In this document: positions 1 through 55,534 of the stretch, piece after piece | Layout: each line of letters starts with the position of its first letter | How positions within the stretch are numbered: position 1 is the stretch's first letter | Assembly (NCBI RefSeq): GCF_001422325.1 | Contig: NZ_LMMR01000007.1 | Location: 1-55,534, forward strand | DNA from: Leifsonia sp. Leaf264 | Lineage (GTDB): Bacteria > Actinomycetota > Actinomycetes > Actinomycetales > Microbacteriaceae | Direction of reading: 5' to 3' | Length of the DNA: 55,534 nucleotides | Notes under the pieces: generated by a model | Databases searched by the model: none | Seen by the model: only the letters and a program-made list of their open reading frames with translations | What the model was told of the DNA's origin: nothing | Made by a program: the position numbers and the translations under genes

Positions 1-163
1 ACCAGCGTCCCCGACCCACCCTCGACTACCGCACACCAGCCCAAGCACTCAACACACTCCTGAACCCGCAAGTTGCAACGACCACTTGACAGCGCCCCAC
101 ATCACCTGGCGCAGACCCCCGCGAAATGGCGCACGGCGATCACCGCGCCGTAGCGCGGGTGAG

Positions 164-169
164 TAGCGT
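164..169 (+). promoter_or_regulatory. -10 hexamer of a leaderless promoter (amidohydrolase)
   Basis: TAGCGT lies exactly 6 bases before the ATG at 176, so transcription would begin at or next to the start codon. This favours the ATG over the GTG three bases upstream. The 160 bases before it hold no recognisable gene. Confidence 0.5.
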
Positions 170-175
170 GGGGTG

Positions 176-1399
176 ATGGCCTTGACGCTCGACGAGCTCT
201 ACCGCGACCTGCACGCCCACCCCGAACTCTCGTTCGCGGAGCACCGCACGGCGGCGGTCGTGGCGCAACGGCTGCACGACGCCGGCCTCGAGGTGATCAC
301 GGGCATAGCCCAGACCGGCGTCGTCGGGGTGCTCGCCAACGGCGAGGGGCCGGTCGTGATGCTGCGCGCCGACATGGACGCGTTGCCCGTGCTGGAGGAC
401 ACCGGCCTGCCGTATGCCTCCGTCGCCAGGGGCGTCGACCCCGACGGAGCCGACGTGCCGGTGATGCACGCCTGCGGCCACGACGTGCACACGACATGCC
501 TGGTCGGCGCCGTGGAGGAGCTCGTCGCCACCCGCTCGACGTGGACGGGCACCCTCGTCGCCGTGTTCCAGCCGGCCGAGGAGCGCGAGGGCGGTGCCCA
601 GGCGATGATCGCCGACGGCCTGTTCGACCGCATCCCGCAGCCCGACGTCGTGCTCGGCCAGCACGTGAACCCCATCCCGGCCGGAACCGTCGGCGTGCAT
701 CCCGGCACCTTCATGGCTGCCGTCAACACCCTGCACGTCAGGATGTTCGGCCGCGGCGGCCACGGTTCGCGTCCGCAGAAGACGGTCGACCCCGTGGTCA
801 TGGCCGCGGCGACGGTCATGAGGCTGCAGACCGTCGTCGCGCGCGAGGTCGCGCCCTTCGAGGCTGCAGTGGTCACTGTCGGCACGCTGCACGCCGGGCT
901 GAAGAACAACATCATCCCCTCCGAGGCGACGATGGGTCTCAGCATCCGGAGCTTCGACACGGCAGTCGGCGACCGCCTCGATGCCTCGGTGCGCCGCGTC
1001 ATCCGGGCCGAGGCCGAGGCATCGGGCGCTCCTCGCGAGCCCGAGTTCACCAGCGGCGAGGTCTACCCGGTCACGGTGAACGACCCAGAGGCCTCCCAGC
1101 GGGTGACGGATGCGCTGAGCCGGCGCTTCGGAGCCGATCGCGTGATCGACCCCGGCGTGCTGATGGGCAGCGAGGACGTCGGCATGCTCGCGACGGCCGC
1201 CGGCGTTCCGCTGGTCTACTGGCTGCTCGGCTGCGTGGATCCCGAGGTCTACGCGGCGGCAGCCGCCGCCGACCGTCTCGACGTCGACATCCCGTCGAAC
1301 CACTCGGCGCAGTTCGCGCCGGTGATCGAGCCCACTCTCACGATGGGCGTCGAGGCGCTGGTGGCCGCGGCGCTGGGGTGGTTTCCCTCGGCTGGGTGA
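176..1399 (+). CDS. M20 family metallopeptidase / N-acyl amino acid amidohydrolase
   Basis: Predicted cytoplasmic hydrolase of the M20D (hippurate hydrolase, IAA-amino acid hydrolase) family, which releases amino acids from N-acyl conjugates using a binuclear metal centre. Visible motifs are HAHPELSF near residue 15, LRADMDALPV at 63-72, MHACGHDVHT at 98-107 (metal-ligand Cys and His), QPAEEREGGA at about 132-141 (catalytic and ligand Glu) and GQHVNP around 161-166. At 407 residues it has the usual family length. The natural substrate cannot be told from the sequence. It is convergent with the MATE gene, with only 6 bases between the stops. Confidence 0.9.
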   Translation: MALTLDELYRDLHAHPELSFAEHRTAAVVAQRLHDAGLEVITGIAQTGVVGVLANGEGPVVMLRADMDALPVLEDTGLPYASVARGVDPDGADVPVMHACGHDVHTTCLVGAVEELVATRSTWTGTLVAVFQPAEEREGGAQAMIADGLFDRIPQPDVVLGQHVNPIPAGTVGVHPGTFMAAVNTLHVRMFGRGGHGSRPQKTVDPVVMAAATVMRLQTVVAREVAPFEAAVVTVGTLHAGLKNNIIPSEATMGLSIRSFDTAVGDRLDASVRRVIRAEAEASGAPREPEFTSGEVYPVTVNDPEASQRVTDALSRRFGADRVIDPGVLMGSEDVGMLATAAGVPLVYWLLGCVDPEVYAAAAAADRLDVDIPSNHSAQFAPVIEPTLTMGVEALVAAALGWFPSAG

Positions 1400-1405
1400 G
1401 CAGGC

Positions 1406-2740
1406 TCAGCGCACGGCGCCAGTCACCATCCACGTCGTCCCGCGTGCCCGCAACCCCAGGGTCACGGCCCGTGCCCCGAGGTATCCGAGGGCGAACGACG
1501 CCATGAGAAGGGCCAGTCCCAGAGCATCGTGCGGCGCCCAGGCACCCACGGCCAGCACGAGCGGCACGTAGACGACGAGGTTCAGGATGCCGGTCAGTGC
1601 GAGGTACTTTGCGTCGCCGGCGCCGATCAGCACGCCGTCGAGCACGAACACGTAGCCGCCGAGAGGCACCGAGATGCCGAGCACGATGAGAGTGGGCGGC
1701 AGGATCGCGATCACCTCGGAGGCGTTGGTGAAGATCGGGGCGACCATGCCCGACACCGCTACGAGCACCAGGCCGAGAAGCGCCCCGCCGCCGACGCCCC
1801 ACTGCAGGCAGCGCGCGAGCACGGCCTGCACCATCGGCACGTCGCCTCCGCCGAGCGCCTTGCCGATCAGCGCCTGCGCCGCGATGGCCAGGGCGTCGAG
1901 GGCGAAGGCGAGGGTCGAGTACAACGTCATCGCGATCTGGAAGCCGGCGAGCTCCGAGGTGCCCAGTCCCGTCGCCACGACCACCGAGAGCAGCATCGCC
2001 GCGCGCAGGCTGACGGTGCGCAGGAACAGCCAGCCGCCCGAGGTGATGCCCCCGAGCACGCCGGCGCGGTGCGGCATCCGTCGGGCTCCGACTCGTGACG
2101 CGTGCCTGCCGACCACCACCAGGTAGACGCCGACCATCGCCCACTGCGCTATCACCGTGCCGATCGCCGAACCGGCGATGCCGAGCCCGAGGCCGTAGAT
2201 GAGTACGAAGTTGAGCACGATGTTCGCCGCGAACCCGATGCCGGCGACGACGAGGGGGGTCCGGGTGTCCTGCAGGCCGCGCAGCAGGCCTGTCGCTGCG
2301 AAGACCAGGAGCATGGCCGGAAGGCCGAGCATCGAGATCGTGAGGTAGACGGATGCCTCTGCTGTGACATCCGGTGCGGCACCGAAGGCGCCGGCCAGGG
2401 TCGGCGCCGCGAACCAGCCGGCCACGGCGAGCACGACGCCGAGGCCGAGGGCTATCCACAGGCCGTCGATCCCGGCTTCCACCGCCCCGCGCTCATCGCC
2501 GGCGCCGAGGCGTCGACCGACCGCGGGGGTGGTCGCGTAGGCGAGGAACACCATCAACCCGATGATGGTCTGCAGCACCGTGCTCGCGATGCCCAGGCCG
2601 GCGAGAGACACCTCGCCCAGGTGGCCCACCATGGCGGAGTCGGCGAGCAGGAACAGTGGCTCGGCGATGAGCGCACCGAGTGCGGGAACGGCGAGCCGCA
2701 GGATCTCCCGGTCGACGGGACGGCTGGTGAAGATGCTCAT
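1406..2740 (-). CDS. MATE family efflux transporter (DinF-type)
   Basis: About 444 residues with roughly twelve hydrophobic segments and the family opening DREILRLAVPALGALIAEP followed by LADSAMVGHLG. MATE proteins export drugs or metabolites in exchange for Na+ or H+. The open frame runs further upstream, but the family-like protein begins at the ATG at 2740 (an alternative ATG is at 2746); a CAGACT hexamer lies 8 bases upstream. It is divergent from the ABC exporter operon, and a perfect 7-2-7 inverted repeat lies between them, so the two exporters may share a regulator (inference). Confidence 0.88.
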   Translation of the reverse strand: MSIFTSRPVDREILRLAVPALGALIAEPLFLLADSAMVGHLGEVSLAGLGIASTVLQTIIGLMVFLAYATTPAVGRRLGAGDERGAVEAGIDGLWIALGLGVVLAVAGWFAAPTLAGAFGAAPDVTAEASVYLTISMLGLPAMLLVFAATGLLRGLQDTRTPLVVAGIGFAANIVLNFVLIYGLGLGIAGSAIGTVIAQWAMVGVYLVVVGRHASRVGARRMPHRAGVLGGITSGGWLFLRTVSLRAAMLLSVVVATGLGTSELAGFQIAMTLYSTLAFALDALAIAAQALIGKALGGGDVPMVQAVLARCLQWGVGGGALLGLVLVAVSGMVAPIFTNASEVIAILPPTLIVLGISVPLGGYVFVLDGVLIGAGDAKYLALTGILNLVVYVPLVLAVGAWAPHDALGLALLMASFALGYLGARAVTLGLRARGTTWMVTGAVR

Positions 2741-2819
2741 CGTCATCGAGTCTGGCAGGGCCGCGCTGCCTCGGGTCGGACGCTCGACGGCCGAGGCCGT
2801 GAGCAATCCGTTAGGAAGA

Positions 2820-2835
2820 TTCACAAAATTGTGAA
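2820..2835. promoter_or_regulatory. candidate operator overlapping the -35 of the ABC exporter promoter
   Basis: TTCACAA-AA-TTGTGAA is an inverted repeat with 7-base arms. Its first six bases (TTCACA) sit 17 bp upstream of the TAGCGT -10 hexamer, where a -35 element belongs. A protein bound here would block transcription to the right and possibly also that of the divergent MATE gene. Confidence 0.55.
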
Positions 2836-2842
2836 ATGAGCG

Positions 2843-2848
2843 TAGCGT
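2843..2848 (+). promoter_or_regulatory. -10 hexamer of a leaderless promoter (ABC exporter operon)
   Basis: TAGCGT lies 7 bases before the ATG at 2856 and 17 bp after the TTCACA -35-like element embedded in the inverted repeat. It argues for the ATG rather than the in-frame GTG at 2847. Confidence 0.5.
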
Positions 2849-2855
2849 GACGCAC

Positions 2856-3827
2856 ATGAACACAGTTGTCGACATCTCCGGCCTCCGCAAGACCTTCGGC
2901 CGTGTCACCGCCCTCGACGGCCTCGACCTCAGCGTCGCCGCCGGCGAGGTGCATGGCTTCCTGGGCCCCAACGGCGCCGGCAAGTCCACCACTATCCGCA
3001 TCCTGCTCGGGCTCATGCGCTCCACGGCGGGCACGGTCACGGTCTTCGGCCTCGATCCCTGGACGGATGCCGTGGCCCTGCATCGCCGGATCGCCTACGT
3101 TCCGGGTGACGTCAGCCTGTGGCCCGGGCTCAGCGGCGGCGAGGCCATCGACCTCATCACCCGGCTGCGCGGGGGCGAGAACGACAGGAAGCTCTATGCG
3201 GAGCGCCGCGCCCACCTCTGCGAGGTCTTCCAGTTCGACCCGACCAAGAAGGGCCGCACCTACTCCAAGGGCAACCGGCAGAAGGTCGCGCTCATCGCGG
3301 CGCTCGCCACCCCGGCCGATCTCTACATCTTCGACGAGCCGACATCGGGGCTGGATCCGCTGATGGAGGCTGTGTTCCGCGACGAGGTCGCTGCGGCTCT
3401 CGGCGAGGGAGCGACAGTGCTGCTCTCGAGCCATATCCTGAGCGAGGTCGAGCACCTGTGCGATCGGGTGAGCATCATCCGCGCCGGCCGCACCGTCGAG
3501 ACGGGCACCCTCGCCGAACTCCGCCACCTCACCCGCACCGAGGTGTCGTTCGCGAGCGTCAACCCCGACGGCACGGCGCTGGATGCCGCCGAACTCGACG
3601 GCATCCCCGGCGCCCACGACCTGGTCGTCGACGGCGCCAGGGTGAAGTTCACCGCGGACTCCGATGCCATCGCCCCGGTCCTCGAGGCGTTGGCGGCTCG
3701 TCGGGTCGGCGGCCTCACCATCAATCCGCCGAGCCTCGAAGAGCTGTTCCTGCGGCACTATCACGACGACATCGCGACGGATGCCCAGACTCCGGCATCC
3801 GGAGCGGATGCCGGAGCACGACGATGA
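2856..3827 (+). CDS. ABC transporter ATP-binding protein (drug/polyketide exporter type)
   Basis: Cytoplasmic ATPase subunit of about 323 residues. It shows Walker A GPNGAGKST (about residues 38-46), an atypical signature YSKGNRQK (136-143), Walker B LYIFDEP (156-162) and a C-terminal extension of about 100 residues, as in ABC-2 exporter ATPases. The start is chosen from the leaderless promoter 7 bases upstream. Its stop overlaps the permease ATG (ATGA), so the two subunits are translationally coupled. The substrate is unknown; drug or antibiotic export is likely from the family. Confidence 0.92.
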   Translation: MNTVVDISGLRKTFGRVTALDGLDLSVAAGEVHGFLGPNGAGKSTTIRILLGLMRSTAGTVTVFGLDPWTDAVALHRRIAYVPGDVSLWPGLSGGEAIDLITRLRGGENDRKLYAERRAHLCEVFQFDPTKKGRTYSKGNRQKVALIAALATPADLYIFDEPTSGLDPLMEAVFRDEVAAALGEGATVLLSSHILSEVEHLCDRVSIIRAGRTVETGTLAELRHLTRTEVSFASVNPDGTALDAAELDGIPGAHDLVVDGARVKFTADSDAIAPVLEALAARRVGGLTINPPSLEELFLRHYHDDIATDAQTPASGADAGARR

Positions 3828-5461
3828 GCGGGCTCGGCGCGCTCCTGCGCCAGCGCTTCCGCCGCGATCGCATCCAGCTGCTCGTCTGGGTGCTGGGCTT
3901 CGCTGCTCTCGCCTCAGTCGGACACTCGGCGGTCGAGCAGAGCTACGGCACGGCCACGGACCGCGCCGGCGTGATCGCCCTGCTCGAGCAGACGCCGAGC
4001 GTGCTGATCCTGCGCGGCACCCCGCAGGGCACGCAGACCGACGCCTTCCAGTTCATGCTGCTGTTCGCGTTCCTCGGCGTGATGATCGGCCTCATGGCGA
4101 CCTTCCTGGCGGTGCGGCACACCCGCGGCGATGAGGAACAGGGCCGCGCCGAACTTGTCGAGTCGACTCCGGCCGGACGCATCACCCCTCTCGTCGCCAC
4201 GGTGATCGAGGGCGTGATCGCCGTCGCGGTGATCGCAGTGGTGAACACCGGCGGCTTCCTGCTCTACGGAGCCGATGCCGGCGGGGCCGTGCCCGCAGGA
4301 CTCGCCCTCGCCTCCGTCGGACTCTGCTTCCTCGGCATCGGGTTGCTGGCAGCCCAGGTGATGCGCACCTCGCGAGGTGCCAACGGCGTGGCCGCGGCCC
4401 TGGTCGCCGCCGCCTACATGGTCCGCGGCATCGGCGACGCGACGGGGACCGTCGATGCCGATGACCCCCTGAGCATGACCGCCGGCTGGATCAGCTGGCT
4501 CTCGCCCATCGGCTGGGGCCAGCGCACCAGTCCGTTCTCCGATCCGGCGTGGTGGCCCGTCCTCCTCGGCGTCCTCCTCGGCGCCGTGGCCGTCGTCGGG
4601 GCTATCGCCCTGCGGTCCAGTCGCGACATCGACTCGAGCATCATCCCCGAGCGCGCCGGTCGGGCGCATGCCCGTGCCTCGCTGTCGGGTCCGATCGCGC
4701 TGGTGTGGCGGGAGCTGCGCAATCCCACGATCGGCTGGCTGGTGGCTGGGGCGCTGTTCGGCCTGCTCGTCGGCAGCCTCAGCGAGACCCTCACCGCCAG
4801 TGCCCCCGCCGACGTCAAGCAGAACCTGGGTGACACCGTCGGCAGCATCGCCGGGCCGAACGCTCACGGCGACCTCGTCGACCTGTTCATCGTCGCGATG
4901 TTCTCGATGATCGGCGCCATCGCGGCGGTCTGCGCCGTCCAGTCGGTGGCGCGAGCCCGGCAGGACGAGGCCAACGGCACGGCCGAGATCGTGCTGTCCA
5001 CGGCGGTGTCCCGCATCCGCTGGTTCCTCGGTTACCTGGTGATCGCCGTCGTCTCGACCCTGCTCGTGATGGCCGTCGCCGTGCTCGGGGCCATCGCCGG
5101 GGCTGCAGGTGCCGGTGCGCCGTCGGGAACCATCGACACGATCACCTCGGCCGCCGTCGCGCAGTTGCCCGCCGTGTTCCTGCTGCTCGCCGTCGTCGCG
5201 CTGGTGTTCGCGCTCGTGCCCAGGCTCACGATCGGCCTCGGCTGGACCGTGCTGCTGCTGGCGATCTTCGTCGGACAGTTCGGCGGTCTCTTCGGCCTGC
5301 CCGACTGGGCTCGCGACATCTCGCCCTTCAGCCACACGCCGATCGTGACGGAGGCGGATGTCGACTGGGCCCCGGCCTGGCTGATGCTCGGCATCGCCGT
5401 CGTCGTGGCCGCTGCATCCGTTCTGCTCGTCCGTCGCCGCGATGTCGCGCTCGGCGGCTGA
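3824..5461 (+). CDS. ABC-2 type transporter permease (polyketide/antibiotic exporter family)
   Basis: About 545 residues with roughly twelve hydrophobic segments arranged as two six-helix halves, a fused permease of the kind paired with a single ATPase in actinobacterial antibiotic exporters. The frame is open far upstream, but the protein-like sequence starts MSGLGALLRQRFRRDR. That ATG overlaps the ATPase stop, so translation is probably coupled. Charged loops, such as the one containing TRGDEEQGRAELVEST, are typical of the family. The MarR-like gene follows 62 bases downstream and probably belongs to the same transcript. Confidence 0.88.
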   Translation: MSGLGALLRQRFRRDRIQLLVWVLGFAALASVGHSAVEQSYGTATDRAGVIALLEQTPSVLILRGTPQGTQTDAFQFMLLFAFLGVMIGLMATFLAVRHTRGDEEQGRAELVESTPAGRITPLVATVIEGVIAVAVIAVVNTGGFLLYGADAGGAVPAGLALASVGLCFLGIGLLAAQVMRTSRGANGVAAALVAAAYMVRGIGDATGTVDADDPLSMTAGWISWLSPIGWGQRTSPFSDPAWWPVLLGVLLGAVAVVGAIALRSSRDIDSSIIPERAGRAHARASLSGPIALVWRELRNPTIGWLVAGALFGLLVGSLSETLTASAPADVKQNLGDTVGSIAGPNAHGDLVDLFIVAMFSMIGAIAAVCAVQSVARARQDEANGTAEIVLSTAVSRIRWFLGYLVIAVVSTLLVMAVAVLGAIAGAAGAGAPSGTIDTITSAAVAQLPAVFLLLAVVALVFALVPRLTIGLGWTVLLLAIFVGQFGGLFGLPDWARDISPFSHTPIVTEADVDWAPAWLMLGIAVVVAAASVLLVRRRDVALGG

Positions 5462-5523
5462 AAACCGAGCGCGGGACGGACTCGCGGACGGCGCGACCGC
5501 TGGCCCCCTGAAAGGATGACTGC

Positions 5524-5991
5524 ATGGCACGTGACGACAAGGGAGTGAACGACTTCGTCGAGCAGACGGCCGCCGCGATGACGGCGGCCGGGTTCCCGCG
5601 CATGCCGGCGCGCGTGCTGATGGCCCTCATGGTCGCCGAGGGCCCCGGGCTCACGGCGCAGGAACTCGGCGAACGGCTCGGTGCCAGCGCTGCCGCCATT
5701 TCGGGCGCCGTCCGCTACCTGCAGACGGTGCGGATGATCCGTCGGGTGTCGCAGCCGGGTTCGCGTCGCGACCTCTACGAGCTGCCGGAGGACTCCTGGT
5801 ACACGGCCTCCATCGGCAAGAACGTGCTCTACGACCTCATCGAGCAACTGGCGGCCAAGGCCGTCGTCTCCATCGACGATCCGGCATCCGCCGCCTCCCA
5901 GCGGGTGCAGGAGATGAGCGACTTCTTCGTCTTCATCCAGCGACGCCTGCCCGAGGTGCTCGAGGAGTGGGAGGAGCAGCGGGGGCGCTGA
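5524..5991 (+). CDS. MarR/GbsR family transcriptional regulator
   Basis: A 155-residue protein. The winged-helix region reads MALMVAEGPGLTAQELGERL (about residues 30-49), then a recognition helix GASAAAISGAVRYLQ and a wing around RRVSQPGSRRDLYEL, followed by a helical dimerisation tail ending VLEEWEEQRGR. An AAAGGA ribosome binding site lies 9 bases before the ATG. As the last gene after the ABC exporter it most simply represses that operon, and the inverted repeat at 2820-2835 is a reasonable target. The effector is unknown. Confidence 0.85.
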   Translation: MARDDKGVNDFVEQTAAAMTAAGFPRMPARVLMALMVAEGPGLTAQELGERLGASAAAISGAVRYLQTVRMIRRVSQPGSRRDLYELPEDSWYTASIGKNVLYDLIEQLAAKAVVSIDDPASAASQRVQEMSDFFVFIQRRLPEVLEEWEEQRGR

Positions 5992-6061
5992 CGACAGGCG
6001 CCGGTCGCCGGTCGCCGAGTACGCAGGTTGTGCGGGTGGCTTGCGCCCACACCGCAGTTCT

Positions 6062-6095
6062 CGTGGGTGCGGGTGGGATCGCACCCGCAGACACG
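6062..6095. terminator. bidirectional hairpin between convergent genes
   Basis: Arms of 14 bases (CGTGGGTGCGGGTG and CACCCGCAGACACG) pair at 12 positions around a 6-base loop, with no T-tract. A related but weaker copy of the same words lies just upstream at 6016-6061. It sits between the regulator and the acetyltransferase and probably terminates both. Confidence 0.5.
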
Positions 6096-6119
6096 TCGTT
6101 CTCGGCGCTCGATTCAGGT

Positions 6120-6680
6120 CTACGAGAGCTGCTTGACCATCTCCAGCTCGAGCTTCGCCGGGTCGAGGTTGTACGGCGCTGTGACGTCGGTGCGCTCGAA
6201 GCCCCGGCTCTCGTAGGCCGCGATGGCGCGGGCGTTGTCCTCGTGCACGTGCAGGGCCAGGGTGTCGCCGTGGCTGCGCGCCCAGTCCTCGATGCCGGCG
6301 AGCAGGGCGTCGGTGACGCCGGCTTCCCTCCCGCGCACATCGGGCGCGACGTAGACGCCGACCAGTAGAGGCCCCGTGGCGGGGCGACCGCCGTTGGCGG
6401 TGCCAGCGGCAGCGTCGGGACCTTCCTCCTCGGCATCCGGCAGGTAACCGGCCATCGCGCCGATCCAGCGCCCGCTCTCGTCGATCGCGACCAGCGAGGT
6501 GCCGCGGTCGGTGAGTCCGCGGGCGCCGCGCATCCGCCACTCCGACTCCGGCTGGTCGAGCGCGTGCTGCCGTGTCTCGGCGTACGCGATCGGGGTGTCG
6601 GCGAGCATCTCCAGGCGGAGGGCACGCACCTGCTCCCAGTCGTCTTCGACGGTCGGACGGATGCTGAAGGCCACGCTCAT
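6120..6680 (-). CDS. GNAT family N-acetyltransferase
   Basis: A 186-residue protein with the GCN5-related fold. It starts SVAFSIRPTVEDDWEQVRAL, has a central substrate-side segment ESGRWIGAMAGYL and the acetyl-CoA region LLVGVYVAPDVRGREAGVTD (about residues 105-124), then HVHEDNARAIAAYESRGFE near the C terminus. The pyrophosphate-binding turn reads RGREAG, a variation on the usual RGxGxG/A. The start is supported by a TAGTGT hexamer 7 bases upstream. Substrate unknown. Confidence 0.88.
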   Translation of the reverse strand: MSVAFSIRPTVEDDWEQVRALRLEMLADTPIAYAETRQHALDQPESEWRMRGARGLTDRGTSLVAIDESGRWIGAMAGYLPDAEEEGPDAAAGTANGGRPATGPLLVGVYVAPDVRGREAGVTDALLAGIEDWARSHGDTLALHVHEDNARAIAAYESRGFERTDVTAPYNLDPAKLELEMVKQLS

Positions 6681-6687
6681 TCCGCCG

Positions 6688-6693
6688 ACACTA
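6688..6693 (-). promoter_or_regulatory. -10 hexamer of a leaderless promoter (GNAT gene)
   Basis: On the minus strand TAGTGT lies 7 bases before the ATG at 6680. Confidence 0.4.
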
Positions 6694-6715
6694 CCGGCGC
6701 GGGCGCGCCGCCGTC

Positions 6716-6750
6716 GCCAGCGGCCAGGGGCCAGCGACCAGCGGCCAGCG
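6716..6750. repeat. five tandem 7 bp repeats
   Basis: Five consecutive heptamers read GCCAGCG, GCCAGGG, GCCAGCG, ACCAGCG and GCCAGCG. They lie in the 73-base gap between yccF and the acetyltransferase gene, just upstream of the latter's promoter. This looks like a slippage-prone microsatellite. Confidence 0.8.
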
Positions 6751-6753
6751 GGA

Positions 6754-7128
6754 CTACGGCAGGTCGACGATCCGCTTGCCGAGCGGGGCGATCGAGATCG
6801 GCACCATCTTGATCTCGGCGAGGGCGAGGGGGATGCCGATGATCGTGATCGCCAGGGCGACAGCCGACACGACGTGAGCGATCGCGAGCCACAGTCCGGC
6901 GACGATGAACCAGATGACATTGCCGATGAAGGAGAACACGCCCGACGTCGGTGTCGACACGACGGTGCGGCCGAAGGGCCAGAGCGCATAGACAGCGATG
7001 CGGAACGAGGCGATGCCGAACGGGATCGTGACGATCAGGATGCAGCAGATGATGCCGGCGGCGACGTAGCCGAGGAACAGCCAGAACCCCGAGAGCACGA
7101 GCCAGATGATGTTCAGCAGCAGTCGCAT
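6754..7128 (-). CDS. YccF domain-containing membrane protein
   Basis: A 124-residue integral membrane protein made of two copies of the YccF domain. Each has a hydrophobic segment with IIW followed by a loop: MRLLLNIIWLVLSGFWLFLG with TIPFGIASFRIA in the first half, and FSFIGNVIWFIVAGLWLAI with IGIPLALAEIKM in the second. Function is unknown in general. An in-frame TTG lies 12 bases upstream, but the ATG matches the family start. It is divergent from the peptidase gene, 62 bases away. Confidence 0.88.
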   Translation of the reverse strand: MRLLLNIIWLVLSGFWLFLGYVAAGIICCILIVTIPFGIASFRIAVYALWPFGRTVVSTPTSGVFSFIGNVIWFIVAGLWLAIAHVVSAVALAITIIGIPLALAEIKMVPISIAPLGKRIVDLP

Positions 7129-7177
7129 GGGGCCATTCAAGCAGCCGGATGCTGGGTGTTGGCCCGGGCGCGGCCAA

Positions 7178-7183
7178 TAGGCT
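7178..7183 (+). promoter_or_regulatory. -10 hexamer of a leaderless promoter (M13 peptidase)
   Basis: TAGGCT lies exactly 7 bases before the ATG at 7191, arguing against the longer in-frame start at 7149. Confidence 0.5.
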
Positions 7184-7190
7184 GAGCGGC

Positions 7191-9167
7191 ATGACCGATG
7201 CTCTCAGCTCTGGAATCGACCGCGACGAACTCGATGCACTCATCCGCCCGCAGGACGACCTGTTCCGGCACGTCAACGGCAAGTGGATCGACCGCACCGA
7301 GATCCCCGCGGACAAGGCCCGCTACGGTTCCTTCTACCTCCTGCACGAGGAGGCCGAGAAGGCCGTGCGCGACATCATCGTGGAGTCGGCGGATGCCGGC
7401 GCCGACGCCTCCGTCGAGGAGCGCAAGGTCGGCGACCTCTACGCCAGCTTCATGGACGAGGCGCGCATCGAGGAGTTGGGCGCAGCGCCCATCGCCGAGC
7501 AGCTCGCGCTCGCCGCGTCGGTGCACTCCATCCCCGACCTGCTGAGCGCGCTCGGCTCGCTCGAGCGCGCCGGCACCAGCGGCTTCGCCCAGCTCTTCGT
7601 CGACAACGACCCGGGCAACCCCGAGCGGTACCTCGTCTTCCTCGAGCAGGGCGGCATCGGCCTGCCCGACGAGAGCTACTTCCGCGAGGAGAAGTTCGCC
7701 GAGATCCGCGAGAAGTACCGCGCACACCTCGCCCGCATGTTCGGCCTCGCCGGCCTCGACGACGTCGACGGTCGTGCCGCCAGGGTGTTCGAGCTCGAGA
7801 CTGCGATCGCCGCCCAGCACTGGGACAACGTCGCCTCCCGTGACAGCGAGAAGACCTACAACCTGACGACGTGGTCGGATGCCGCAGCGGCCGTGGCCGC
7901 GGCATCCGGTGCCGATGCCGACATCTGGCTCGACGCCCTCGGCGCCCCTGAAGGAGCCTTCGCGGAACTCGTCGTGCGGCAGCCCACCTTCCTGGCCGGG
8001 CTGGGAGAGCTGCTCGACGAGAACCACATCGATGCCTGGCGCGACTGGCTGGCATGGCAGGTCATCCGCTCGAACTCCGCCTACCTGTCGAACGCCTTCG
8101 TCGAGGCGAACTTCGACTTCTACGGCCGCACGCTCACGGGCACCCCGTCGATGCGCGACAGGTGGAAGCGTGGAGTCTCGCTCGTAGAGGGTGCCATGGG
8201 CGAGGCCGTCGGACGCATCTACGTCGAGCGCCACTTCCCGGCGGAGTCGAAGACCGCGATGGACGTGCTGGTCGCCAACCTCGTCGAGGCCTACCGCCAG
8301 TCGATCACGGGCCTCGAGTGGATGAGCGCCGAGACCCGCGAACGCGCCCTCGACAAGCTCGACAAGTTCACCCCGAAGATCGGGTTCCCGGTGAAGTGGC
8401 GCGACTACTCGGCCCTCGACATCCGCCCCGGCGACCTGGTGGCCAATGTGCGCGCCACCAGCGAGTTCGAGTTCAACCGCGAGCTCGGCAAGATCGGCAA
8501 GCCGCTCGACCGTGACGAGTGGTTCATGACGCCGCAGACCATCAACGCGTACTACAACCCCGGCTTCAACGAGATCGTCTTCCCCGCCGCCATCCTGCAG
8601 TTCCCGTTCTTCGCACCCGATCGGGATGCCGCAGCCAACTACGGCGCGATCGGCGCCGTCATCGGCCACGAGATCGGACACGGCTTCGACGACCAGGGCT
8701 CGAAGTACGACGGCGACGGTCGCCTCACCGACTGGTGGACCGAGGCCGACCGCGCCGCCTTCGAGGAGCGCACCTCGTCGCTCATCGCCCAGTACGACGC
8801 CCTCGCCCCGGCGCAGGTTCCCGACCACCACGTGAGCGGTGCCCTCACCATCGGTGAGAACATCGGCGACCTCGGCGGCCTCGCCATCGCCTGGAAGGCC
8901 TACCTGATCTCGCTGGCCGGCGAGGAGTCTCCGGTGATCGACGGCCTCACGGGGGCGCAGCGCTTCTTCCTCTCCTGGGCTCAGGCCTGGCAGCTCAAGG
9001 CGCGCGACGAGGAGGTCATCCGTCTCATCGCGATCGATCCGCACTCGCCGAACGAGTTCCGTTGCAACCAGATCGTGCGCAACATCGACGAGTTCTACAC
9101 GGCCTTCGGTGTGCAGCCGACGGATGCCCTGTGGCTGGACGAGGAGGACCGCGTCACCATCTGGTGA
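7191..9167 (+). CDS. M13 family zinc metallopeptidase (neprilysin/PepO-like)
   Basis: A 658-residue member of the M13 family, with full family length for a bacterial enzyme lacking a signal peptide. It opens with the M13 hallmark LFRHVNGKWIDRTEIPADK. It carries INAYYNPGFNEIVFPA before the zinc motif HEIGH (residues 493-497, with GFDDQGSKYDGDG following), the third zinc ligand in GENIGDLGG (Glu556), and a conserved C-terminal FRCNQIVRNIDEFYTAF. It probably degrades short peptides in the cytoplasm, since no export signal is visible. A strong hairpin follows the stop. Confidence 0.93.
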   Translation: MTDALSSGIDRDELDALIRPQDDLFRHVNGKWIDRTEIPADKARYGSFYLLHEEAEKAVRDIIVESADAGADASVEERKVGDLYASFMDEARIEELGAAPIAEQLALAASVHSIPDLLSALGSLERAGTSGFAQLFVDNDPGNPERYLVFLEQGGIGLPDESYFREEKFAEIREKYRAHLARMFGLAGLDDVDGRAARVFELETAIAAQHWDNVASRDSEKTYNLTTWSDAAAAVAAASGADADIWLDALGAPEGAFAELVVRQPTFLAGLGELLDENHIDAWRDWLAWQVIRSNSAYLSNAFVEANFDFYGRTLTGTPSMRDRWKRGVSLVEGAMGEAVGRIYVERHFPAESKTAMDVLVANLVEAYRQSITGLEWMSAETRERALDKLDKFTPKIGFPVKWRDYSALDIRPGDLVANVRATSEFEFNRELGKIGKPLDRDEWFMTPQTINAYYNPGFNEIVFPAAILQFPFFAPDRDAAANYGAIGAVIGHEIGHGFDDQGSKYDGDGRLTDWWTEADRAAFEERTSSLIAQYDALAPAQVPDHHVSGALTIGENIGDLGGLAIAWKAYLISLAGEESPVIDGLTGAQRFFLSWAQAWQLKARDEEVIRLIAIDPHSPNEFRCNQIVRNIDEFYTAFGVQPTDALWLDEEDRVTIW

Positions 9168-9188
9168 TCCTCGCGCCTCGGCCGCTTC

Positions 9189-9229
9189 GAGAACAGGCCG
9201 GATCGTGGCAGCGGATCCGGCCTGTTCTC
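9189..9229 (+). terminator. strong hairpin terminator after the M13 peptidase gene
   Basis: A perfect 16 bp stem (GAGAACAGGCCGGATC and its complement) with a 9-base loop begins 22 bases after the stop codon. There is no T-tract, as is common in high-GC actinobacteria. Confidence 0.8.
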
Positions 9230-9292
9230 CGGGCGGTGAACCTCAGGTATCAGGCGCGTTCCACGACACGCAACCTCCGATTAACCTTCGAA

Positions 9293-9322
9293 TGTGGATA
9301 ACCCTGTGGAGACTGTGCATAG
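9293..9322. promoter_or_regulatory. DnaA-box-like cluster
   Basis: TGTGGATAA, the complement of the consensus box TTATCCACA, is followed by TGTGGAGAC at 9305 and TGTGCATAG at 9314, both degenerate and in the same orientation. It lies upstream of the serine hydrolase gene. No dnaA or other origin genes are nearby, so an origin is unlikely. Confidence 0.35.
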
Positions 9323-9464
9323 AACATGACTTCGTCCGGCGCGTGCTGCGATGCGCACCCCGGTCGAGCGAGCTATGCTGCCGTGAGCCCCTTTCGCGTC
9401 ACACCGGGAGCGCCCTGCGCCCGCACTCCCGACCGACGTCAGAGCCCCACCGGAGGAACCCCCG

Positions 9465-10373
9465 TTGACGATCCCCGCCATGGAGTCCGAGCGTCGCGCC
9501 CGGCACACCTCGCAGCGGGCTGGTCGACACATCGGCGGTGACGCCGACGACAACTTCTCGCGCGGATTCAGCGCCCTGGGCTCCCTCGCGGTGAGCGGTG
9601 TGCAGGTCTCGGCGAGGGCGACCGACCTGGCCAGCGGCCGGGTGCTGTTCTCGGTCGACGACCACGTCGTCATGCCGACGGCGAGCATCGGCAAGGTGCT
9701 TCTCCTGGTGGAGGTCGCAGCGCGCCTGGCCGACCCCGCCTTCAACGGCTACGCCATCCTCGATCGCGAGACCGCGGACTTCGTCGGCGACTCCGGCATC
9801 TGGCAGCACCTGCAGGCGCCGGCTCTTCCGATCGCCGACCTTGCAGCCCTCGTCGGCGCCACCAGCGACAATCTCGCCACCAACGTGCTCATCCGCACGG
9901 TCGGACTCGAGGCCGTGCGGGCACGCACCGAGGCCCTCGGACTCAAGCGCACGGCCCTGCTCGACCTCGTGCGCGACCACCGCGGACCCGATGACGCACC
10001 GCAGCTGAGCATCGGCGCTGCGAGCGAGCTCACCTGGCTGTTCGCATCGCTCGCCCGCGGGGAGATCGTGTCGAAGGAGGTGTCGCAGCGCGTCATCGGC
10101 TGGCTCTCGCTCAACGCCGACCTCTCCCTCGTCGCGAGCGCCTTCGGCCTCGACCCGTTGGCCCACCGCGGCGCCGATCACGGCATCCTGCTGGTCAACA
10201 AGACCGGTGCCGATGGCGGGGTGCGCGCCGAGGTCGGAGTGCTGCGCGGCCCGCGCACCGCCGTCACCTACGCGGTGTCGATGTACTTCGCCGACACCAA
10301 TCTGCAGACGCGCCTCGCCGTGCTCGACGGCATGCGCCAGGTCGGGCTCGACCTGCTGGAGTACGTGCACTGA
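9465..10373 (+). CDS. serine hydrolase, class A beta-lactamase-like fold
   Basis: A 302-residue penicillin-interacting-fold protein with all three active-site boxes: SxxK as SIGK (Ser74, Lys77), SDN (134-136) and KTG (246-248). The Glu-x-x-Leu-Asn element of true class A beta-lactamases is not seen; the equivalent stretch reads LVRDHRGPDDAP. There is no signal peptide or lipobox, so it probably acts in the cytoplasm as an esterase or amidase rather than on cell-wall drugs. The TTG start is chosen because GGAGGA lies 7 bases upstream; an ATG five codons later is possible. Confidence 0.85.
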   Translation: MTIPAMESERRARHTSQRAGRHIGGDADDNFSRGFSALGSLAVSGVQVSARATDLASGRVLFSVDDHVVMPTASIGKVLLLVEVAARLADPAFNGYAILDRETADFVGDSGIWQHLQAPALPIADLAALVGATSDNLATNVLIRTVGLEAVRARTEALGLKRTALLDLVRDHRGPDDAPQLSIGAASELTWLFASLARGEIVSKEVSQRVIGWLSLNADLSLVASAFGLDPLAHRGADHGILLVNKTGADGGVRAEVGVLRGPRTAVTYAVSMYFADTNLQTRLAVLDGMRQVGLDLLEYVH

Positions 10374-11008
10374 TCGCGACAGTCTCCGAGGTCGCCGACT
10401 GGATCGACGCCGCCCTGCAACTCGAGGCGTCGCCGTATCGGGCAGCGGCCGAGCGCGAACGCGTCGGCGGAGCTCTCGACTTCTACGGGGCATCCGTCGG
10501 CATCGTGCGTGGCACCGTGCGCGACGCCGGACGCCGCTACCCGGGGCTGGGCCACGACGACGTCACGGCGCTGGCCTCAGTGCTGTGGCGGCCGCCGGTC
10601 TTCGAGCGGCGGCTCGCGGCGGTGGTGCTGCTGCAGTCGCACGCACCCGAGCTCATCGGCACAGACCTCACCCGCATCGAAGGATTCGTGCGGGAGGGAC
10701 GGATGCCGCAGCTCGTCGACCTGCTCGCCGTCGACGTGGTCGGCCCCATGCTGCGCGCCCTCGACCGGCGGGGTCGGGCGCGCGCCGAACTCGTGCTCGA
10801 CCGCTGGGCGCGCGATCCGGACGAGTGGCTGCGACGAGCCGCGGTGCTGGCGCCGCTGCGCGAGCTGAAGGATCGCGATCGGGGCGCTGCAGACCTCGAC
10901 CTCGACCGGATAGCGGACCGCATCAGCTCGGCCATCCGCCCCTCCGCCGAGGCTGTCGACGCCGTCGTGCTGGAGGCTGTCGACCGCGTGCGGGCGGCGC
11001 TGGGCTAG
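10370..11008 (+). CDS. DNA alkylation repair protein, AlkD-like HEAT repeats, CTG start
   Basis: About 212 residues built of short helical repeats, resembling AlkD-type glycosylases that remove alkylated purines without base flipping. The N-terminal ASPYRAAAERERVGGALDFY followed by ASVGIVRGTVRDAGRRYPGL matches the conserved opening of this family, and WRPPVFERRLAAVVLL and RWARDPDEWLRRAAVL are HEAT-type helices. The first conventional start (GTG at 10505) would cut off this opening. The frame has no ATG, GTG or TTG upstream; a CTG overlapping the previous stop has GGAG 8 bases before it. Family assignment is moderately sure; the CTG start is inferred. Confidence 0.75.
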   Translation: MIATVSEVADWIDAALQLEASPYRAAAERERVGGALDFYGASVGIVRGTVRDAGRRYPGLGHDDVTALASVLWRPPVFERRLAAVVLLQSHAPELIGTDLTRIEGFVREGRMPQLVDLLAVDVVGPMLRALDRRGRARAELVLDRWARDPDEWLRRAAVLAPLRELKDRDRGAADLDLDRIADRISSAIRPSAEAVDAVVLEAVDRVRAALG

Positions 11009-11142
11009 CCGTCGGCGGTCTCGGCGGCCCTGCAGGAGCCGGGAGGACGCGGCTCGATGGGCATCCGACCCCGCCCCAGGCGGAGGTCTAGCGTTGACTC
11101 GGAGCGGGGCATGTCCCTGCGCCGATCGGACGGAGGGTGACG

Positions 11143-12468
11143 ATGGCGTCAGCAGGCGAGGGTTTCGGCAGGCGAGTGCAGTCCGCCATCTATCGGTCGG
11201 GCATCAGCGGTACGAGACCGGCGGTACCGACCACCCCCGAGGCACTCGAGCTCGCCGCCGAGAAGACCCTGGGCCGGGAGGCGTTCGCGTACCTGGCCGG
11301 CGGGGCCGGATCCGAGACGACGGTGGCGGCGAACCGCGCGGCCTTCGGGAACTGGCGGATCTACCCGCGGGTTCTGCGCGACGTGGGCGAACGGGACCTC
11401 TCGATCGAGCTGCTCGGGAAGCGCAGGGCGACACCGTTCCTGCTGGCACCGCTCGGTGTCATGGAGTTGGCGCATCCCGATGCCGACGTCGCCGTGGGCA
11501 GGGCTGCAGCCGCGCTCGACGTGCCCTACCTGCTCTCGAACCAGGCCTCACGGCCCATGGAGGAGGTGGCGGTGGCCATGGACGCGGTGGCACCTGGGCG
11601 TTCGCGCTGGTTCCAGCTGTACTGGAGCGCCTCCGACGAGCTGAACGCCTCCCTCGTGCGGCGGGCCGAGGAGAGCGGATGCGAGGCGATCGTCGTGACG
11701 CTCGACACTCACCTGCTCGGCTGGCGCACGCGCGACCTCGACCTCGCCTACCTCCCGTTCACGCGTGGGCAGGGCATCGCGCAGTACACCAGCGATCCGG
11801 TGTTCGCCGGCCTGGTACGCGACCGGGTGAAGAAGGCCAGCCGGGGAACCTGGGCGGAGCAGAGCATCCGGGTCACGCCGAAGGCCGTCGCCACGGCGAT
11901 CCGCATGGCCCGCAACGGATCGAACACCCAGGTGTTCGCCGGCGGCGTGGCCGGCGCCATCCGTTCCCCGCTGCCGCGGGCCGCCGTCGAGACGTTCCTC
12001 GACGTGTTCGCAGACCCGACCCTGGAATGGGACGCTCTGGCGAAGCTGCGCGAGTGGACGAGCCTTCCCATCGTGCTCAAGGGAATCCTGCATCCGGATG
12101 ACGCAGCCCGAGCCCTCGATCACGGCGTCGACGGGATCATGGTCTCGAACCACGGCGGTCGCCAGCTCGACGGGGCCGTCGCGTCGCTCGACGCGCTCCC
12201 CGCCGTGGTCGATCGCGTGGCGGGCCGGGTGCCGGTCATCCTCGACGGCGGCATCCGCGGCGGGGCCGATGCCTTCATCGCCCTGGCCCTCGGCGCCACC
12301 GCCGTCGGGATCGGTCGGCCGTACGCCTACGGCCTCGCCGTGGCGGGCGCCCGAGGGGTGAGCGAGGTGCTCCGCAACCACATCGCCGAGTTCGACATCA
12401 CGATGGGACTGGCTGGTCACACCGCCGTGGCGCAGATCGGACGGGATTCGCTTGTCCCGTCGGCGTGA
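11143..12468 (+). CDS. FMN-dependent alpha-hydroxy-acid oxidizing protein (lactate 2-monooxygenase-like)
   Basis: A 441-residue TIM-barrel flavoenzyme. Landmarks are FAYLAGGAGSE (47-57), LAPLGVMELAHPD (101-113), VTLDTHLLGWRTRDL (185-199), Lys313 in LPIVLKGI, and the catalytic segment VSNHGGRQLDG with His337 and Arg340, then the phosphate-binding GGIRGGADAFIALALGA. An insertion around residues 210-295 and the LGWRTRDLDLAYLPF segment resemble mycobacterial lactate 2-monooxygenase more than membrane lactate dehydrogenases, so L-lactate or a related 2-hydroxy acid is the likely substrate. CGGAGG lies 6 bases before this ATG; a GTG 6 bases upstream lacks it. It is convergent with the MprF-like gene. 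Confidence 0.87.
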   Translation: MASAGEGFGRRVQSAIYRSGISGTRPAVPTTPEALELAAEKTLGREAFAYLAGGAGSETTVAANRAAFGNWRIYPRVLRDVGERDLSIELLGKRRATPFLLAPLGVMELAHPDADVAVGRAAAALDVPYLLSNQASRPMEEVAVAMDAVAPGRSRWFQLYWSASDELNASLVRRAEESGCEAIVVTLDTHLLGWRTRDLDLAYLPFTRGQGIAQYTSDPVFAGLVRDRVKKASRGTWAEQSIRVTPKAVATAIRMARNGSNTQVFAGGVAGAIRSPLPRAAVETFLDVFADPTLEWDALAKLREWTSLPIVLKGILHPDDAARALDHGVDGIMVSNHGGRQLDGAVASLDALPAVVDRVAGRVPVILDGGIRGGADAFIALALGATAVGIGRPYAYGLAVAGARGVSEVLRNHIAEFDITMGLAGHTAVAQIGRDSLVPSA

Positions 12469-12483
12469 CGGCCGTCTCGCGCA

Positions 12484-15060
12484 TCACCCCGCGAGGGTGC
12501 GCACCAGCGCCACGGCCTCCTGCGGCGAGACGTTGGGCACGTAGGCCCGGCCGATGGCGAGGCCGATCGCCGGAAGCGCCAGCGGGTCGGGATAGGTCAT
12601 CGAGATGGTCTCGTAGCGCGGGTTGAACTTCGACTTGAACCGGAACAGCGTCGAGAAGCCGTAGGCCGGCTCGAGGGTGCGGGCGAGCAGTTCGAGCAGG
12701 CGGGTCATCGCCGTCGGTTCCGGCGGCAGTTCGCCGGCCGCCACGGGCTTGGTCGCCAACGGGGCTCCCGACAGGCTCAGCAGCGTGGCCCCGTCCTCCT
12801 TCATGTGCAGCGCGGCCGAGGCGATCAGGAACTCCATCGTGCCGTTCATGCTGCCGTCGGCCCGGCGCATGAAGTCGAGGGTCCAACCGATCGGCACGCC
12901 GTCCCTGTAGCTCGGCATCCAGCTCGTCACGGCCTGCACGCGTTCCTCGGTGTCGACGGCGAGCATGAGCTTCACGTCGCGGTCGCGCAACTCCTCGACT
13001 CCGCCGAGGGTGAAGCCCATCTCGGGCAGGCTCTTCTCCGAGACCCAGGCCTCCGAGATGGCGTTGATCTGGCTGCTGAAGGCGAACGGCAGCTCGTCCC
13101 ACGAGGTCCAGACGGCGGTCATGCCCTCCTTCACGCCGCGGTTGAGTGCCTGTCGTACCTTCTGCCACGGCTTGCCCGCGAGCTCGAACCGTGATGGATC
13201 GAGGATGGTCTCCTCGCCGACGGGCATGCTCTGCCACCCGCGCGCCTCGAAGATCGGCATGACCCGCGGATGCACCGAGTAGAAGACCGGCGTCCATCCG
13301 TTCTCGTCGCAGAAGGCCGTGAAGCCGTCGATCGTCTTCTCGTCGTGCTCCGGCAGGCTGATCGGGTCGGCCAGGGTGATGGCGACATCGTTGATCACGC
13401 GATAGGCGACAGCCCCGTCGCCCTCCGGTGTGAACCAGTACGTGTTCCCGGGCCACGTCGCCATGAAGCTCAGGCTGCCACCGCTCCCGCTGTGCAGCAG
13501 GCCGCGCAGCTTCGCATGGTCCGTGGCCGCGTTCCGCTTCTCGGTATCCCGCATCAGCAGGATGCATCCGCCGATGAAGACGATCCAGAACAGCACCCCC
13601 ACCCACTGGTAGGGGATGTATGCGATGTCGTCGCGCGGAACGACGACGGGGTCCACGCTCGCCACGAACTGCGTCGGCAGGAACCGCTTGACAGTGTCGA
13701 CCATGAGATCTGGAACGGATGCCGCCGGCTGATAGCTCGCCAGCCCCACCAGCCCGAGCACGAAGTACACGGTGCCGAGCACGACGAGGGCGAGCAGGGT
13801 CCAGAGCGTGAACTTCACGTAGGCCGCATCCGTCGCCCGCACTGTGAACAGGTGCCGTGAACGCCACAGCACCACGAGGATCCCGACCGGCAGCAGCAGC
13901 GCCGCGGCGGCCCACACCACGAGCTCGCCGAAGTCCCAGCCGGCGAATCCGGCGGCCTCGGCCTCCTGCAGGCTCGTGACGATGTCGAAGGAGAAGTAGG
14001 CCATGAGCACCAGCACGACGTTCACGGCTATGGCCAGCCAGAGGGCGAAGCGGCGACCGCGACGCAGGCCCCATGCGGCGACCAGGAGCAGGGCGAGCGG
14101 GATGAAGGTGAGCAGGAACGGACCGGGCCCGCTGGCGCTCGCATCGATGAAGGCGTTCCTGCAGGCCTCGGTGATGTCGGTCGTCGTGGCTGCCTTCGAA
14201 GCGCAGTCGGCGAGCTTCGCGCTGTCGACCGGAGCGCGCTGGTCGAACAGCAGCGCGAGCAGGGTGAACGGCGTGAGGCCATTCGGGTTCACCAGGCCGA
14301 CGACGGGGCCGATGGCCGTGACGGCCACCACGGTGGCGATGAGGGTGCGCGCCTCGGCCTTGGAACTGCGGCGCGCGCGCAGGGTGGAGGCGTCCCGCGT
14401 GAACAGCGCGCCGAGGAACAGTCCGAGCACCGCGGCGTTCAGGCGGTAGACGTTCGAGGAGTCGCCGTCGTAGAGCACGAACACGAGGATGAAGGCGAAG
14501 CTGACGACACGGATGCGGCGACGCCAGAACACCCCGGCGTACGCGCTCGCCGTGAGCAGGGCGCCCGTGATGCCGGTGAGCGGATCGAGCGTGAGGTCGA
14601 GCGAGGTTCCGAGCGCCCACCATTCACCCGCCAGGCTCCCGGCCCACTGCAGCAGCACCCCGATGCTCACGCCGAGGGCACCGGTGACCAGGAACGCGAC
14701 CACGACGCGACGGCTGCCCATCAATCGTTCCGAGACGCCGAGCAGCGTCAGTGACGCGATCACGCCGGCGACGAGCTGGAACGGGTCCCACGGGATGAAC
14801 AGCGCTGTCACGGGCGTCCACCAGTGGCCCTGGTCGATGGTGGTCGAGACTCCGGCCGCCCACGCGTCGAGCGTGGCCTTCGACGGATGCCCCGAGATGG
14901 TGCCTGCGACTATCGCCGTGATGAGCAACAGCACTGCGAAGGCGATGCTCACGGGGACGCGCGTGAAGTAGCGTCGCGCCAGCCTGCCGGCAGCGGGGAG
15001 GCGCCCGAACGCCGTGGAGGTGCCGTCGGGTGCGGCATCCGCGGGTCTCGTGTCATGCAT
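12484..15060 (-). CDS. MprF-like aminoacyl-phosphatidylglycerol synthase with N-terminal membrane domain
   Basis: An 858-residue protein. Residues 1-230 form about six transmembrane helices resembling a rhomboid-like fold, 240-500 add several more, and the C-terminal third is a cytoplasmic DUF2156/GNAT-like domain (TWPGNTYWFTPEGDGAVAYR, VINDVAITLADPISLPEH, GKPWQKVRQALNRGVKEGM). That domain transfers an amino acid from aminoacyl-tRNA to a membrane lipid, lowering surface charge and sensitivity to cationic peptides. The amino acid (Lys, Ala or other) cannot be read from the sequence. It follows the esterase gene after 6 bases, so the two form an operon; a GAAAGGA ribosome binding site lies at the end of the esterase gene. 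Confidence 0.85.
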   Translation of the reverse strand: MHDTRPADAAPDGTSTAFGRLPAAGRLARRYFTRVPVSIAFAVLLLITAIVAGTISGHPSKATLDAWAAGVSTTIDQGHWWTPVTALFIPWDPFQLVAGVIASLTLLGVSERLMGSRRVVVAFLVTGALGVSIGVLLQWAGSLAGEWWALGTSLDLTLDPLTGITGALLTASAYAGVFWRRRIRVVSFAFILVFVLYDGDSSNVYRLNAAVLGLFLGALFTRDASTLRARRSSKAEARTLIATVVAVTAIGPVVGLVNPNGLTPFTLLALLFDQRAPVDSAKLADCASKAATTTDITEACRNAFIDASASGPGPFLLTFIPLALLLVAAWGLRRGRRFALWLAIAVNVVLVLMAYFSFDIVTSLQEAEAAGFAGWDFGELVVWAAAALLLPVGILVVLWRSRHLFTVRATDAAYVKFTLWTLLALVVLGTVYFVLGLVGLASYQPAASVPDLMVDTVKRFLPTQFVASVDPVVVPRDDIAYIPYQWVGVLFWIVFIGGCILLMRDTEKRNAATDHAKLRGLLHSGSGGSLSFMATWPGNTYWFTPEGDGAVAYRVINDVAITLADPISLPEHDEKTIDGFTAFCDENGWTPVFYSVHPRVMPIFEARGWQSMPVGEETILDPSRFELAGKPWQKVRQALNRGVKEGMTAVWTSWDELPFAFSSQINAISEAWVSEKSLPEMGFTLGGVEELRDRDVKLMLAVDTEERVQAVTSWMPSYRDGVPIGWTLDFMRRADGSMNGTMEFLIASAALHMKEDGATLLSLSGAPLATKPVAAGELPPEPTAMTRLLELLARTLEPAYGFSTLFRFKSKFNPRYETISMTYPDPLALPAIGLAIGRAYVPNVSPQEAVALVRTLAG

Positions 15061-15066
15061 GGGAGG

Positions 15067-16395
15067 TCATCCTTTCGCGGCGGCCAAGCCGAGTCTGGGG
15101 GCCAGGAGGGCGAAGCCGGCGGTCAGTCCGCCCGCGAGTCCGCTACGCCCGTGGTCGGCGTTCGGGATGCTGATGAAGGTGGTGTCCATTCCGGCGGCGG
15201 ATGCTGCGCGCGCGAGCTTCTTCGCATCCGGCACGTATCCGGGGTCGTCGGCTCCCACGGCGAAGATCGCCGTCGTGTCGGGGTAGTCGCCCTCGCCCAT
15301 GACCGTCGTGACCTTGACGGCGTCGTACGCGGCCTGGTCGCCGTCGAACACCTCGTCGAGGACGGCGCGCCTGTCGCTCTCGCCGGCGAACTCCTCCGGG
15401 GAGACGGCGAGGATGCTGCCGAAGGTCTCGGGGTACTTCGAGCCCAGGTAGGTCGCGCACTGGCCGCCGTTGGAGTAGCCGGCGACGACCCAGTCGGTGC
15501 GGTCGCGCAGCACCCCGAGGGTGTCGCGCACCCAGGGCACCACGTCGTCCATGATGTAGCTCTCGGCCTGCCCGCGGCTGGTGTCGAGGCAGAGCGGGTC
15601 GGCGAGCGGCGCCCCCAACTGGTCGATGACGACGGCGATCGGTGCGAGCCCGTCGTGCCGCGCGGCGAAGTCGTCGAGCACCGAGGCGATGATGGCGGCA
15701 TCGGGGCTCCCGGGCTGGCCCATCATCATGATGACGACGGGCAGGCGCGGCGCGTTCTCGACGAGCGCGGCCGGCGGGTAGTACACCTCGGCCCCGCGGG
15801 CGTCGAACCCCGAGGCCGAGTTCGGGATGGGCGGGTCGATGACGCCGTAGCGACCGTGCGTCGGCAGATCGGCTGGCGGCGTCCAGGTCGCGACGACGGG
15901 CTCGACGGGGTCGGGGGCTGCGGCATCCGTCGGCGGGATGACGGCGATCGGCGGCGTCGTGTTCACGTAGAGGAAGGCGCCGACGGTCGTCGTGATGCCG
16001 TAGGCGGCGTTGATGACGAGGCCCGTCGTCAGGATGAACAGCGGGATGGCGACGATGCCCACGACGCGGCGCCACAGGGGTGGGCGCGCGATGGTCACCA
16101 CCGCCAGGGCGATGCCTCCGAAGCATGCGGGCACCCACACCCTGGTGGCGGCGTTCACGGGTCCGCCGAAGGCGTCCAGCACGTCGACGGCGAGCCAGAC
16201 CACGAGCAGCCCGAGGAGCACTCCGATCAGCACGGCGGATGCCGCGACGACGACCCACCGGCCCGTCGGCCGACGCATCAGCATCACCACGAACGCCGCA
16301 GCCGACAGCAGGCACGGCACCCAGAACGCCGCGCCGTTCACGATGTCGACGTCGAGCAGCCAGTCCACGCGACCCACCTTCGCGAGAGGAGACAC
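15067..16395 (-). CDS. membrane-anchored alpha/beta-fold esterase
   Basis: About 442 residues. Four transmembrane helices occupy roughly residues 18-130. They are followed by an extracytoplasmic esterase domain of the tributyl/antigen-85-like superfamily, with the nucleophile in AGYSNGGQ (Ser308) and a His in IPNADHGRSGL near residue 410. The strand leading in is RLPVVIMMMGQPGSPDA. Its operon with an aminoacyl-lipid synthase suggests it removes amino acids from, or otherwise edits, the same lipids, as known hydrolases paired with MprF do (inference). The GTG start is uncertain; a GTG nine codons later has GAAGG upstream. Confidence 0.8.
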   Translation of the reverse strand: MSPLAKVGRVDWLLDVDIVNGAAFWVPCLLSAAAFVVMLMRRPTGRWVVVAASAVLIGVLLGLLVVWLAVDVLDAFGGPVNAATRVWVPACFGGIALAVVTIARPPLWRRVVGIVAIPLFILTTGLVINAAYGITTTVGAFLYVNTTPPIAVIPPTDAAAPDPVEPVVATWTPPADLPTHGRYGVIDPPIPNSASGFDARGAEVYYPPAALVENAPRLPVVIMMMGQPGSPDAAIIASVLDDFAARHDGLAPIAVVIDQLGAPLADPLCLDTSRGQAESYIMDDVVPWVRDTLGVLRDRTDWVVAGYSNGGQCATYLGSKYPETFGSILAVSPEEFAGESDRRAVLDEVFDGDQAAYDAVKVTTVMGEGDYPDTTAIFAVGADDPGYVPDAKKLARAASAAGMDTTFISIPNADHGRSGLAGGLTAGFALLAPRLGLAAAKG

Positions 16396-16571
16396 GGCCG
16401 GGGCGGCCGCGCTCTCTCACTGTATGGGCGTCGTTCCGGGGCGGACAACCTCCAGCAGGCGAGGCGACGGGCACGCCGACCCGAGGCATCCGTCGTGACG
16501 AAACTACGCTGGGACGAGTCGCTCACGAGTCACGGACCAGCCGCCGACGAGTTGCAGGGGGGAGGCACCGG

Positions 16572-16802
16572 ATGCCGCAACGACGAACACCGTCGCTCCT
16601 GTGGGCTATCGCGGGGTGCGTGCTCAGCCTGCTGCTGGGCTGCGTTGTCGTGCGCCTCGGCCTCGATGCCGTCGACACCCGCCCCTACTCCGCGTCGTCG
16701 GAGGTCCTGTACCTCGTGGTCGCCGTGGCAGCACTCGTCGTCTGGCTGGGTGGTTCGGCGGCGACGATCCTGCTGTGGCGTCGACGTCGCCTCCGCCCGT
16801 AG
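16572..16802 (+). CDS. small two-helix membrane protein
   Basis: A 76-residue hypothetical protein with two hydrophobic segments (LLWAIAGCVLSLLLGCVVV and VLYLVVAVAALVVWLGG) and a basic tail WRRRRLRP, which predicts a hairpin with both ends inside. The start is set by GGGGGAGG, 6 bases before the ATG; a TACGCT hexamer at 16505-16510 could be its -10. It lies between the divergent esterase gene and glyS. No family recognised. Confidence 0.7.
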   Translation: MPQRRTPSLLWAIAGCVLSLLLGCVVVRLGLDAVDTRPYSASSEVLYLVVAVAALVVWLGGSAATILLWRRRRLRP

Positions 16803-16918
16803 AGCGCACGCGCGAGTACGGCTCAGGATGACTCCCTAAACTGGAGGAACCGCACTGGCGGGCCTTCGCCCCGTGATCGCGCGGTTCCCGCTCGCCCCCT
16901 CGCCCCATTGGAGCCACC

Positions 16919-18304
16919 ATGGCCGCACCCAGCCGTCTCGACGCCGTCATCGCCCTCGCCCGCCACCGCGGGTTCGTCTTCCAGGCCGGCGAGATCTACG
17001 GAGGGTCACGATCCGCGTGGGACTACGGGCCCCTCGGCACCGAGCTCAAGGAGAACATCAAGAAGCAGTGGTGGCGCTACATGGTGCAGAGCCGCGACGA
17101 CGTCGTCGGCCTCGATTCCAGCGTCATCCTGCCGAAGCAGGTGTGGGAGGCCTCCGGCCACGTCGAGGTCTTCAGCGACCCGCTCGTCGAGTGCCAGCAC
17201 TGCCACAAGCGCTTCCGGGCCGATCACCTCGAGGAGGAGTACGAGGAGAAGAAGGGCCGCGCCCCCGAGAACGGCCTCGACGACATCGCCTGCCCGAACT
17301 GCGGCAACCGCCACACCTGGACCGAGCCGCGCGCCTTCTCCGGGCTCCTCAAGACCTACCTCGGCCCGGTCGACGACGAGTCCGGCCTGCACTACCTGCG
17401 CCCCGAGACGGCACAGGGCATCTTCGTGAACTTCGCCAACGTGCTGCAGGCGTCGCGTCAGAAGCCGCCGTTCGGCATCGGCCAGATCGGCAAGAGCTTC
17501 CGCAACGAGATCACGCCCGGAAACTTCATCTTCCGCACCCGCGAGTTCGAGCAGATGGAGATGGAGTTCTTCGTCGAGCCCGGCACCGACGAGCAGTGGC
17601 AGGAGTACTGGATGGAGCAGCGCATGAGCTGGTACACCGGTCTCGGAATCGACCCCGCGAACCTGCGCTTCTACGAGCACCCCAAGGAGAAGCTGAGCCA
17701 CTACTCCAAGCGCACGGTCGACATCGAGTACCGCTTCGGCTTCACCGGCAGCGAGTTCGGCGAGCTCGAGGGCATCGCGAATCGCACCGACTTCGACCTG
17801 CGCACCCACTCGGAGGCCTCCGGCAAGGACCTCTCGTTCTTCGACCAGACCAAGAACGAGCGCTGGATCCCCTACGTGATCGAGCCTGCGGCCGGCCTCA
17901 CCCGTTCGCTGATGGCCTTCCTCGTCGACGCGTACCACGAGGAGGAGGTGCCGAACGCGAAGGGCGGCGTCGACAAGCGCACCGTGCTGAAGCTCGACCC
18001 GCGCCTCGCCCCGGTGAAGGCCGCCATCCTGCCGCTGTCCCGTAACGAGGCGCTGTCGCCGATGGCCCGCTCGCTCGCGGCCGAGCTGCGCCAGAGCTGG
18101 AACGTCGACTTCGACGACGCCGGCGCCATCGGACGCCGCTACCGCCGCCAGGACGAGATCGGCACCCCGTTCTGCGTCACGGTCGACTTCGACTCGCTCG
18201 AGGACCAGGCCGTCACTGTGCGCGACCGCGACACCATGCAGCAGGAGCGAGTGCCGCTCGCCGGGCTGCACGCCTTCCTCGCCGAGCGACTCAAGGGCGC
18301 GTAG
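16919..18304 (+). CDS. glyS: glycyl-tRNA synthetase, single-chain alpha2 type
   Basis: A 461-residue class II synthetase that charges tRNA-Gly. Motif 1 region [17 protein letters not shown] (31-47), zinc-binding pairs CQHC (92-95) and CPNC (125-128), [15 protein letters not shown] (158-172), motif 2 [15 protein letters not shown] with [14 protein letters not shown] (186-216), and a C-terminal anticodon-binding domain from about 360 on. The ATG has GGAG 6 bases upstream. A TAAACT hexamer at 16837-16842 would give a leader of about 70 bases; I see no T-box in it. Length is normal. Confidence 0.97.
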
Positions 18305-18390
18305 CGCGTCACGCGTCGCGGGCGTCGCTCGCCGGGTTCCGGCCCGGCGGGCAGTCGCGCCGGCGGGGTGGCAGCATCCGGCGCGCGCCA

Positions 18391-18510
18391 GTTCGCCAGT
18401 AGTGGTCGCTGCCCGTTCGTTCGCTCGCCACCTGTGGCCACGTCGGGCCCGCGGATGCGGCCACAACCGGCGAGCAGGTCAGCAGGAGGCGGCCACAACC
18501 GGCGAGCCAC
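18391..18510. repeat. phased palindrome cluster, locus 1 (four sites)
   Basis: Four copies of a 12-base word related to GCCACNTGTGGC are centred near 18400.5, 18432.5, 18465.5 and 18497.5, so successive centres are 32, 33 and 32 bp apart. The outer context is CTCGCCAC...GTGGCC in two copies and CGGCCACAACCGGCGAG in the other two, which are inverted. They lie between the convergent glyS and acetyltransferase genes, in a 228-base gap with no gene. The same family recurs at 40500-40606. Confidence 0.75.
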
Positions 18511-18532
18511 CGCCGCCGCAGTCGCCGCCCGG

Positions 18533-19162
18533 TCAGCGCGCGTCGAACTCCGACCGCAGGATGCCGTAGAACGCCGAGTCCGACCAAGCGCCCTTGTCGT
18601 AGAAGGTCTCGCGCGTCGTGCCCTCGTGGCGCATGCCGAGGCGCGTGCACAGCGCAGCCGACGCCGTGTTCACGGGATCGAGCTGGGCGTGCACCCTGTG
18701 GGCGTCGAGCTGCTCGAAGGCGAGGGCGAGCACGGCCGCCGACGCCTCGGTGGCGTACCCGCGGCCCGCGAAGTCGGGGTGGAACACCCAGCCGATCTCG
18801 ACGTCGGCGTTGTCGGCATCCGAGAGCCTCAGCATGACGTCGCCGATCACCCTGTCTCCGCCGTCGCCGAACAGCGACGGCTCCCCGGGCAGCACGCAGG
18901 CGAAGAACACGGCGTCGGAGTCGGCCGCGAGCGTGCGCATGCCGGCGCGCTTGCGGGTGTGCTCCGCGCCCTCCTGGGCCGTGCGACGCGGCCACGGGAT
19001 GAAGCGCAGCACCTCGTCGAGGCGCTGGTACTCGTAGACGTCGGCGACGTCGTTCTCCGAGAGCGGGCGCAGCACCAGGCGCTCTGTGACGATCGGAGCC
19101 GCGTCATATGCGTCGACGCTGAATGGCAGCCGCAGCGTCGGAGCTGGGGAGGGCTCGCCCAT
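18533..19162 (-). CDS. GNAT family N-acetyltransferase (RimJ/RimL type)
   Basis: A 209-residue acetyltransferase with the RimJ-like opening VTERLVLRPLSENDVADVYE, the conserved strand NADVEIGWVFHPDFAGRGYA (acetyl-CoA loop GRGYATEA) and C-terminal RLGMRHEGTTRETFYDKGAW. Its ATG overlaps the hemA stop (TGATG), so it is translated by coupling to hemA. Whether it modifies a haem-pathway protein, a ribosomal protein or a small molecule cannot be told. Confidence 0.87.
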   Translation of the reverse strand: MGEPSPAPTLRLPFSVDAYDAAPIVTERLVLRPLSENDVADVYEYQRLDEVLRFIPWPRRTAQEGAEHTRKRAGMRTLAADSDAVFFACVLPGEPSLFGDGGDRVIGDVMLRLSDADNADVEIGWVFHPDFAGRGYATEASAAVLALAFEQLDAHRVHAQLDPVNTASAALCTRLGMRHEGTTRETFYDKGAWSDSAFYGILRSEFDAR

Positions 19163-20490
19163 CAAGAAGCCGAGAGGCCGAGCTCGTCGTCGTCGGCTGC
19201 GGCGACGGATGCCGCGCCAGTCGCAGGAACGACCCCGAAGATCGCCTCGACGCCGTCGATCCAGGTGCGCTGGTCGCCCCGTGCCACGTACTCGCGCGAG
19301 CGCACCATCGGGGTGTGCAGCAGTACGCCGGCGAGGTGGCGGAGGGCCTGCTCCGTCGCCGCGGAGTCGTCGCCCCTGGCGTGCGCTCGGGCGATCTCGT
19401 CGTCGACGATTCCGAGAACGTGGGCGCGCAGCGCGACGACGGCCGGGGCGAGGTTGATCTCCTCGCTCACAGCTCCGAACTTGCGCGCCGCCTTGCCCAC
19501 GATGGCGCGAGCCTCGTCGGTGGCCGTCAACTCGTCGAGCGGCGCGTGCAGGCGGATCGTCTCGAGGTCGAGCAGGGAGACGCCGTCGATGTCGGCGACG
19601 TCGGGATCGATGTTGCGCGGCAGCCCGAGGTCGATCACGAGCTGGCGGACGGATGCCTCCACCGGGCGGCCGAGCAGCTCGACGGCAGCGCGGCCGGTCC
19701 GCAGCTCGGTCGCCGTCAGCACGTGCGCCTCGACCGCCGAGCAGGCGACGATGATGTCGGCGGATGCTGCCGCTGCGGCGTAGTCGGCCACGGAGACGGC
19801 CTCGATGTCGTGATTGACCGCGAACTTGTGGCCGCGGCCCGACGGGGAGTACACGCGCACGTTCGTGACGCCGCGCTCGCGCAGGTTGGCCAGTGATGCC
19901 CCGGCGTAGCGCCCGGTGCCGATGAGGAGCACCTCCTGGGTCGACCAGTCGGCGATGCGGCTCTCGGCGAGATCGAGGGCGAGACGCACGAGCGATCGCC
20001 CGGCCGAGCCGATGCCGGTGCGGTTCTTGATGCCGCGCGAGGTCTGCGATGCGCGCTGGAACAGGCGCTCGAGCTCGGGCGTCGTCGTTCCCACAGTGCG
20101 TGCGCGCTCCAGGGAGCGGCGAACCTGGCCGGCGATCTCGCCCTCTCCGACGACGACGGACTCGAGTCCGGCCGAGACGGCGAACAGGTGCTCGGCGACG
20201 CCGTTGCCGTGCACGAGGTCGAGGGTCTCGCGGAGGGTCTCGGAGCTCACGCCGCTCTCATCCGCCACGGCGTCGAGGGTGGCGCTCACGGCGGCGAGCG
20301 GAGAGGAGCCCTCAGGCTCGTCGAGGTCGAGGTAGGCCTCGAAGCGGTTGCAGGTCGCGACGACGACGGCACCGCCGAGGGAGTCGTGGGAGCCGACGAT
20401 GCGGCGTCCGAGTTGTTCTGCGTCGACGCTCAATCGCTCGAGCAGGTCGAAGCTCGAGTTCTTGTGACTCGCGGAGAGACAGATGAGCAC
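19162..20490 (-). CDS. hemA: glutamyl-tRNA reductase
   Basis: A 442-residue NADPH enzyme that reduces glutamyl-tRNA to glutamate-1-semialdehyde, the first committed step of C5-pathway tetrapyrrole synthesis. The catalytic Cys47 is in VVATCNRFEAYLD. Other landmarks are the family stretch RTGIGSAGRSLVRLAL and the Rossmann segment LLIGTGRYAGASLANL. The frame is open further upstream, but the GTG is chosen because the protein then starts in the family way (VLICLSASHK) and a TACAAT -10 lies 7 bases before it. It is separated from hemE by the hydrolase gene and coupled to an acetyltransferase gene downstream. Confidence 0.95.
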   Translation of the reverse strand: MLICLSASHKNSSFDLLERLSVDAEQLGRRIVGSHDSLGGAVVVATCNRFEAYLDLDEPEGSSPLAAVSATLDAVADESGVSSETLRETLDLVHGNGVAEHLFAVSAGLESVVVGEGEIAGQVRRSLERARTVGTTTPELERLFQRASQTSRGIKNRTGIGSAGRSLVRLALDLAESRIADWSTQEVLLIGTGRYAGASLANLRERGVTNVRVYSPSGRGHKFAVNHDIEAVSVADYAAAAASADIIVACSAVEAHVLTATELRTGRAAVELLGRPVEASVRQLVIDLGLPRNIDPDVADIDGVSLLDLETIRLHAPLDELTATDEARAIVGKAARKFGAVSEEINLAPAVVALRAHVLGIVDDEIARAHARGDDSAATEQALRHLAGVLLHTPMVRSREYVARGDQRTWIDGVEAIFGVVPATGAASVAAADDDELGLSAS

Positions 20491-20497
20491 GGGTTCG

Positions 20498-20503
20498 ATT
20501 GTA
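20498..20503 (-). promoter_or_regulatory. -10 hexamer of a leaderless hemA promoter
   Basis: TACAAT on the minus strand is followed by 7 bases and then the hemA GTG. hemE has the same arrangement. Confidence 0.6.
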
Positions 20504-20744
20504 ATCGCTCGCAGAGGCGCTTCCTGCGAGGGCTCCCACTGAGCGCCGAAGGCCGATCGGGCAGAGTTCCACGTCACGCGGAAGGGGACATGCGTGCGCA
20601 TGCATCGCGTGCCTAGGATGACCCCAAGCAGCTCGGCTTGTACGGGTCTGCCCACCGACGGAACGACGCGCCTCCGGTGCACATCGCTCGGATCGGTGCA
20701 TCGCTACCGTCTCCGTTGCAACCCGCGTAGGGGCGGCGCGCACG

Positions 20745-20773
20745 ACGGGGTCGCGCACACAGCGCGGCCCCGT
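20745..20773 (-). terminator. hairpin terminator of the alpha/beta hydrolase gene
   Basis: On the minus strand ACGGGGCCGCGC pairs with GCGCGACCCCGT (11 of 12) around a 5-base loop, 16 bases after the stop codon. Confidence 0.65.
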
Positions 20774-20789
20774 TCGGCGCGCGCGTCTC

Positions 20790-21674
20790 TCAGAGCAGCC
20801 GCAGGACGGCATCCGCGAAGGCGTCCGGTGCCTCCTGCGGCACGTTGTGGCCGATCCCCGGCAGCAGGATGCGGTCGAAGGCGCCGCTGAAGTGTGCGGC
20901 GTCGACCCTGGAGTCGTCACCGCCCGCGATGCCGTCGGCGCCGCTGTCGAGCGCGAGCGTCGGCACGGTGACCTGCGGCATCCGTGCGATCCGGCCCTCG
21001 ATGTCGTCGTAGCGCGGATCGCCGACGGCCAGGCCGGAGCGGTGCCTGTACGAATGCACCACGACATCGACGAAGTCCGGATTCGCGAAGCTCGCCGCGC
21101 TCGCTGGGAAGGCGTCGGATGCCGCCGCCCAGGTCGGCGACCACAGCTCCCAGAGCCGCAGGCAGAACTCCTCCCGGTGGTGCTCGAGGCCGCTGCGGCC
21201 CCAGTCGGAGTGCAGGAAGAACTTGTACCAGTAGCTCGGCTCGAACTCGTGCGGACCGGCCTCGGCCCCCATCTCCAGGTTCTGCACGTTGTATCCGCCG
21301 ACGGTGACCAGGCCGGCGACCCGCTCCGGGTGGAGGGCCGCCACGATGCACGCGGCCCGCCCGCCCCAGTCGTAGCCGGCCACCACGGCCCGCTCGATCC
21401 CGAGGGCATCGAGGAGCTCGAGCAGGTCTGACGCCAGAGCTCCCTGCTGCCCGGAGCGCGGCGTCTCGGCGAAGCGGAAACGGGTCGCGCCGTAGCCCCG
21501 CAGGAACGGCACGATGACCCGTGCGCCGGCTGCGGCGAGCCGTGGGACGACGCCGTCATAGGCGCGCACGTCGTAGGGGAAGCCGTGCAGCAGCACGACG
21601 GCCACGCCGTGCGGATCGCCCGACTCCTCGTACGCGATCTCGAGCACCGGGGTGGACGCCGTCGCTGTGTTCAT
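20790..21674 (-). CDS. alpha/beta hydrolase with Asp nucleophile (epoxide hydrolase/dehalogenase-like)
   Basis: A 294-residue hydrolase. The oxyanion motif HGFPYD is at residues 30-35. The nucleophile elbow reads [10 protein letters not shown], which places Asp102 rather than Ser as nucleophile, as in epoxide hydrolases and haloalkane dehalogenases. The general-base His276 is in [15 protein letters not shown] cap region rich in Trp and Tyr ([16 protein letters not shown]) precedes. The ATG at the divergent junction with hemE gives the family-like start. There is no functional link to haem synthesis other than position. Confidence 0.85.
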
Positions 21675-21704
21675 GGTCCCAGCTTCGTCGCCGCTGCCAT
21701 GGGA

Positions 21705-21710
21705 GACAAT
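21705..21710 (+). promoter_or_regulatory. -10 hexamer of a leaderless hemE promoter
   Basis: GACAAT lies 7 bases before the hemE GTG, mirroring the TACAAT-7-GTG layout of hemA. The whole divergent gap to the hydrolase gene is 43 bases. Confidence 0.5.
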
Positions 21711-21717
21711 GGGGCAC

Positions 21718-22866
21718 GTGAGTCTTCCGTCGCAGCACCCCCTGTCCAGTGGCCGCACGTCCGAGTCCCGACTGGTGCGTGCCTATCAGGGCGTACGACA
21801 GGACGTGCCTCCGGTCTGGTTCATGCGCCAGGCCGGTCGTTCCCTGCCCGAATACCGCGAGCTGCGCGTGGGAACGAAGATGCTCGACGCCTGCCTCGAT
21901 CCGGCCCTCGCGAGCGAGATCACGCTCCAGCCCGTTCGCCGCCACAAGGTCGACGCCGGAATCTTCTTCAGTGACATCGTCGTGCCGCTGAAGCTGGTGG
22001 GCGTCGACGTCGAGATCGTGCCGGGCCGCGGACCCGTCATGGGTGATGCCGTGCGCACCTCGGCGCAGGTCGCAGCGCTCACGTCGATCGATCCCGCTTC
22101 CCTCGATGCCGTCATCGCGCCTATCTCCAAGGCAGTGCGCCTGACCGTCGCGGGCCTCTCCACCCTCGGCGACGGCAACAGCTCCATCCCGTTGATCGGC
22201 TTCGCCGGTGCCCCGTTCACCCTCGCCGCCTACCTCGTCGAGGGTGGTCCGTCGAAGGACCACCTCGCAGCACGCACCCTCATGCACGCCGACCCTGCCG
22301 CCTGGGCCGCGCTGATGGACTGGACGGCGGATGTCACCGGCCGGTTCCTGCGCGCCCAGGTGCTCGCCGGTGCCAGCGCCGCCCAGCTGTTCGACTCCTG
22401 GGCCGGGGCGCTGTCGCTCGCCGACTACGAGAAGCACGTGGCTCCGGCATCCGCTCGGGCACTGCAGCACGTGCACGGGCTGAGCTACACGGTTCGTCCG
22501 CACGATGAGGGCGCCGACCCGTCGGTCGAGCGCCGCACCGTGCCCATCGTGCACTTCGGTGTCGGCACCGGCGAACTCCTGGCCGCTATGCGCGATGTCG
22601 GGGCCGACGTCGTGGGGGTCGACTACAGGGTGCCGCTCGACGAGGCCAACCGACGGCTGGGCGGGTCGGTTCCGCTCCAGGGCAACATCGACCCCGCGCT
22701 GCTCTACGCGCCATGGCCGGTGCTCGAGGCTCACGTGCGCGACGTCGTGCGTCGCGGAGCCGACGCACCCGCCCACGTGGTGAACCTCGGACACGGAGTC
22801 TCGCCGGACACCGACCCCGCCGTGCTCACCCGCGTCGTCGAGCTCGTGCACTCGCTGGGCTCATGA
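21718..22866 (+). CDS. hemE: uroporphyrinogen decarboxylase
   Basis: A 382-residue TIM-barrel enzyme that removes four carboxyl groups from uroporphyrinogen III to give coproporphyrinogen III. The signature [19 protein letters not shown] is at 32-50, then [35 protein letters not shown] and the C-terminal [15 protein letters not shown] start is chosen from the -10 hexamer; an ATG three codons upstream lies inside that promoter. The stop overlaps the next ATG (ATGA). First gene of the plus-strand haem run. Confidence 0.96.
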
Positions 22867-24371
22867 CCGACGAGACCACGGATGCAGCGGCGACGGATGC
22901 AGCGCCCTACGACGTGATCGTCATCGGCGGCGGCGTCGCCGGCCTCGTCGCCGCCCGCGAGGCCGTGCACGTCGGCCTGCGCACCCTCGTGCTCGAGGCT
23001 GAGTCCGCCCCGGGCGGTTGCGTGCGAGCGCTGGACGTCGGCGGCCTCACCGTCGACGTCGGCGCCGAGAGCTTCGCGACGCGTGGAGGAGCTGTGACGG
23101 CACTCCTGGCCGAGCTCGGCGTCGACGACAGGATCGTCGGTGCGAACCCGGCCGGGTCGTGGCTGCACCTGCCGGCGCTGAAGGGCGAGGGCTCCGTCAC
23201 CGTGCGGTCACCGAAGACCTCCCTGCTCGGCATCCCGGCGTCGCCGCTCGCCGAGGACGTGCGCGCGGTCATCGGCACCGCCGGAGCCTGGCGCGCCTAC
23301 CTCGACCGCATCCGTCCCATCCTCACCATCGGCCAGGCCCAGAGGCTCGGCCCCCTCGTGCGCCAGCGCATGGGACGCAAGGTGCTTGAACGCCTGGTCT
23401 CCCCGCTGTCGACCGGCGTGTACTCCGTCGACGCCGACGACCTCGACGTCGCCCTCGTCGCCCCGGGCCTGAACGCCGCCATGACGCGGGCGGGCTCGCT
23501 CTCCGGCGGCGTCGCCGAGCTGCGGCTCTCCGCACCGGCCGGCGCGGCCGTGCAGGGGATCCGCGGTGGGATGTCGCAGCTCGTCTCGGCTCTGGTCGCC
23601 GACATCACCCACTTCGACGGCGGGATCCGCTCGGGAACACGCGTCACCGGTCTGCGGCCGATCGACGGCGACGGGGCCTCGGGCTGGTCCGTGACGGCGG
23701 CCGGCCCCGAGGGAAGCGAGCAGACGGTGCGCGCCCGCCGCGTGGTCGTCGCCGCTCCGGCCGGCGTGGCCGTTGGGCTCTTGGCCGGCGCCCGCGACGA
23801 ATGGACGGCGCTCGCCGATCTCGACTGGCCGCCGGCGGCTGCGGTCGAGATCGTGACCCTCGTGCTCGACGCGCCTCTCCTCGACGAGGCGCCGCGGGGC
23901 ACCGGCGTGCTCGTTGCCTCCGGTACTCCCGGTGTCACGGCGAAGGCGCTCACCCACGCCTCGGCGAAGTGGGCGTGGCTGGCCGAGCGGGCCCGCGCCG
24001 CCGCTGCCGGGCGCAACGTCGTGCGGTTGTCCTACGGCCGGGTCGGGGAGCAGCTTCCGACGGCTGGACTGGACGACGAAGCCGTCGAGACGCTGGCGCT
24101 CGCGGATGCATCCGCCATCCTCGGGATTCCGCTCACCGCCCAGCACCTCGTCGCATCGGCACGCGTGGTCTGGACCGACGCCGTCTCCCACGCCGCGATC
24201 GGGCAGCGCGCCCGGGTGCAGAAGGTGCGGGAGGCACTCGAGGCGGACCCCACCATCGCCGTCGTCGGCTCGTGGGTGGCCGGCACCGGTCTGGCTTCGG
24301 TGATCCCGGATGCCCGGGAGGCCGCGCAGCGCCTCAGGCGCGGCGCGCTGCATACCGAACGCGGAATATGA
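22863..24371 (+). CDS. hemY: coproporphyrinogen III oxidase, FAD-dependent (HemY/CgoX, often labelled protoporphyrinogen oxidase)
   Basis: A 502-residue flavoprotein that oxidises the porphyrinogen ring with O2; in organisms with HemQ it acts on coproporphyrinogen III. The Rossmann motif [17 protein letters not shown] lies at 18-34, followed by the Glu-containing strand [12 protein letters not shown] and the substrate-region text [17 protein letters not shown]. The C-terminal FAD-contact segment is [18 protein letters not shown]. The ATG overlaps the hemE stop. It lacks a predicted membrane anchor, as expected for the Gram-positive enzyme. Confidence 0.93.
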
Positions 24372-24482
24372 GCCGAGAGCGAACGGGCATCGCCCGTCGC
24401 CCAATGTTGTCAATCCCCTCGTCAGTGCCGCGAGACGCCGATACGCTGGATCAATCGCCATCGATCGGGATTGAGGTACGGC

Positions 24483-24938
24483 ATGCGGGGCAAACTCCTC
24501 TTCGTGACGGGAATCGCCGTCGGCTACGTGCTCGGCGCACGTGCGGGCCGTCAGCGCTACGAACAGATCAAGTCCGCCGCGGAGAGCGTGTGGAACACGC
24601 CGGTCGTGCAGAGCGGTGTCGACACGGCGAAGGACTTCGCCCTCGCCCGCGTCGGTGACGTCTCCGACTCGGTGCTCGACGGCATCAAGAAGCTGATCGC
24701 AGCGGCCACCAACTCCAAGCCGGCGCCGACGCGCTCCTACGCGGCACCGACCCGGCCGGGTGCAGGCAGCACCGCGGGGTCAGCCTCGTCTGTTCCCAGC
24801 ACCGAGTCGTACACGGTGGCCGAACCCGTCGACGTTCCGTCGACGAAGCCCGCCGCCAAGCCCGCCGCAGGTACCTCCGGTGCGGCGTCGAGTGCGGCGT
24901 CCCGGAAGAAGAAGCCCAGCTCGTCCGAATCCGAATAG
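24483..24938 (+). CDS. YtxH-like small membrane protein with disordered tail
   Basis: A 151-residue protein. It has one N-terminal transmembrane helix (LLFVTGIAVGYVLGARAG) followed directly by RQRYEQIKSAAESVW, the usual YtxH-type junction, then an amphipathic stretch and a low-complexity Ala/Pro/Ser/Lys tail ending in KKKPSSSESE. A GAGGT ribosome binding site precedes the ATG, and a TACGCT hexamer at 24442-24447 is a likely -10. It is the first of three small membrane genes placed between hemY and hemQ. Molecular function unknown. Confidence 0.75.
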   Translation: MRGKLLFVTGIAVGYVLGARAGRQRYEQIKSAAESVWNTPVVQSGVDTAKDFALARVGDVSDSVLDGIKKLIAAATNSKPAPTRSYAAPTRPGAGSTAGSASSVPSTESYTVAEPVDVPSTKPAAKPAAGTSGAASSAASRKKKPSSSESE

Positions 24939-24950
24939 AGGTGATGCGCC

Positions 24951-25361
24951 GTGCCTGAGACCAAACTCAGAAAGCAGTCGTTGTTCCAGCTCGTCGGTGA
25001 GCTCCCCACGCTCATCCGCGACCTGCTCCAGGCCGAGATCGCATCGTTCAAGGCCGAACTCGTGGCCAGGGGTAAGAGCGTCGGTGTTGCGGCCGGGCTG
25101 TTCATCGTCGCCCTCTTCTTCCTGTTCTGGCTGTTCGCCGTGCTCATCGAGGCCGCTGTCTTCGCGTTCGCGTTGATCGTCCCGGCGTGGGCGGCGGCGT
25201 TGATCGTCGGCGGCATCCTGCTGGTGATCATCGCCATCCTGGTGTTCGCCGGCATCGCGAGCTACAAGCGCGCGACGAAGGAGCCCGAGGCGTCGATCAA
25301 GGAGCACATCCAGACCGACGTCGATGTTGTGAAGGGGGTTGGACCGTATGACAACCACTGA
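24951..25361 (+). CDS. phage-holin-like membrane protein (holin superfamily III, putative Holin-X)
   Basis: A 136-residue protein with an amphipathic N-terminal helix (LFQLVGELPTLIRDLLQAEI) and two long transmembrane helices, about 43-68 and 73-100, followed by a charged tail. This matches the actinobacterial 'putative holin-X' family, which occurs on chromosomes beside DUF3618 genes and is not evidence for a prophage. GAGGTGATG lies just upstream of the GTG start. Its end overlaps the next gene by 14 bases. Confidence 0.8.
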   Translation: MPETKLRKQSLFQLVGELPTLIRDLLQAEIASFKAELVARGKSVGVAAGLFIVALFFLFWLFAVLIEAAVFAFALIVPAWAAALIVGGILLVIIAILVFAGIASYKRATKEPEASIKEHIQTDVDVVKGVGPYDNH

Positions 25362-25647
25362 TGTGAGCAGGAGCCTGCTGGAGCCTCGACCGCTCTCGGA
25401 GCTGTCGCGCCCCGAGCTCAGGGTCGAGGTGACCCGGGCCCGCAACGAACTCGCCTCGACGCTGAACGCGATCGAGGATCGACTGAACGTCCCCCGGAAG
25501 GTGCGTGAGCGCACCGACCGCTGGGGCCGCGAGCTACGACGCCTGCGCGCCGAGAACCCGGTGGCGCTCGCTGGAGTGGCTGTCGGAGTCGCCGTCGTCA
25601 TCGGGGGAGCCGTCTGGGGGATCGTCACACTCGTGACCCGTGACTGA
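25348..25647 (+). CDS. DUF3618 domain-containing membrane protein
   Basis: A 99-residue protein. The soluble part carries the DUF3618 pattern RPELRVEVTRARNELASTLN followed by AIEDRLNVPRKVRER, and one C-terminal transmembrane helix (PVALAGVAVGVAVVIGGAVW) follows. GAAGGGGG lies about 9 bases before the ATG. Together with the two preceding genes it makes a compact cell-envelope block widely seen in actinobacteria; role unknown. Confidence 0.8.
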   Translation: MTTTDVSRSLLEPRPLSELSRPELRVEVTRARNELASTLNAIEDRLNVPRKVRERTDRWGRELRRLRAENPVALAGVAVGVAVVIGGAVWGIVTLVTRD

Positions 25648-25668
25648 CCCCGTTCGCGCAGCGGGCCG

Positions 25669-25698
25669 TCTCGCTTTGGAAAGAACCGCAAAGCGAGA
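25669..25698. promoter_or_regulatory. perfect 10 bp inverted repeat upstream of hemQ (operator or terminator)
   Basis: TCTCGCTTTG and CAAAGCGAGA are separated by 10 bases. A TTGGAA hexamer at 25676-25681 spaced 17 bp from a GAGACT hexamer at 25699-25704 could be the hemQ promoter; the repeat would cover it. It also lies 21 bases after the DUF3618 stop, so a terminator is the alternative. Confidence 0.5.
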
Positions 25699-25710
25699 GA
25701 GACTGGGGGC

Positions 25711-26466
25711 ATGACTTCCCTCGCTGCCGGTGAGGCAGCTGACGCCGTGCCCGAAACGACTTCCTCGGAGGTGTCCGGCATCCCTGAGGCCACACCCTCG
25801 GGATACACGCTCTTCGCCGTGTTCCGGCGCGACCCCGCCAATCCCGACGACTTCGACGGACACGACGTTCCCAAGGTCGTCGCCGAGCTCGACGACGTGG
25901 TGCGCCTCCTCGAGACCGAGGGGGTGACGATCCGCGGCTTCTACGACGTCTCCGGCCTGCGTGCTGATGCCGACCTCATGATCTGGACCCACGCCGACGA
26001 CGCCGAGACCCTCCAGTGGGCCCACCGCGAACTGCGTCGCGTGCGACTGCTCAAGTCGTTGCTGCCGACCTGGAACGCCATGGGCGTGCACCGTGACGCC
26101 GAGTTCAACAAGTCGCACGTTCCCGGATTCCTGCGCGGAGTCGAGCCGAAGGGCTGGATGACCGTGTACCCCTTCGTGCGCAGCTTCGAGTGGTACCTGC
26201 TGCCCGACGCCGAGCGTGGACTCATGCTGGCCGAGCACGGCCGCAAGGGGGCCGGCTTCCGCGGCGTCGTCGCGAACACCGTCTCCTCGTTCGCGTTGGG
26301 CGACTACGAGTGGCTCCTGCCCATGGAGGCCGACGAGCTCACCGACCTCGTCGACATGATGCGCGATCTGCGGGCGACGGATGCGCGTCGCCACGTGCGC
26401 GAGGAGGTCCCGTTCTACACGGGCCGCCGCATCAGCACCGCCGAGCTCGTGGAGGTGCTGCAGTAA
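25711..26466 (+). CDS. hemQ: coproheme decarboxylase HemQ/ChdC
   Basis: A 251-residue member of the chlorite dismutase-like family. It performs the last step of the coproporphyrin-dependent pathway, turning iron-coproporphyrin III into haem b with hydrogen peroxide. The first domain carries YTLFAVFRRDP, the second MIWTHADDAETLQWAHRELR. The catalytic Tyr is in VYPFVRSFEWY (Tyr153) and the proximal haem His in LAEHGRKG (His176). Its stop overlaps the hemH ATG (TAATG). Presence of this gene shows that the pathway does not run through protoporphyrin. Confidence 0.95.
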   Translation: MTSLAAGEAADAVPETTSSEVSGIPEATPSGYTLFAVFRRDPANPDDFDGHDVPKVVAELDDVVRLLETEGVTIRGFYDVSGLRADADLMIWTHADDAETLQWAHRELRRVRLLKSLLPTWNAMGVHRDAEFNKSHVPGFLRGVEPKGWMTVYPFVRSFEWYLLPDAERGLMLAEHGRKGAGFRGVVANTVSSFALGDYEWLLPMEADELTDLVDMMRDLRATDARRHVREEVPFYTGRRISTAELVEVLQ

Positions 26467-27734
26467 TGGCCGCCCGCAACCTCGGCAACACCACGGCCCA
26501 CAAGCCGGCGCCGGCGACCAGCGCGCCCTGCGCTGCCGGTGCCCGCGTACCCGGCGCCACCCCGGCGGCGCAGCAGGGTGCCGAACACGTCGAGACGCCC
26601 GTCGCCTACGACGGCATCCTGCTCAGCGGCTTCGGCGGACCCGAGGGCCAGGACGAGGTCATCCCGTTCCTCCGCAACGTGACCAGCGGTCGCGGCATCC
26701 CCGATGAGCGGCTCGAGGAGGTGGCCCACCACTACCGTCACTACGACGGCGTGAGCCCCATCAACGAGCAGAACCGACAGCTCAAGGCCGCCCTCGAGGC
26801 CGAGATCGCCCGCCGCGGCCTCGACCTGCCGGTCTACTGGGGCAACCGCAACTGGGAGCCCTACATGAACGACGCCCTCACGGAGGCGTCGGAGGCCGGG
26901 GCGAGCAAGCTCATCGCGATCGCCACGAGCGCCTACAGCTCGTACTCCAGCTGCCGGCAGTACCGCGAGGACTACGCTGACGCGCTCGAGGACACCGGCC
27001 TCGGCGACAGCCTCCAGATCGACAAGGTGCGCCAGTTCTTCGACCACCCCGGCTTCGTCACGCCGTTCATCGAGGGCGTCCGTGATGCCGTCGCCGAGCT
27101 GACGGCATCCGGGATCGCCGAATCCGAGATCGAGGTGCTGTTCGCCACGCACTCGATCCCGACGACGGATGCGCTCCGCTCGGGCCCGGCCGTGCTCGAC
27201 GCCTCATCGGCCACGGGTACCGACCCCGAGGCCGACCGCGGCTTCGGCGGCGGGGGAGCCTACGCCGCGCAGCACGAGGCCGTCGCCGAGGTCGTCATGC
27301 GCGAGGCGACCACCTCGCCCATCAGCTGGCAGCTCGTCTACCAGTCGAGGAGCGGCCCGCCCACCCAGCCGTGGCTGGAGCCCGACATCAACGACGCCAT
27401 CGCGCTGCTGCCGGAACGCGGCGTCAAGGCCGTGGTGATAGTGCCGCTCGGTTTCATGAGCGATCACATGGAGGTGCTCTGGGACCTCGACAACGAGGCA
27501 CTCGAGTCAGCCGACGCGCACGGCCTGCAGGCTGTGCGCGTCGCGACGCCGGGAACGCATCCGTCGTTCGTCGCCGGTCTCGTCGACCTGGTGCTCGAGC
27601 GCATCGAGGGAACCCCGACCGCCGACCGCCCCGCCCTTACCGAGCTCGGCCCCTGGTACGACGTCTGCCGACCCGGTTGCTGCGAGAACGTGAGGCTCGG
27701 CTTCAGGCCGGCCCTCGGCGGGATCGCACCGTGA
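26466..27734 (+). CDS. hemH: coproporphyrin III ferrochelatase, [2Fe-2S] type
   Basis: A 422-residue enzyme inserting Fe2+ into coproporphyrin III. Conserved text includes ILLSGFGGPEGQDEVIPFLR (51-70), HHYRHYDGVSPIN (88-100), the metal-delivery His229 in LFATHSIPTTD and a YQSRSGPPTQPWLEPD stretch. Cys163 in SSCRQYRED and Cys401, Cys405 and Cys406 in DVCRPGCCEN match the spacing of the iron-sulfur ligands of actinobacterial ferrochelatases. About 45 extra residues rich in Ala and Pro precede the domain. It overlaps hemQ by one base and hemC by four. Confidence 0.95.
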   Translation: MAARNLGNTTAHKPAPATSAPCAAGARVPGATPAAQQGAEHVETPVAYDGILLSGFGGPEGQDEVIPFLRNVTSGRGIPDERLEEVAHHYRHYDGVSPINEQNRQLKAALEAEIARRGLDLPVYWGNRNWEPYMNDALTEASEAGASKLIAIATSAYSSYSSCRQYREDYADALEDTGLGDSLQIDKVRQFFDHPGFVTPFIEGVRDAVAELTASGIAESEIEVLFATHSIPTTDALRSGPAVLDASSATGTDPEADRGFGGGGAYAAQHEAVAEVVMREATTSPISWQLVYQSRSGPPTQPWLEPDINDAIALLPERGVKAVVIVPLGFMSDHMEVLWDLDNEALESADAHGLQAVRVATPGTHPSFVAGLVDLVLERIEGTPTADRPALTELGPWYDVCRPGCCENVRLGFRPALGGIAP

Positions 27735-28726
27735 GCGCCGGCTCAGCCGCCGGCGCGGCGTCGGGTGCCGCATCCGTGATCCGGGTGGGAACCCGTGGCA
27801 GCGCACTGGCGCTGGCGCAGACCAAGGCCGTCGCCGCGAAGATCGCTGCGGCATCGGGCTCGACCGTCGAGATCGTCACCATCACGACCCACGGCGACAC
27901 GTCGACGGACTCACTCGCCGCGCTCGGTGGCACCGGCGTCTTCGCCTCGGCCCTGCGCGAGGCCCTGCTGGCCGACGAGTGCGACCTCATCGTGCACTCC
28001 CTGAAGGACCTCCCGACAGCTCCGCACCCCGGCCTGCGCATCGGCGCGGTGCCCAAGCGCGCCGATGCCCGCGATGCCCTGTGCGCGCGCGACGGCCTCA
28101 CCCTCGAGACCCTGCCCGAGGGTGCCCGCGTCGGCACCGGCTCGCCCCGACGCGTCGCTCAGCTGCGTGCAGCGCGTCCCGACCTCGTGGTCGTCGACAT
28201 CCGCGGCAACGTCGACACCCGTCTCGGCCGGGTGGCGGATGGCGACCTCGATGCCGTGATCCTGGCGGCGGCCGGACTCGGCCGCCTCGGCCGACTCGAC
28301 GCCGTGACCGAGCTGCTCGACATCAACGACTGGCCGACGGCTCCAGGCCAGGGCGCTCTCGCCGTCGAGGTACGAGACGGCCGGCTGGAACGCCACCTCG
28401 AGTCCGGCCTCCGATCGGTCGAGCACACGACCACCCGGGCGTCGGTCTCGGCGGAGCGTCTCGTGCTCGCCGGACTCGAGGCCGGGTGCTCCGCTCCGAT
28501 CGCGGCATCAGCCATCGTCGACAGCGACATGCTGTTCCTCACGGCCACGGTGTACAGCCCCGATGGCACCGCGAAGATCACAAGTTCGCATGCAGCCACC
28601 CCCGACAGCCACTCTTCTGCACATCTGGCCGAGTCAGCGGATGATGTGGCAGGTAGAGTCGTCGCAGAACTTCTCGGCAACGGTGCCGCCGAACTCGCTC
28701 CGCTCCAGGGCACGAAGGGCACCTAA
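27731..28726 (+). CDS. hemC: hydroxymethylbilane synthase (porphobilinogen deaminase)
   Basis: A 331-residue enzyme joining four porphobilinogens. VIRVGTRGSALALAQTKAV at 16-34, the catalytic Asp93 in HSLKDLPT, RRVAQLRAARPDL, and the dipyrromethane-cofactor Cys253 in LEAGCSAPI are all present. The GTG start overlaps the hemH stop (GTGA); the first 15 residues are a low-complexity Gly/Ala/Ser leader. It is followed without a gap by hemD. Confidence 0.95.
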   Translation: MSAGSAAGAASGAASVIRVGTRGSALALAQTKAVAAKIAAASGSTVEIVTITTHGDTSTDSLAALGGTGVFASALREALLADECDLIVHSLKDLPTAPHPGLRIGAVPKRADARDALCARDGLTLETLPEGARVGTGSPRRVAQLRAARPDLVVVDIRGNVDTRLGRVADGDLDAVILAAAGLGRLGRLDAVTELLDINDWPTAPGQGALAVEVRDGRLERHLESGLRSVEHTTTRASVSAERLVLAGLEAGCSAPIAASAIVDSDMLFLTATVYSPDGTAKITSSHAATPDSHSSAHLAESADDVAGRVVAELLGNGAAELAPLQGTKGT

Positions 28727-29512
28727 GTGATCGATCGACAGGCCAAGGCTCCGCGCCCGCTCGACGGCTGGCGCGTCCTCGTTCCTCGTGGTGGGCCGTG
28801 GGGTGACAGCGTCGCCGCCAATCTGAGGGCGAAGGGCGCCGCCCCGGTCATCGCCCCGCTCATCAACTTCGCACCGACCGACGACGCCGAGACGCTGGCG
28901 ACGGCACTGGCCGACCTCGCGGCCGGCGCGTTCGACTGGGTCACCGTCACGAGCGCCACGACGGTGGACGTGCTGTCGTCGCATCGCGCCGTGATCCCCG
29001 CCGAGACCCGCGTCGCCGCTGTCGGCGAGACCACGGCCGCGGCCCTCACGGCAGCCGGCTACCGCGTCGACATCGTTCCTCACGAGGACAATTCCGCCCG
29101 GGGCCTGCTCGAGGAGTGGACCCAGGCCACGGCCGGAGCCTTCCCCCTCACCGTGCTGACTCTCCGGTCCGAGATCGCCAAGCCCCTGCTCAGCGAGGGC
29201 CTGCGCCGCATCGGGCACGACGTGCGCTCGGTCGTCGCCTACCGCACCATCGGCGTTCCGGTCTCCGAGCAGGTGACCGCCGACGTGGCATCGGGTCGGA
29301 TCAACGCCGTGCTCATCACCAGTGGAAGCGTCGCCGAGCAGGTCCAGCTGCAGCTCGGCCCGCTCCCGCAGGGCACCCTCGTGGTCGCCATCGGCCCGCA
29401 GACGGCTCGGGATGCTCGCGCCTACGGCCTCGACGTCGACGCAGTCGCCGACGAGCGCACGGCGGAATCGCTCATCGAGGCTCTCGTACGCCAGGCGGCT
29501 TCGCTGGTCTGA
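28727..29512 (+). CDS. hemD: uroporphyrinogen-III synthase
   Basis: A 261-residue two-domain protein that cyclises hydroxymethylbilane with D-ring inversion. Sequence conservation in this family is low; visible landmarks are GWRVLVPRGGPWGDSVAANL, FDWVTVTSATTVDVL, VGETTAAALTAAGY, ALVTITSGS-like VLITSGSVAEQ and VVAIGPQTARDARAYG. Identity is secured by position directly after hemC with abutting stop and GTG start. A repeat element separates it from hemB. Confidence 0.9.
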   Translation: MIDRQAKAPRPLDGWRVLVPRGGPWGDSVAANLRAKGAAPVIAPLINFAPTDDAETLATALADLAAGAFDWVTVTSATTVDVLSSHRAVIPAETRVAAVGETTAAALTAAGYRVDIVPHEDNSARGLLEEWTQATAGAFPLTVLTLRSEIAKPLLSEGLRRIGHDVRSVVAYRTIGVPVSEQVTADVASGRINAVLITSGSVAEQVQLQLGPLPQGTLVVAIGPQTARDARAYGLDVDAVADERTAESLIEALVRQAASLV

Positions 29513-29519
29513 GGCATCC

Positions 29520-29608
29520 CGCTCGCTGAGGCCCGGACGCAGTCCGCGGGCGAAGTGGATGCCGGGCCGGCGCTTCGGGCGGTCGCCTCGCTCGGCCCTC
29601 AGCGAGCG
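29520..29608. repeat. MITE-like element with 12 bp inverted ends, copy 1
   Basis: CGCTCGCTGAGG and CCTCAGCGAGCG form perfect ends of an 89-base element between hemD and hemB. The inside contains CGAAG near the left and CTTCGGGCGG near the right. A second element with the same ends is at 38033-38116. It carries no gene. Confidence 0.7.
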
Positions 29609-29620
29609 TACGGTTCGACG

Positions 29621-29626
29621 TAGGCT
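29621..29626 (+). promoter_or_regulatory. -10 hexamer of a leaderless hemB promoter
   Basis: TAGGCT lies 6 bases before the hemB GTG and 13 bases after the repeat element, so hemB and hemL can be transcribed apart from hemQHCD. Confidence 0.5.
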
Positions 29627-29632
29627 TGACCG

Positions 29633-30628
29633 GTGAGCGAATCCTTCCTTCCGCGCGTGCGCCCGCGCCGGCTGCGGGCGACCCCCGCGCTGCGCCGCGC
29701 CGTCTCCGAGACCCGTCTGCATCCGTCGGAGCTCGTGCTTCCGATCTTCGTGCGTGAAGGCGATGACCCCGTCGCCATCGCCTCGATGCCGGGCGTCGTG
29801 CAGCACACCCTCGACAGCGTGCGCGCCGCCGTGAACGAGGCCGCGGCCGCCGGTGTCGGCGGCGTCATGCTCTTCGGTGTTCCCGAGGTGCGCGACGCCA
29901 TGGGCTCGGGCGCCACCGATCCCGACGGCATCCTGAACCTCGCCACCCGCGTCGTGGCCGACGAGGTGGGCGACGCCCTCGTGGTGCAGACCGACCTCTG
30001 CCTCGACGAGTTCACCGACCACGGACACTGCGGCGTGCTGGATGCCCTCGGGCGCGTCGACAACGACGCCACGCTCGAGCGCTACAGCGAGATGGCTCTC
30101 GTGCAGGCTGCATCCGGATCCGCGCTCCTCGGCCTCTCGGGCATGATGGACGGCCAGGTCGCCGCGGTGCGAGCCGCCCTCGACGAGTCGGGCTTCATCG
30201 ACACGGCGATCCTCGCCTACTCGGCCAAGTACGCCTCCGCCTACTACGGCCCGTTCCGCGAGGCCGTCGCTTCGACCCTGCAGGGTGACCGCCGCAGCTA
30301 CCAGCTCGACCCCGGCAACCGCCGCGAGGGCCTGCGCGAGGCGATGATCGACATCGACGAGGGCGCCGACATCGTCATGGTGAAGCCGGCGGGCAGCTAC
30401 CTCGACGTGCTCTCCGACGTGGCCGCGGCATCCGATGTTCCCGTCTGGGCCTACCAGGTGTCGGGCGAGTACGCCATGATCGAGGCCGCGGCGGCGAACG
30501 GGTGGATCGACCGGCAGCGGGCCGTGCACGAGAGCGTGATCGGCATCCGTCGTGCCGGGGCCGACACCGTACTGACCTACTGGGCGACGGAACTCGCCGG
30601 CTGGCTGAACGACGGAGTGGTGGCATGA
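29633..30628 (+). CDS. hemB: porphobilinogen synthase (5-aminolevulinate dehydratase)
   Basis: A 331-residue TIM-barrel enzyme condensing two 5-aminolevulinates. The Schiff-base lysines are Lys199 ([17 protein letters not shown]) and Lys251 ([13 protein letters not shown]). The active-site metal loop reads [14 protein letters not shown]: Cys123 and Cys133 are kept, but the position between them is Asp125 instead of Cys, a mixed site between the zinc (three-Cys) and magnesium (Asp) classes. The hemL ATG overlaps its stop. Confidence 0.96.
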
Positions 30629-31947
30629 CGCGCAACGACGACCTCTTCGCGCGCGCCCAGGCCGCCATCCCCGGCGGCGTGAACTCTCCCGTGCGCGCCT
30701 TCCGGTCCGTGGGCGGTTCGCCGCTGTTCCTCACCTCGGCTCGCGGTGCGTACGTGACGGATGCCGATGGCCGGGAGTACGTGGACCTGGTGGCCAGCTG
30801 GGGCCCGGCCATCCTCGGGCACGCGCAACCGCAGGTGGTCGCCGCCGTGCAGGAGGCCGCTGCCCGCGGCCTCGGCTTCGGCGCCGCGACGCCGTCGGAG
30901 ACCGAACTCGCCGAGCTCATCGAGGAGCGCGTCGCGCCGGTGGAGAAGGTGCGCCTGCTCTCGACGGGCACCGAGGCGACGATGACAGCCATCCGCCTGG
31001 CCCGCGGTTTCACCGGCCGGGACCTGCTGGTGAAGTTCGCCGGGCTCTACCACGGCCATTCCGACGGGCTGCTCGCCGAGGCCGGTTCCGGCGTCGCCAC
31101 CCTCGCCCTGCCCGGCTCGGCCGGCGTGACGGCCGCCACGGCAGCGCAGACCCTCGTACTGCCGTACAACGACCTCGACGCCGTGCGGGCGGTCTTCGCG
31201 GAGCACGGCGATCGCATCGCCGCGATCATCACCGAGGCCGCGGCAGCCAACATGGGCGTCGTCGCTCCGGATGCCGGCTTCAACGCGGCTCTCGTCGACA
31301 TAGCCCACGCCCACGGCGCCCTCGTCATCCTCGACGAGGTGCTGACGGGCTTCAGGGTCGGCCGCGCCGGCTACTGGGGGCTCGAGAACGCCGGAGTCGC
31401 CGGTCACCCGGCGTACGCCCCCGACCTGTTCACCTTCGGAAAGGTGGTCGGCGGCGGGCTCCCCGTGGCGGCCCTCGGCGGCCGCGCCGACGTGATGGAC
31501 CACCTCGCACCGCTCGGCCCGGTCTACCAGGCCGGCACGCTCTCCGGGAACCCTGTCGCCGTCGCCGCCGGCCTGACCACGCTCCGTCTCGCTGATGACG
31601 CCGTCTACGCTCACCTCGATGCCACGGCGCTGACCGTCTCCACCGCGGTGTCTGACGCGCTGACGGATGCCGGAGTCGCCCATGCCGTGCAGCGGGCCGG
31701 CAACCTGTTCAGCTTCGTCTTCGGCGAGAACGTCGTCGGCGGGGTGCGGAATTACGACGAGGTGCGCGCCCAGGAGGCCTGGCGCTACCCCGCCTTCTTC
31801 CACGCGATGCAGGACGGCGGCGTCTCGCTTCCGCCGTCGGTGTTCGAGGCCTGGTTCGTGACGGCCGCCCACGACGATGCCGCCATCGCGCGCATCGTCG
31901 AGGCGCTGCCGGCGGCGGCGCGGGCAGCAGCGGAGGCGACCCCGTAG
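30625..31947 (+). CDS. hemL: glutamate-1-semialdehyde 2,1-aminomutase
   Basis: A 440-residue PLP enzyme converting glutamate-1-semialdehyde to 5-aminolevulinate, the step after Hem[18 protein letters not shown] is at 15-31, [20 protein letters not shown] at 113-132, [12 protein letters not shown] around 235-246 and the PLP lysine Lys273 in [19 protein letters not shown]. The ATG overlaps the hemB stop. It ends the haem run; no obvious terminator follows. Confidence 0.96.
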
Positions 31948-32013
31948 CTTTCGATGCGGTATCGGATCATTCGTTTGTGAAGTGTCCACAGCACCAATCG
32001 CGCACACTTTTGC

Positions 32014-32019
32014 CAGACT
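32014..32019 (+). promoter_or_regulatory. -10-like hexamer of a leaderless promoter
   Basis: CAGACT lies 6 bases before the ATG at 32026. Confidence 0.35.
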
Positions 32020-32025
32020 GGAAGC

Positions 32026-32394
32026 ATGGCGTCATTGCGAGTGCATCAGGACCGGCTGGAGATCCATCTCACGTCGGCCGAGAAGGTGCTCTCCCTGCGC
32101 CGGGACGACATCATCGTCCCCCGCGAGGACATCCGCTCCGTCACCATCACCGATGACCCGTGGATCTGGATCCGCGGCATCCGTGCCCCCGGCGCCTTCG
32201 TGCCGTTGACCCTCGCCGTCGGCACCTGGAAGTTCCACGGGGGCAAGGACTTCATCGTGGTGAAGAACAAGCGGCCCTCCGTGATCATCGACATCGACGG
32301 CGGCGAGTTCTCGCGTGTCGTCGTCAGCACCAACCACGCCGTGGAATTGATCGGCTCGCTGAAGATCAGCGAATCGGACGCTGTGTCGGACTGA
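32026..32394 (+). CDS. hypothetical protein, PH-like beta-rich fold
   Basis: A 122-residue soluble protein without membrane segments. It is rich in beta-strands (SLRVHQDRLEIHLTSAEKVL, VPREDIRSVTITDDPW, WKFHGGKDFIVVKNKRPSVI), a pattern like bacterial PH domains. WIWIRGIRAPG and the DGGEFSRVVVST segment are the most distinctive parts. I do not recognise a specific function. The next gene, 77 bases downstream, is a membrane protein. Confidence 0.72.
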   Translation: MASLRVHQDRLEIHLTSAEKVLSLRRDDIIVPREDIRSVTITDDPWIWIRGIRAPGAFVPLTLAVGTWKFHGGKDFIVVKNKRPSVIIDIDGGEFSRVVVSTNHAVELIGSLKISESDAVSD

Positions 32395-32471
32395 GTCAGT
32401 ATCGTTGGGTATCGGCTCAGTCGATCCCGTGCACACGATGATGCGCGGGCAGTCACGGATGCGAGGAAATC

Positions 32472-32813
32472 ATGACCGGTTTCAGCGAGATGCCCGGACA
32501 GGATCCCCTGTCGGCCGGGTACAACCCTGAACACCTGGAGGGCTTCGAGGCCGACCCGCTCCCGCCTCTTCATGGCGCGGACGATCCCGGCCGCACTCTC
32601 GGCATCATCGGACTCGTGCTCGCGATCTTCTTCAACATCATCGGCCTGATCGTGAGCATCGTCGCCTACAACAAGTCGAGGAAGGCCGGGTACAGCAACG
32701 GATTCGCCGTCGCCGGCATCATCGTCGGTGCCGTGCTGCTGATCCTCGCCGGTGTGCTCACCCTGCTGCTGTTGGGCACGGGGCTGGCGCTGTTCGGCAC
32801 CGTCTCGAACTGA
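32472..32813 (+). CDS. DUF4190 domain-containing membrane protein
   Basis: A 113-residue protein. About 45 hydrophilic residues rich in Pro and acidic residues are followed by two transmembrane helices: LGIIGLVLAIFFNIIGLIVS, then NKSRKAGYSNGFAVAGIIVG and a hydrophobic stretch. The GxxNGxAxAGxI pattern between the helices is the DUF4190 hallmark. A GAGGA ribosome binding site lies just before the ATG. Function unknown. Confidence 0.78.
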   Translation: MTGFSEMPGQDPLSAGYNPEHLEGFEADPLPPLHGADDPGRTLGIIGLVLAIFFNIIGLIVSIVAYNKSRKAGYSNGFAVAGIIVGAVLLILAGVLTLLLLGTGLALFGTVSN

Positions 32814-32839
32814 GCGCCGCCTGAGCAGCAGGCCGCGAC

Positions 32840-33967
32840 TCAGCCGGCGATGCTCGTCGGCACGCCGAGGTAGCGACCGTACTCCTCGACGGCCCGATCG
32901 ATCCCTGGACGAACGGATGCCGGCAGCGGCGTGACCGGTCGCAGCTCCACCTCCGCCGATCGGCGGGCGATGCTGTGCTTCCACGTGGCGGCGATACGGC
33001 CATCGAGCAGCGCGGAGTGCAGCAGGGGGTCGGGTGTGCCGGGGGCGCTGAAGTCGGGGTGCTGGATGATCCCGCGCGTCTCCGAGTACGACATCACGTA
33101 CTCGTCGTAGCCGTGCAGCAGGTCGATGCGCGGTGACGCCGGCACGTCGGATGTCGCGGCATCCGTCGGCGGCATCCAGCACTCGACCCCGTCGACCTCG
33201 ACCTGTACGAGGGAGTCAGGAGCGCGCTCCAGCGTGATCTCGAGGCCCCGTCGGCAGTCTGCCTGGGTCAGTCCGCTCCAGGCGCCCATGTCCTTCACCG
33301 ACGCCGGTCCCCGGGTGCTGAAGTACCGGGCGGCGAGGGTGGCGAGGGCGTTCTCATGGTCGTAGGAGGACGCCCCGTCGACGAAGGTGGGAGGCACGCG
33401 CTCGTCGAAGGCCGCATAGCTGCGCTGCTTGCCGATCGTGACCCCGCTGATGATGACGCGTTGCAGCTCGGCGAACATCAGCGCGTAGACGAAGCCGTTG
33501 TTGTCGAGCTCGATCCCGCTGGCGCCGAGTGACGCGCGCAGTTCGGCCCTGGTGCTGTGCCGGCCGTCGGCGACCGTCGCCGCGAAGGCGTCGGTCACGC
33601 GCACCAGGGTCGCAGCGTCGAGTCCGGCACGCTCGAAGTAGATGCGACTGATCGCCAGCACCCGAGGCGCCGTGAGGGTCAGCATCCAGCGGGCATCGCC
33701 GGGCGCCAGGAAGTGCCAGGTGGGCCTCATCACGTGGGTGCGCAGGATGCCGCCGAGGTCGTAGGCGACGCCCATGTCGGCGGCGTTCGGCCGATCGGCG
33801 GGGGTGATGCGCTGCGCGATCGACCACAGCGCGTAGGGGAACTCCTGGGCCTGCATCGCCACGAGACCGCTGACGACCTGTTCGGGCGTGACGGGCCGCG
33901 GATCCCAGAGGCCGAGCCGACGCATCCGCAGGCGGATCGCCTCATCGGCCGTGATGGTGTCGGCCAT
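32840..33967 (-). CDS. winged-helix DNA-binding domain protein, AlkZ/YcaQ-like
   Basis: A 375-residue protein of the HTH_42 family that includes the crosslink and alkyl DNA glycosylase AlkZ. The QxQ catalytic-type motif is seen as MQAQEFPYALW (Gln39 and Gln41), followed by the LGGILRTHVMRPTWHFLAPG segment (about 72-91), three winged-helix-like modules and LLHGYDEYVMSYSETRG in the C-terminal part. A DNA repair role is inferred from the family; many actinobacterial paralogues are untested. It starts 3 bases after the end of the oxidoreductase gene and belongs to its transcript. Confidence 0.82.
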   Translation of the reverse strand: MADTITADEAIRLRMRRLGLWDPRPVTPEQVVSGLVAMQAQEFPYALWSIAQRITPADRPNAADMGVAYDLGGILRTHVMRPTWHFLAPGDARWMLTLTAPRVLAISRIYFERAGLDAATLVRVTDAFAATVADGRHSTRAELRASLGASGIELDNNGFVYALMFAELQRVIISGVTIGKQRSYAAFDERVPPTFVDGASSYDHENALATLAARYFSTRGPASVKDMGAWSGLTQADCRRGLEITLERAPDSLVQVEVDGVECWMPPTDAATSDVPASPRIDLLHGYDEYVMSYSETRGIIQHPDFSAPGTPDPLLHSALLDGRIAATWKHSIARRSAEVELRPVTPLPASVRPGIDRAVEEYGRYLGVPTSIAG

Positions 33968-33970
33968 GGC

Positions 33971-35023
33971 TCAGGCCGTCGGTCCGCCGCCGATGGCGAC
34001 AACCGTGCGACCGCGCGTGCGGCCGGCGAGGATGTCGTCGGCCGCGGCGAACACCTCGGCGAGCCCGATCTCGTCCGTCATCGCGTCGAGCCTGGCGAGG
34101 TCGAGGTCGGAGGCCAGGCGCGACCAGGCCTGCTCGCGCAGGGCGAGCGGTGCGTCGACGGAGTTGATTCCCACGAGGCTGACGGCACGCAGGATGAAGG
34201 GCATCACCGTCGTGGGCAGCTCCGCGGATGCCGCCAGTCCACACGAGGCGACGACACCGCCGTACTCCACCTGGGCCAGCACGTTCGCCAGCGGGATGCC
34301 GCCGACGGAGTCGATCGCGGCCGCCCAGCGCTGCGACTGGAGGGGCTTGCCGGCCTCGGCGAGCTCAGTGCGGTCGATCAGCTCGGCGGCGCCGAGGGAG
34401 CGCAGGTAGTCGCCGTTGTCGGCCGAACGCCCCGTGACTGCCGCCACGGTGTACCCGGCCCGCGCCAGCAGTGTGATGGCGACGGATCCGACACCGCCGG
34501 ATGCCCCTGTCACCAGGACAGTGCCGCGGTCGGGCCCGATTCCGTGACGCTCGAGTGCGAGCACCGAGAGCATGGCCGTGAAGCCGGCCGTGCCGATCGC
34601 AGCGGCCTGCCGGTCGGTCAACGCCTCGGGCACGCGCACGAGCGAGCCTCCGGGGACCAGCGCCTTCTCCGCGTAACCGCCATGCCTGGTCTCGCTGAGG
34701 CCGCCGCCGTTGAGGAGCACCCTGTCGCCGGGCTTCCAGCGCGCATCGGCGCTCTCGGCGACGGTTCCGACGACGTCGATGCCGGCGACGATGGGGTAGC
34801 TGCGTGTCACGCCGGGGCGGCCGGAGACGGCGAGTCCGTCCTTGAAGTTCAGGCTCGAGTAGCTGACGTCCAGCAGCACGGCGTCGGCCGGATCGGGTGC
34901 TGACGGCCCTGTGCGCAGCTCGTCGACGTCGAGCTCGCGGAGGGTCGATACGAGGCGCGGGCGGTCGGCGGCATCCGTCTCCCGATCGACGACGATGGCT
35001 CGGACAGGATCAACGCTGCTCAT
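33971..35023 (-). CDS. zinc-independent MDR oxidoreductase, acrylyl-CoA reductase (AcuI/YhdH) family
   Basis: A 350-residue medium-chain reductase. VLLDVSYSSLNFKDGLAVSG (about 49-68) is the AcuI/YhdH hallmark, with YPIVAGIDVVGTV and the NADPH-binding VLVTGASGGVGSVAITLLA following; no zinc-ligand cysteines are present. The family reduces acrylyl-CoA to propionyl-CoA, which would feed the prp genes at about 49.8-54.7 kb (inference). The start is supported by a leaderless promoter. It is cotranscribed with the AlkZ-like gene. Confidence 0.87.
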   Translation of the reverse strand: MSSVDPVRAIVVDRETDAADRPRLVSTLRELDVDELRTGPSAPDPADAVLLDVSYSSLNFKDGLAVSGRPGVTRSYPIVAGIDVVGTVAESADARWKPGDRVLLNGGGLSETRHGGYAEKALVPGGSLVRVPEALTDRQAAAIGTAGFTAMLSVLALERHGIGPDRGTVLVTGASGGVGSVAITLLARAGYTVAAVTGRSADNGDYLRSLGAAELIDRTELAEAGKPLQSQRWAAAIDSVGGIPLANVLAQVEYGGVVASCGLAASAELPTTVMPFILRAVSLVGINSVDAPLALREQAWSRLASDLDLARLDAMTDEIGLAEVFAAADDILAGRTRGRTVVAIGGGPTA

Positions 35024-35029
35024 GTTCGC

Positions 35030-35035
35030 AGCCTA
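35030..35035 (-). promoter_or_regulatory. -10 hexamer of a leaderless promoter (MDR oxidoreductase)
   Basis: Minus-strand TAGGCT, 6 bases before the ATG at 35023. Confidence 0.5.
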
Positions 35036-35092
35036 CCGAGCGGCACCGGCAGATGAGATGTCACGCGAGCCCATGGGTGGCCGGTGGTCGCG

Positions 35093-35923
35093 TCAGGTGA
35101 CGTCGCGCCGCCAGCTCGTGAAGTAGCCGCCGAAGGTGAGGATGGCCGCATAGCCGAGCAGCACGATGGCACCCTGCCACCACTCCAGCGGATCCGTGGC
35201 TGCGCCACCGCTGAGCGAGTAGAAGCTCACGCCGACGACGGCGTCGCTGGCGGCGCCAGGCAGGAAGCGGGCGATGCTCGCGGTGACGTCGATGAAGCTC
35301 GCGGCGAGGCGCAGCAGCGGCTCCACGAACTGGGTGAAGGCGAGCACGATGACGATGGCGGCGACCTGGCTCGTCACGAGGGTGCCGAGGCCGACGCCGA
35401 TGGCCGCCCACAGCGCCATCGCCAGGATGCCGCGGCCGGCAAGCGCCCAGGTGTCGCTGTCGCCGAGGTTCGTGGCGATGTCGAAACCGGTGAACACGCC
35501 TGCTCCGGCGGCGAGCGTGGTGATCCAGGCGATGAGGCCGAAGACGGCGCCGACGATCACCGCGACCTTCACCTTGGCGAGCAGCACCAGGCCGCGTCGC
35601 GGGGTGGCGAGGAACGTGGGGGTCAGCGTCTCGTGACGGAACTCGCCCGTGGTTGCGAGGGCGCCGAGAAGCACCGGGAAGACGTAGCCGACGGTAGTGG
35701 CGAAGCCGTAGACGAGGGGCTGCAGCTGGTCACCCGTCGGTAGGCCGCGCGCACCGGATCCGCCGGCCTGGTCGGGGTTCTGGCTGATCCAGCCGAACAG
35801 GGCCGCGAGTCCGCCGGCGGTCGCCCCGACGTACACGACCATGACGATGGCGAGGATCCACCAGATGCGGGTGGTGAGGATCTTGAGGAACTCCGAGCCG
35901 ATGGAGCGGAACAGGGCGGTCAT
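35093..35923 (-). CDS. ABC-2 type transporter permease
   Basis: A 276-residue integral membrane protein with six hydrophobic segments, starting TALFRSIGSEFLKILTTRIWW, which is typical of single-domain ABC-2 permeases. The loop TTGEFRHETLTPTFLATPRR after the second segment is the conserved family feature. Its ATG overlaps the ATPase stop (ATGA). Substrate unknown. Confidence 0.88.
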   Translation of the reverse strand: MTALFRSIGSEFLKILTTRIWWILAIVMVVYVGATAGGLAALFGWISQNPDQAGGSGARGLPTGDQLQPLVYGFATTVGYVFPVLLGALATTGEFRHETLTPTFLATPRRGLVLLAKVKVAVIVGAVFGLIAWITTLAAGAGVFTGFDIATNLGDSDTWALAGRGILAMALWAAIGVGLGTLVTSQVAAIVIVLAFTQFVEPLLRLAASFIDVTASIARFLPGAASDAVVGVSFYSLSGGAATDPLEWWQGAIVLLGYAAILTFGGYFTSWRRDVT

Positions 35924-37086
35924 CGCTCGTCCTCCCCGCTCTCCCCGGCATGGCGGGGTTCCGTCTCGGGCGGGGTCTCCGGCAGGCCGTCGGAGACCGG
36001 GCCGTCCGTCGCCTCCGGAGCCTCGTGACGACCGCCGCCGCCGTTCTCGTCGGCAGGGTCGTCGAGGGCGACGGATGCCGCGGGCTCGGGTTCTGCAGCA
36101 GGGGCGGCCTGCGGGTCGCCGGCGTTCTCCGACGTCGCGTCGGGGGCGGCATCCGGGGTTGCATCAGTCGTCTCGGTGGAACCGCCGACGACCTCTCCGC
36201 CGTCGACGAGGGTGAGGAACGACTCCTCCAGGCCGGCCTTCTGGCGCTGCAGCATCGAGATCTCGACGCCGTTGGCGAAGGCGAGGTGGCCGATGCGGCC
36301 GGGGTCGCCCTCGGCCACGAGGAGCCCGGTGCGTCCGGTGCTGAACTCGAAGCCCGCGTCGCGGAGAACCTCGGCCAGGCGGGCGCGGTCGGGGGAGTCG
36401 ACGACGACATGCGGGGCCACCTCGGTGTCGAGGGTGGCGAGGGTGCCGCGGTGCACGAGGCGGCCCTTGGCGATGATGACGACCTCGTCGACGCTCTGCT
36501 GCACCTCGCTGAGGAGGTGGGAGCTGACGAGCACGGTGCGTCCCTCGGCGGCGAGTTCCCTCAGGAACAGGCGGATCCACTTGATGCCCTCGGGGTCCAG
36601 GCCGTTGATCGGCTCGTCGAGCACGAGCACGCCAGGGTCGCCGAGCAGCGTGTAGGCGAGTCCGAGGCGCTGGCGCATGCCCAACGAGTAGCCGCCGACC
36701 CGACGACCGGCGTACTCGGCCAGTCCGACCCGGCGCAGCACCTCGTCGACCCGGCTGGTGGGGAGTCCGGCGGCGGCCGCGTAGACGCGGAGGTGGTTGT
36801 GGGCGGTGCGTCCGGGGTGGAAGCTCGCTGCCTCGAGAGCCGCACCGACGGTGGTGAGCGGATTGGCGAGCTCGCGGTACGGGGTGCCGCCGAAGGTCGC
36901 CGTGCCGGAGGTGGGGCGCACGAGGCCGAGCAGCATCCGGAGGCTCGTGGTCTTCCCGGCGCCGTTCGGGCCGAGGAATCCGGTGACACGACCGGGCTCG
37001 ACGGTGAAGGAGAGATCGGCGACAGCCGTGACCGCGCCGAAGCGCTTGGTCACGCCGGAGAACTCGATGGGCACACCCGTGGGCAT
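35920..37086 (-). CDS. ABC transporter ATP-binding protein with acidic C-terminal tail
   Basis: A 388-residue ATPase. Walker A GPNGAGKTTS (39-48), signature YSLGMRQRLGLA (133-144) and Walker B VLVLDEPINGLDP (153-165) are intact; the regulatory C-terminal domain runs to about residue 300. The last 80 or so residues are low-complexity, rich in Ala, Pro, Glu and Asp, and not part of the usual family. The start is fixed by GAAAGG 6 bases upstream. That site lies in the arm of a 14 bp inverted repeat (37086-37167). The permease gene follows by overlap. Confidence 0.9.
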   Translation of the reverse strand: MPTGVPIEFSGVTKRFGAVTAVADLSFTVEPGRVTGFLGPNGAGKTTSLRMLLGLVRPTSGTATFGGTPYRELANPLTTVGAALEAASFHPGRTAHNHLRVYAAAAGLPTSRVDEVLRRVGLAEYAGRRVGGYSLGMRQRLGLAYTLLGDPGVLVLDEPINGLDPEGIKWIRLFLRELAAEGRTVLVSSHLLSEVQQSVDEVVIIAKGRLVHRGTLATLDTEVAPHVVVDSPDRARLAEVLRDAGFEFSTGRTGLLVAEGDPGRIGHLAFANGVEISMLQRQKAGLEESFLTLVDGGEVVGGSTETTDATPDAAPDATSENAGDPQAAPAAEPEPAASVALDDPADENGGGGRHEAPEATDGPVSDGLPETPPETEPRHAGESGEDER

Positions 37087-37167
37087 TGCGGGCCTTTCGT
37101 CGACTGCAGGTTCAGCGTATCGGCGTGGGCGCGTATTTTCCCCGCCCACGCCGCGAAAGGCCCGCAA
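37086..37167 (-). promoter_or_regulatory. nested inverted repeats around the ABC operon promoter and ribosome binding site
   Basis: An outer perfect 14 bp pair (TTGCGGGCCTTTCG at 37086-37099 and its complement at 37154-37167) encloses an inner perfect 10 bp pair (CGGCGTGGGC at 37121-37130 and its complement at 37144-37153). On the minus strand the outer downstream arm contains the GAAAGG ribosome binding site. A TACGCT -10 hexamer (37114-37119) lies between, giving a start near 37107. Confidence 0.7.
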
Positions 37168-37192
37168 ACAGCCGGATGAACCCGAGCGTTCC

Positions 37193-37972
37193 TCAGTTGA
37201 GTTGGCGCAGGTCCGTCGGAAGGACCCCGCCGGCGTAGAGCGACCTCGCGAGGTCCTGCAGGTCGCCGAGCACGGCGCGCTGCGTGTACGGGCCGTAGGA
37301 GATGCGGGCGACACCGAGCTCCGCCAGGCGTGCCGGCAGCGGCAGCTTCGGCAGGCCGATGACGCTCAGCCGGCGCTCGCCGAGGCCGGCGACGAGCTGC
37401 TGCACGACGTCCTCGTCGAAGTTCCCCGGCACGAAGACGCAGGTGGCGCCCTCGGCGAGGTACGCCCGACCGCGCTCGATGGCGTCGGCGATGTTCTCCT
37501 CGAGCGGGCGGTGACCGCCACGCAGGAAGGCGTCGGTGCGCGCGTTCAGCGCGAACTGCACGCCGGCGTTCTCGCCGGCCTTCACCGCGGCGGCGACGGC
37601 GGCAGCGGCATCCGCCAGTGGCTTCAGCTCGTCTTCGAGGTTCGCCCCGACCACGCCTAGGTCGATGGCACGGCGGATGGTCTCGCCAGCGTCGCCGTAG
37701 CCGGCCTCGAGATCGGCCGTGACGGGCACGTCGACGGATGCCGCGATGCGGCCGACCATGTCGAGCATGAGGTCGCGCGGGATGACCTCGCCGTCGGGGT
37801 ACCCGAAGGTCGCGGCGATCGAGTGGCTGGCCGTCGCGATGGCTCGGGTCTCGGGGAGGGCGGCGACGGCGCGGGCGCTCACGACGTCCCAGACGTTGAC
37901 GACCGAGAGCAGCTCGGGGGCGTCGTGCAGGCGGCGGAGTTCAGTGGCTTTCGAGGCTGTGTTCGAGGTCAT
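37193..37972 (-). CDS. isocitrate lyase / PEP mutase superfamily protein
   Basis: A 259-residue TIM-barrel protein related to carboxyphosphonoenolpyruvate mutase and oxaloacetate decarboxylase. Visible signatures are VNVWDVVSARAVA near residue 25, VPVTADLEAGYG (about 82-93), GANLEDE and NARTDAFL. The KKCGH-type loop of true isocitrate and methylisocitrate lyases is absent, so it should not cleave those substrates. It is a distant paralogue of prpB at 51461 in this window. Its transcript can read into the ABC operon 106 bases downstream. Confidence 0.85.
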   Translation of the reverse strand: MTSNTASKATELRRLHDAPELLSVVNVWDVVSARAVAALPETRAIATASHSIAATFGYPDGEVIPRDLMLDMVGRIAASVDVPVTADLEAGYGDAGETIRRAIDLGVVGANLEDELKPLADAAAAVAAAVKAGENAGVQFALNARTDAFLRGGHRPLEENIADAIERGRAYLAEGATCVFVPGNFDEDVVQQLVAGLGERRLSVIGLPKLPLPARLAELGVARISYGPYTQRAVLGDLQDLARSLYAGGVLPTDLRQLN

Positions 37973-37978
37973 GGCTCC

Positions 37979-37984
37979 AGCGTA
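37979..37984 (-). promoter_or_regulatory. -10 hexamer of a leaderless promoter (PEP mutase-like gene)
   Basis: Minus-strand TACGCT, 6 bases before the ATG at 37972. Confidence 0.45.
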
Positions 37985-38032
37985 TGGCGGGCCACCGGAA
38001 CACTCCGGCGGGGATCGGACACGACCGGCTCC

Positions 38033-38116
38033 GCTCGCTGAGGACAGAGCGCAGCGACCGTCCGAAGCGCCTCCTGGCGCGCTTCGACCGCCGACTTCGT
38101 CGGGGCCTCAGCGAGC
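38033..38116. repeat. MITE-like element with 11 bp inverted ends, copy 2
   Basis: GCTCGCTGAGG and CCTCAGCGAGC bound an 84-base element with an internal CGAAGCG...CGCTTCG hairpin. The ends match copy 1 at 29520-29608. The right end overlaps the last codons and stop codon of the TetR gene. Confidence 0.7.
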
Positions 38117-38746
38117 TGGAGAGGCGGCCGGCTCCTTCAGCCCGACAGCGGGAAGGATGACGCCGTCGATGAGCGCGATGAGGAAGTCGCGGTCGACGGG
38201 CTTGCGCTCGATGAGCACGCGGTACGACGCCATCGACGGGCTGAGCAGGGCGAGGGTCTCGACGTCGCAGTCGGCCGAGATCTCCCCGCGCTCGATCGCC
38301 CGCTGCAGGAAGAGCCTGTTGACGGCGACCCGCGGCTCGACGATCGCCGCGCTCACGGCATCCGCGAGGCCGGGATCACGGGAGAGCATGGAGACCAGCC
38401 CCGCCATGATCTGCAGCTTCTTCTCGGCGTCCTCGATGGACCGCGGCTTGATCAGTGCGACCAGGTCGCCGCGCAGGGTTCCGGTGTCGGGCAGGTGGGC
38501 CTCGTCGAGGTCGTTGCGCTTCATGCACGCCACGGCGTCGACGACGAGTTCGGCCTTCGACGACCATCGGCGGTACACGGTGGCCTTGCCGGCCTTCGCC
38601 CGGGCCGCCACCATGTCGATCGTCATGCCGTCGTAGCCGGTCTCGGCGAGAACGTCGAGGGCGGCGTCGAGGATCTCGGGGTCGCGGGTGTGGTCGCGCT
38701 TGCGGCCGAGTTTCGTCGGGGCTGCGGGCAGGTCGAGCTGCGTCAT
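38108..38746 (-). CDS. TetR family transcriptional regulator
   Basis: A 212-residue regulator. The N-terminal HTH reads RDPEILDAALDVLAETGYDG followed by MTIDMVAARAKAGKATVYRR and WSSKAELV (about residues 22-68); the C-terminal helical ligand domain is typical in length. It is divergent from the DHA2 exporter and most simply represses it. GGGAG lies 11 bases before the ATG. The last two residues and the stop codon come from a repeat element end. Confidence 0.9.
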   Translation of the reverse strand: MTQLDLPAAPTKLGRKRDHTRDPEILDAALDVLAETGYDGMTIDMVAARAKAGKATVYRRWSSKAELVVDAVACMKRNDLDEAHLPDTGTLRGDLVALIKPRSIEDAEKKLQIMAGLVSMLSRDPGLADAVSAAIVEPRVAVNRLFLQRAIERGEISADCDVETLALLSPSMASYRVLIERKPVDRDFLIALIDGVILPAVGLKEPAASPAR

Positions 38747-38824
38747 TGCGGCTGGTCTCCCTCTCGTCGTGGTCGGTTCCCGCCGGTCGGCGTCGGCTCG
38801 CCGAGGCCGCGGATGGCTGCCATG

Positions 38825-38838
38825 TTACCCGCTTGTAA
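38825..38838. promoter_or_regulatory. candidate TetR operator
   Basis: TTACCCGCTTGTAA has TTAC/GTAA half-sites around 6 bases and lies in the 145-base divergent gap between the regulator and the exporter. Confidence 0.4.
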
Positions 38839-38878
38839 ATTCAGGAACCGTTAAGATCCGAAACTCCACAGTACCGCA

Positions 38879-38884
38879 TATAGT
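38879..38884 (+). promoter_or_regulatory. -10 hexamer of a leaderless promoter (MFS exporter)
   Basis: TATAGT lies 7 bases before the ATG at 38892. Confidence 0.55.
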
Positions 38885-38891
38885 GGCTCCC

Positions 38892-40436
38892 ATGTCTTCG
38901 AATTCCCCCGCTCCCTCGACCGCCTCGGCGGCCGCTCCAGGTGTCGCATCCGGCGCTCCTGATGCATCGTCCCGCCGCTGGTGGACCCTCTCGGTCGTCG
39001 CACTGGCCCAGCTCATGGTCGTGCTCGACTCGACCGTCGTGAACATCGCCCTCCCGGCCGCCCAGGCCGACCTCGGCTTCTCCGACGCCGACCGCCAGTG
39101 GGTCATCACCGCGTACTCGCTCGCCTTCGGCAGCCTGCTGCTGCTCGGCGGCCGACTCTCCGACCTGATGGGCCGCAAGCGCACCTTCATCATCGGCCTC
39201 ATCGGTTTCGCCGTCGCCTCCGCGCTCGGTGGCGCTGCAGACACCTTCGGCCTGCTCGTCGGCGCCCGGGCCCTGCAAGGTGCCTTCGGCGCACTGCTTG
39301 CTCCCACGGCACTCGCCGTGCTCACCACGACCTTCACCATCCCGAAGGAGCGCGCCAGGGCCTTCGGCGTGTTCGGGGCCATCGCCGGTGCCGGTGGCGC
39401 TGTCGGCCTCCTGCTCGGCGGCTTCCTCACCGAGAACTTCAACTGGCGCTGGAACCTCTACATCAACGTCTTCATCGCGATCATCGCGATCGTCGGCGCC
39501 CTGTTCTTCGTCGTCAACGCGAAGCGCGTCGGCCCTCGTCCGAAGCTCGACGTTCCCGGCACGATCCTGGTGTCGGCCGCCCTGTTCTCTCTCGTCTACG
39601 GCTTCTCCAACGCCGAGTCCGACGGCTGGGACTCGCCGCTCACCTGGGGCTATCTGGCGGCATCCGCGATCCTGCTGGTCGTCTTCGTGCTCTGGCAGAT
39701 GCGGGCGAAGCACCCGCTGCTCCCGCTGTCGATCGTGCTCGACCGCAACCGTGGCGCGGCGTACAGCTCGGTGCTCATCGCCGGCGCCGGGATGTTCGGC
39801 ATCTTCCTGTTCGTGACGTACTACCTGCAGGCCTCGTTGGGGTACTCGCCCATCCAGACGGGCCTGGCCTTCCTGCCGATGATCGCGATGCTCGTGCTGG
39901 CGGCGCAGCTGTCGACCAACATCTTCGTGCCCCGCTTCGGTCCGAAGATCATGGTGCCGTTCGGCATGACCCTCGGCGCCGTCGGCATGGTCTACCTCAC
40001 GCATCTCGGCCTCGACAGCACGTACGCCGCCGACGTGCTGCCGCCGCTGCTCATCCTCGGCTTCGCGATGGGCTCGATCATGCCCGCCTCGATGCAGACG
40101 GCGACGCTCGGCGTCGACCGCGAGTTCGCCGGCGTCGCCTCGGCGATGGTGAACACCAGCCAGCAGGTCGGCGGGTCGATCGGCACAGCTCTGCTCAACA
40201 CCCTGGCCGCGACGGCTGCAGCCGACTACATCGCGAACCACCTGCCGACGACGGCCGCCGTCGCCGCCGAGGCGGCCGTGCAGAGCTACGCCGTGGCGTA
40301 CTGGTGGGGCGCAGGCTTCTTCGCCTTCGGTGCCGTGCTCTCCGCCCTGCTGTTCAAGCGCCGCGCGCACTCCGCGCTGTCGTCGAACCACGTTCCGGCG
40401 GCCACGTCGGATGCGGAGCCCGTGCTCGCGCACTAG
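38892..40436 (+). CDS. MFS transporter, DHA2 (14-helix) drug efflux family
   Basis: A 514-residue proton-driven exporter with about fourteen hydrophobic helices. Motif D1-like LAQLMVVLDSTVVNIALPA (about 40-58), motif A GGRLSDLMGRKRTFI and motif C-like GAIAGAGGAVGLLLGGFLTE are clear. The frame is open upstream, but the ATG is selected by the -10 hexamer and family start. It is paired with a divergent TetR repressor. It probably expels hydrophobic or cationic drugs; the exact substrate is unknown. Confidence 0.92.
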   Translation: MSSNSPAPSTASAAAPGVASGAPDASSRRWWTLSVVALAQLMVVLDSTVVNIALPAAQADLGFSDADRQWVITAYSLAFGSLLLLGGRLSDLMGRKRTFIIGLIGFAVASALGGAADTFGLLVGARALQGAFGALLAPTALAVLTTTFTIPKERARAFGVFGAIAGAGGAVGLLLGGFLTENFNWRWNLYINVFIAIIAIVGALFFVVNAKRVGPRPKLDVPGTILVSAALFSLVYGFSNAESDGWDSPLTWGYLAASAILLVVFVLWQMRAKHPLLPLSIVLDRNRGAAYSSVLIAGAGMFGIFLFVTYYLQASLGYSPIQTGLAFLPMIAMLVLAAQLSTNIFVPRFGPKIMVPFGMTLGAVGMVYLTHLGLDSTYAADVLPPLLILGFAMGSIMPASMQTATLGVDREFAGVASAMVNTSQQVGGSIGTALLNTLAATAAADYIANHLPTTAAVAAEAAVQSYAVAYWWGAGFFAFGAVLSALLFKRRAHSALSSNHVPAATSDAEPVLAH

Positions 40437-40499
40437 GTGCGTCCCGCTCGCTCGAGTCCTGCGCCAGTTGGCCGCGCGATCACCCCACGCCCGCCTCCT

Positions 40500-40606
40500 C
40501 TCGCCACGTGTGGCCGCACCGCCCAGCGGTATGCGGCCACAGGTGGCGAGCCGGCGTTCGTCAGGCGGCCACACGTGGCGAGCGGAGTGCGCACAAGTGG
40601 CGAGCA
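40500..40606. repeat. phased palindrome cluster, locus 2 (four sites)
   Basis: GCCACGTGTGGC, GCCACAGGTGGC, GCCACACGTGGC and CGCACAAGTGGC are centred near 40508.5, 40541.5, 40573.5 and 40595.5 (spacings 33, 32 and 22 bp). The first is in CTCGCCAC orientation, the rest in GTGGCGAG orientation. The gap between the convergent exporter and aminotransferase genes (277 bases) has no gene. Confidence 0.75.
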
Positions 40607-40651
40607 GGCGCCTCGGGCCTGGAAGGTCGTCGGGCCGCCAGCGGAGGTGGG

Positions 40652-40720
40652 GGTGTGCGCTCGCGTCAGGCCAGGTGTGCGCTCACGTCGGGCCTGCGGT
40701 GGTGCGCCGTACGTCAGGCC
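40652..40720. repeat. 22 bp tandem repeats next to the aminotransferase stop
   Basis: GGTGTGCGCTCGCGTCAGGC at 40652 recurs 22 bases later with few changes, and a third GTCAGGCC lies 26 bases further on. The third copy contains the stop codon of the aminotransferase gene. Confidence 0.6.
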
Positions 40721-41925
40721 AGCAGCTCGCCCAGGGCCTCGAGCAGGCGGTCGATCTCGTCCTCGGTCGTGTACGGGGCCAGGCCGATCCGCAGCCCGCC
40801 CGCATCCTCCAGGCCCAGCAGCCGGCTGGCCTCGAGCGCGTAGAAGTTGCTGGCCGGCGCGAGGATGCCGCGTTCGTCCAGTGCCCGGTAGAGGGCGGAT
40901 GCCGCCCGCTCGCCCGTCGGGTCGTCGGCCGTGACCAGCACCGTCGGCGTGCGGTGCCGTGCTCGCGACCACACCGTGACAGGCAGGGTGGCCAGACCGG
41001 CCTCGAGACGCTCGAGCAGCGCAGACTCGTGTTCCTCGAGTGCGACGAAGGACGTGGCCAGTCGCTCGCGCCGGGTGCCGGACGCGTCGGAGTCGAGGGC
41101 GGCGAGCACGTCGATCGCCTCCGTGACCCCGGCCATGATCTCGTAGGGCAGCGTTCCGAACTCGAATCGCTCGGGCACGGCATCCGTCGACGGCAGCAGC
41201 TTGTCGGGGTGCAGGGTCTCCAGCAGCTCGGGGCTCGCCGCCAGGACGCCGCAGTGCGGGCCGAGGAACTTGTACGGCGAGCACATGACGAGATCGGCAC
41301 CCATGGCCTCGAGGTCGACGAGCCCATGCGCTGCGAAGTGCACGGCGTCGACGTAGAGCAGGGCGCCCACCTCGTGCACCCGCTCGGCGATCGCCGGGAT
41401 GTCGGGCATCGTGCCGATGAGGTTCGAGGCCGCGGTCACGGCGACCAGGCGTGTGCGCGGGGTGAGCTGGGCGGCGACGGCATCCGTCGACAACTCGCCG
41501 GTCCGCACGTCGAAGTCGACCCAGCGCACTGTAGCCCCGGCACGCTCGGCGGCCTGCACCCACGGGCGCACGTTCGAGTCGTGGTCGAGGCGGGTCACCA
41601 CGACCTCGTCGCCCGGCCCCCAGGCTCGGGCGAGGGTGCGGGTGAAGTCGTAGCAGAGGGCTGTCGCGCTGCGTCCGTAGACGATGCCACGCGGATCGGC
41701 CCCGAGCAGGTCGGCGCAGGCCTGCCTGAAGGCGAGCACCACGGCGTCGGCGGTGCGCTCCGAGGCGCCGACGGAGCCGCGGTTCGACAGCGGGCCGGTG
41801 AGGGTTCTCGCGATGGCATCGCCGACGGATGCCGGAGTCTGCGTTCCGCCGGGTCCCTCGAAGTGCGCCACCCCGTCGGCGAGGGCGGGGAAGAGCGAAC
41901 GGATGCGGTCGACGTCGTAGGCCAT
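40714..41925 (-). CDS. cysteine desulfurase-like protein (class V aminotransferase)
   Basis: A 403-residue PLP protein of the family named 'cysteine desulfurase-like' (SufS relatives). It shows FPALADGVAHFEGPGGTQTP at the start, RLDHDSNVRPWVQAAERAGA, DAVHFAAHGLVDL, and the PLP lysine in CSPYKFLGPHCG (about residue 223). The mobile-loop cysteine of true desulfurases is not evident, so a sulfur-transfer role is uncertain. No Fe-S assembly genes are nearby. The start is chosen by the leaderless promoter. Confidence 0.87.
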   Translation of the reverse strand: MAYDVDRIRSLFPALADGVAHFEGPGGTQTPASVGDAIARTLTGPLSNRGSVGASERTADAVVLAFRQACADLLGADPRGIVYGRSATALCYDFTRTLARAWGPGDEVVVTRLDHDSNVRPWVQAAERAGATVRWVDFDVRTGELSTDAVAAQLTPRTRLVAVTAASNLIGTMPDIPAIAERVHEVGALLYVDAVHFAAHGLVDLEAMGADLVMCSPYKFLGPHCGVLAASPELLETLHPDKLLPSTDAVPERFEFGTLPYEIMAGVTEAIDVLAALDSDASGTRRERLATSFVALEEHESALLERLEAGLATLPVTVWSRARHRTPTVLVTADDPTGERAASALYRALDERGILAPASNFYALEASRLLGLEDAGGLRIGLAPYTTEDEIDRLLEALGELLA

Positions 41926-41932
41926 GCGATTC

Positions 41933-41938
41933 AGCCTA
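41933..41938 (-). promoter_or_regulatory. -10 hexamer of a leaderless promoter (desulfurase-like gene)
   Basis: Minus-strand TAGGCT, 7 bases before the ATG at 41925. Confidence 0.5.
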
Positions 41939-42013
41939 GGGTTCGCCAGGCCATGAGCGCCGGATGAGGGTCGGACGTGCGCCGGACGACAGCGCCGGCC
42001 GGAGCGCAGGGAA

Positions 42014-42019
42014 TAGCAT
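42014..42019 (+). promoter_or_regulatory. -10 hexamer of a leaderless promoter (LssY-domain gene)
   Basis: TAGCAT lies 6 bases before the ATG at 42026. Both genes of this divergent pair appear leaderless. Confidence 0.5.
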
Positions 42020-42025
42020 GACGCC

Positions 42026-43528
42026 ATGTCGAGCGAGATCGTGGTCGAGCCGCGGAACGCCGGGCGCCGTCGATTCTCGGTGAGCTCACTCCTCGACGGC
42101 TTCTTCTTCGTCTTCGCAGCGCTCGCGGCCGTCTGGCTGGCGACCATAGTCTTCGGCGAGGGCTTCCAGTGGCGCTGGTCGTCGTTGCTGTACTTCATCG
42201 TGTTCTGGGCGCTGCTGGCCTACCTCGTGCTCCCGCGGCTGCACCGCATCCTCACCACCATCTACGTACCCGACTACTTCATCGGCCGGGCGCGCACGAG
42301 CGACGGACTCCTCGGCGACCCGGTCAACCTCGCGCTCCTCGGCACCGACGAGGAGGTGCACGCTGCGATGGCGGCGGCGGGCTGGATCCGCGCCGACGAC
42401 GTGACCGCCGGCTCGAGCCTGCGCATAGTGGCGTCGACGGTCACCCGTCGCTCGTACGACGAGGCCCCGGTGAGTCCGCTCTTCCTGTTCGGTCGCCAGC
42501 AGGACTTCGCCTACCAGCAGGAGGTGGCCGGCAATCCGGCCAAGCGCCATCACGTGAGGTTCTGGCGGTGCCCCGACGACTGGCTGCTGCCGGGCGGCCG
42601 CCGGGTCGAGTGGCTCGCCGCCGGCACCTTCGACCGCGCCGTGGGGCTCTCGCTGTTCACCCTGCAGGTCACCCACAAGATCGACGCCGACACCGACATC
42701 GAGCGCGACCACATCATCGCCACCATCCGCGGGGCGGTGCCCGACGCCGGCCTCGACGTCATCAGGGACTTCTCGACGGGCTACCACTCGCGGAACGGCG
42801 GCGGCGACTCCATCACGACCGACGGTGACATGCCGATCGTCGACCTGCGCTCGGACGCCGAGAGAACGGATGCAGCGAGTCCTCGTGCCGTGACCCGGGA
42901 TGCCGCGACGCCCGACGCCTCGGCATCAGGGGCACCAGCATCGTCTGCCTCGGCCTCGGCCTCCGCGTCCGGGTCCGCCTCCGTCTCGGCTTCCTCCGCC
43001 GCAGCGCTCGCCCGGCCCGGCGACAAGCGCTCGGCATTCGAGAGCTCGTTCGACCTCGCCCGGCCCGTGACCACCTCGGCCGGTGCCAGACGTCCGTCGA
43101 CCATCACCATGGGCGTGGTGCTCATCGTGCTGCGGGTCATCGGCGGCTCGGCCTGGCTGCTGCAGCTGGCCACGGAGTGGGACAGCATCGTGAACGACGT
43201 GCGCGTCGACGTGGAAGGCGTCGATCCGAGCGACGTTCCCGGCCTGGAGCAGGTCGCGCTCTGGGTCATCGTCGGGATCGGCATCCTGGTGTTCATCGTC
43301 GAGCTCAGCGTCGTGATCCTGATCTACCGCGGGGTGAACTGGGCGCGCATGCTCGTGCTCGTCATCGCCACCTTCGGCATCATCGTGGCCGCCGTCGACG
43401 TCGCGGCCGGGGGAGAGGGGATCACGCTCCGCACGACGCTCATCACCCTGTCGCTCGACATCCTCATCCTCCTGGCGCTGTCGAGTCGTTCGGCGCGGGC
43501 CTACTCGCGGCGGGCCGGCGGGCGCTGA
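42026..43528 (+). CDS. LssY C-terminal domain membrane protein
   Basis: A 500-residue protein. Two transmembrane helices at about 25-45 and 50-70 are followed by an LssY_C-like domain (LGDPVNLALLGTDEEVHAAM, AAGWIRADD, PVSPLFLFGRQQDFAYQQEV, HHVRFWRCPDDWLLPGG). A disordered Ala/Ser/Asp stretch (about 285-335, with an Ala-Ser run) and four more helices complete it. The domain occurs in proteins near lipid phosphatases and DedA-like proteins, but its activity is unknown. Confidence 0.78.
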   Translation: MSSEIVVEPRNAGRRRFSVSSLLDGFFFVFAALAAVWLATIVFGEGFQWRWSSLLYFIVFWALLAYLVLPRLHRILTTIYVPDYFIGRARTSDGLLGDPVNLALLGTDEEVHAAMAAAGWIRADDVTAGSSLRIVASTVTRRSYDEAPVSPLFLFGRQQDFAYQQEVAGNPAKRHHVRFWRCPDDWLLPGGRRVEWLAAGTFDRAVGLSLFTLQVTHKIDADTDIERDHIIATIRGAVPDAGLDVIRDFSTGYHSRNGGGDSITTDGDMPIVDLRSDAERTDAASPRAVTRDAATPDASASGAPASSASASASASGSASVSASSAAALARPGDKRSAFESSFDLARPVTTSAGARRPSTITMGVVLIVLRVIGGSAWLLQLATEWDSIVNDVRVDVEGVDPSDVPGLEQVALWVIVGIGILVFIVELSVVILIYRGVNWARMLVLVIATFGIIVAAVDVAAGGEGITLRTTLITLSLDILILLALSSRSARAYSRRAGGR

Positions 43529-43537
43529 GCCCGGCGC

Positions 43538-43567
43538 TGGTCGACCAACTGGTCGACCAACTGGTCG
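43538..43567. repeat. 12 bp palindromic tandem repeat
   Basis: TGGTCGACCAAC occurs twice in tandem followed by a partial TGGTCG. Each unit contains the palindrome TGGTCGACCA. It lies in the 62-base gap between two convergent genes and may act as a bidirectional terminator. Confidence 0.65.
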
Positions 43568-43590
43568 CTGAGCTGTCGTCAGCGCGTCGG

Positions 43591-44505
43591 TCAGTGGGAA
43601 GCAGCGGCAGCCGCGTGCGCCTCGCAGTACACCGGTGCTGCCGCCGCGCACTCATCGCAGACGACGAGCTGCTCGCGGCACGACAGGTCGGTGCAGTTCT
43701 GCATCCGTTTCGTCGCTGTTCCATCGACGACGCAGTGACCGATCACGGCGGCGTGGTCGCTGAAGTCGACGGATCCGCGCTTGTCGAAGACGTAGAGCGA
43801 CCCCTCCCAGAGGCCGTCGTCGCCGCGGGCCTCGCCGTACCGCACGATGCCGCCGTCGAGTTGGTAGACCTCGCCGAAGCCGCGGCTCACCATGAGGCTC
43901 GAGAGCACCTCGCAGCGGATGCCGCCGGTGCAGTACGTGACGACGGGGCGCCCCTTGAGGTCGTCGTACTTGCCGCTGTCGAGTTCGGCGACGAAGTCGT
44001 GGGTGGTCGAGACATCCGGAACCACCGCATTCGCGAAGTGGCCGATCGCTGCCTCGAAGGCGTTGCGCCCGTCGAAGAAGACGACATCGTCGCCGCGCTC
44101 GGCGACCAGCGCGTCGAGCGCATCGGGATCGAGGTGGGTGCCTCCGCCCACGACCCCGTGCTCGTCGACCCGGAGCTCGCCGGGGGCTCCGAACGACACC
44201 AGTTCGTCGCGCACCTTCACGCTGAGCTTCGGGAAGTCGATGCTCAGGCCGTCGTCGTCGAGCCCGCGGCCCTCGCTCCACTTCACGTCGAGGTGCTTGA
44301 AGGCGAGATAGTCGCGGGTCTTGCGCAGGTAGCGCTTGACGGCCGTGATCTCCCCGCCGATCGTGCCGTTGATGCCGTCCTTCGAGAGGATGATGCGGCC
44401 GCGGAGGCCCAGCAGTTCGGCCAGGTCACGCTGCCAGAGGCGCACGGCGTCGGGGTCGGCCAAGGGCGTGAACGCGTAGAAGAGCAGGATCTTGGCGGTG
44501 GCCAT
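43591..44505 (-). CDS. trhO: tRNA uridine hydroxylase / rhodanese-related sulfurtransferase
   Basis: A 304-residue TrhO (YceA) family protein. It hydroxylates wobble uridine 34 of tRNA to 5-hydroxyuridine in an oxygen-dependent way. The N-terminal TrhO domain has [18 protein letters not shown] (33-51) and [11 protein letters not shown]. The rhodanese domain has [17 protein letters not shown] and the active-site loop [10 protein letters not shown] with Cys192. The C terminus has a zinc-like cluster of cysteines ([19 protein letters not shown]). The start is supported by a leaderless promoter. Confidence 0.92.
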
Positions 44506-44511
44506 CAGTCC

Positions 44512-44517
44512 ATTCTG
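44512..44517 (-). promoter_or_regulatory. -10-like hexamer of a leaderless promoter (trhO)
   Basis: Minus-strand CAGAAT, 6 bases before the ATG at 44505. Confidence 0.4.
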
Positions 44518-44538
44518 CCGCGTCGCGCGCGCCGGGCC

Positions 44539-44582
44539 TGTGCGTTCGGTGCACGACGGGTGTGCGTTCGGCGCACTGGCGG
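44539..44582. repeat. 22 bp tandem repeat, two units
   Basis: TGTGCGTTCGGTGCACGACG and TGTGCGTTCGGCGCACTGGC each begin a 22-base unit; GTGCG-TTCGG-CGCAC is a perfect small hairpin in the second. They lie in the 183-base divergent gap between trhO and the PEBP gene. Confidence 0.65.
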
Positions 44583-44688
44583 TGCAAGGCCTTGCGCGGG
44601 TGACCGACGCGGTGGTTGCGTAGCGAGTGCGGCATCCGGTCGTGCATGGGTTCGGCCGGAGTCACTCACGCCGCGTCGAAGGAGACCG

Positions 44689-45225
44689 ATGTTGGACTAC
44701 GACCCGTACGCCGAACTCGCGAAGCTGCGCGACTTCCCGCCCCTCACCCTGACGAGCGACGATCTCGAGCCGGGGGCCGCGCTCGCCACGGCCCAGTGGG
44801 ACGAGGGGATGGGCGGTTCCGACATCTCTCCGCAGCTCTCGTGGACTGGAGCGCCGCCCGAGACCCAGAGCTACGCCGTGTCGATCTTCGATCCGGATGC
44901 TCCCACGGGGTCCGGCTTCTGGCACTGGGCGGTCTACGACGTGCCGGCCTCGGTCACCTCGCTCGCGACCGGAGCGGGAACCCCCGGCAGCGGCTCACTG
45001 CCTGCCGGCGCAGTCACCCTGCCGAACGAGAAGCGGCTGACCTCCTACAGCGGCGCCGCGCCGCCTCCGGGAACGGGAACCCACCGCTACTTCATCGTCG
45101 TGACGGCCCTCGACGTGCCGCACCTCGACATCCCCGAGGGAGCGACGCCCGCCATCCTCGGCTTCAACGCGCACTTCCACGGCATCGCCCGCGGCATCCT
45201 GGTGGGAACGGCGTCCAGCGACTGA
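44689..45225 (+). CDS. YbhB/YbcL family Raf kinase inhibitor-like (PEBP) protein
   Basis: A 178-residue phosphatidylethanolamine-binding-protein fold. SDISPQLSWTGAPPETQSYA (about 45-64), the anion-pocket motif IFDPDAPTGSGFWHWAVYDV, and GTGTHRYFIVVTALDV are diagnostic. The bacterial role is undefined. The ATG is chosen by AAGGAGA just upstream. There is no signal peptide. Confidence 0.92.
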   Translation: MLDYDPYAELAKLRDFPPLTLTSDDLEPGAALATAQWDEGMGGSDISPQLSWTGAPPETQSYAVSIFDPDAPTGSGFWHWAVYDVPASVTSLATGAGTPGSGSLPAGAVTLPNEKRLTSYSGAAPPPGTGTHRYFIVVTALDVPHLDIPEGATPAILGFNAHFHGIARGILVGTASSD

Positions 45226-45279
45226 GGTCGGCTGGCCGCTGAGTCCGCGCTTGCCAGCTCTGGCGCGGACCGCGCCCGA

Positions 45280-45918
45280 CTAGTGCTTGTTCCCGCTCAG
45301 GGCCAGCACTCCGCCGAGGCCGATCATCATGACGCCGCCGGTGGCCGAGAGAGTCGAGATGCGCTTCGGCGAGCGTGCGAACCAGTCCCGTGCCGTGCCG
45401 GCAGCCAGCGCCCACACGCTGTCGCAGCACAGGGCGAGCACCACGAAGACGGCACCGAGCTCGGCCATCTGCAGCGGGACCATGCCGATCGAGTAGTCGA
45501 CGAACTGCGGGAGCACGGCGACGAAGAAGGCGATCGTCTTGGGGTTGGTCACGCCGACGACGAAGCCCTCGCCGAGCAGTCGCCAGGGCGAACGCGGCGC
45601 GACGTCGCCGGTGGCCGCCGCCGCGGCATCGTGCCGGTGCCGGATCGCCTGAATGCCGAGGTAGACCAGGTAGGCGGCGCCGAGCAGCTTCACGGCAGTG
45701 AAGACGGCGACCGACTGTGCGACGAGTGCCCCGACACCGAGCGCGACGGCAGCGACGAGGGGCAGCATCCCGAGCGCGTTACCGACGACGCTGAGCAGGC
45801 CACCGAGCCGGCCGAGGGCCAGCGACCGGCCGATCACGAACAGCACGCTCGGCCCCGGGATCACGATGAGCACCACTGATGCCAGCACGAAGGCGAGCAG
45901 ATGCGGGGCTGGGACCAT
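45280..45918 (-). CDS. LysE/RhtB family amino acid exporter
   Basis: A 212-residue membrane protein with about six hydrophobic segments. The family landmarks are VLIVIPGPSVLFVIGRSLALG (about 17-37), KLLGAAYLVYLGIQAIR and GFVVGVTNPKTIAFFVAVLP (about 117-136). It exports amino acids or related metabolites; the substrate is unknown. The ATG is supported by a leaderless promoter. The divergent gap to the next gene contains the 22 bp repeat arrays. Confidence 0.9.
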   Translation of the reverse strand: MVPAPHLLAFVLASVVLIVIPGPSVLFVIGRSLALGRLGGLLSVVGNALGMLPLVAAVALGVGALVAQSVAVFTAVKLLGAAYLVYLGIQAIRHRHDAAAAATGDVAPRSPWRLLGEGFVVGVTNPKTIAFFVAVLPQFVDYSIGMVPLQMAELGAVFVVLALCCDSVWALAAGTARDWFARSPKRISTLSATGGVMMIGLGGVLALSGNKH

Positions 45919-45924
45919 CCGTCG

Positions 45925-45930
45925 ATCGTA
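45925..45930 (-). promoter_or_regulatory. -10 hexamer of a leaderless promoter (LysE gene)
   Basis: Minus-strand TACGAT, 6 bases before the ATG at 45918. Confidence 0.5.
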
Positions 45931-45991
45931 TCCCCGCGCGGCTCGCCCGTCCGCCGGCGCTGCCGTCCGTCCGTCCGCCGGTCCGCCGACG

Positions 45992-46101
45992 CTGCCGCCG
46001 TGTGAAGGCACACCTGCCGCCGTGTGAAGGCCTACCCTCCGCCGTATGAAGGCGAACCTGCCACCGTGTGAAGGCGAACCTGCCGCCGTGTGAAGGCACG
46101 C
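45992..46101 (+). repeat. five tandem 22 bp direct repeats (iteron-like array)
   Basis: Five units of exactly 22 bases begin at 45992, 46014, 46036, 46058 and 46080. The consensus starts CTGCCGCCGTGTGAAGGC and ends with a variable 4-base tail (ACAC, CTAC, GAAC, GAAC, ACGC). Differences between units are mostly single bases. Confidence 0.9.
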
Positions 46102-46140
46102 GCCGGCCGACTCCCGCTTTCCCGCGGAACGGAGCGCGAC

Positions 46141-46256
46141 TGTGCCTTCACATGGAGGCACAGTGCCTTCACATGGAGGGACGACGCCTTCACACGCCGG
46201 GACGACTCCTTCACATGGAGGGATGCCGCCCGCCCGGCGGGACGATGCCGTCACAC
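46141..46256 (-). repeat. inverted array with a 21 bp period
   Basis: The complementary core CCTTCACA starts at 46145, 46166, 46187 and 46208, each 21 bases apart, within TGCCTTCACATGGAGG-like units. A further variant CCGTCACA is at 46248, 40 bases on, after a degenerate unit. The first unit can pair with the first unit of the left array over 14 of 15 bases. Confidence 0.85.
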
Positions 46257-46268
46257 GGATGGGTGCTC

Positions 46269-46274
46269 TAGCGT
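46269..46274 (+). promoter_or_regulatory. -10 hexamer of a leaderless promoter (HIBYL-CoA hydrolase gene)
   Basis: TAGCGT lies 7 bases before the GTG at 46282. The last repeat unit (46248-46255) falls in its -35 region. Confidence 0.5.
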
Positions 46275-46281
46275 GGCATCC

Positions 46282-47370
46282 GTGACCGACACGACGAGCC
46301 CTGCGACGGATGCAGCACCCACAGCCGAGCCCGAGGTCCTCGCCTCGGTCACCGACGGGGTCGGCCGCATCACGCTCAACCGGCCGCGCGCGCTCAACGC
46401 CCTGAGCTACGCGATGATCGGGCTGATCACCCACCACCTCGAGGCCTGGCGCGACGACTCCGAGGTCGCCCTCGTCGTGCTCGACGGCGCAGGCGACCGT
46501 GGTTTCTGCGCCGGCGGCGACATCAGGGCGCTCTGGGAGAACGCGAGCGCTGGCAGCAATGCCGATTCCCGTACCTTCTTCCGCGAGGAGTACAGGCTGA
46601 ACGCCATCATCGCCCGCTATCCGAAGCCCGTGGTCGCCATCATGGACGGCATCACGATGGGCGGCGGCATCGGCCTCGGCGGCCACGCCTCCATCCGCAT
46701 CGTCACCGAACGCTCCAGGCTCGCGATGCCCGAGACCCGCATCGGCTTCAGCCCCGACGTCGGCGGCACCTGGCTGCTCGGTCGCGCCCCCGGCGAGCTC
46801 GGCACCCACCTCGGCCTGAACGCGGCCACCATGACCCCGGCCGACGCCATCGCCGCCGGATTCGCCGACTACCTGGTGCCGAGTGCCGCCCTGCCGCACC
46901 TGGTGCAGGCGCTGCAGGAGCGCGCCGACCCCGGCTCGCCGCCCGAGATCGTGCTGCTCTTCGACGAGACGCCGGGGCCCAGCGAGCTCGAGGCTCGGCG
47001 GGAGTGGATCGACGCCTGCTACTCGGCATCGACCGTCGCCGAGATCATCGACCGCCTGCGCGCACGACCGGAGTCCGAAGCGGCCCGGGCTGCGGACGAG
47101 CTCGAGGCGCTCTCGCCGACAGGGCTGACCGCCACTCTCGCCGGCATCCGTTCGGCGCGTGCCGCGTCGAGCCTCGAGCAGGCTCTCGAGGGTGAATACC
47201 GCACAGTGGCCTGGCTCATCGATCAGCCAGATCTGCGCGAGGGCATCCGCGCCCAGGTGGTCGACAAGGACCGCACTCCGCGCTGGAGTCCGGCCACGCT
47301 TGCCGAGATCGACACGGATGCAGTCCTCGCGGCCATCGCTCAGGAGCCGCCCGAGCCGCTCTGGGCGTGA
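46282..47370 (+). CDS. 3-hydroxyisobutyryl-CoA hydrolase / enoyl-CoA hydratase family protein
   Basis: A 362-residue crotonase-fold protein. The length and text match 3-hydroxyisobutyryl-CoA hydrolases of valine catabolism rather than short enoyl-CoA hydratases. ITLNRPRALNALSYAMI is at 30-46, the oxyanion loop FCAGGDIRALWE at 75-86, ITMGGGIGLGGHA at 124-136, and RLAMPETRIGFSPDVGGTWL at 146-165 with the conserved Glu151 and Asp159. The release of 3-hydroxyisobutyrate leads to propionyl-CoA, for which prp genes lie downstream. The GTG start is set by the promoter. Confidence 0.87.
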   Translation: MTDTTSPATDAAPTAEPEVLASVTDGVGRITLNRPRALNALSYAMIGLITHHLEAWRDDSEVALVVLDGAGDRGFCAGGDIRALWENASAGSNADSRTFFREEYRLNAIIARYPKPVVAIMDGITMGGGIGLGGHASIRIVTERSRLAMPETRIGFSPDVGGTWLLGRAPGELGTHLGLNAATMTPADAIAAGFADYLVPSAALPHLVQALQERADPGSPPEIVLLFDETPGPSELEARREWIDACYSASTVAEIIDRLRARPESEAARAADELEALSPTGLTATLAGIRSARAASSLEQALEGEYRTVAWLIDQPDLREGIRAQVVDKDRTPRWSPATLAEIDTDAVLAAIAQEPPEPLWA

Positions 47371-47490
47371 GCGGAGCCGGCCCCAAGACGCACTGATCCT
47401 GCGTCGCGCGGGGTGCCGCATCCTCCTGTGCTGAGATATCCTCAGTTCTGACGACGCGACCTGAACCCGTCGTCTGACCGGGAGTCGACC

Positions 47491-49668
47491 ATGCCCCTCC
47501 GTCCCGTCTCCGCCCTGCTGGCCGCGATCGCCAGCATCGCACTCGCGCTTGGCGCTGTCGCACCGGCTCAGGCCGTCGACGACGCCTCCATCGCCGGCCA
47601 CGTCTCCGACGCCGCGACAGCGGGGCCGCTCGCCGGTGCCATCGTCGAGCTCTACCCCTTCGCCCGGCCGCCGTACGATGCCGCAGCCGAGACCCTCGTC
47701 GCGACGACCACCACCGACGCGACAGGTGCCTACGCCTTCGCGGGACTCACCCGCAGTGCGATGTACCAGCTGAAGTTCACCAGGGCGAGCGACCCGTCCG
47801 ACGTCGAGTGGTACCGAAACGCCGGAGACAGGCCGTCGGCCGGATTCGCCTACGCGAACGACGGCACCGACTTCGACGCGACCCTCGGCGATGCCGTGAC
47901 GTTCCAGTGGGTGGCGACGGGGCGTCCGTCGATCCTCGGTGACCCGACGGTGGGATCCACCCTCACGGTCGACCCCGGCACGTGGGTGCCGACGCCCGAC
48001 AGGCTGAGCTACCAGTGGACGAGGGACGGCGGGCCCATCTCCGGGGCGACGGACCCGAGCTACACGCCCTCGGAAGACGACTTCGGTGCGGTCTTCGCGG
48101 TGGAGGTCACCGGCCACAAGGCCGCCTACCCGGACACGAAGACACGGAGCGCCCGGGTGCAGATCGTCAGTTTCGACGGCTTCCTGCAGGCGATCGACGC
48201 GGATGCCGACTCCACGATCACCGGCCGGTTCGACAGCCGTGCCGCCCTCGTCGGCGATCGCCCACTGCACGGCTTCCCCACGGAGGGCGACAGCTACCTG
48301 GTGCTCTCGAGCGGAGCCGCGCGCGACGTCTACATCGAGCTGCCGCCGGGGAGCTCGACCGCCGTCTCCACCTGGCTCGACAACGGCCCCATCCGCTACG
48401 GCGGCGACCTGACGACCCTCACCATCGGCGTGCAGCCGCCGACCGGGGCGTCCTGCCTCGCCATCGACTTCGCGTTCGGCACCAAGGAGGCCCCGAACAC
48501 GTACACCCGCGACATCATGTTGGTCGAGTCACCGGTCTCCGACGTGACCTTCGCCGAGGATGACACCTCCTTCGCGACGGCGCCGAACAACACGGCCGTC
48601 GACAGCCACGGGCAGCTGCTGAGCCCGGACAGCCTCGATCTCGTCGCCACGCAGGGCGAGGGCATCGACCGCTGGACTCCCGTGCTCACGGCGAAGGTGC
48701 CGCTCACGGCCGGGGTGACGGATGTGATCCTCAGCGTTCAGGACGTCGCCGACCAGGCAGCCGACTCCGTCGCCCTCTTCGACAACCTGCGCTACATCGA
48801 CGATCCGGTCTGCGAGAGCGGTGAGCAGCCGCCCATCGAGTTCGTGACCTACGCCGGCCGTCCGCACGTGGGCGGCGAGCGAGTGGCCGGTGCAACCCTG
48901 ATCGTCAGTACCGGCGGCTGGGAGCCGGCTCCGGTCGACCTCGACATCCAGTGGCTCCGGAACGGCGTGCCGATCCCCGGTGAGACCACCGATCGATTCA
49001 CGCTCACCCCTGCCGACGTCGGTACCCGTCTCGCCGCGCGCGTCACGGGCTCGAAGGCCGGCTACGGACCGAGAACCGTGACCAGCGAATCGACCGGTCC
49101 CATCGGCGACGGCAAGCCGTACGGATCCGTGCCGACGATCGCCGGTCGGCCGAACGTCGACGCCGTGCTGAAGGGCTACACGCACACCTGGTACCCGGAG
49201 GTAGCGACCTTCAGCTACGCCTGGCTGCGTGACGGCAAGCCGATCCCGGGCGCGACGGCCATCACCTACTCGCCGAAGCCGGCGGACCTCGGACACCGCA
49301 TCGCCTTCCGGGTCACGGCCTCGAACGCGGGCTTCGCCGTGAGCCAGACCAGCAAGCCGAGCGCGAAGATCGGCCTCGCGACGTTCACGGACAGCGGCGC
49401 CAAGCCACGCGTCGTCAGTTCGTCGTCCTCGTTCGCAGTCGGCTCGGTGCTCACTCTCGCGTCGCCACCGTGGACACCGACGCCGAGCGCCTACCTCTAT
49501 CAATGGCGTCGAGACGGCAGCGCGATCGCAGGAGCCAACGGGCGCAGCTATCGACTGACGGATGCCGACGTCGGCGCCCGGGTCACCTGCGAGTTGGTCG
49601 GCTTGAGCGCCGGGTACCTCCCCGCGCGCACAGTGAGTGCGCCGACCGGCCCTGTCATGAGGCGATGA
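47491..49668 (+). CDS. secreted protein with CNA-B-like domain and Ig-like repeats
   Basis: A 725-residue exported protein. A Sec signal peptide ends at APAQA (about residue 29). It is followed by a carboxypeptidase-regulatory/CNA-B-like domain (SIAGHVSDAATAGPLAGAIV...TDATGAYAFAGLT) and four Ig-like repeats with the pattern GRPxV..G..L.V..G.W.P.P...YQW.RDG..I.GAT...Y (start about residues 147, 452, 551 and 640). A different beta-rich domain separates the first and second. There is no LPxTG or C-terminal helix, so it is secreted or loosely attached. A probable surface or matrix protein; GGGAG precedes the ATG by 7 bases. Confidence 0.85.
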   Translation: MPLRPVSALLAAIASIALALGAVAPAQAVDDASIAGHVSDAATAGPLAGAIVELYPFARPPYDAAAETLVATTTTDATGAYAFAGLTRSAMYQLKFTRASDPSDVEWYRNAGDRPSAGFAYANDGTDFDATLGDAVTFQWVATGRPSILGDPTVGSTLTVDPGTWVPTPDRLSYQWTRDGGPISGATDPSYTPSEDDFGAVFAVEVTGHKAAYPDTKTRSARVQIVSFDGFLQAIDADADSTITGRFDSRAALVGDRPLHGFPTEGDSYLVLSSGAARDVYIELPPGSSTAVSTWLDNGPIRYGGDLTTLTIGVQPPTGASCLAIDFAFGTKEAPNTYTRDIMLVESPVSDVTFAEDDTSFATAPNNTAVDSHGQLLSPDSLDLVATQGEGIDRWTPVLTAKVPLTAGVTDVILSVQDVADQAADSVALFDNLRYIDDPVCESGEQPPIEFVTYAGRPHVGGERVAGATLIVSTGGWEPAPVDLDIQWLRNGVPIPGETTDRFTLTPADVGTRLAARVTGSKAGYGPRTVTSESTGPIGDGKPYGSVPTIAGRPNVDAVLKGYTHTWYPEVATFSYAWLRDGKPIPGATAITYSPKPADLGHRIAFRVTASNAGFAVSQTSKPSAKIGLATFTDSGAKPRVVSSSSSFAVGSVLTLASPPWTPTPSAYLYQWRRDGSAIAGANGRSYRLTDADVGARVTCELVGLSAGYLPARTVSAPTGPVMRR

Positions 49669-49750
49669 CGGGAGAGGATGCTTCAGGTGCGGCATCCGTC
49701 AACCCCCCGACTGAAACCGCTCCCGGATGTCGCCGCCGCGGCATGTCGGA

Positions 49751-49756
49751 TACCGT
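49751..49756 (+). promoter_or_regulatory. -10 hexamer of a leaderless prpD promoter
   Basis: TACCGT lies 6 bases before the prpD GTG. Confidence 0.45.
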
Positions 49757-49762
49757 GGGACC

Positions 49763-51301
49763 GTGAAGACCCATGAACTACGAGTGCACCGCAGTGACGA
49801 GAACCTGACCAAAGACGGTCAGCTCGCCTGGCAGCTGGCTGGAGTCGCCGTCGACTCCGTCGCCGTGTCGGACGAGGTCACCGAGATGGTGATCAACCGC
49901 GTGATCGACAACGCCGCCGTCGCGGCAGCCTCCCTCACCCGCGCCCCGGTGACGAGTGCGCGCAGTCAGGCCCTGACGCATCCGGTGTCCGTCGGAGGTC
50001 AGGGATCCACCGTGTTCGGCGTCGACGCCGGACGCCGCACGTCGCCGGAATGGGCCGCCTGGGCCAACGGCGTCGCCGTGCGCGAGCTCGACTACCACGA
50101 CACCTTCCTCGCCGCCGAGTACTCGCACCCCGGCGACAACATCCCGCCGATCGTCGCCGTCGCCCAGCACCTCGCGACGGCGCGCGGCCTGACCGGAGCC
50201 GATGTCGTGCGCGGCATCGCCACGGGCTACGAGCTGCAGATCGACCTGGCCAAGGCCATCAGCCTGCACCAGTTCAAGATCGACCACGTCGCCCACCTCG
50301 GGCCATCCGCCGCCGCCGGCATCGGCACCCTGCTCGGGCTCGACCAGGAGACGATCTACCAGGCCATCGGGCAGGCGCTGCACACGACGACGGCCACGCG
50401 CCAGTCGCGCAAGGGCGAGATCTCCACGTGGAAGGCGCACGCCCCGGCCTTCGCCGGCAAGATGGCGGTCGAGGCCGTCGACCGTGCCATGCGCGGCGAG
50501 ACCAGCCCCTCGCCCATCTACGAGGGCGAGGACGGCGTGATCGCCTGGCTGCTCGGGGGAACTGACGCCCGCTACTCGGTCGAGATCCCGGAGGCGGGCG
50601 AGGCCAAGCGTGCCATCCTCGACAGCTACACCAAGGAGCACTCGGCCGAGTACCAGGCCCAGGCCTGGATCGACTTGGCGCGCAGGCTCCACAACGAGTA
50701 CCCCCTGCTGCTCGACGACGTCGATGGCATCGAGCGCATCGTCATCCACACCTCGCACCACACGCACTACGTGATCGGCTCGGGTGCGAACGACCCGCAG
50801 AAATACGACCCGTCGGCGTCGCGCGAGACCCTCGACCACTCGATCCCGTACATCTTCGCCGTCGCCCTCCAGGACGGCTCGTGGCATCACGTCGACTCCT
50901 ACGCTCCGGCGCGGGCGAACAGGCCGGACACCGTCGCGCTCTGGAACAAGATCACCACGGTCGAGGACGAGGAGTGGACGCGTCGCTACCACTCGCTCGA
51001 CATGGACGAGAAGGCGTTCGGCGGCCGCGTCGAGATCGTTCTCGCCGACGGCAACACGATCACCGACGAGATCGCCGTGGCGGATGCGCATCCGCTGGGT
51101 GCTCGTCCCTTCGGCCGTGCGGAGTACGTGAACAAGTTCCGCACCCTCGCCGACTTCGTGCTCGAGGAGGCCGAGATCGAGCGGTTCCTCGCGCTCGTCG
51201 AGCGCTTGCCCGAGCTCACCTCGGAGGAGCTGGTCGGCCTCACGATCACGGCAGCTCCGGGCGTGCTCGCGTCGGTGGAGAGCCCGCAGGGGCTGTTCTA
51301 G
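49763..51301 (+). CDS. prpD: MmgE/PrpD family protein, 2-methylcitrate dehydratase
   Basis: A 512-residue enzyme of the methylcitrate cycle converting 2-methylcitrate to 2-methyl-cis-aconitate. Landmarks are [39 protein letters not shown] (family hallmark), [18 protein letters not shown] and [18 protein letters not shown]. The GTG start is fixed by the -10 hexamer; upstream in-frame codons do not look family-like. It is followed by prpB after 159 bases, which contain a strong hairpin, so the two may not be cotranscribed. Confidence 0.93.
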
Positions 51302-51326
51302 AGCCCAACCGTGCGGTCCAACCCGT

Positions 51327-51384
51327 CGAGTTGCCCACTTCCGCCGGTCGAGGGCGTCCTCCACTAGCGGAAGTGGGCACCTCG
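51327..51384. repeat. prp-locus hairpin element, copy 1
   Basis: CGAGTTGCCCACTTCCGC and GCGGAAGTGGGCACCTCG form an 18 bp stem with one mismatch and a 22-base loop. It lies between prpD and prpB, 25 bases after the prpD stop, and could terminate transcription. It shares its arms with copies 2 and 3. Confidence 0.75.
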
Positions 51385-51448
51385 GCGCTCGGATGAGGGG
51401 GCACCCTCGGCGCCGGATGGCTCGCGACGAGTTCCGGCGCACCCCGAT

Positions 51449-51454
51449 TAGGCT
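51449..51454 (+). promoter_or_regulatory. -10 hexamer of a leaderless prpB promoter
   Basis: TAGGCT lies 6 bases before the prpB ATG. Confidence 0.5.
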
Positions 51455-51460
51455 GAATCC

Positions 51461-52360
51461 ATGCTCTACGCCCAGAAGACTCCGGCCCAGAAGCGCGCCG
51501 ATTTCCGTGCCGCCCTCGCCTCCGGCGAACTGCTCCGCCTCCCGGGTGCGTTCAACCCGCTCTCGGCCCGGCTCATCGAGCAGAAGGGCTTCGAGGGCGT
51601 CTACATCTCCGGCGCGGTGCTGTCGGCCGACCTGGGGCTGCCCGACATCGGTCTCACCACCCTCACCGAGGTCGCCGGGCGCTCCAAGCAGATCGCCCGC
51701 ATGACGGAGCTCCCGGCCATCGTCGACGCCGACACCGGCTTCGGCGAGCCCATGAACGTGGCCCGCACCGTGCAGGAGATGGAGGATGCCGGCGTCGCCG
51801 GACTCCACATCGAGGACCAGGTGAACCCCAAGCGCTGCGGCCACCTCGATGGCAAGCAGGTCGTCGACGAGCACACGGCCCTGCAGCGCATCCGTGCAGC
51901 AGTCGATGCGCGCCGTGACCCGAACTTCCTGATCATGGCTCGCACCGACATCCGTGCCGTCGACGGACTGCAGGCGGCGATCGATCGCGCGAAGGCTCTC
52001 GTGGATGCCGGGGCCGACGCGATCTTCCCCGAGGCGATGGCGAACCTCGCCGAGTTCGAGGCCATCCGCGCCGCCGTCGACGTGTCCCTGCTCGCGAACA
52101 TGACCGAGTTCGGCAAGAGCGAGCTGTTCACGACGCAGCAGCTCGCCGACGTGGGCATGAACATCGTCATCTGGCCGGTCTCGCTGCTGCGCCTCGCCAT
52201 GGGTGCCGCGATGGCCGGACTCGATGAGCTGACGGATGCCGGCAACCTCACCGGCAAGCTCGCCGACATGCAGCACCGCTCGGAGCTGTACGAGCTCATC
52301 GACTACGAGGGCTACAACCACTTCGACAGCAGCATCTTCAACTTCCGCGTCGCCCGCTGA
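51461..52360 (+). CDS. prpB: methylisocitrate lyase
   Basis: A 299-residue TIM-barrel enzyme cleaving 2-methylisocitrate to pyruvate and succinate. The catalytic loop KRCGHLDGK (124-132) with its essential Cys is intact. Metal-ligand Asp residues are in IVDADTGFGEP (87-97), and LRLPGAFNPLSARLIEQKGF and IMARTDIRAVDGL are typical. It is preceded by its own promoter and followed by a hairpin and an inverted gene that separates it from prpC. Confidence 0.95.
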   Translation: MLYAQKTPAQKRADFRAALASGELLRLPGAFNPLSARLIEQKGFEGVYISGAVLSADLGLPDIGLTTLTEVAGRSKQIARMTELPAIVDADTGFGEPMNVARTVQEMEDAGVAGLHIEDQVNPKRCGHLDGKQVVDEHTALQRIRAAVDARRDPNFLIMARTDIRAVDGLQAAIDRAKALVDAGADAIFPEAMANLAEFEAIRAAVDVSLLANMTEFGKSELFTTQQLADVGMNIVIWPVSLLRLAMGAAMAGLDELTDAGNLTGKLADMQHRSELYELIDYEGYNHFDSSIFNFRVAR

Positions 52361-52389
52361 CCGGCTGCGCACCACGCTCCTACCGCTGG

Positions 52390-52447
52390 CGAGTTGCCAG
52401 TTCTACGGGGTCGCGGCATCCGTCGACCCCTTCAAGTTGGCAACTCG
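52390..52447. repeat. prp-locus hairpin element, copy 2
   Basis: CGAGTTGCCA and TGGCAACTCG are perfect outer arms; inside, CGGGGTCG pairs with CGACCCC. It sits between the ends of the convergent prpB and endonuclease-like genes. Confidence 0.75.
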
Positions 52448-52451
52448 ACTC

Positions 52452-53366
52452 TCATCCGGTCCAGCCGCGTCGGCGGAGAATTGTGCGCAGGCGCTCCAGC
52501 ATGGCATCGGGCGGATTGAGATCGTCGTCGGTGACCTCGGTCACGTGAAGCCCGACAGCCTCCAACTCGGCTTCTCGGGTGCGGTCGCGGCGCCACTGCT
52601 TCCTGTCGGTACGGTGATGGTCGCCGTGGTACTCGAGTACCTCACCGAACTCGCGGATGAGCAGGTCCACCCGCGCGATGAACCTGCCGTTCTCGTCGAA
52701 GATCTCTACGTTGGCCTCCGGCGCGGGCAGGCCGCCGATGATGACCACCACCCGGAGCTCGGATTCCTTCGGCGACTCGGAGCGTTCATCGAGGAGAGCG
52801 ACCGCCCGCCGAAGGAGCCCGTGACCGCGACCGCTCGGATACGCGGCGACAGCAGCTTCGAGCTGCGCGCGAGTGACCACCATATGTCGACGGCGGATGA
52901 GGAAGTCGCCAGCGGCCACGAGTTCGGGCAGGCTCAGGTCGTTTGCGAGGTCGCACCACGTTCTGGCAGGGCTCGTCACGCGCACTCCATACGCCATCAC
53001 GATTTCCGTGTCCTCGATCTTCAGCCGGCGTCCGCGGACACCCGCTCGCCGGATCGCGCGCTCAGGGGCCGGAACGGCCACGTTGAGCGTGGCGCGGGGA
53101 TGCATCAGGCGCGGCGGGAGCGGAATTCCGTGAAGCTCTGCCGCCGTGGGGCCGCAGATGAAGCCGTGTCGTGGTGCGACGAGCAGCACAGCGAGGCAGG
53201 TCGCCTGCAGCGTCTTCGGGTGGTCGGCCGGTACACGGACGCCGCGGTGCGGGGCAGCCAAGTCCTTGCCAGCCAGCCTGCCTGACGACACTCCGCCCGC
53301 CACGGCCAGTCTGCTGGTGAACGCCTTGCCCGTCAGATACTCGGGAAGGGGTTGTCGTGCCGTCAT
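52452..53366 (-). CDS. AbiEi-like/DUF559-type endonuclease-fold protein
   Basis: A 304-residue protein of a large actinobacterial family of unknown function. The N-terminal half resembles the winged-helix part of AbiEi-type antitoxins (LAAPHRGVRVPADHPKT, FICGPTAAELHGIPLP). The C-terminal half (about residues 215-300) looks like a PD-(D/E)xK nuclease fold of the DUF559/Vsr group, with Asp in IARVDLLIREFG and Glu in VLEYHGDHHRTDRKQW. No toxin partner is adjacent. It is inserted opposite to prpB and prpC and starts from a leaderless promoter (CAGAAT). Confidence 0.75.
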   Translation of the reverse strand: MTARQPLPEYLTGKAFTSRLAVAGGVSSGRLAGKDLAAPHRGVRVPADHPKTLQATCLAVLLVAPRHGFICGPTAAELHGIPLPPRLMHPRATLNVAVPAPERAIRRAGVRGRRLKIEDTEIVMAYGVRVTSPARTWCDLANDLSLPELVAAGDFLIRRRHMVVTRAQLEAAVAAYPSGRGHGLLRRAVALLDERSESPKESELRVVVIIGGLPAPEANVEIFDENGRFIARVDLLIREFGEVLEYHGDHHRTDRKQWRRDRTREAELEAVGLHVTEVTDDDLNPPDAMLERLRTILRRRGWTG

Positions 53367-53372
53367 CCCGCG

Positions 53373-53378
53373 ATTCTG
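53373..53378 (-). promoter_or_regulatory. -10-like hexamer of a leaderless promoter (endonuclease-like gene)
   Basis: Minus-strand CAGAAT, 6 bases before the ATG at 53366. Confidence 0.4.
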
Positions 53379-53429
53379 ACGCGATGGAGCGGCCGTAAGC
53401 CCCGGCGCGTGAGATCGGTGGGCTCCGGA

Positions 53430-53477
53430 TGCCAACTTCACGGGGTGGAGGACGCGGCCGACCCCCGGAACTTGGCA
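53430..53477. repeat. prp-locus hairpin element, copy 3
   Basis: TGCCAACTTCACGGGGT pairs with ACCCCCGGAACTTGGCA at 14 of 17 positions. The right side continues ACTCG as in the other copies. It lies in the divergent promoter region between the endonuclease-like gene and prpC, where a terminator is not expected. Confidence 0.65.
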
Positions 53478-53530
53478 ACTCGCGTGCGGGAAGTAGTCTG
53501 AGAGGCCACGCGAGCGACGAAGGGGACGCC

Positions 53531-54652
53531 ATGAGCGAAGCGCCGGAGATCTACAAGGGACTGGCGGGCGTACCCGTCGACTACACCGCGATCTCGCGGG
53601 TGAACCCCGACACCAACACGCTGCTCTATCGCGGCTACCCGGTGCAGGATCTCGCGGCGCAGCGCTCCTTCGAAGAGGTCGCCTGGCTGCTCTGGTACGG
53701 GGAGCTGCCGACGCACGAGCAGCTCGATGCCTTCGTCGAGACCGAGCGCAGCGAGCGCGCGCTGGCGCCCAATGTGCGGCGCTCGATCGACGACCTGCCG
53801 GTGACGGCGCATCCGATGGACGTCGTGCGAACCGCCGTCAGCGTGATCGGGGCGAATGATCCGGATGCCGAGGACAACAGCGTCGAGCAGAACCTGCGCA
53901 AGTCGAAGCTGCTTTTCGCGCAGCTGCCGGCCATCGTCGCGTACGACCAGCGCCGCCGCCAGGGGCTGCCGCTCGTGGAGCCGCGGGACGACCTCGACTA
54001 CTCGCGCAACTTCCTCTGGATGACGTTCGGGGAGGAAGCGCCCGAAGACGTCGTCACGGCGTTCCGCGTGAGCATGGTGCTCTACGCCGAGCACTCCTTC
54101 AACGCCTCCACGTTCACCGCCCGCGTCGTCGCCTCCACGCTGTCCGACCTGTACTCCGCGGTCGTCGCGGCGATCGGCGCCCTGAAGGGCCCGCTCCACG
54201 GCGGCGCCAATGAGGCCGTCATGCGCACCTTCGGCGAGATCGGCACGCCGGACAACGTCGACGCGTGGCTCGATGACGCCCTCGCCCGCAAGGCGAAGAT
54301 CATGGGCTTCGGTCACCGGGTGTACAAGAACGACGACTCGCGGGTGCCCACCATGCGCGCCTCGATGGTGAGGATGCTGGAGCACTTCGATCGCCCCGAC
54401 CTGCTCGAGATGTACGAGAAGCTCGAGGCCGGCATGGGCGAGAAGAAGAACATCAAGCCGAACCTCGATTACCCGGCCGGCCCGACCTATCACGTGATGG
54501 GCTTCGAGACCGAGACCTTCACGCCCCTGTTCGTGGCCAGTCGCATCACGGGGTGGACTGCCCACGTGATGGAGCAGCTGGCCTCGAACGCGCTGATCCG
54601 GCCGCTCGCCGTCTACAACGGCGTCGATCAGCGGGAGTTGCCGCAGGCCTGA
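53531..54652 (+). CDS. prpC: 2-methylcitrate synthase / citrate synthase II
   Basis: A 373-residue short-type citrate synthase. IYKGLAGVPVDYTAISRVNP (7-26) and LLYRGYPVQDLA (31-42) are the usual start of actinobacterial 2-methylcitrate synthases. The catalytic residues lie in YAEHSFNAST (His188), GPLHGGANEAV (His223) and GFGHRVYKNDDSR (His262). It condenses propionyl-CoA with oxaloacetate and probably also acetyl-CoA. AGGGGA precedes the ATG by 4 bases. A TAGTCT hexamer at 53494-53499 gives a leader of about 25 bases, so unlike its neighbours it is not leaderless. Confidence 0.93.
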   Translation: MSEAPEIYKGLAGVPVDYTAISRVNPDTNTLLYRGYPVQDLAAQRSFEEVAWLLWYGELPTHEQLDAFVETERSERALAPNVRRSIDDLPVTAHPMDVVRTAVSVIGANDPDAEDNSVEQNLRKSKLLFAQLPAIVAYDQRRRQGLPLVEPRDDLDYSRNFLWMTFGEEAPEDVVTAFRVSMVLYAEHSFNASTFTARVVASTLSDLYSAVVAAIGALKGPLHGGANEAVMRTFGEIGTPDNVDAWLDDALARKAKIMGFGHRVYKNDDSRVPTMRASMVRMLEHFDRPDLLEMYEKLEAGMGEKKNIKPNLDYPAGPTYHVMGFETETFTPLFVASRITGWTAHVMEQLASNALIRPLAVYNGVDQRELPQA

Positions 54653-54684
54653 TCTCCTCCGCCTTGTACCCTCTCGTGTGCCGC

Positions 54685-54702
54685 GTCCCCCTAAGTGGGG
54701 AC
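54685..54702. terminator. GC-rich palindrome after prpC (terminator or operator)
   Basis: GTCCCC-CTAAGT-GGGGAC starts 33 bases after the prpC stop, without a T-tract. It could end the prpC transcript or be an operator for the secreted-protein gene, whose likely -10 (TACTGT) is at 54759-54764. Confidence 0.4.
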
Positions 54703-54870
54703 ATGGGGGATGAGGAAACTTCGACACTGCACTATCCCCCTGCCTGAGGGCGGGAGTACTGTGGCGGCCAACCGGCCCGCGACTACCCGATAGCGGACCG
54801 AATCGCAGGTCCGGGACACCCGAGATCGCAGTCCTCGTCTGTGCGCAGCCAGCACCAATGGAGGTGCCTT

Positions 54871-55512
54871 GTGTCGATACGCGCTCTACTTCGCCATGCC
54901 CGGATTCGCCTGGAGCGTTCTGAGACGGATGCCCCCTCTCCGCGTTCAGGCGGGGTGGGTCGCGCACATCGCACGCTCGCCGCTGTCGCCATCGCCGCGG
55001 TCGCAGTCGTCGTCGGTGTCACCTTGGTGCCGACTGCAGCCTGGGCGGCCGAGGACGACTCGATCGAGGGCACGGTTCGGTATCTGGGTGATTCGCAGCC
55101 GATCGCGGGGGCGTTGGTGGAGTTCTTCGATGCGGCTGGTGATGGTCTGACGCCGGTGGCTGATGGCACGTATGTGGTGTCGGGGTTGCCGTTCGGTTCG
55201 TACAAGATCCGGTATTCGGCTGAGCCGACGTTGTACATGCCGCAGTGGTACTACCAGCGGGCGTCGTTCGCGGAGGCGCAGGGGATCGATCTGGTCGATG
55301 GCAGTCATCCGACGGGTATCGATGTGTATCTGACGGATGCGACGGACTCGATCGAGGGCACGGTTCGGTATCTGGGTGATTCGCAGCCGATCGCGGGGGC
55401 GTTGGTGGAGTTCTTCGATGCGGCTGGTGATGGTCTGACGCCGGTCTGGGTGATTCGCAGCCGATCGCGGGGGCGTTGGTGGAGTTCTTCGATGCGGCTG
55501 GTGATGGTCTGA
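54871..55512 (+). CDS. secreted repeat protein, frame broken in the repeats
   Basis: The frame runs 213 residues. A long n-region is followed by a signal-peptide core (TLAAVAIAAVAVVVGVTLVP) and an AWA cleavage site near residue 62, then a 96-residue CNA-B-like unit starting DSIEGTVRYLGDSQPIAGAL and containing PQWYYQRASFAEAQG. A second unit follows at once, identical at the DNA level at its start. It is cut after 101 bases by a 214-base deletion relative to the unit pitch, which shifts the frame and gives a stop at 55510. The GTG start has GGAGGT 5 bases upstream. Third-position GC is visibly lower than in neighbours. Probably a partial gene or an assembly collapse. Confidence 0.7.
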   Translation: MSIRALLRHARIRLERSETDAPSPRSGGVGRAHRTLAAVAIAAVAVVVGVTLVPTAAWAAEDDSIEGTVRYLGDSQPIAGALVEFFDAAGDGLTPVADGTYVVSGLPFGSYKIRYSAEPTLYMPQWYYQRASFAEAQGIDLVDGSHPTGIDVYLTDATDSIEGTVRYLGDSQPIAGALVEFFDAAGDGLTPVWVIRSRSRGRWWSSSMRLVMV

Positions 55513-55519
55513 CGCCGGT
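55057..55519 (+). repeat. 288 bp tandem coding repeat, partly collapsed
   Basis: The segment beginning GACTCGATCGAGGGCACGGT occurs at 55057 and 55345 (pitch 288 bases). A third copy enters at 55446, already 27 bases into the unit. The three share about 74 bases of identical sequence. Confidence 0.85.
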
Positions 55520-55534
55520 GACGTCGGTGGTGTC

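What the first reader, a model, noticed from the sequence alone, without database searches (positions are those of the whole stretch)
45992..46256. Facing arrays of 22 bp and 21 bp repeats between divergent lysE and HIBYL-CoA hydrolase genes
Seen: five direct units of exactly 22 bases (core CCGTGTGAAGGC), a 39-base spacer, then at least four inverted units (core CCTTCACA) exactly 21 bases apart plus a degenerate outlier. Known: 21-22 bp is two turns of B-DNA, so proteins on such sites stack on one face, as in iteron and UAS arrays. Inferred: the array lies upstream of both leaderless promoters and may control both genes together, or form a large cruciform or RNA hairpin. It is unlike ordinary single operators.
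Basis: partly seen in the sequence, partly recalled or inferred. Interest (0 to 1): 0.75.

Follow-up and report, generated by a model that had tools for sequence, protein, structure and literature searches.

The report
Nuclease-linked palindrome family across genomes
The repeat array is one of 24 copies of a rigidly spaced palindromic element scattered through this bacterium's genome, and such elements come in lineage-specific versions that flank, and tend to change together with, the gene for an uncharacterised nuclease-like protein, which suggests an enzyme-and-site partnership that the paper searches made here did not find described.

Summary
The array is one of 24 copies of a dispersed, about 100-bp intergenic element. 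All 24 keep exactly 58 bp between the inner facing units, and a second unit 22 bp outside one of them; most carry a central GC dyad, and the rest of the spacer varies. Two copies flank a 287-aa DUF559 gene (Vsr-like nuclease domain) between folA and dapA. In related genomes DUF559 genes are also flanked by inverted-unit elements, with another unit per lineage: 25 of 49 loci carry the same word of 8 or more bases as an inverted pair in both flanks, random blocks 11 of 3000. Such elements are dispersed up to 43 times per genome. Units mostly follow the protein, not the genome. Of two sister species, one lacks the gene at this locus and the other has a diverged gene with another unit; most G000-type elements examined there are decayed or absent. 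It works like REPIN/RAYT without RAYT. The coupling is well supported; mobilisation or upkeep by the nuclease is inferred.

The parts
45998..46009 (+). outer + unit 1 (CCGTGTGAAGGC)
46020..46031 (+). + unit 2
46042..46053 (+). + unit 3 (one mismatch)
46064..46075 (+). + unit 4 = site C of the canonical element (element read on the - strand)
46086..46097 (+). + unit 5 = site B, inner
46109..46127 (-). central GC dyad ('core'; consensus CCSSGGNATTCCSGGCCTC, here CCGCGGGAAAGCGGGAGTC, 5 mismatches)
46144..46155 (-). - unit 1 = site A, inner (CCATGTGAAGGC)
46165..46176 (-). - unit 2 (21-bp pitch)
46186..46197 (-). - unit 3 (one mismatch)
46207..46218 (-). - unit 4 (two mismatches)
46247..46258 (-). 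outlying - unit, 40 bp from the last (one mismatch)
46056..46160 (-). canonical A-core-B-C element, 91.5 bits to covariance model R1 (it is one of the 26 training sequences)
45280..45918 (-). LysE-type translocator gene (neighbour, not thought to be part of the system)
46273..47370 (+). HIBYL-CoA hydrolase-like (ECH_2) gene (neighbour, not thought to be part of the system)

Best explanation
The array is an expanded member of a dispersed palindromic element family whose trans-acting partner is a DUF559 protein: a Vsr-like PD-(D/E)XK nuclease domain behind a possible AbiEi-type winged-helix N-terminus. Shown by computation: inverted units at a fixed, system-specific distance; DUF559 genes flanked by the same kind of element; unit sequence mostly following the protein lineage; most elements examined decayed or absent in sister species that lack that gene at its locus or carry a diverged one. 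Inferred: the protein recognises the inverted units on one face of the helix and, together with a hairpin-forming spacer, nicks or cuts there, so that repair copies or maintains the element. That would be a REPIN-like population run by a nuclease instead of a RAYT transposase. Any effect on lysE or HIBYL-CoA hydrolase would be incidental.
For: (1) 24 full-length elements in G000, each spanning 105 bases for 105 model positions, inner spacing 58 in 24 of 24; unit blocks 90% identical between copies, non-core spacer 37% (shuffled 29%). (2) A DUF559 gene lies between two elements in G000, and homologues lie beside elements next to dapA in G203 and G284. (3) Same word of 8 or more bases as an inverted pair in both flanks at 25 of 49 DUF559 loci; random blocks 11/3000, flanks swapped between genomes 142/2288. 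(4) AATGCAGGA elements per genome: G383 43, G408 38, G150 36, G364 26, G291 24, G250 23; none in 8 of the 20 genomes searched; reversed control 0 in all 20. (5) Unit similarity tracks protein identity (r 0.59, 0 of 2000 permutations as high); G408 has two DUF559 genes with two units, each matching that gene's nearest relative in another genome. (6) G001 has no DUF559 gene between folA and dapA (it has one elsewhere); G002 has another DUF559 with another unit there; G000-type elements score over 50 bits at only two places in each, others are relics or absent. (7) Innermost left and right spacers equal in length in 16 of 17 flanked loci, mostly with unlike sequence. (8) E192, D218, E228 and D240 invariant in 24 proteins; DUF559 matched in 24 of 24. 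(9) Own halves of the inner hairpin fold better than dealt halves, 0 of 60.
Against: No movement was seen. No target-site duplication stands out. Distant copies within G408 share at most 70% of the spacer (median 49%), so there is no sign of a recent burst; the one 93% pair is a local duplication that includes its left flank. Conserved units beside diverged spacers could equally mean selection for a host function at each site. 24 of 49 DUF559 loci fail the two-flank test. Exceptions: G082 has 14 AATGCAGGA elements without a DUF559 match at 1e-10, G203 has 2 without a known gene of that unit; several genomes with TGTGnAGG elements have only lower-scoring DUF559 genes (G285, G243, G194, G214, G334, G213, G258). 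The unit flanking G002's dapA-locus gene was not dispersed in 400 kb of G002. For seven of the 15 genes with an in-genome paralogue the nearest relative elsewhere is under 46% identical and its unit does not match well. Mid-stem pairs in a fixed register show no covariation. DUF559 is not known to me as a transposase family.
Confidence: 0.62

Rival explanations
1. The elements are functional chromosomal sites (regulatory, nucleoid-organising or DNA-repair sites) bound by the DUF559 protein acting as an AbiEi-type DNA-binding protein, kept by selection at each locus and not mobile.
For: Units stay near-perfect while spacers diverge: in G408, 31 of 32 gap-57 elements carry TGTCGAA outside the searched word on the left, and 28 of 32 the full complement TTCGACA on the right. 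Rigid spacing. AbiEi_4 matched in 11 of 24 proteins.
Against: Neighbour genes are of many kinds: 43 of 46 scanned have a Pfam match, the only domain family I saw recur at more than two places being GNAT acetyltransferase (3 of 46). No orientation preference relative to transcription by eye. Elements are absent or decayed at most orthologous sites examined. Units differ between genomes at the same dapA locus. Acidic residues are invariant, so nuclease activity seems needed.
Confidence: 0.25
2. Ordinary MITE-like relics of a lost DNA transposon; the DUF559 gene is a passenger or later neighbour.
For: About 100-bp elements with inverted ends, dispersed in intergenic DNA; near-identical left and right spacers at 3 of 17 loci (91-93%); presence/absence between species.
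Against: No target-site duplication. Units are conserved far above the spacer, the opposite of neutral decay. The DUF559-element arrangement recurs with different units in several genera and at two conserved addresses, dapA and gltA.
Confidence: 0.07
3. Strong transcription terminators or RNA-processing hairpins that have become similar.
For: 21 of 24 elements have a gene's 3' end on at least one side and 3 of 24 lie between divergent genes; element-free room in the sampled loci is 36% divergent. Hairpin folding above controls. The RNase J site in G001 and G002 keeps a terminator-like core by eye.
Against: No Rfam match in 7 loci. The third unit (C) cannot join the inner hairpin, yet it is present with at most one mismatch in 24 of 24. 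Gap classes differ by about a helical turn. The tie to DUF559 genes is left unexplained.
Confidence: 0.04
4. A local operator for lysE and the HIBYL-CoA hydrolase gene.
For: Position between divergent genes; expanded array.
Against: 23 other copies beside other genes; smaller in G002 and one recognisable unit in G001.
Confidence: 0.02

Closest known systems
REPIN / REP with RAYT (REP-associated tyrosine transposase), PMC3116915 (passages read)
   Same: Inverted pairs of a conserved short unit at a fixed distance, a spacer whose length and hairpin capacity seem to matter, extragenic dispersal, a partner gene with the repeats in its flanks, more than one class in one genome.
   Different: The partner here is a DUF559 PD-(D/E)XK protein, not a Y1/HUH RAYT (none found in G000). 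By eye the units lack the GTAG/CGTC tag; a third direct unit is part of the G000 element; a GC dyad sits at its centre.
DUF559 / Vsr-like endonucleases (Pfam PF04480, PF18741), e.g. Caulobacter VsrA (PMC12907096, passages read) and PDB 3hrl
   Same: Nuclease domain and invariant acidic residues.
   Different: Here with a possible AbiEi-type N-terminus and flanked by palindromic elements; no methyltransferase link was looked for.
Free-standing homing endonucleases of the EDxHD type (recalled; named in the listed abstract of PMC6083498)
   Same: An E..D..ExD..H..D order of conserved residues (resemblance recalled, not tested).
   Different: No interrupted cognate allele seen; the sites are dispersed palindromes.
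Iteron and UAS arrays (recalled)
   Same: Tandem sites about two helical turns apart.
   Different: 24 dispersed copies with facing units and a fixed inner gap.

Membership tests
REPIN/RAYT | Partner gene is a Y1/HUH tyrosine transposase (PF01797) | tested here: not met
   0 matches in G000; 5 of 14 control genomes matched. Only G000 was tested.
REPIN/RAYT | Inverted unit pairs at fixed spacing | tested here: met
   24 of 24 at 58 bp; other systems: 18 of 21 at gap 57-59, 32 of 37 at gap 57 and the rest 55-56
REPIN/RAYT | Extragenic dispersal | tested here: met
   24 elements between predicted genes; the inner pair overlaps a gene end by about 8 bp in two (rough gene caller)
REPIN/RAYT | GTAG or CGTC tag on the unit | tested here: not met
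   by eye, units; the tag is taken from the title of PMC3733652 (listing)
REPIN/RAYT | Repeat in the flanks of the partner gene | tested here: met
   but for DUF559 genes: both flanks at 25 of 49 loci
DUF559 (PF04480) | Pfam match and conserved acidic residues | tested here: met
   31.2 bits against cut-off 20.6 for the G000 protein; 24 of 24 members match at E up to 0.01; E192, D218, E228, D240 invariant
AbiEi antitoxin N-terminus | PF13338 match | tested here: inconclusive
   11 of 24 members at E up to 0.01; G000 protein 14.5 bits, below cut-off 25
MITE / DNA transposon | Target-site duplication | tested here: not met
   no boundary pair stands out in 24 elements
Rfam structured RNA | Match to a curated family | tested here: not met
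   0 matches in 7 loci at gathering score
Homing endonuclease | Cuts an allele lacking its gene and is copied in | not testable with these tools
   needs biochemistry

The most novel reading that the evidence does not exclude
A second, independently evolved REPIN-type system: DUF559 (Vsr-like PD-(D/E)XK) enzymes, each with its own unit sequence and helix-phased spacing, replicate or maintain populations of hairpin palindromes in bacterial chromosomes. Enzyme and site co-evolve at fixed genomic addresses (beside dapA and gltA), switch specificity between sister species, and leave decaying palindromes behind when the gene is lost or replaced.
Probability: 0.5. Interest if true: 0.92.

Novelty: categorically new. 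Interest (0 to 1): 0.85.

Why it matters
DUF559-type genes gave 1 to 7 matches (fragments counted) in 37 of 40 genomes searched, and Pfam still describes DUF559 as of unknown function. If each reads its own dispersed palindrome at a set helical spacing, many matched protein-site pairs become available at once, including paralogues in one genome and a change of unit between sister species. That would give these proteins a testable function, offer a natural series for studying how DNA recognition changes, and show that a REPIN-like way of life does not need a HUH transposase.

Tried and rejected
Local operator for lysE/HIBYL-CoA hydrolase: rejected because of 23 other copies. RAYT partner: no PF01797 in G000. 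Known RNA family: none in 7 loci. Fixed-register stem covariation in the spacer: none, although own halves fold better than dealt halves. Target-site duplications: none. Viral relatives: 13 stretches matched a pattern in viral contigs, none confirmed; tblastn found two unannotated phage contigs and three Tsukamurella records; two of the three Tsukamurella loci and one of the two phage loci were inspected and show no word shared between flanks, so the arrangement is not shown outside this family. Five of the six stretches of the genome-collection scan lie in unrelated organisms and were not inspected. Loose pattern searches of G001 and G002 were not discriminating.

Selection to keep in mind. 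One search scored only 9 candidates per genome with stricter filters, so its absences are weak. One search used 40 genomes that I chose, with and without elements. One search used 49 loci: the best match of 30 genomes plus 19 paralogues; the place of L185's gene is uncertain (contig end). One search lost 5 of 49 proteins and mis-took L224 (corrected). One search used the 31 loci for which I had a unit, some read by eye, from one flank or from an 8- or 9-base word; L185, L187 and loci without a unit were dropped; the test does not remove shared ancestry. One search listed 19 loci; one search used 17 (L178, L187 dropped), innermost facing pair of each flank. In one search extra units lie only on the gene-distal side in 5 of 8 loci that have extras; my notebook entry 8 says 'always', which is too strong. 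The covariance model was trained on the 24 G000 elements, so its scores on them are not independent. rests on a rough gene caller. The gaps come from searches that allowed 44-72 and 44-64 only. In one search the inner 9 bases of the unit were set by the search, 37 of the 38 G408 places were fetched (one that looked coding was left out, not tested), and 32 with gap 57 were aligned. Fetched but not analysed: the G291 stretches and the G082 and G327 stretches.

Full report
What is there. Between lysE (45280-45918, minus) and the HIBYL-CoA hydrolase-like gene (about 46273-47370, plus) lie five direct units of CCGTGTGAAGGC, 22 bp apart, and, 46 bp further on, four inverted units 21 bp apart plus one off-pitch unit.

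It is a dispersed family. A DNA search of the window's own genome (G000, 4.54 Mb, 11 contigs) gave 33 matches. The 12-mer CCRTGTGAAGGC occurs 69 times against 0 for the reversed control. A covariance model finds 24 full-length elements; its further rows overlap these or their arrays. Of the 69 words, 54 lie inside the 24, 13 within 200 bp of one and 2 elsewhere. In all 24 the innermost facing units start exactly 58 bp apart, with a further unit 22 bp outside on at least one side (at most one mismatch). Oriented by the better outer unit, the elements align without gaps: unit A, a GC dyad (CCSSGGNATTCCSGGCCTC) at a fixed place, inverted unit B, and a second inverted unit C. Orientation was set by the units alone, yet the asymmetric right edge of the dyad lines up (T 20/24, C 19/24). 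The dyad itself is loose: 0 to 8 mismatches to its consensus, 5 in the window copy. Unit blocks are 90% identical between copies; the non-core spacer is 37% identical against 29% for shuffles. The window copy and those at C7:382 kb and C7:122 kb carry long arrays; C2:38 kb has one extra unit.

Where the copies sit. All 24 lie between predicted genes; in two the inner pair overlaps a gene end by about 8 bp. 16 lie between co-directional, 5 between convergent and 3 between divergent genes, the window among the last. Pfam on 46 neighbouring proteins (all those called except the DUF559 gene) gives matches for 43, of many kinds; only GNAT acetyltransferases stood out as recurring (3 of 46). Divergent gaps look under-used (36% of room in the sampled loci), but the gene calling was rough.

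Hairpin and helix phase. With arms and core kept, the inner parts of the 24 elements fold better than shuffles (mean z -1.28, range -4.2 to +2.5, window copy -0.93), and exchanging right halves between elements never gave as low a mean energy in 60 deals. A fixed-register mid-stem does not covary. Measured between TGTGnAGG and its complement, the gap is 48 in G000; in G203, G284 and G408, 18 of 21 sampled elements have 57-59, two have 70, and one has 80 by exact words (58 if its mismatched inner unit counts). G327 has 58, 69 and 69. Steps of about 10-12 bp are what a protein complex on one face of duplex DNA would need; that is an inference.

The partner gene. Two elements about 1 kb apart in G000 (C4) enclose a 287-aa reading frame between folA (DHFR) and dapA (DHDPS). 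Pfam: DUF559 at 31.2 bits (cut-off 20.6), REase_MTES_1575 and AbiEi_4 below their cut-offs. Homologues about 35% identical lie beside elements next to dapA in G203 and G284. A profile of these three, run on 40 chosen genomes, scored 300 bits or more outside the training genomes only in G322, G408, G099 and G327, all with TGTGnAGG elements. Other genomes with such elements have only lower scores (G285 258 bits, G243 261, G213 252, G194 248, G214 215, G334 140, G258 88).

A general arrangement. In the flanks of DUF559 genes the same kind of element appears with other units: TTGTGCAGGA, AGAAATGCAGGA, GTCCGAAATGCAGGA, CGATCTGCAGG, GTCGAAAATGCAGGA, TTCCGAAATCCATGCA, GTCAGCGGAGT and others. Counting strictly, 25 of 49 loci have the same word of at least 8 bases as an inverted pair (loop 38-82) in both flanks; random 850-bp blocks in element-bearing loci give 11 of 3000, flanks swapped between genomes 142 of 2288. 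In 16 of 17 loci the innermost left and right spacers have the same length, mostly with unlike sequence; three loci have 91-93% identical spacers and one 65%, a sign of copying or conversion. Of 48 loci, 14 lie beside dapA and eight beside a gltA-like 3' end.

Dispersed copies of other units. AATGCAGGA pairs (allowed gap 44-64): G383 43, G408 38, G150 36, G364 26, G291 24, G250 23, G082 14, G353 9, G357 4, G100 4, G213 3, G203 2, and none in G000, G001, G002, G284, G194, G214, G161 and G003; the reversed control gave 0 in all 20. At least some single matches may lie in genes. In G408, 37 of the 38 were read: 32 have gap 57, four 56 and one 55; of the 32, 31 carry TGTCGAA before the searched word, which the search did not ask for. 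In 400 kb of G002 two elements of the unit flanking one of its DUF559 paralogues were found, and none of the unit flanking its dapA-locus gene. G082 (14 elements, no DUF559 match at 1e-10) and G203 (2 elements, no known gene of that unit) are open exceptions.

Unit goes with protein. Across 31 loci with an assigned unit, unit similarity and protein identity correlate (r 0.59, 0 of 2000 permutations as high; shared ancestry not removed). The cleaner test is within genomes. G408 has two DUF559 genes, 38% identical, with units TGTTGTGCAGGA and TGTCGAAAATGCAGGA; their nearest relatives in other genomes (70% and 77% identical) carry GTTGTGCAGGA and GTCGAAAATGCAGGA. The same holds for L177 (G284), L189 (G291) and L195 and L225 (G100). 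Where the nearest relative is distant (34-45%: L197, L210, L215, L221, L222, L223, L226) the unit matches poorly or in part.

Loss and decay. G002, of the same genus, has another DUF559 gene with another unit between folA and dapA; G001 has none there (folA and dapA about 155 bp apart), though it has a DUF559 homologue elsewhere. The G000 model scores over 50 bits at two places in each. Relics sit at orthologous sites (lysE/HIBYL-CoA hydrolase, RNase J, others), and at three G000 sites no element is recognisable in G002. At the L043 site G001 keeps the central hairpin well while the units are partly damaged. In 398 family genomes the model matched only G000, G001, G002 and, weakly, G408, whose unit differs but whose core is alike (few candidates scored per genome). 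A genome-collection scan found one element in a record titled Glaciibacter flavus, now Orlajensenia flava of the Microbacteriaceae, which suggests, but does not prove, the family of the host.

Protein. DUF559 matches 24 of 24 aligned members, MTES_1575 21, AbiEi_4 11, AbiEi_3_N 2, Vsr 1, RAP 1. E192, Q209, D218, E228 and D240 are among the invariant residues. The only solved relative by sequence at E up to 1 is 3hrl. Two distant Tsukamurella homologues are annotated 'type IV toxin-antitoxin system AbiEi family antitoxin domain-containing protein'; those loci share no inverted-pair word between flanks.

Mechanism. Shown: a specific, repeated coupling of DUF559 genes with palindromic elements, in cis and dispersed, coordinated in unit and spacing. 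Inferred: direct recognition by the protein, and a nicking or cutting role in copying or upkeep of the elements, as RAYT is thought to do for REPINs. The main rival is that the sites serve the host and are kept one by one; near-perfect units beside diverged spacers fit that too. Movement has not been seen.

Literature. Searches in the held open-access library: REPIN+RAYT+actinobacteria 0 papers; Microbacteriaceae+intergenic+inverted repeats+dispersed 1, listing only; the word TTGTGCAGGA 106 papers, 15 listed, none about this by title; DUF559+palindromic 2, irrelevant by listing; DUF559+endonuclease 9, one read in passages; REPIN+RAYT 18, 12 listed, two searched for passages; AbiEi+DUF559 0; EDxHD/homing endonuclease/Vsr 25, 12 listed; repetitive extragenic palindromic+actinobacteria+transposase 5, listing only; Vsr+repetitive extragenic palindromic 0. 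PMC3733652 has no hits for five actinobacterial name stems or for Vsr. Other papers and preprints were not searched, so 'not found in print' holds only for these searches.

Novelty call. I chose 'categorically new' because a defining feature of the nearest kind (the RAYT transposase) was tested and not met and the partner is an unrelated protein family. Someone who defines the kind by behaviour alone would call it a new variant of REPIN systems.

Noticed in passing
L227-L246 (G002 C2:1-400000): Another inverted-repeat family, CGTATCGAGA-like, at 6 places with variable loops; its partner gene, if any, was not sought.
   Followed up: no
L060 site; orthologous place in G002 (C2 about 329400-329760): Where G000 has an element, G002 has a tandem repeat containing GCTGGTTGAGTAGGCGCGAGCAGC.
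   Followed up: no
L207 (G000 C7:250100-253500): Another DUF559 gene of the window's genome has TGCAGGA-type words in its flanks, with a shorter loop on the right; the words TTTGCAGGA and TTGCAGGAT were not found in 199 kb of other G000 sequence.
   Followed up: partly
G082: 14 AATGCAGGA elements but no DUF559 match at 1e-10: a lost or strongly diverged partner gene.
   Followed up: no
L277 (G408 C1:1894947-1895321): One element in G408 carries an AGAAATGCAGGA-type unit instead of TGTCGAAAATGCAGGA, as if from a third system.
   Followed up: no
window 55371-55519: An exact 74-bp tandem duplication near the window's end.
   Followed up: no
window 40652-40694: A 22-bp tandem pair GGTGTGCGCTCACGTCAGGCCA (90% matches), unlike the units in sequence.
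   Followed up: no
G001 C3:40831-40892: A long near-perfect palindrome starting TGTGCAGGATGAGAGAGGTTTC, resembling the word flanking G001's DUF559 gene (L200).
   Followed up: no
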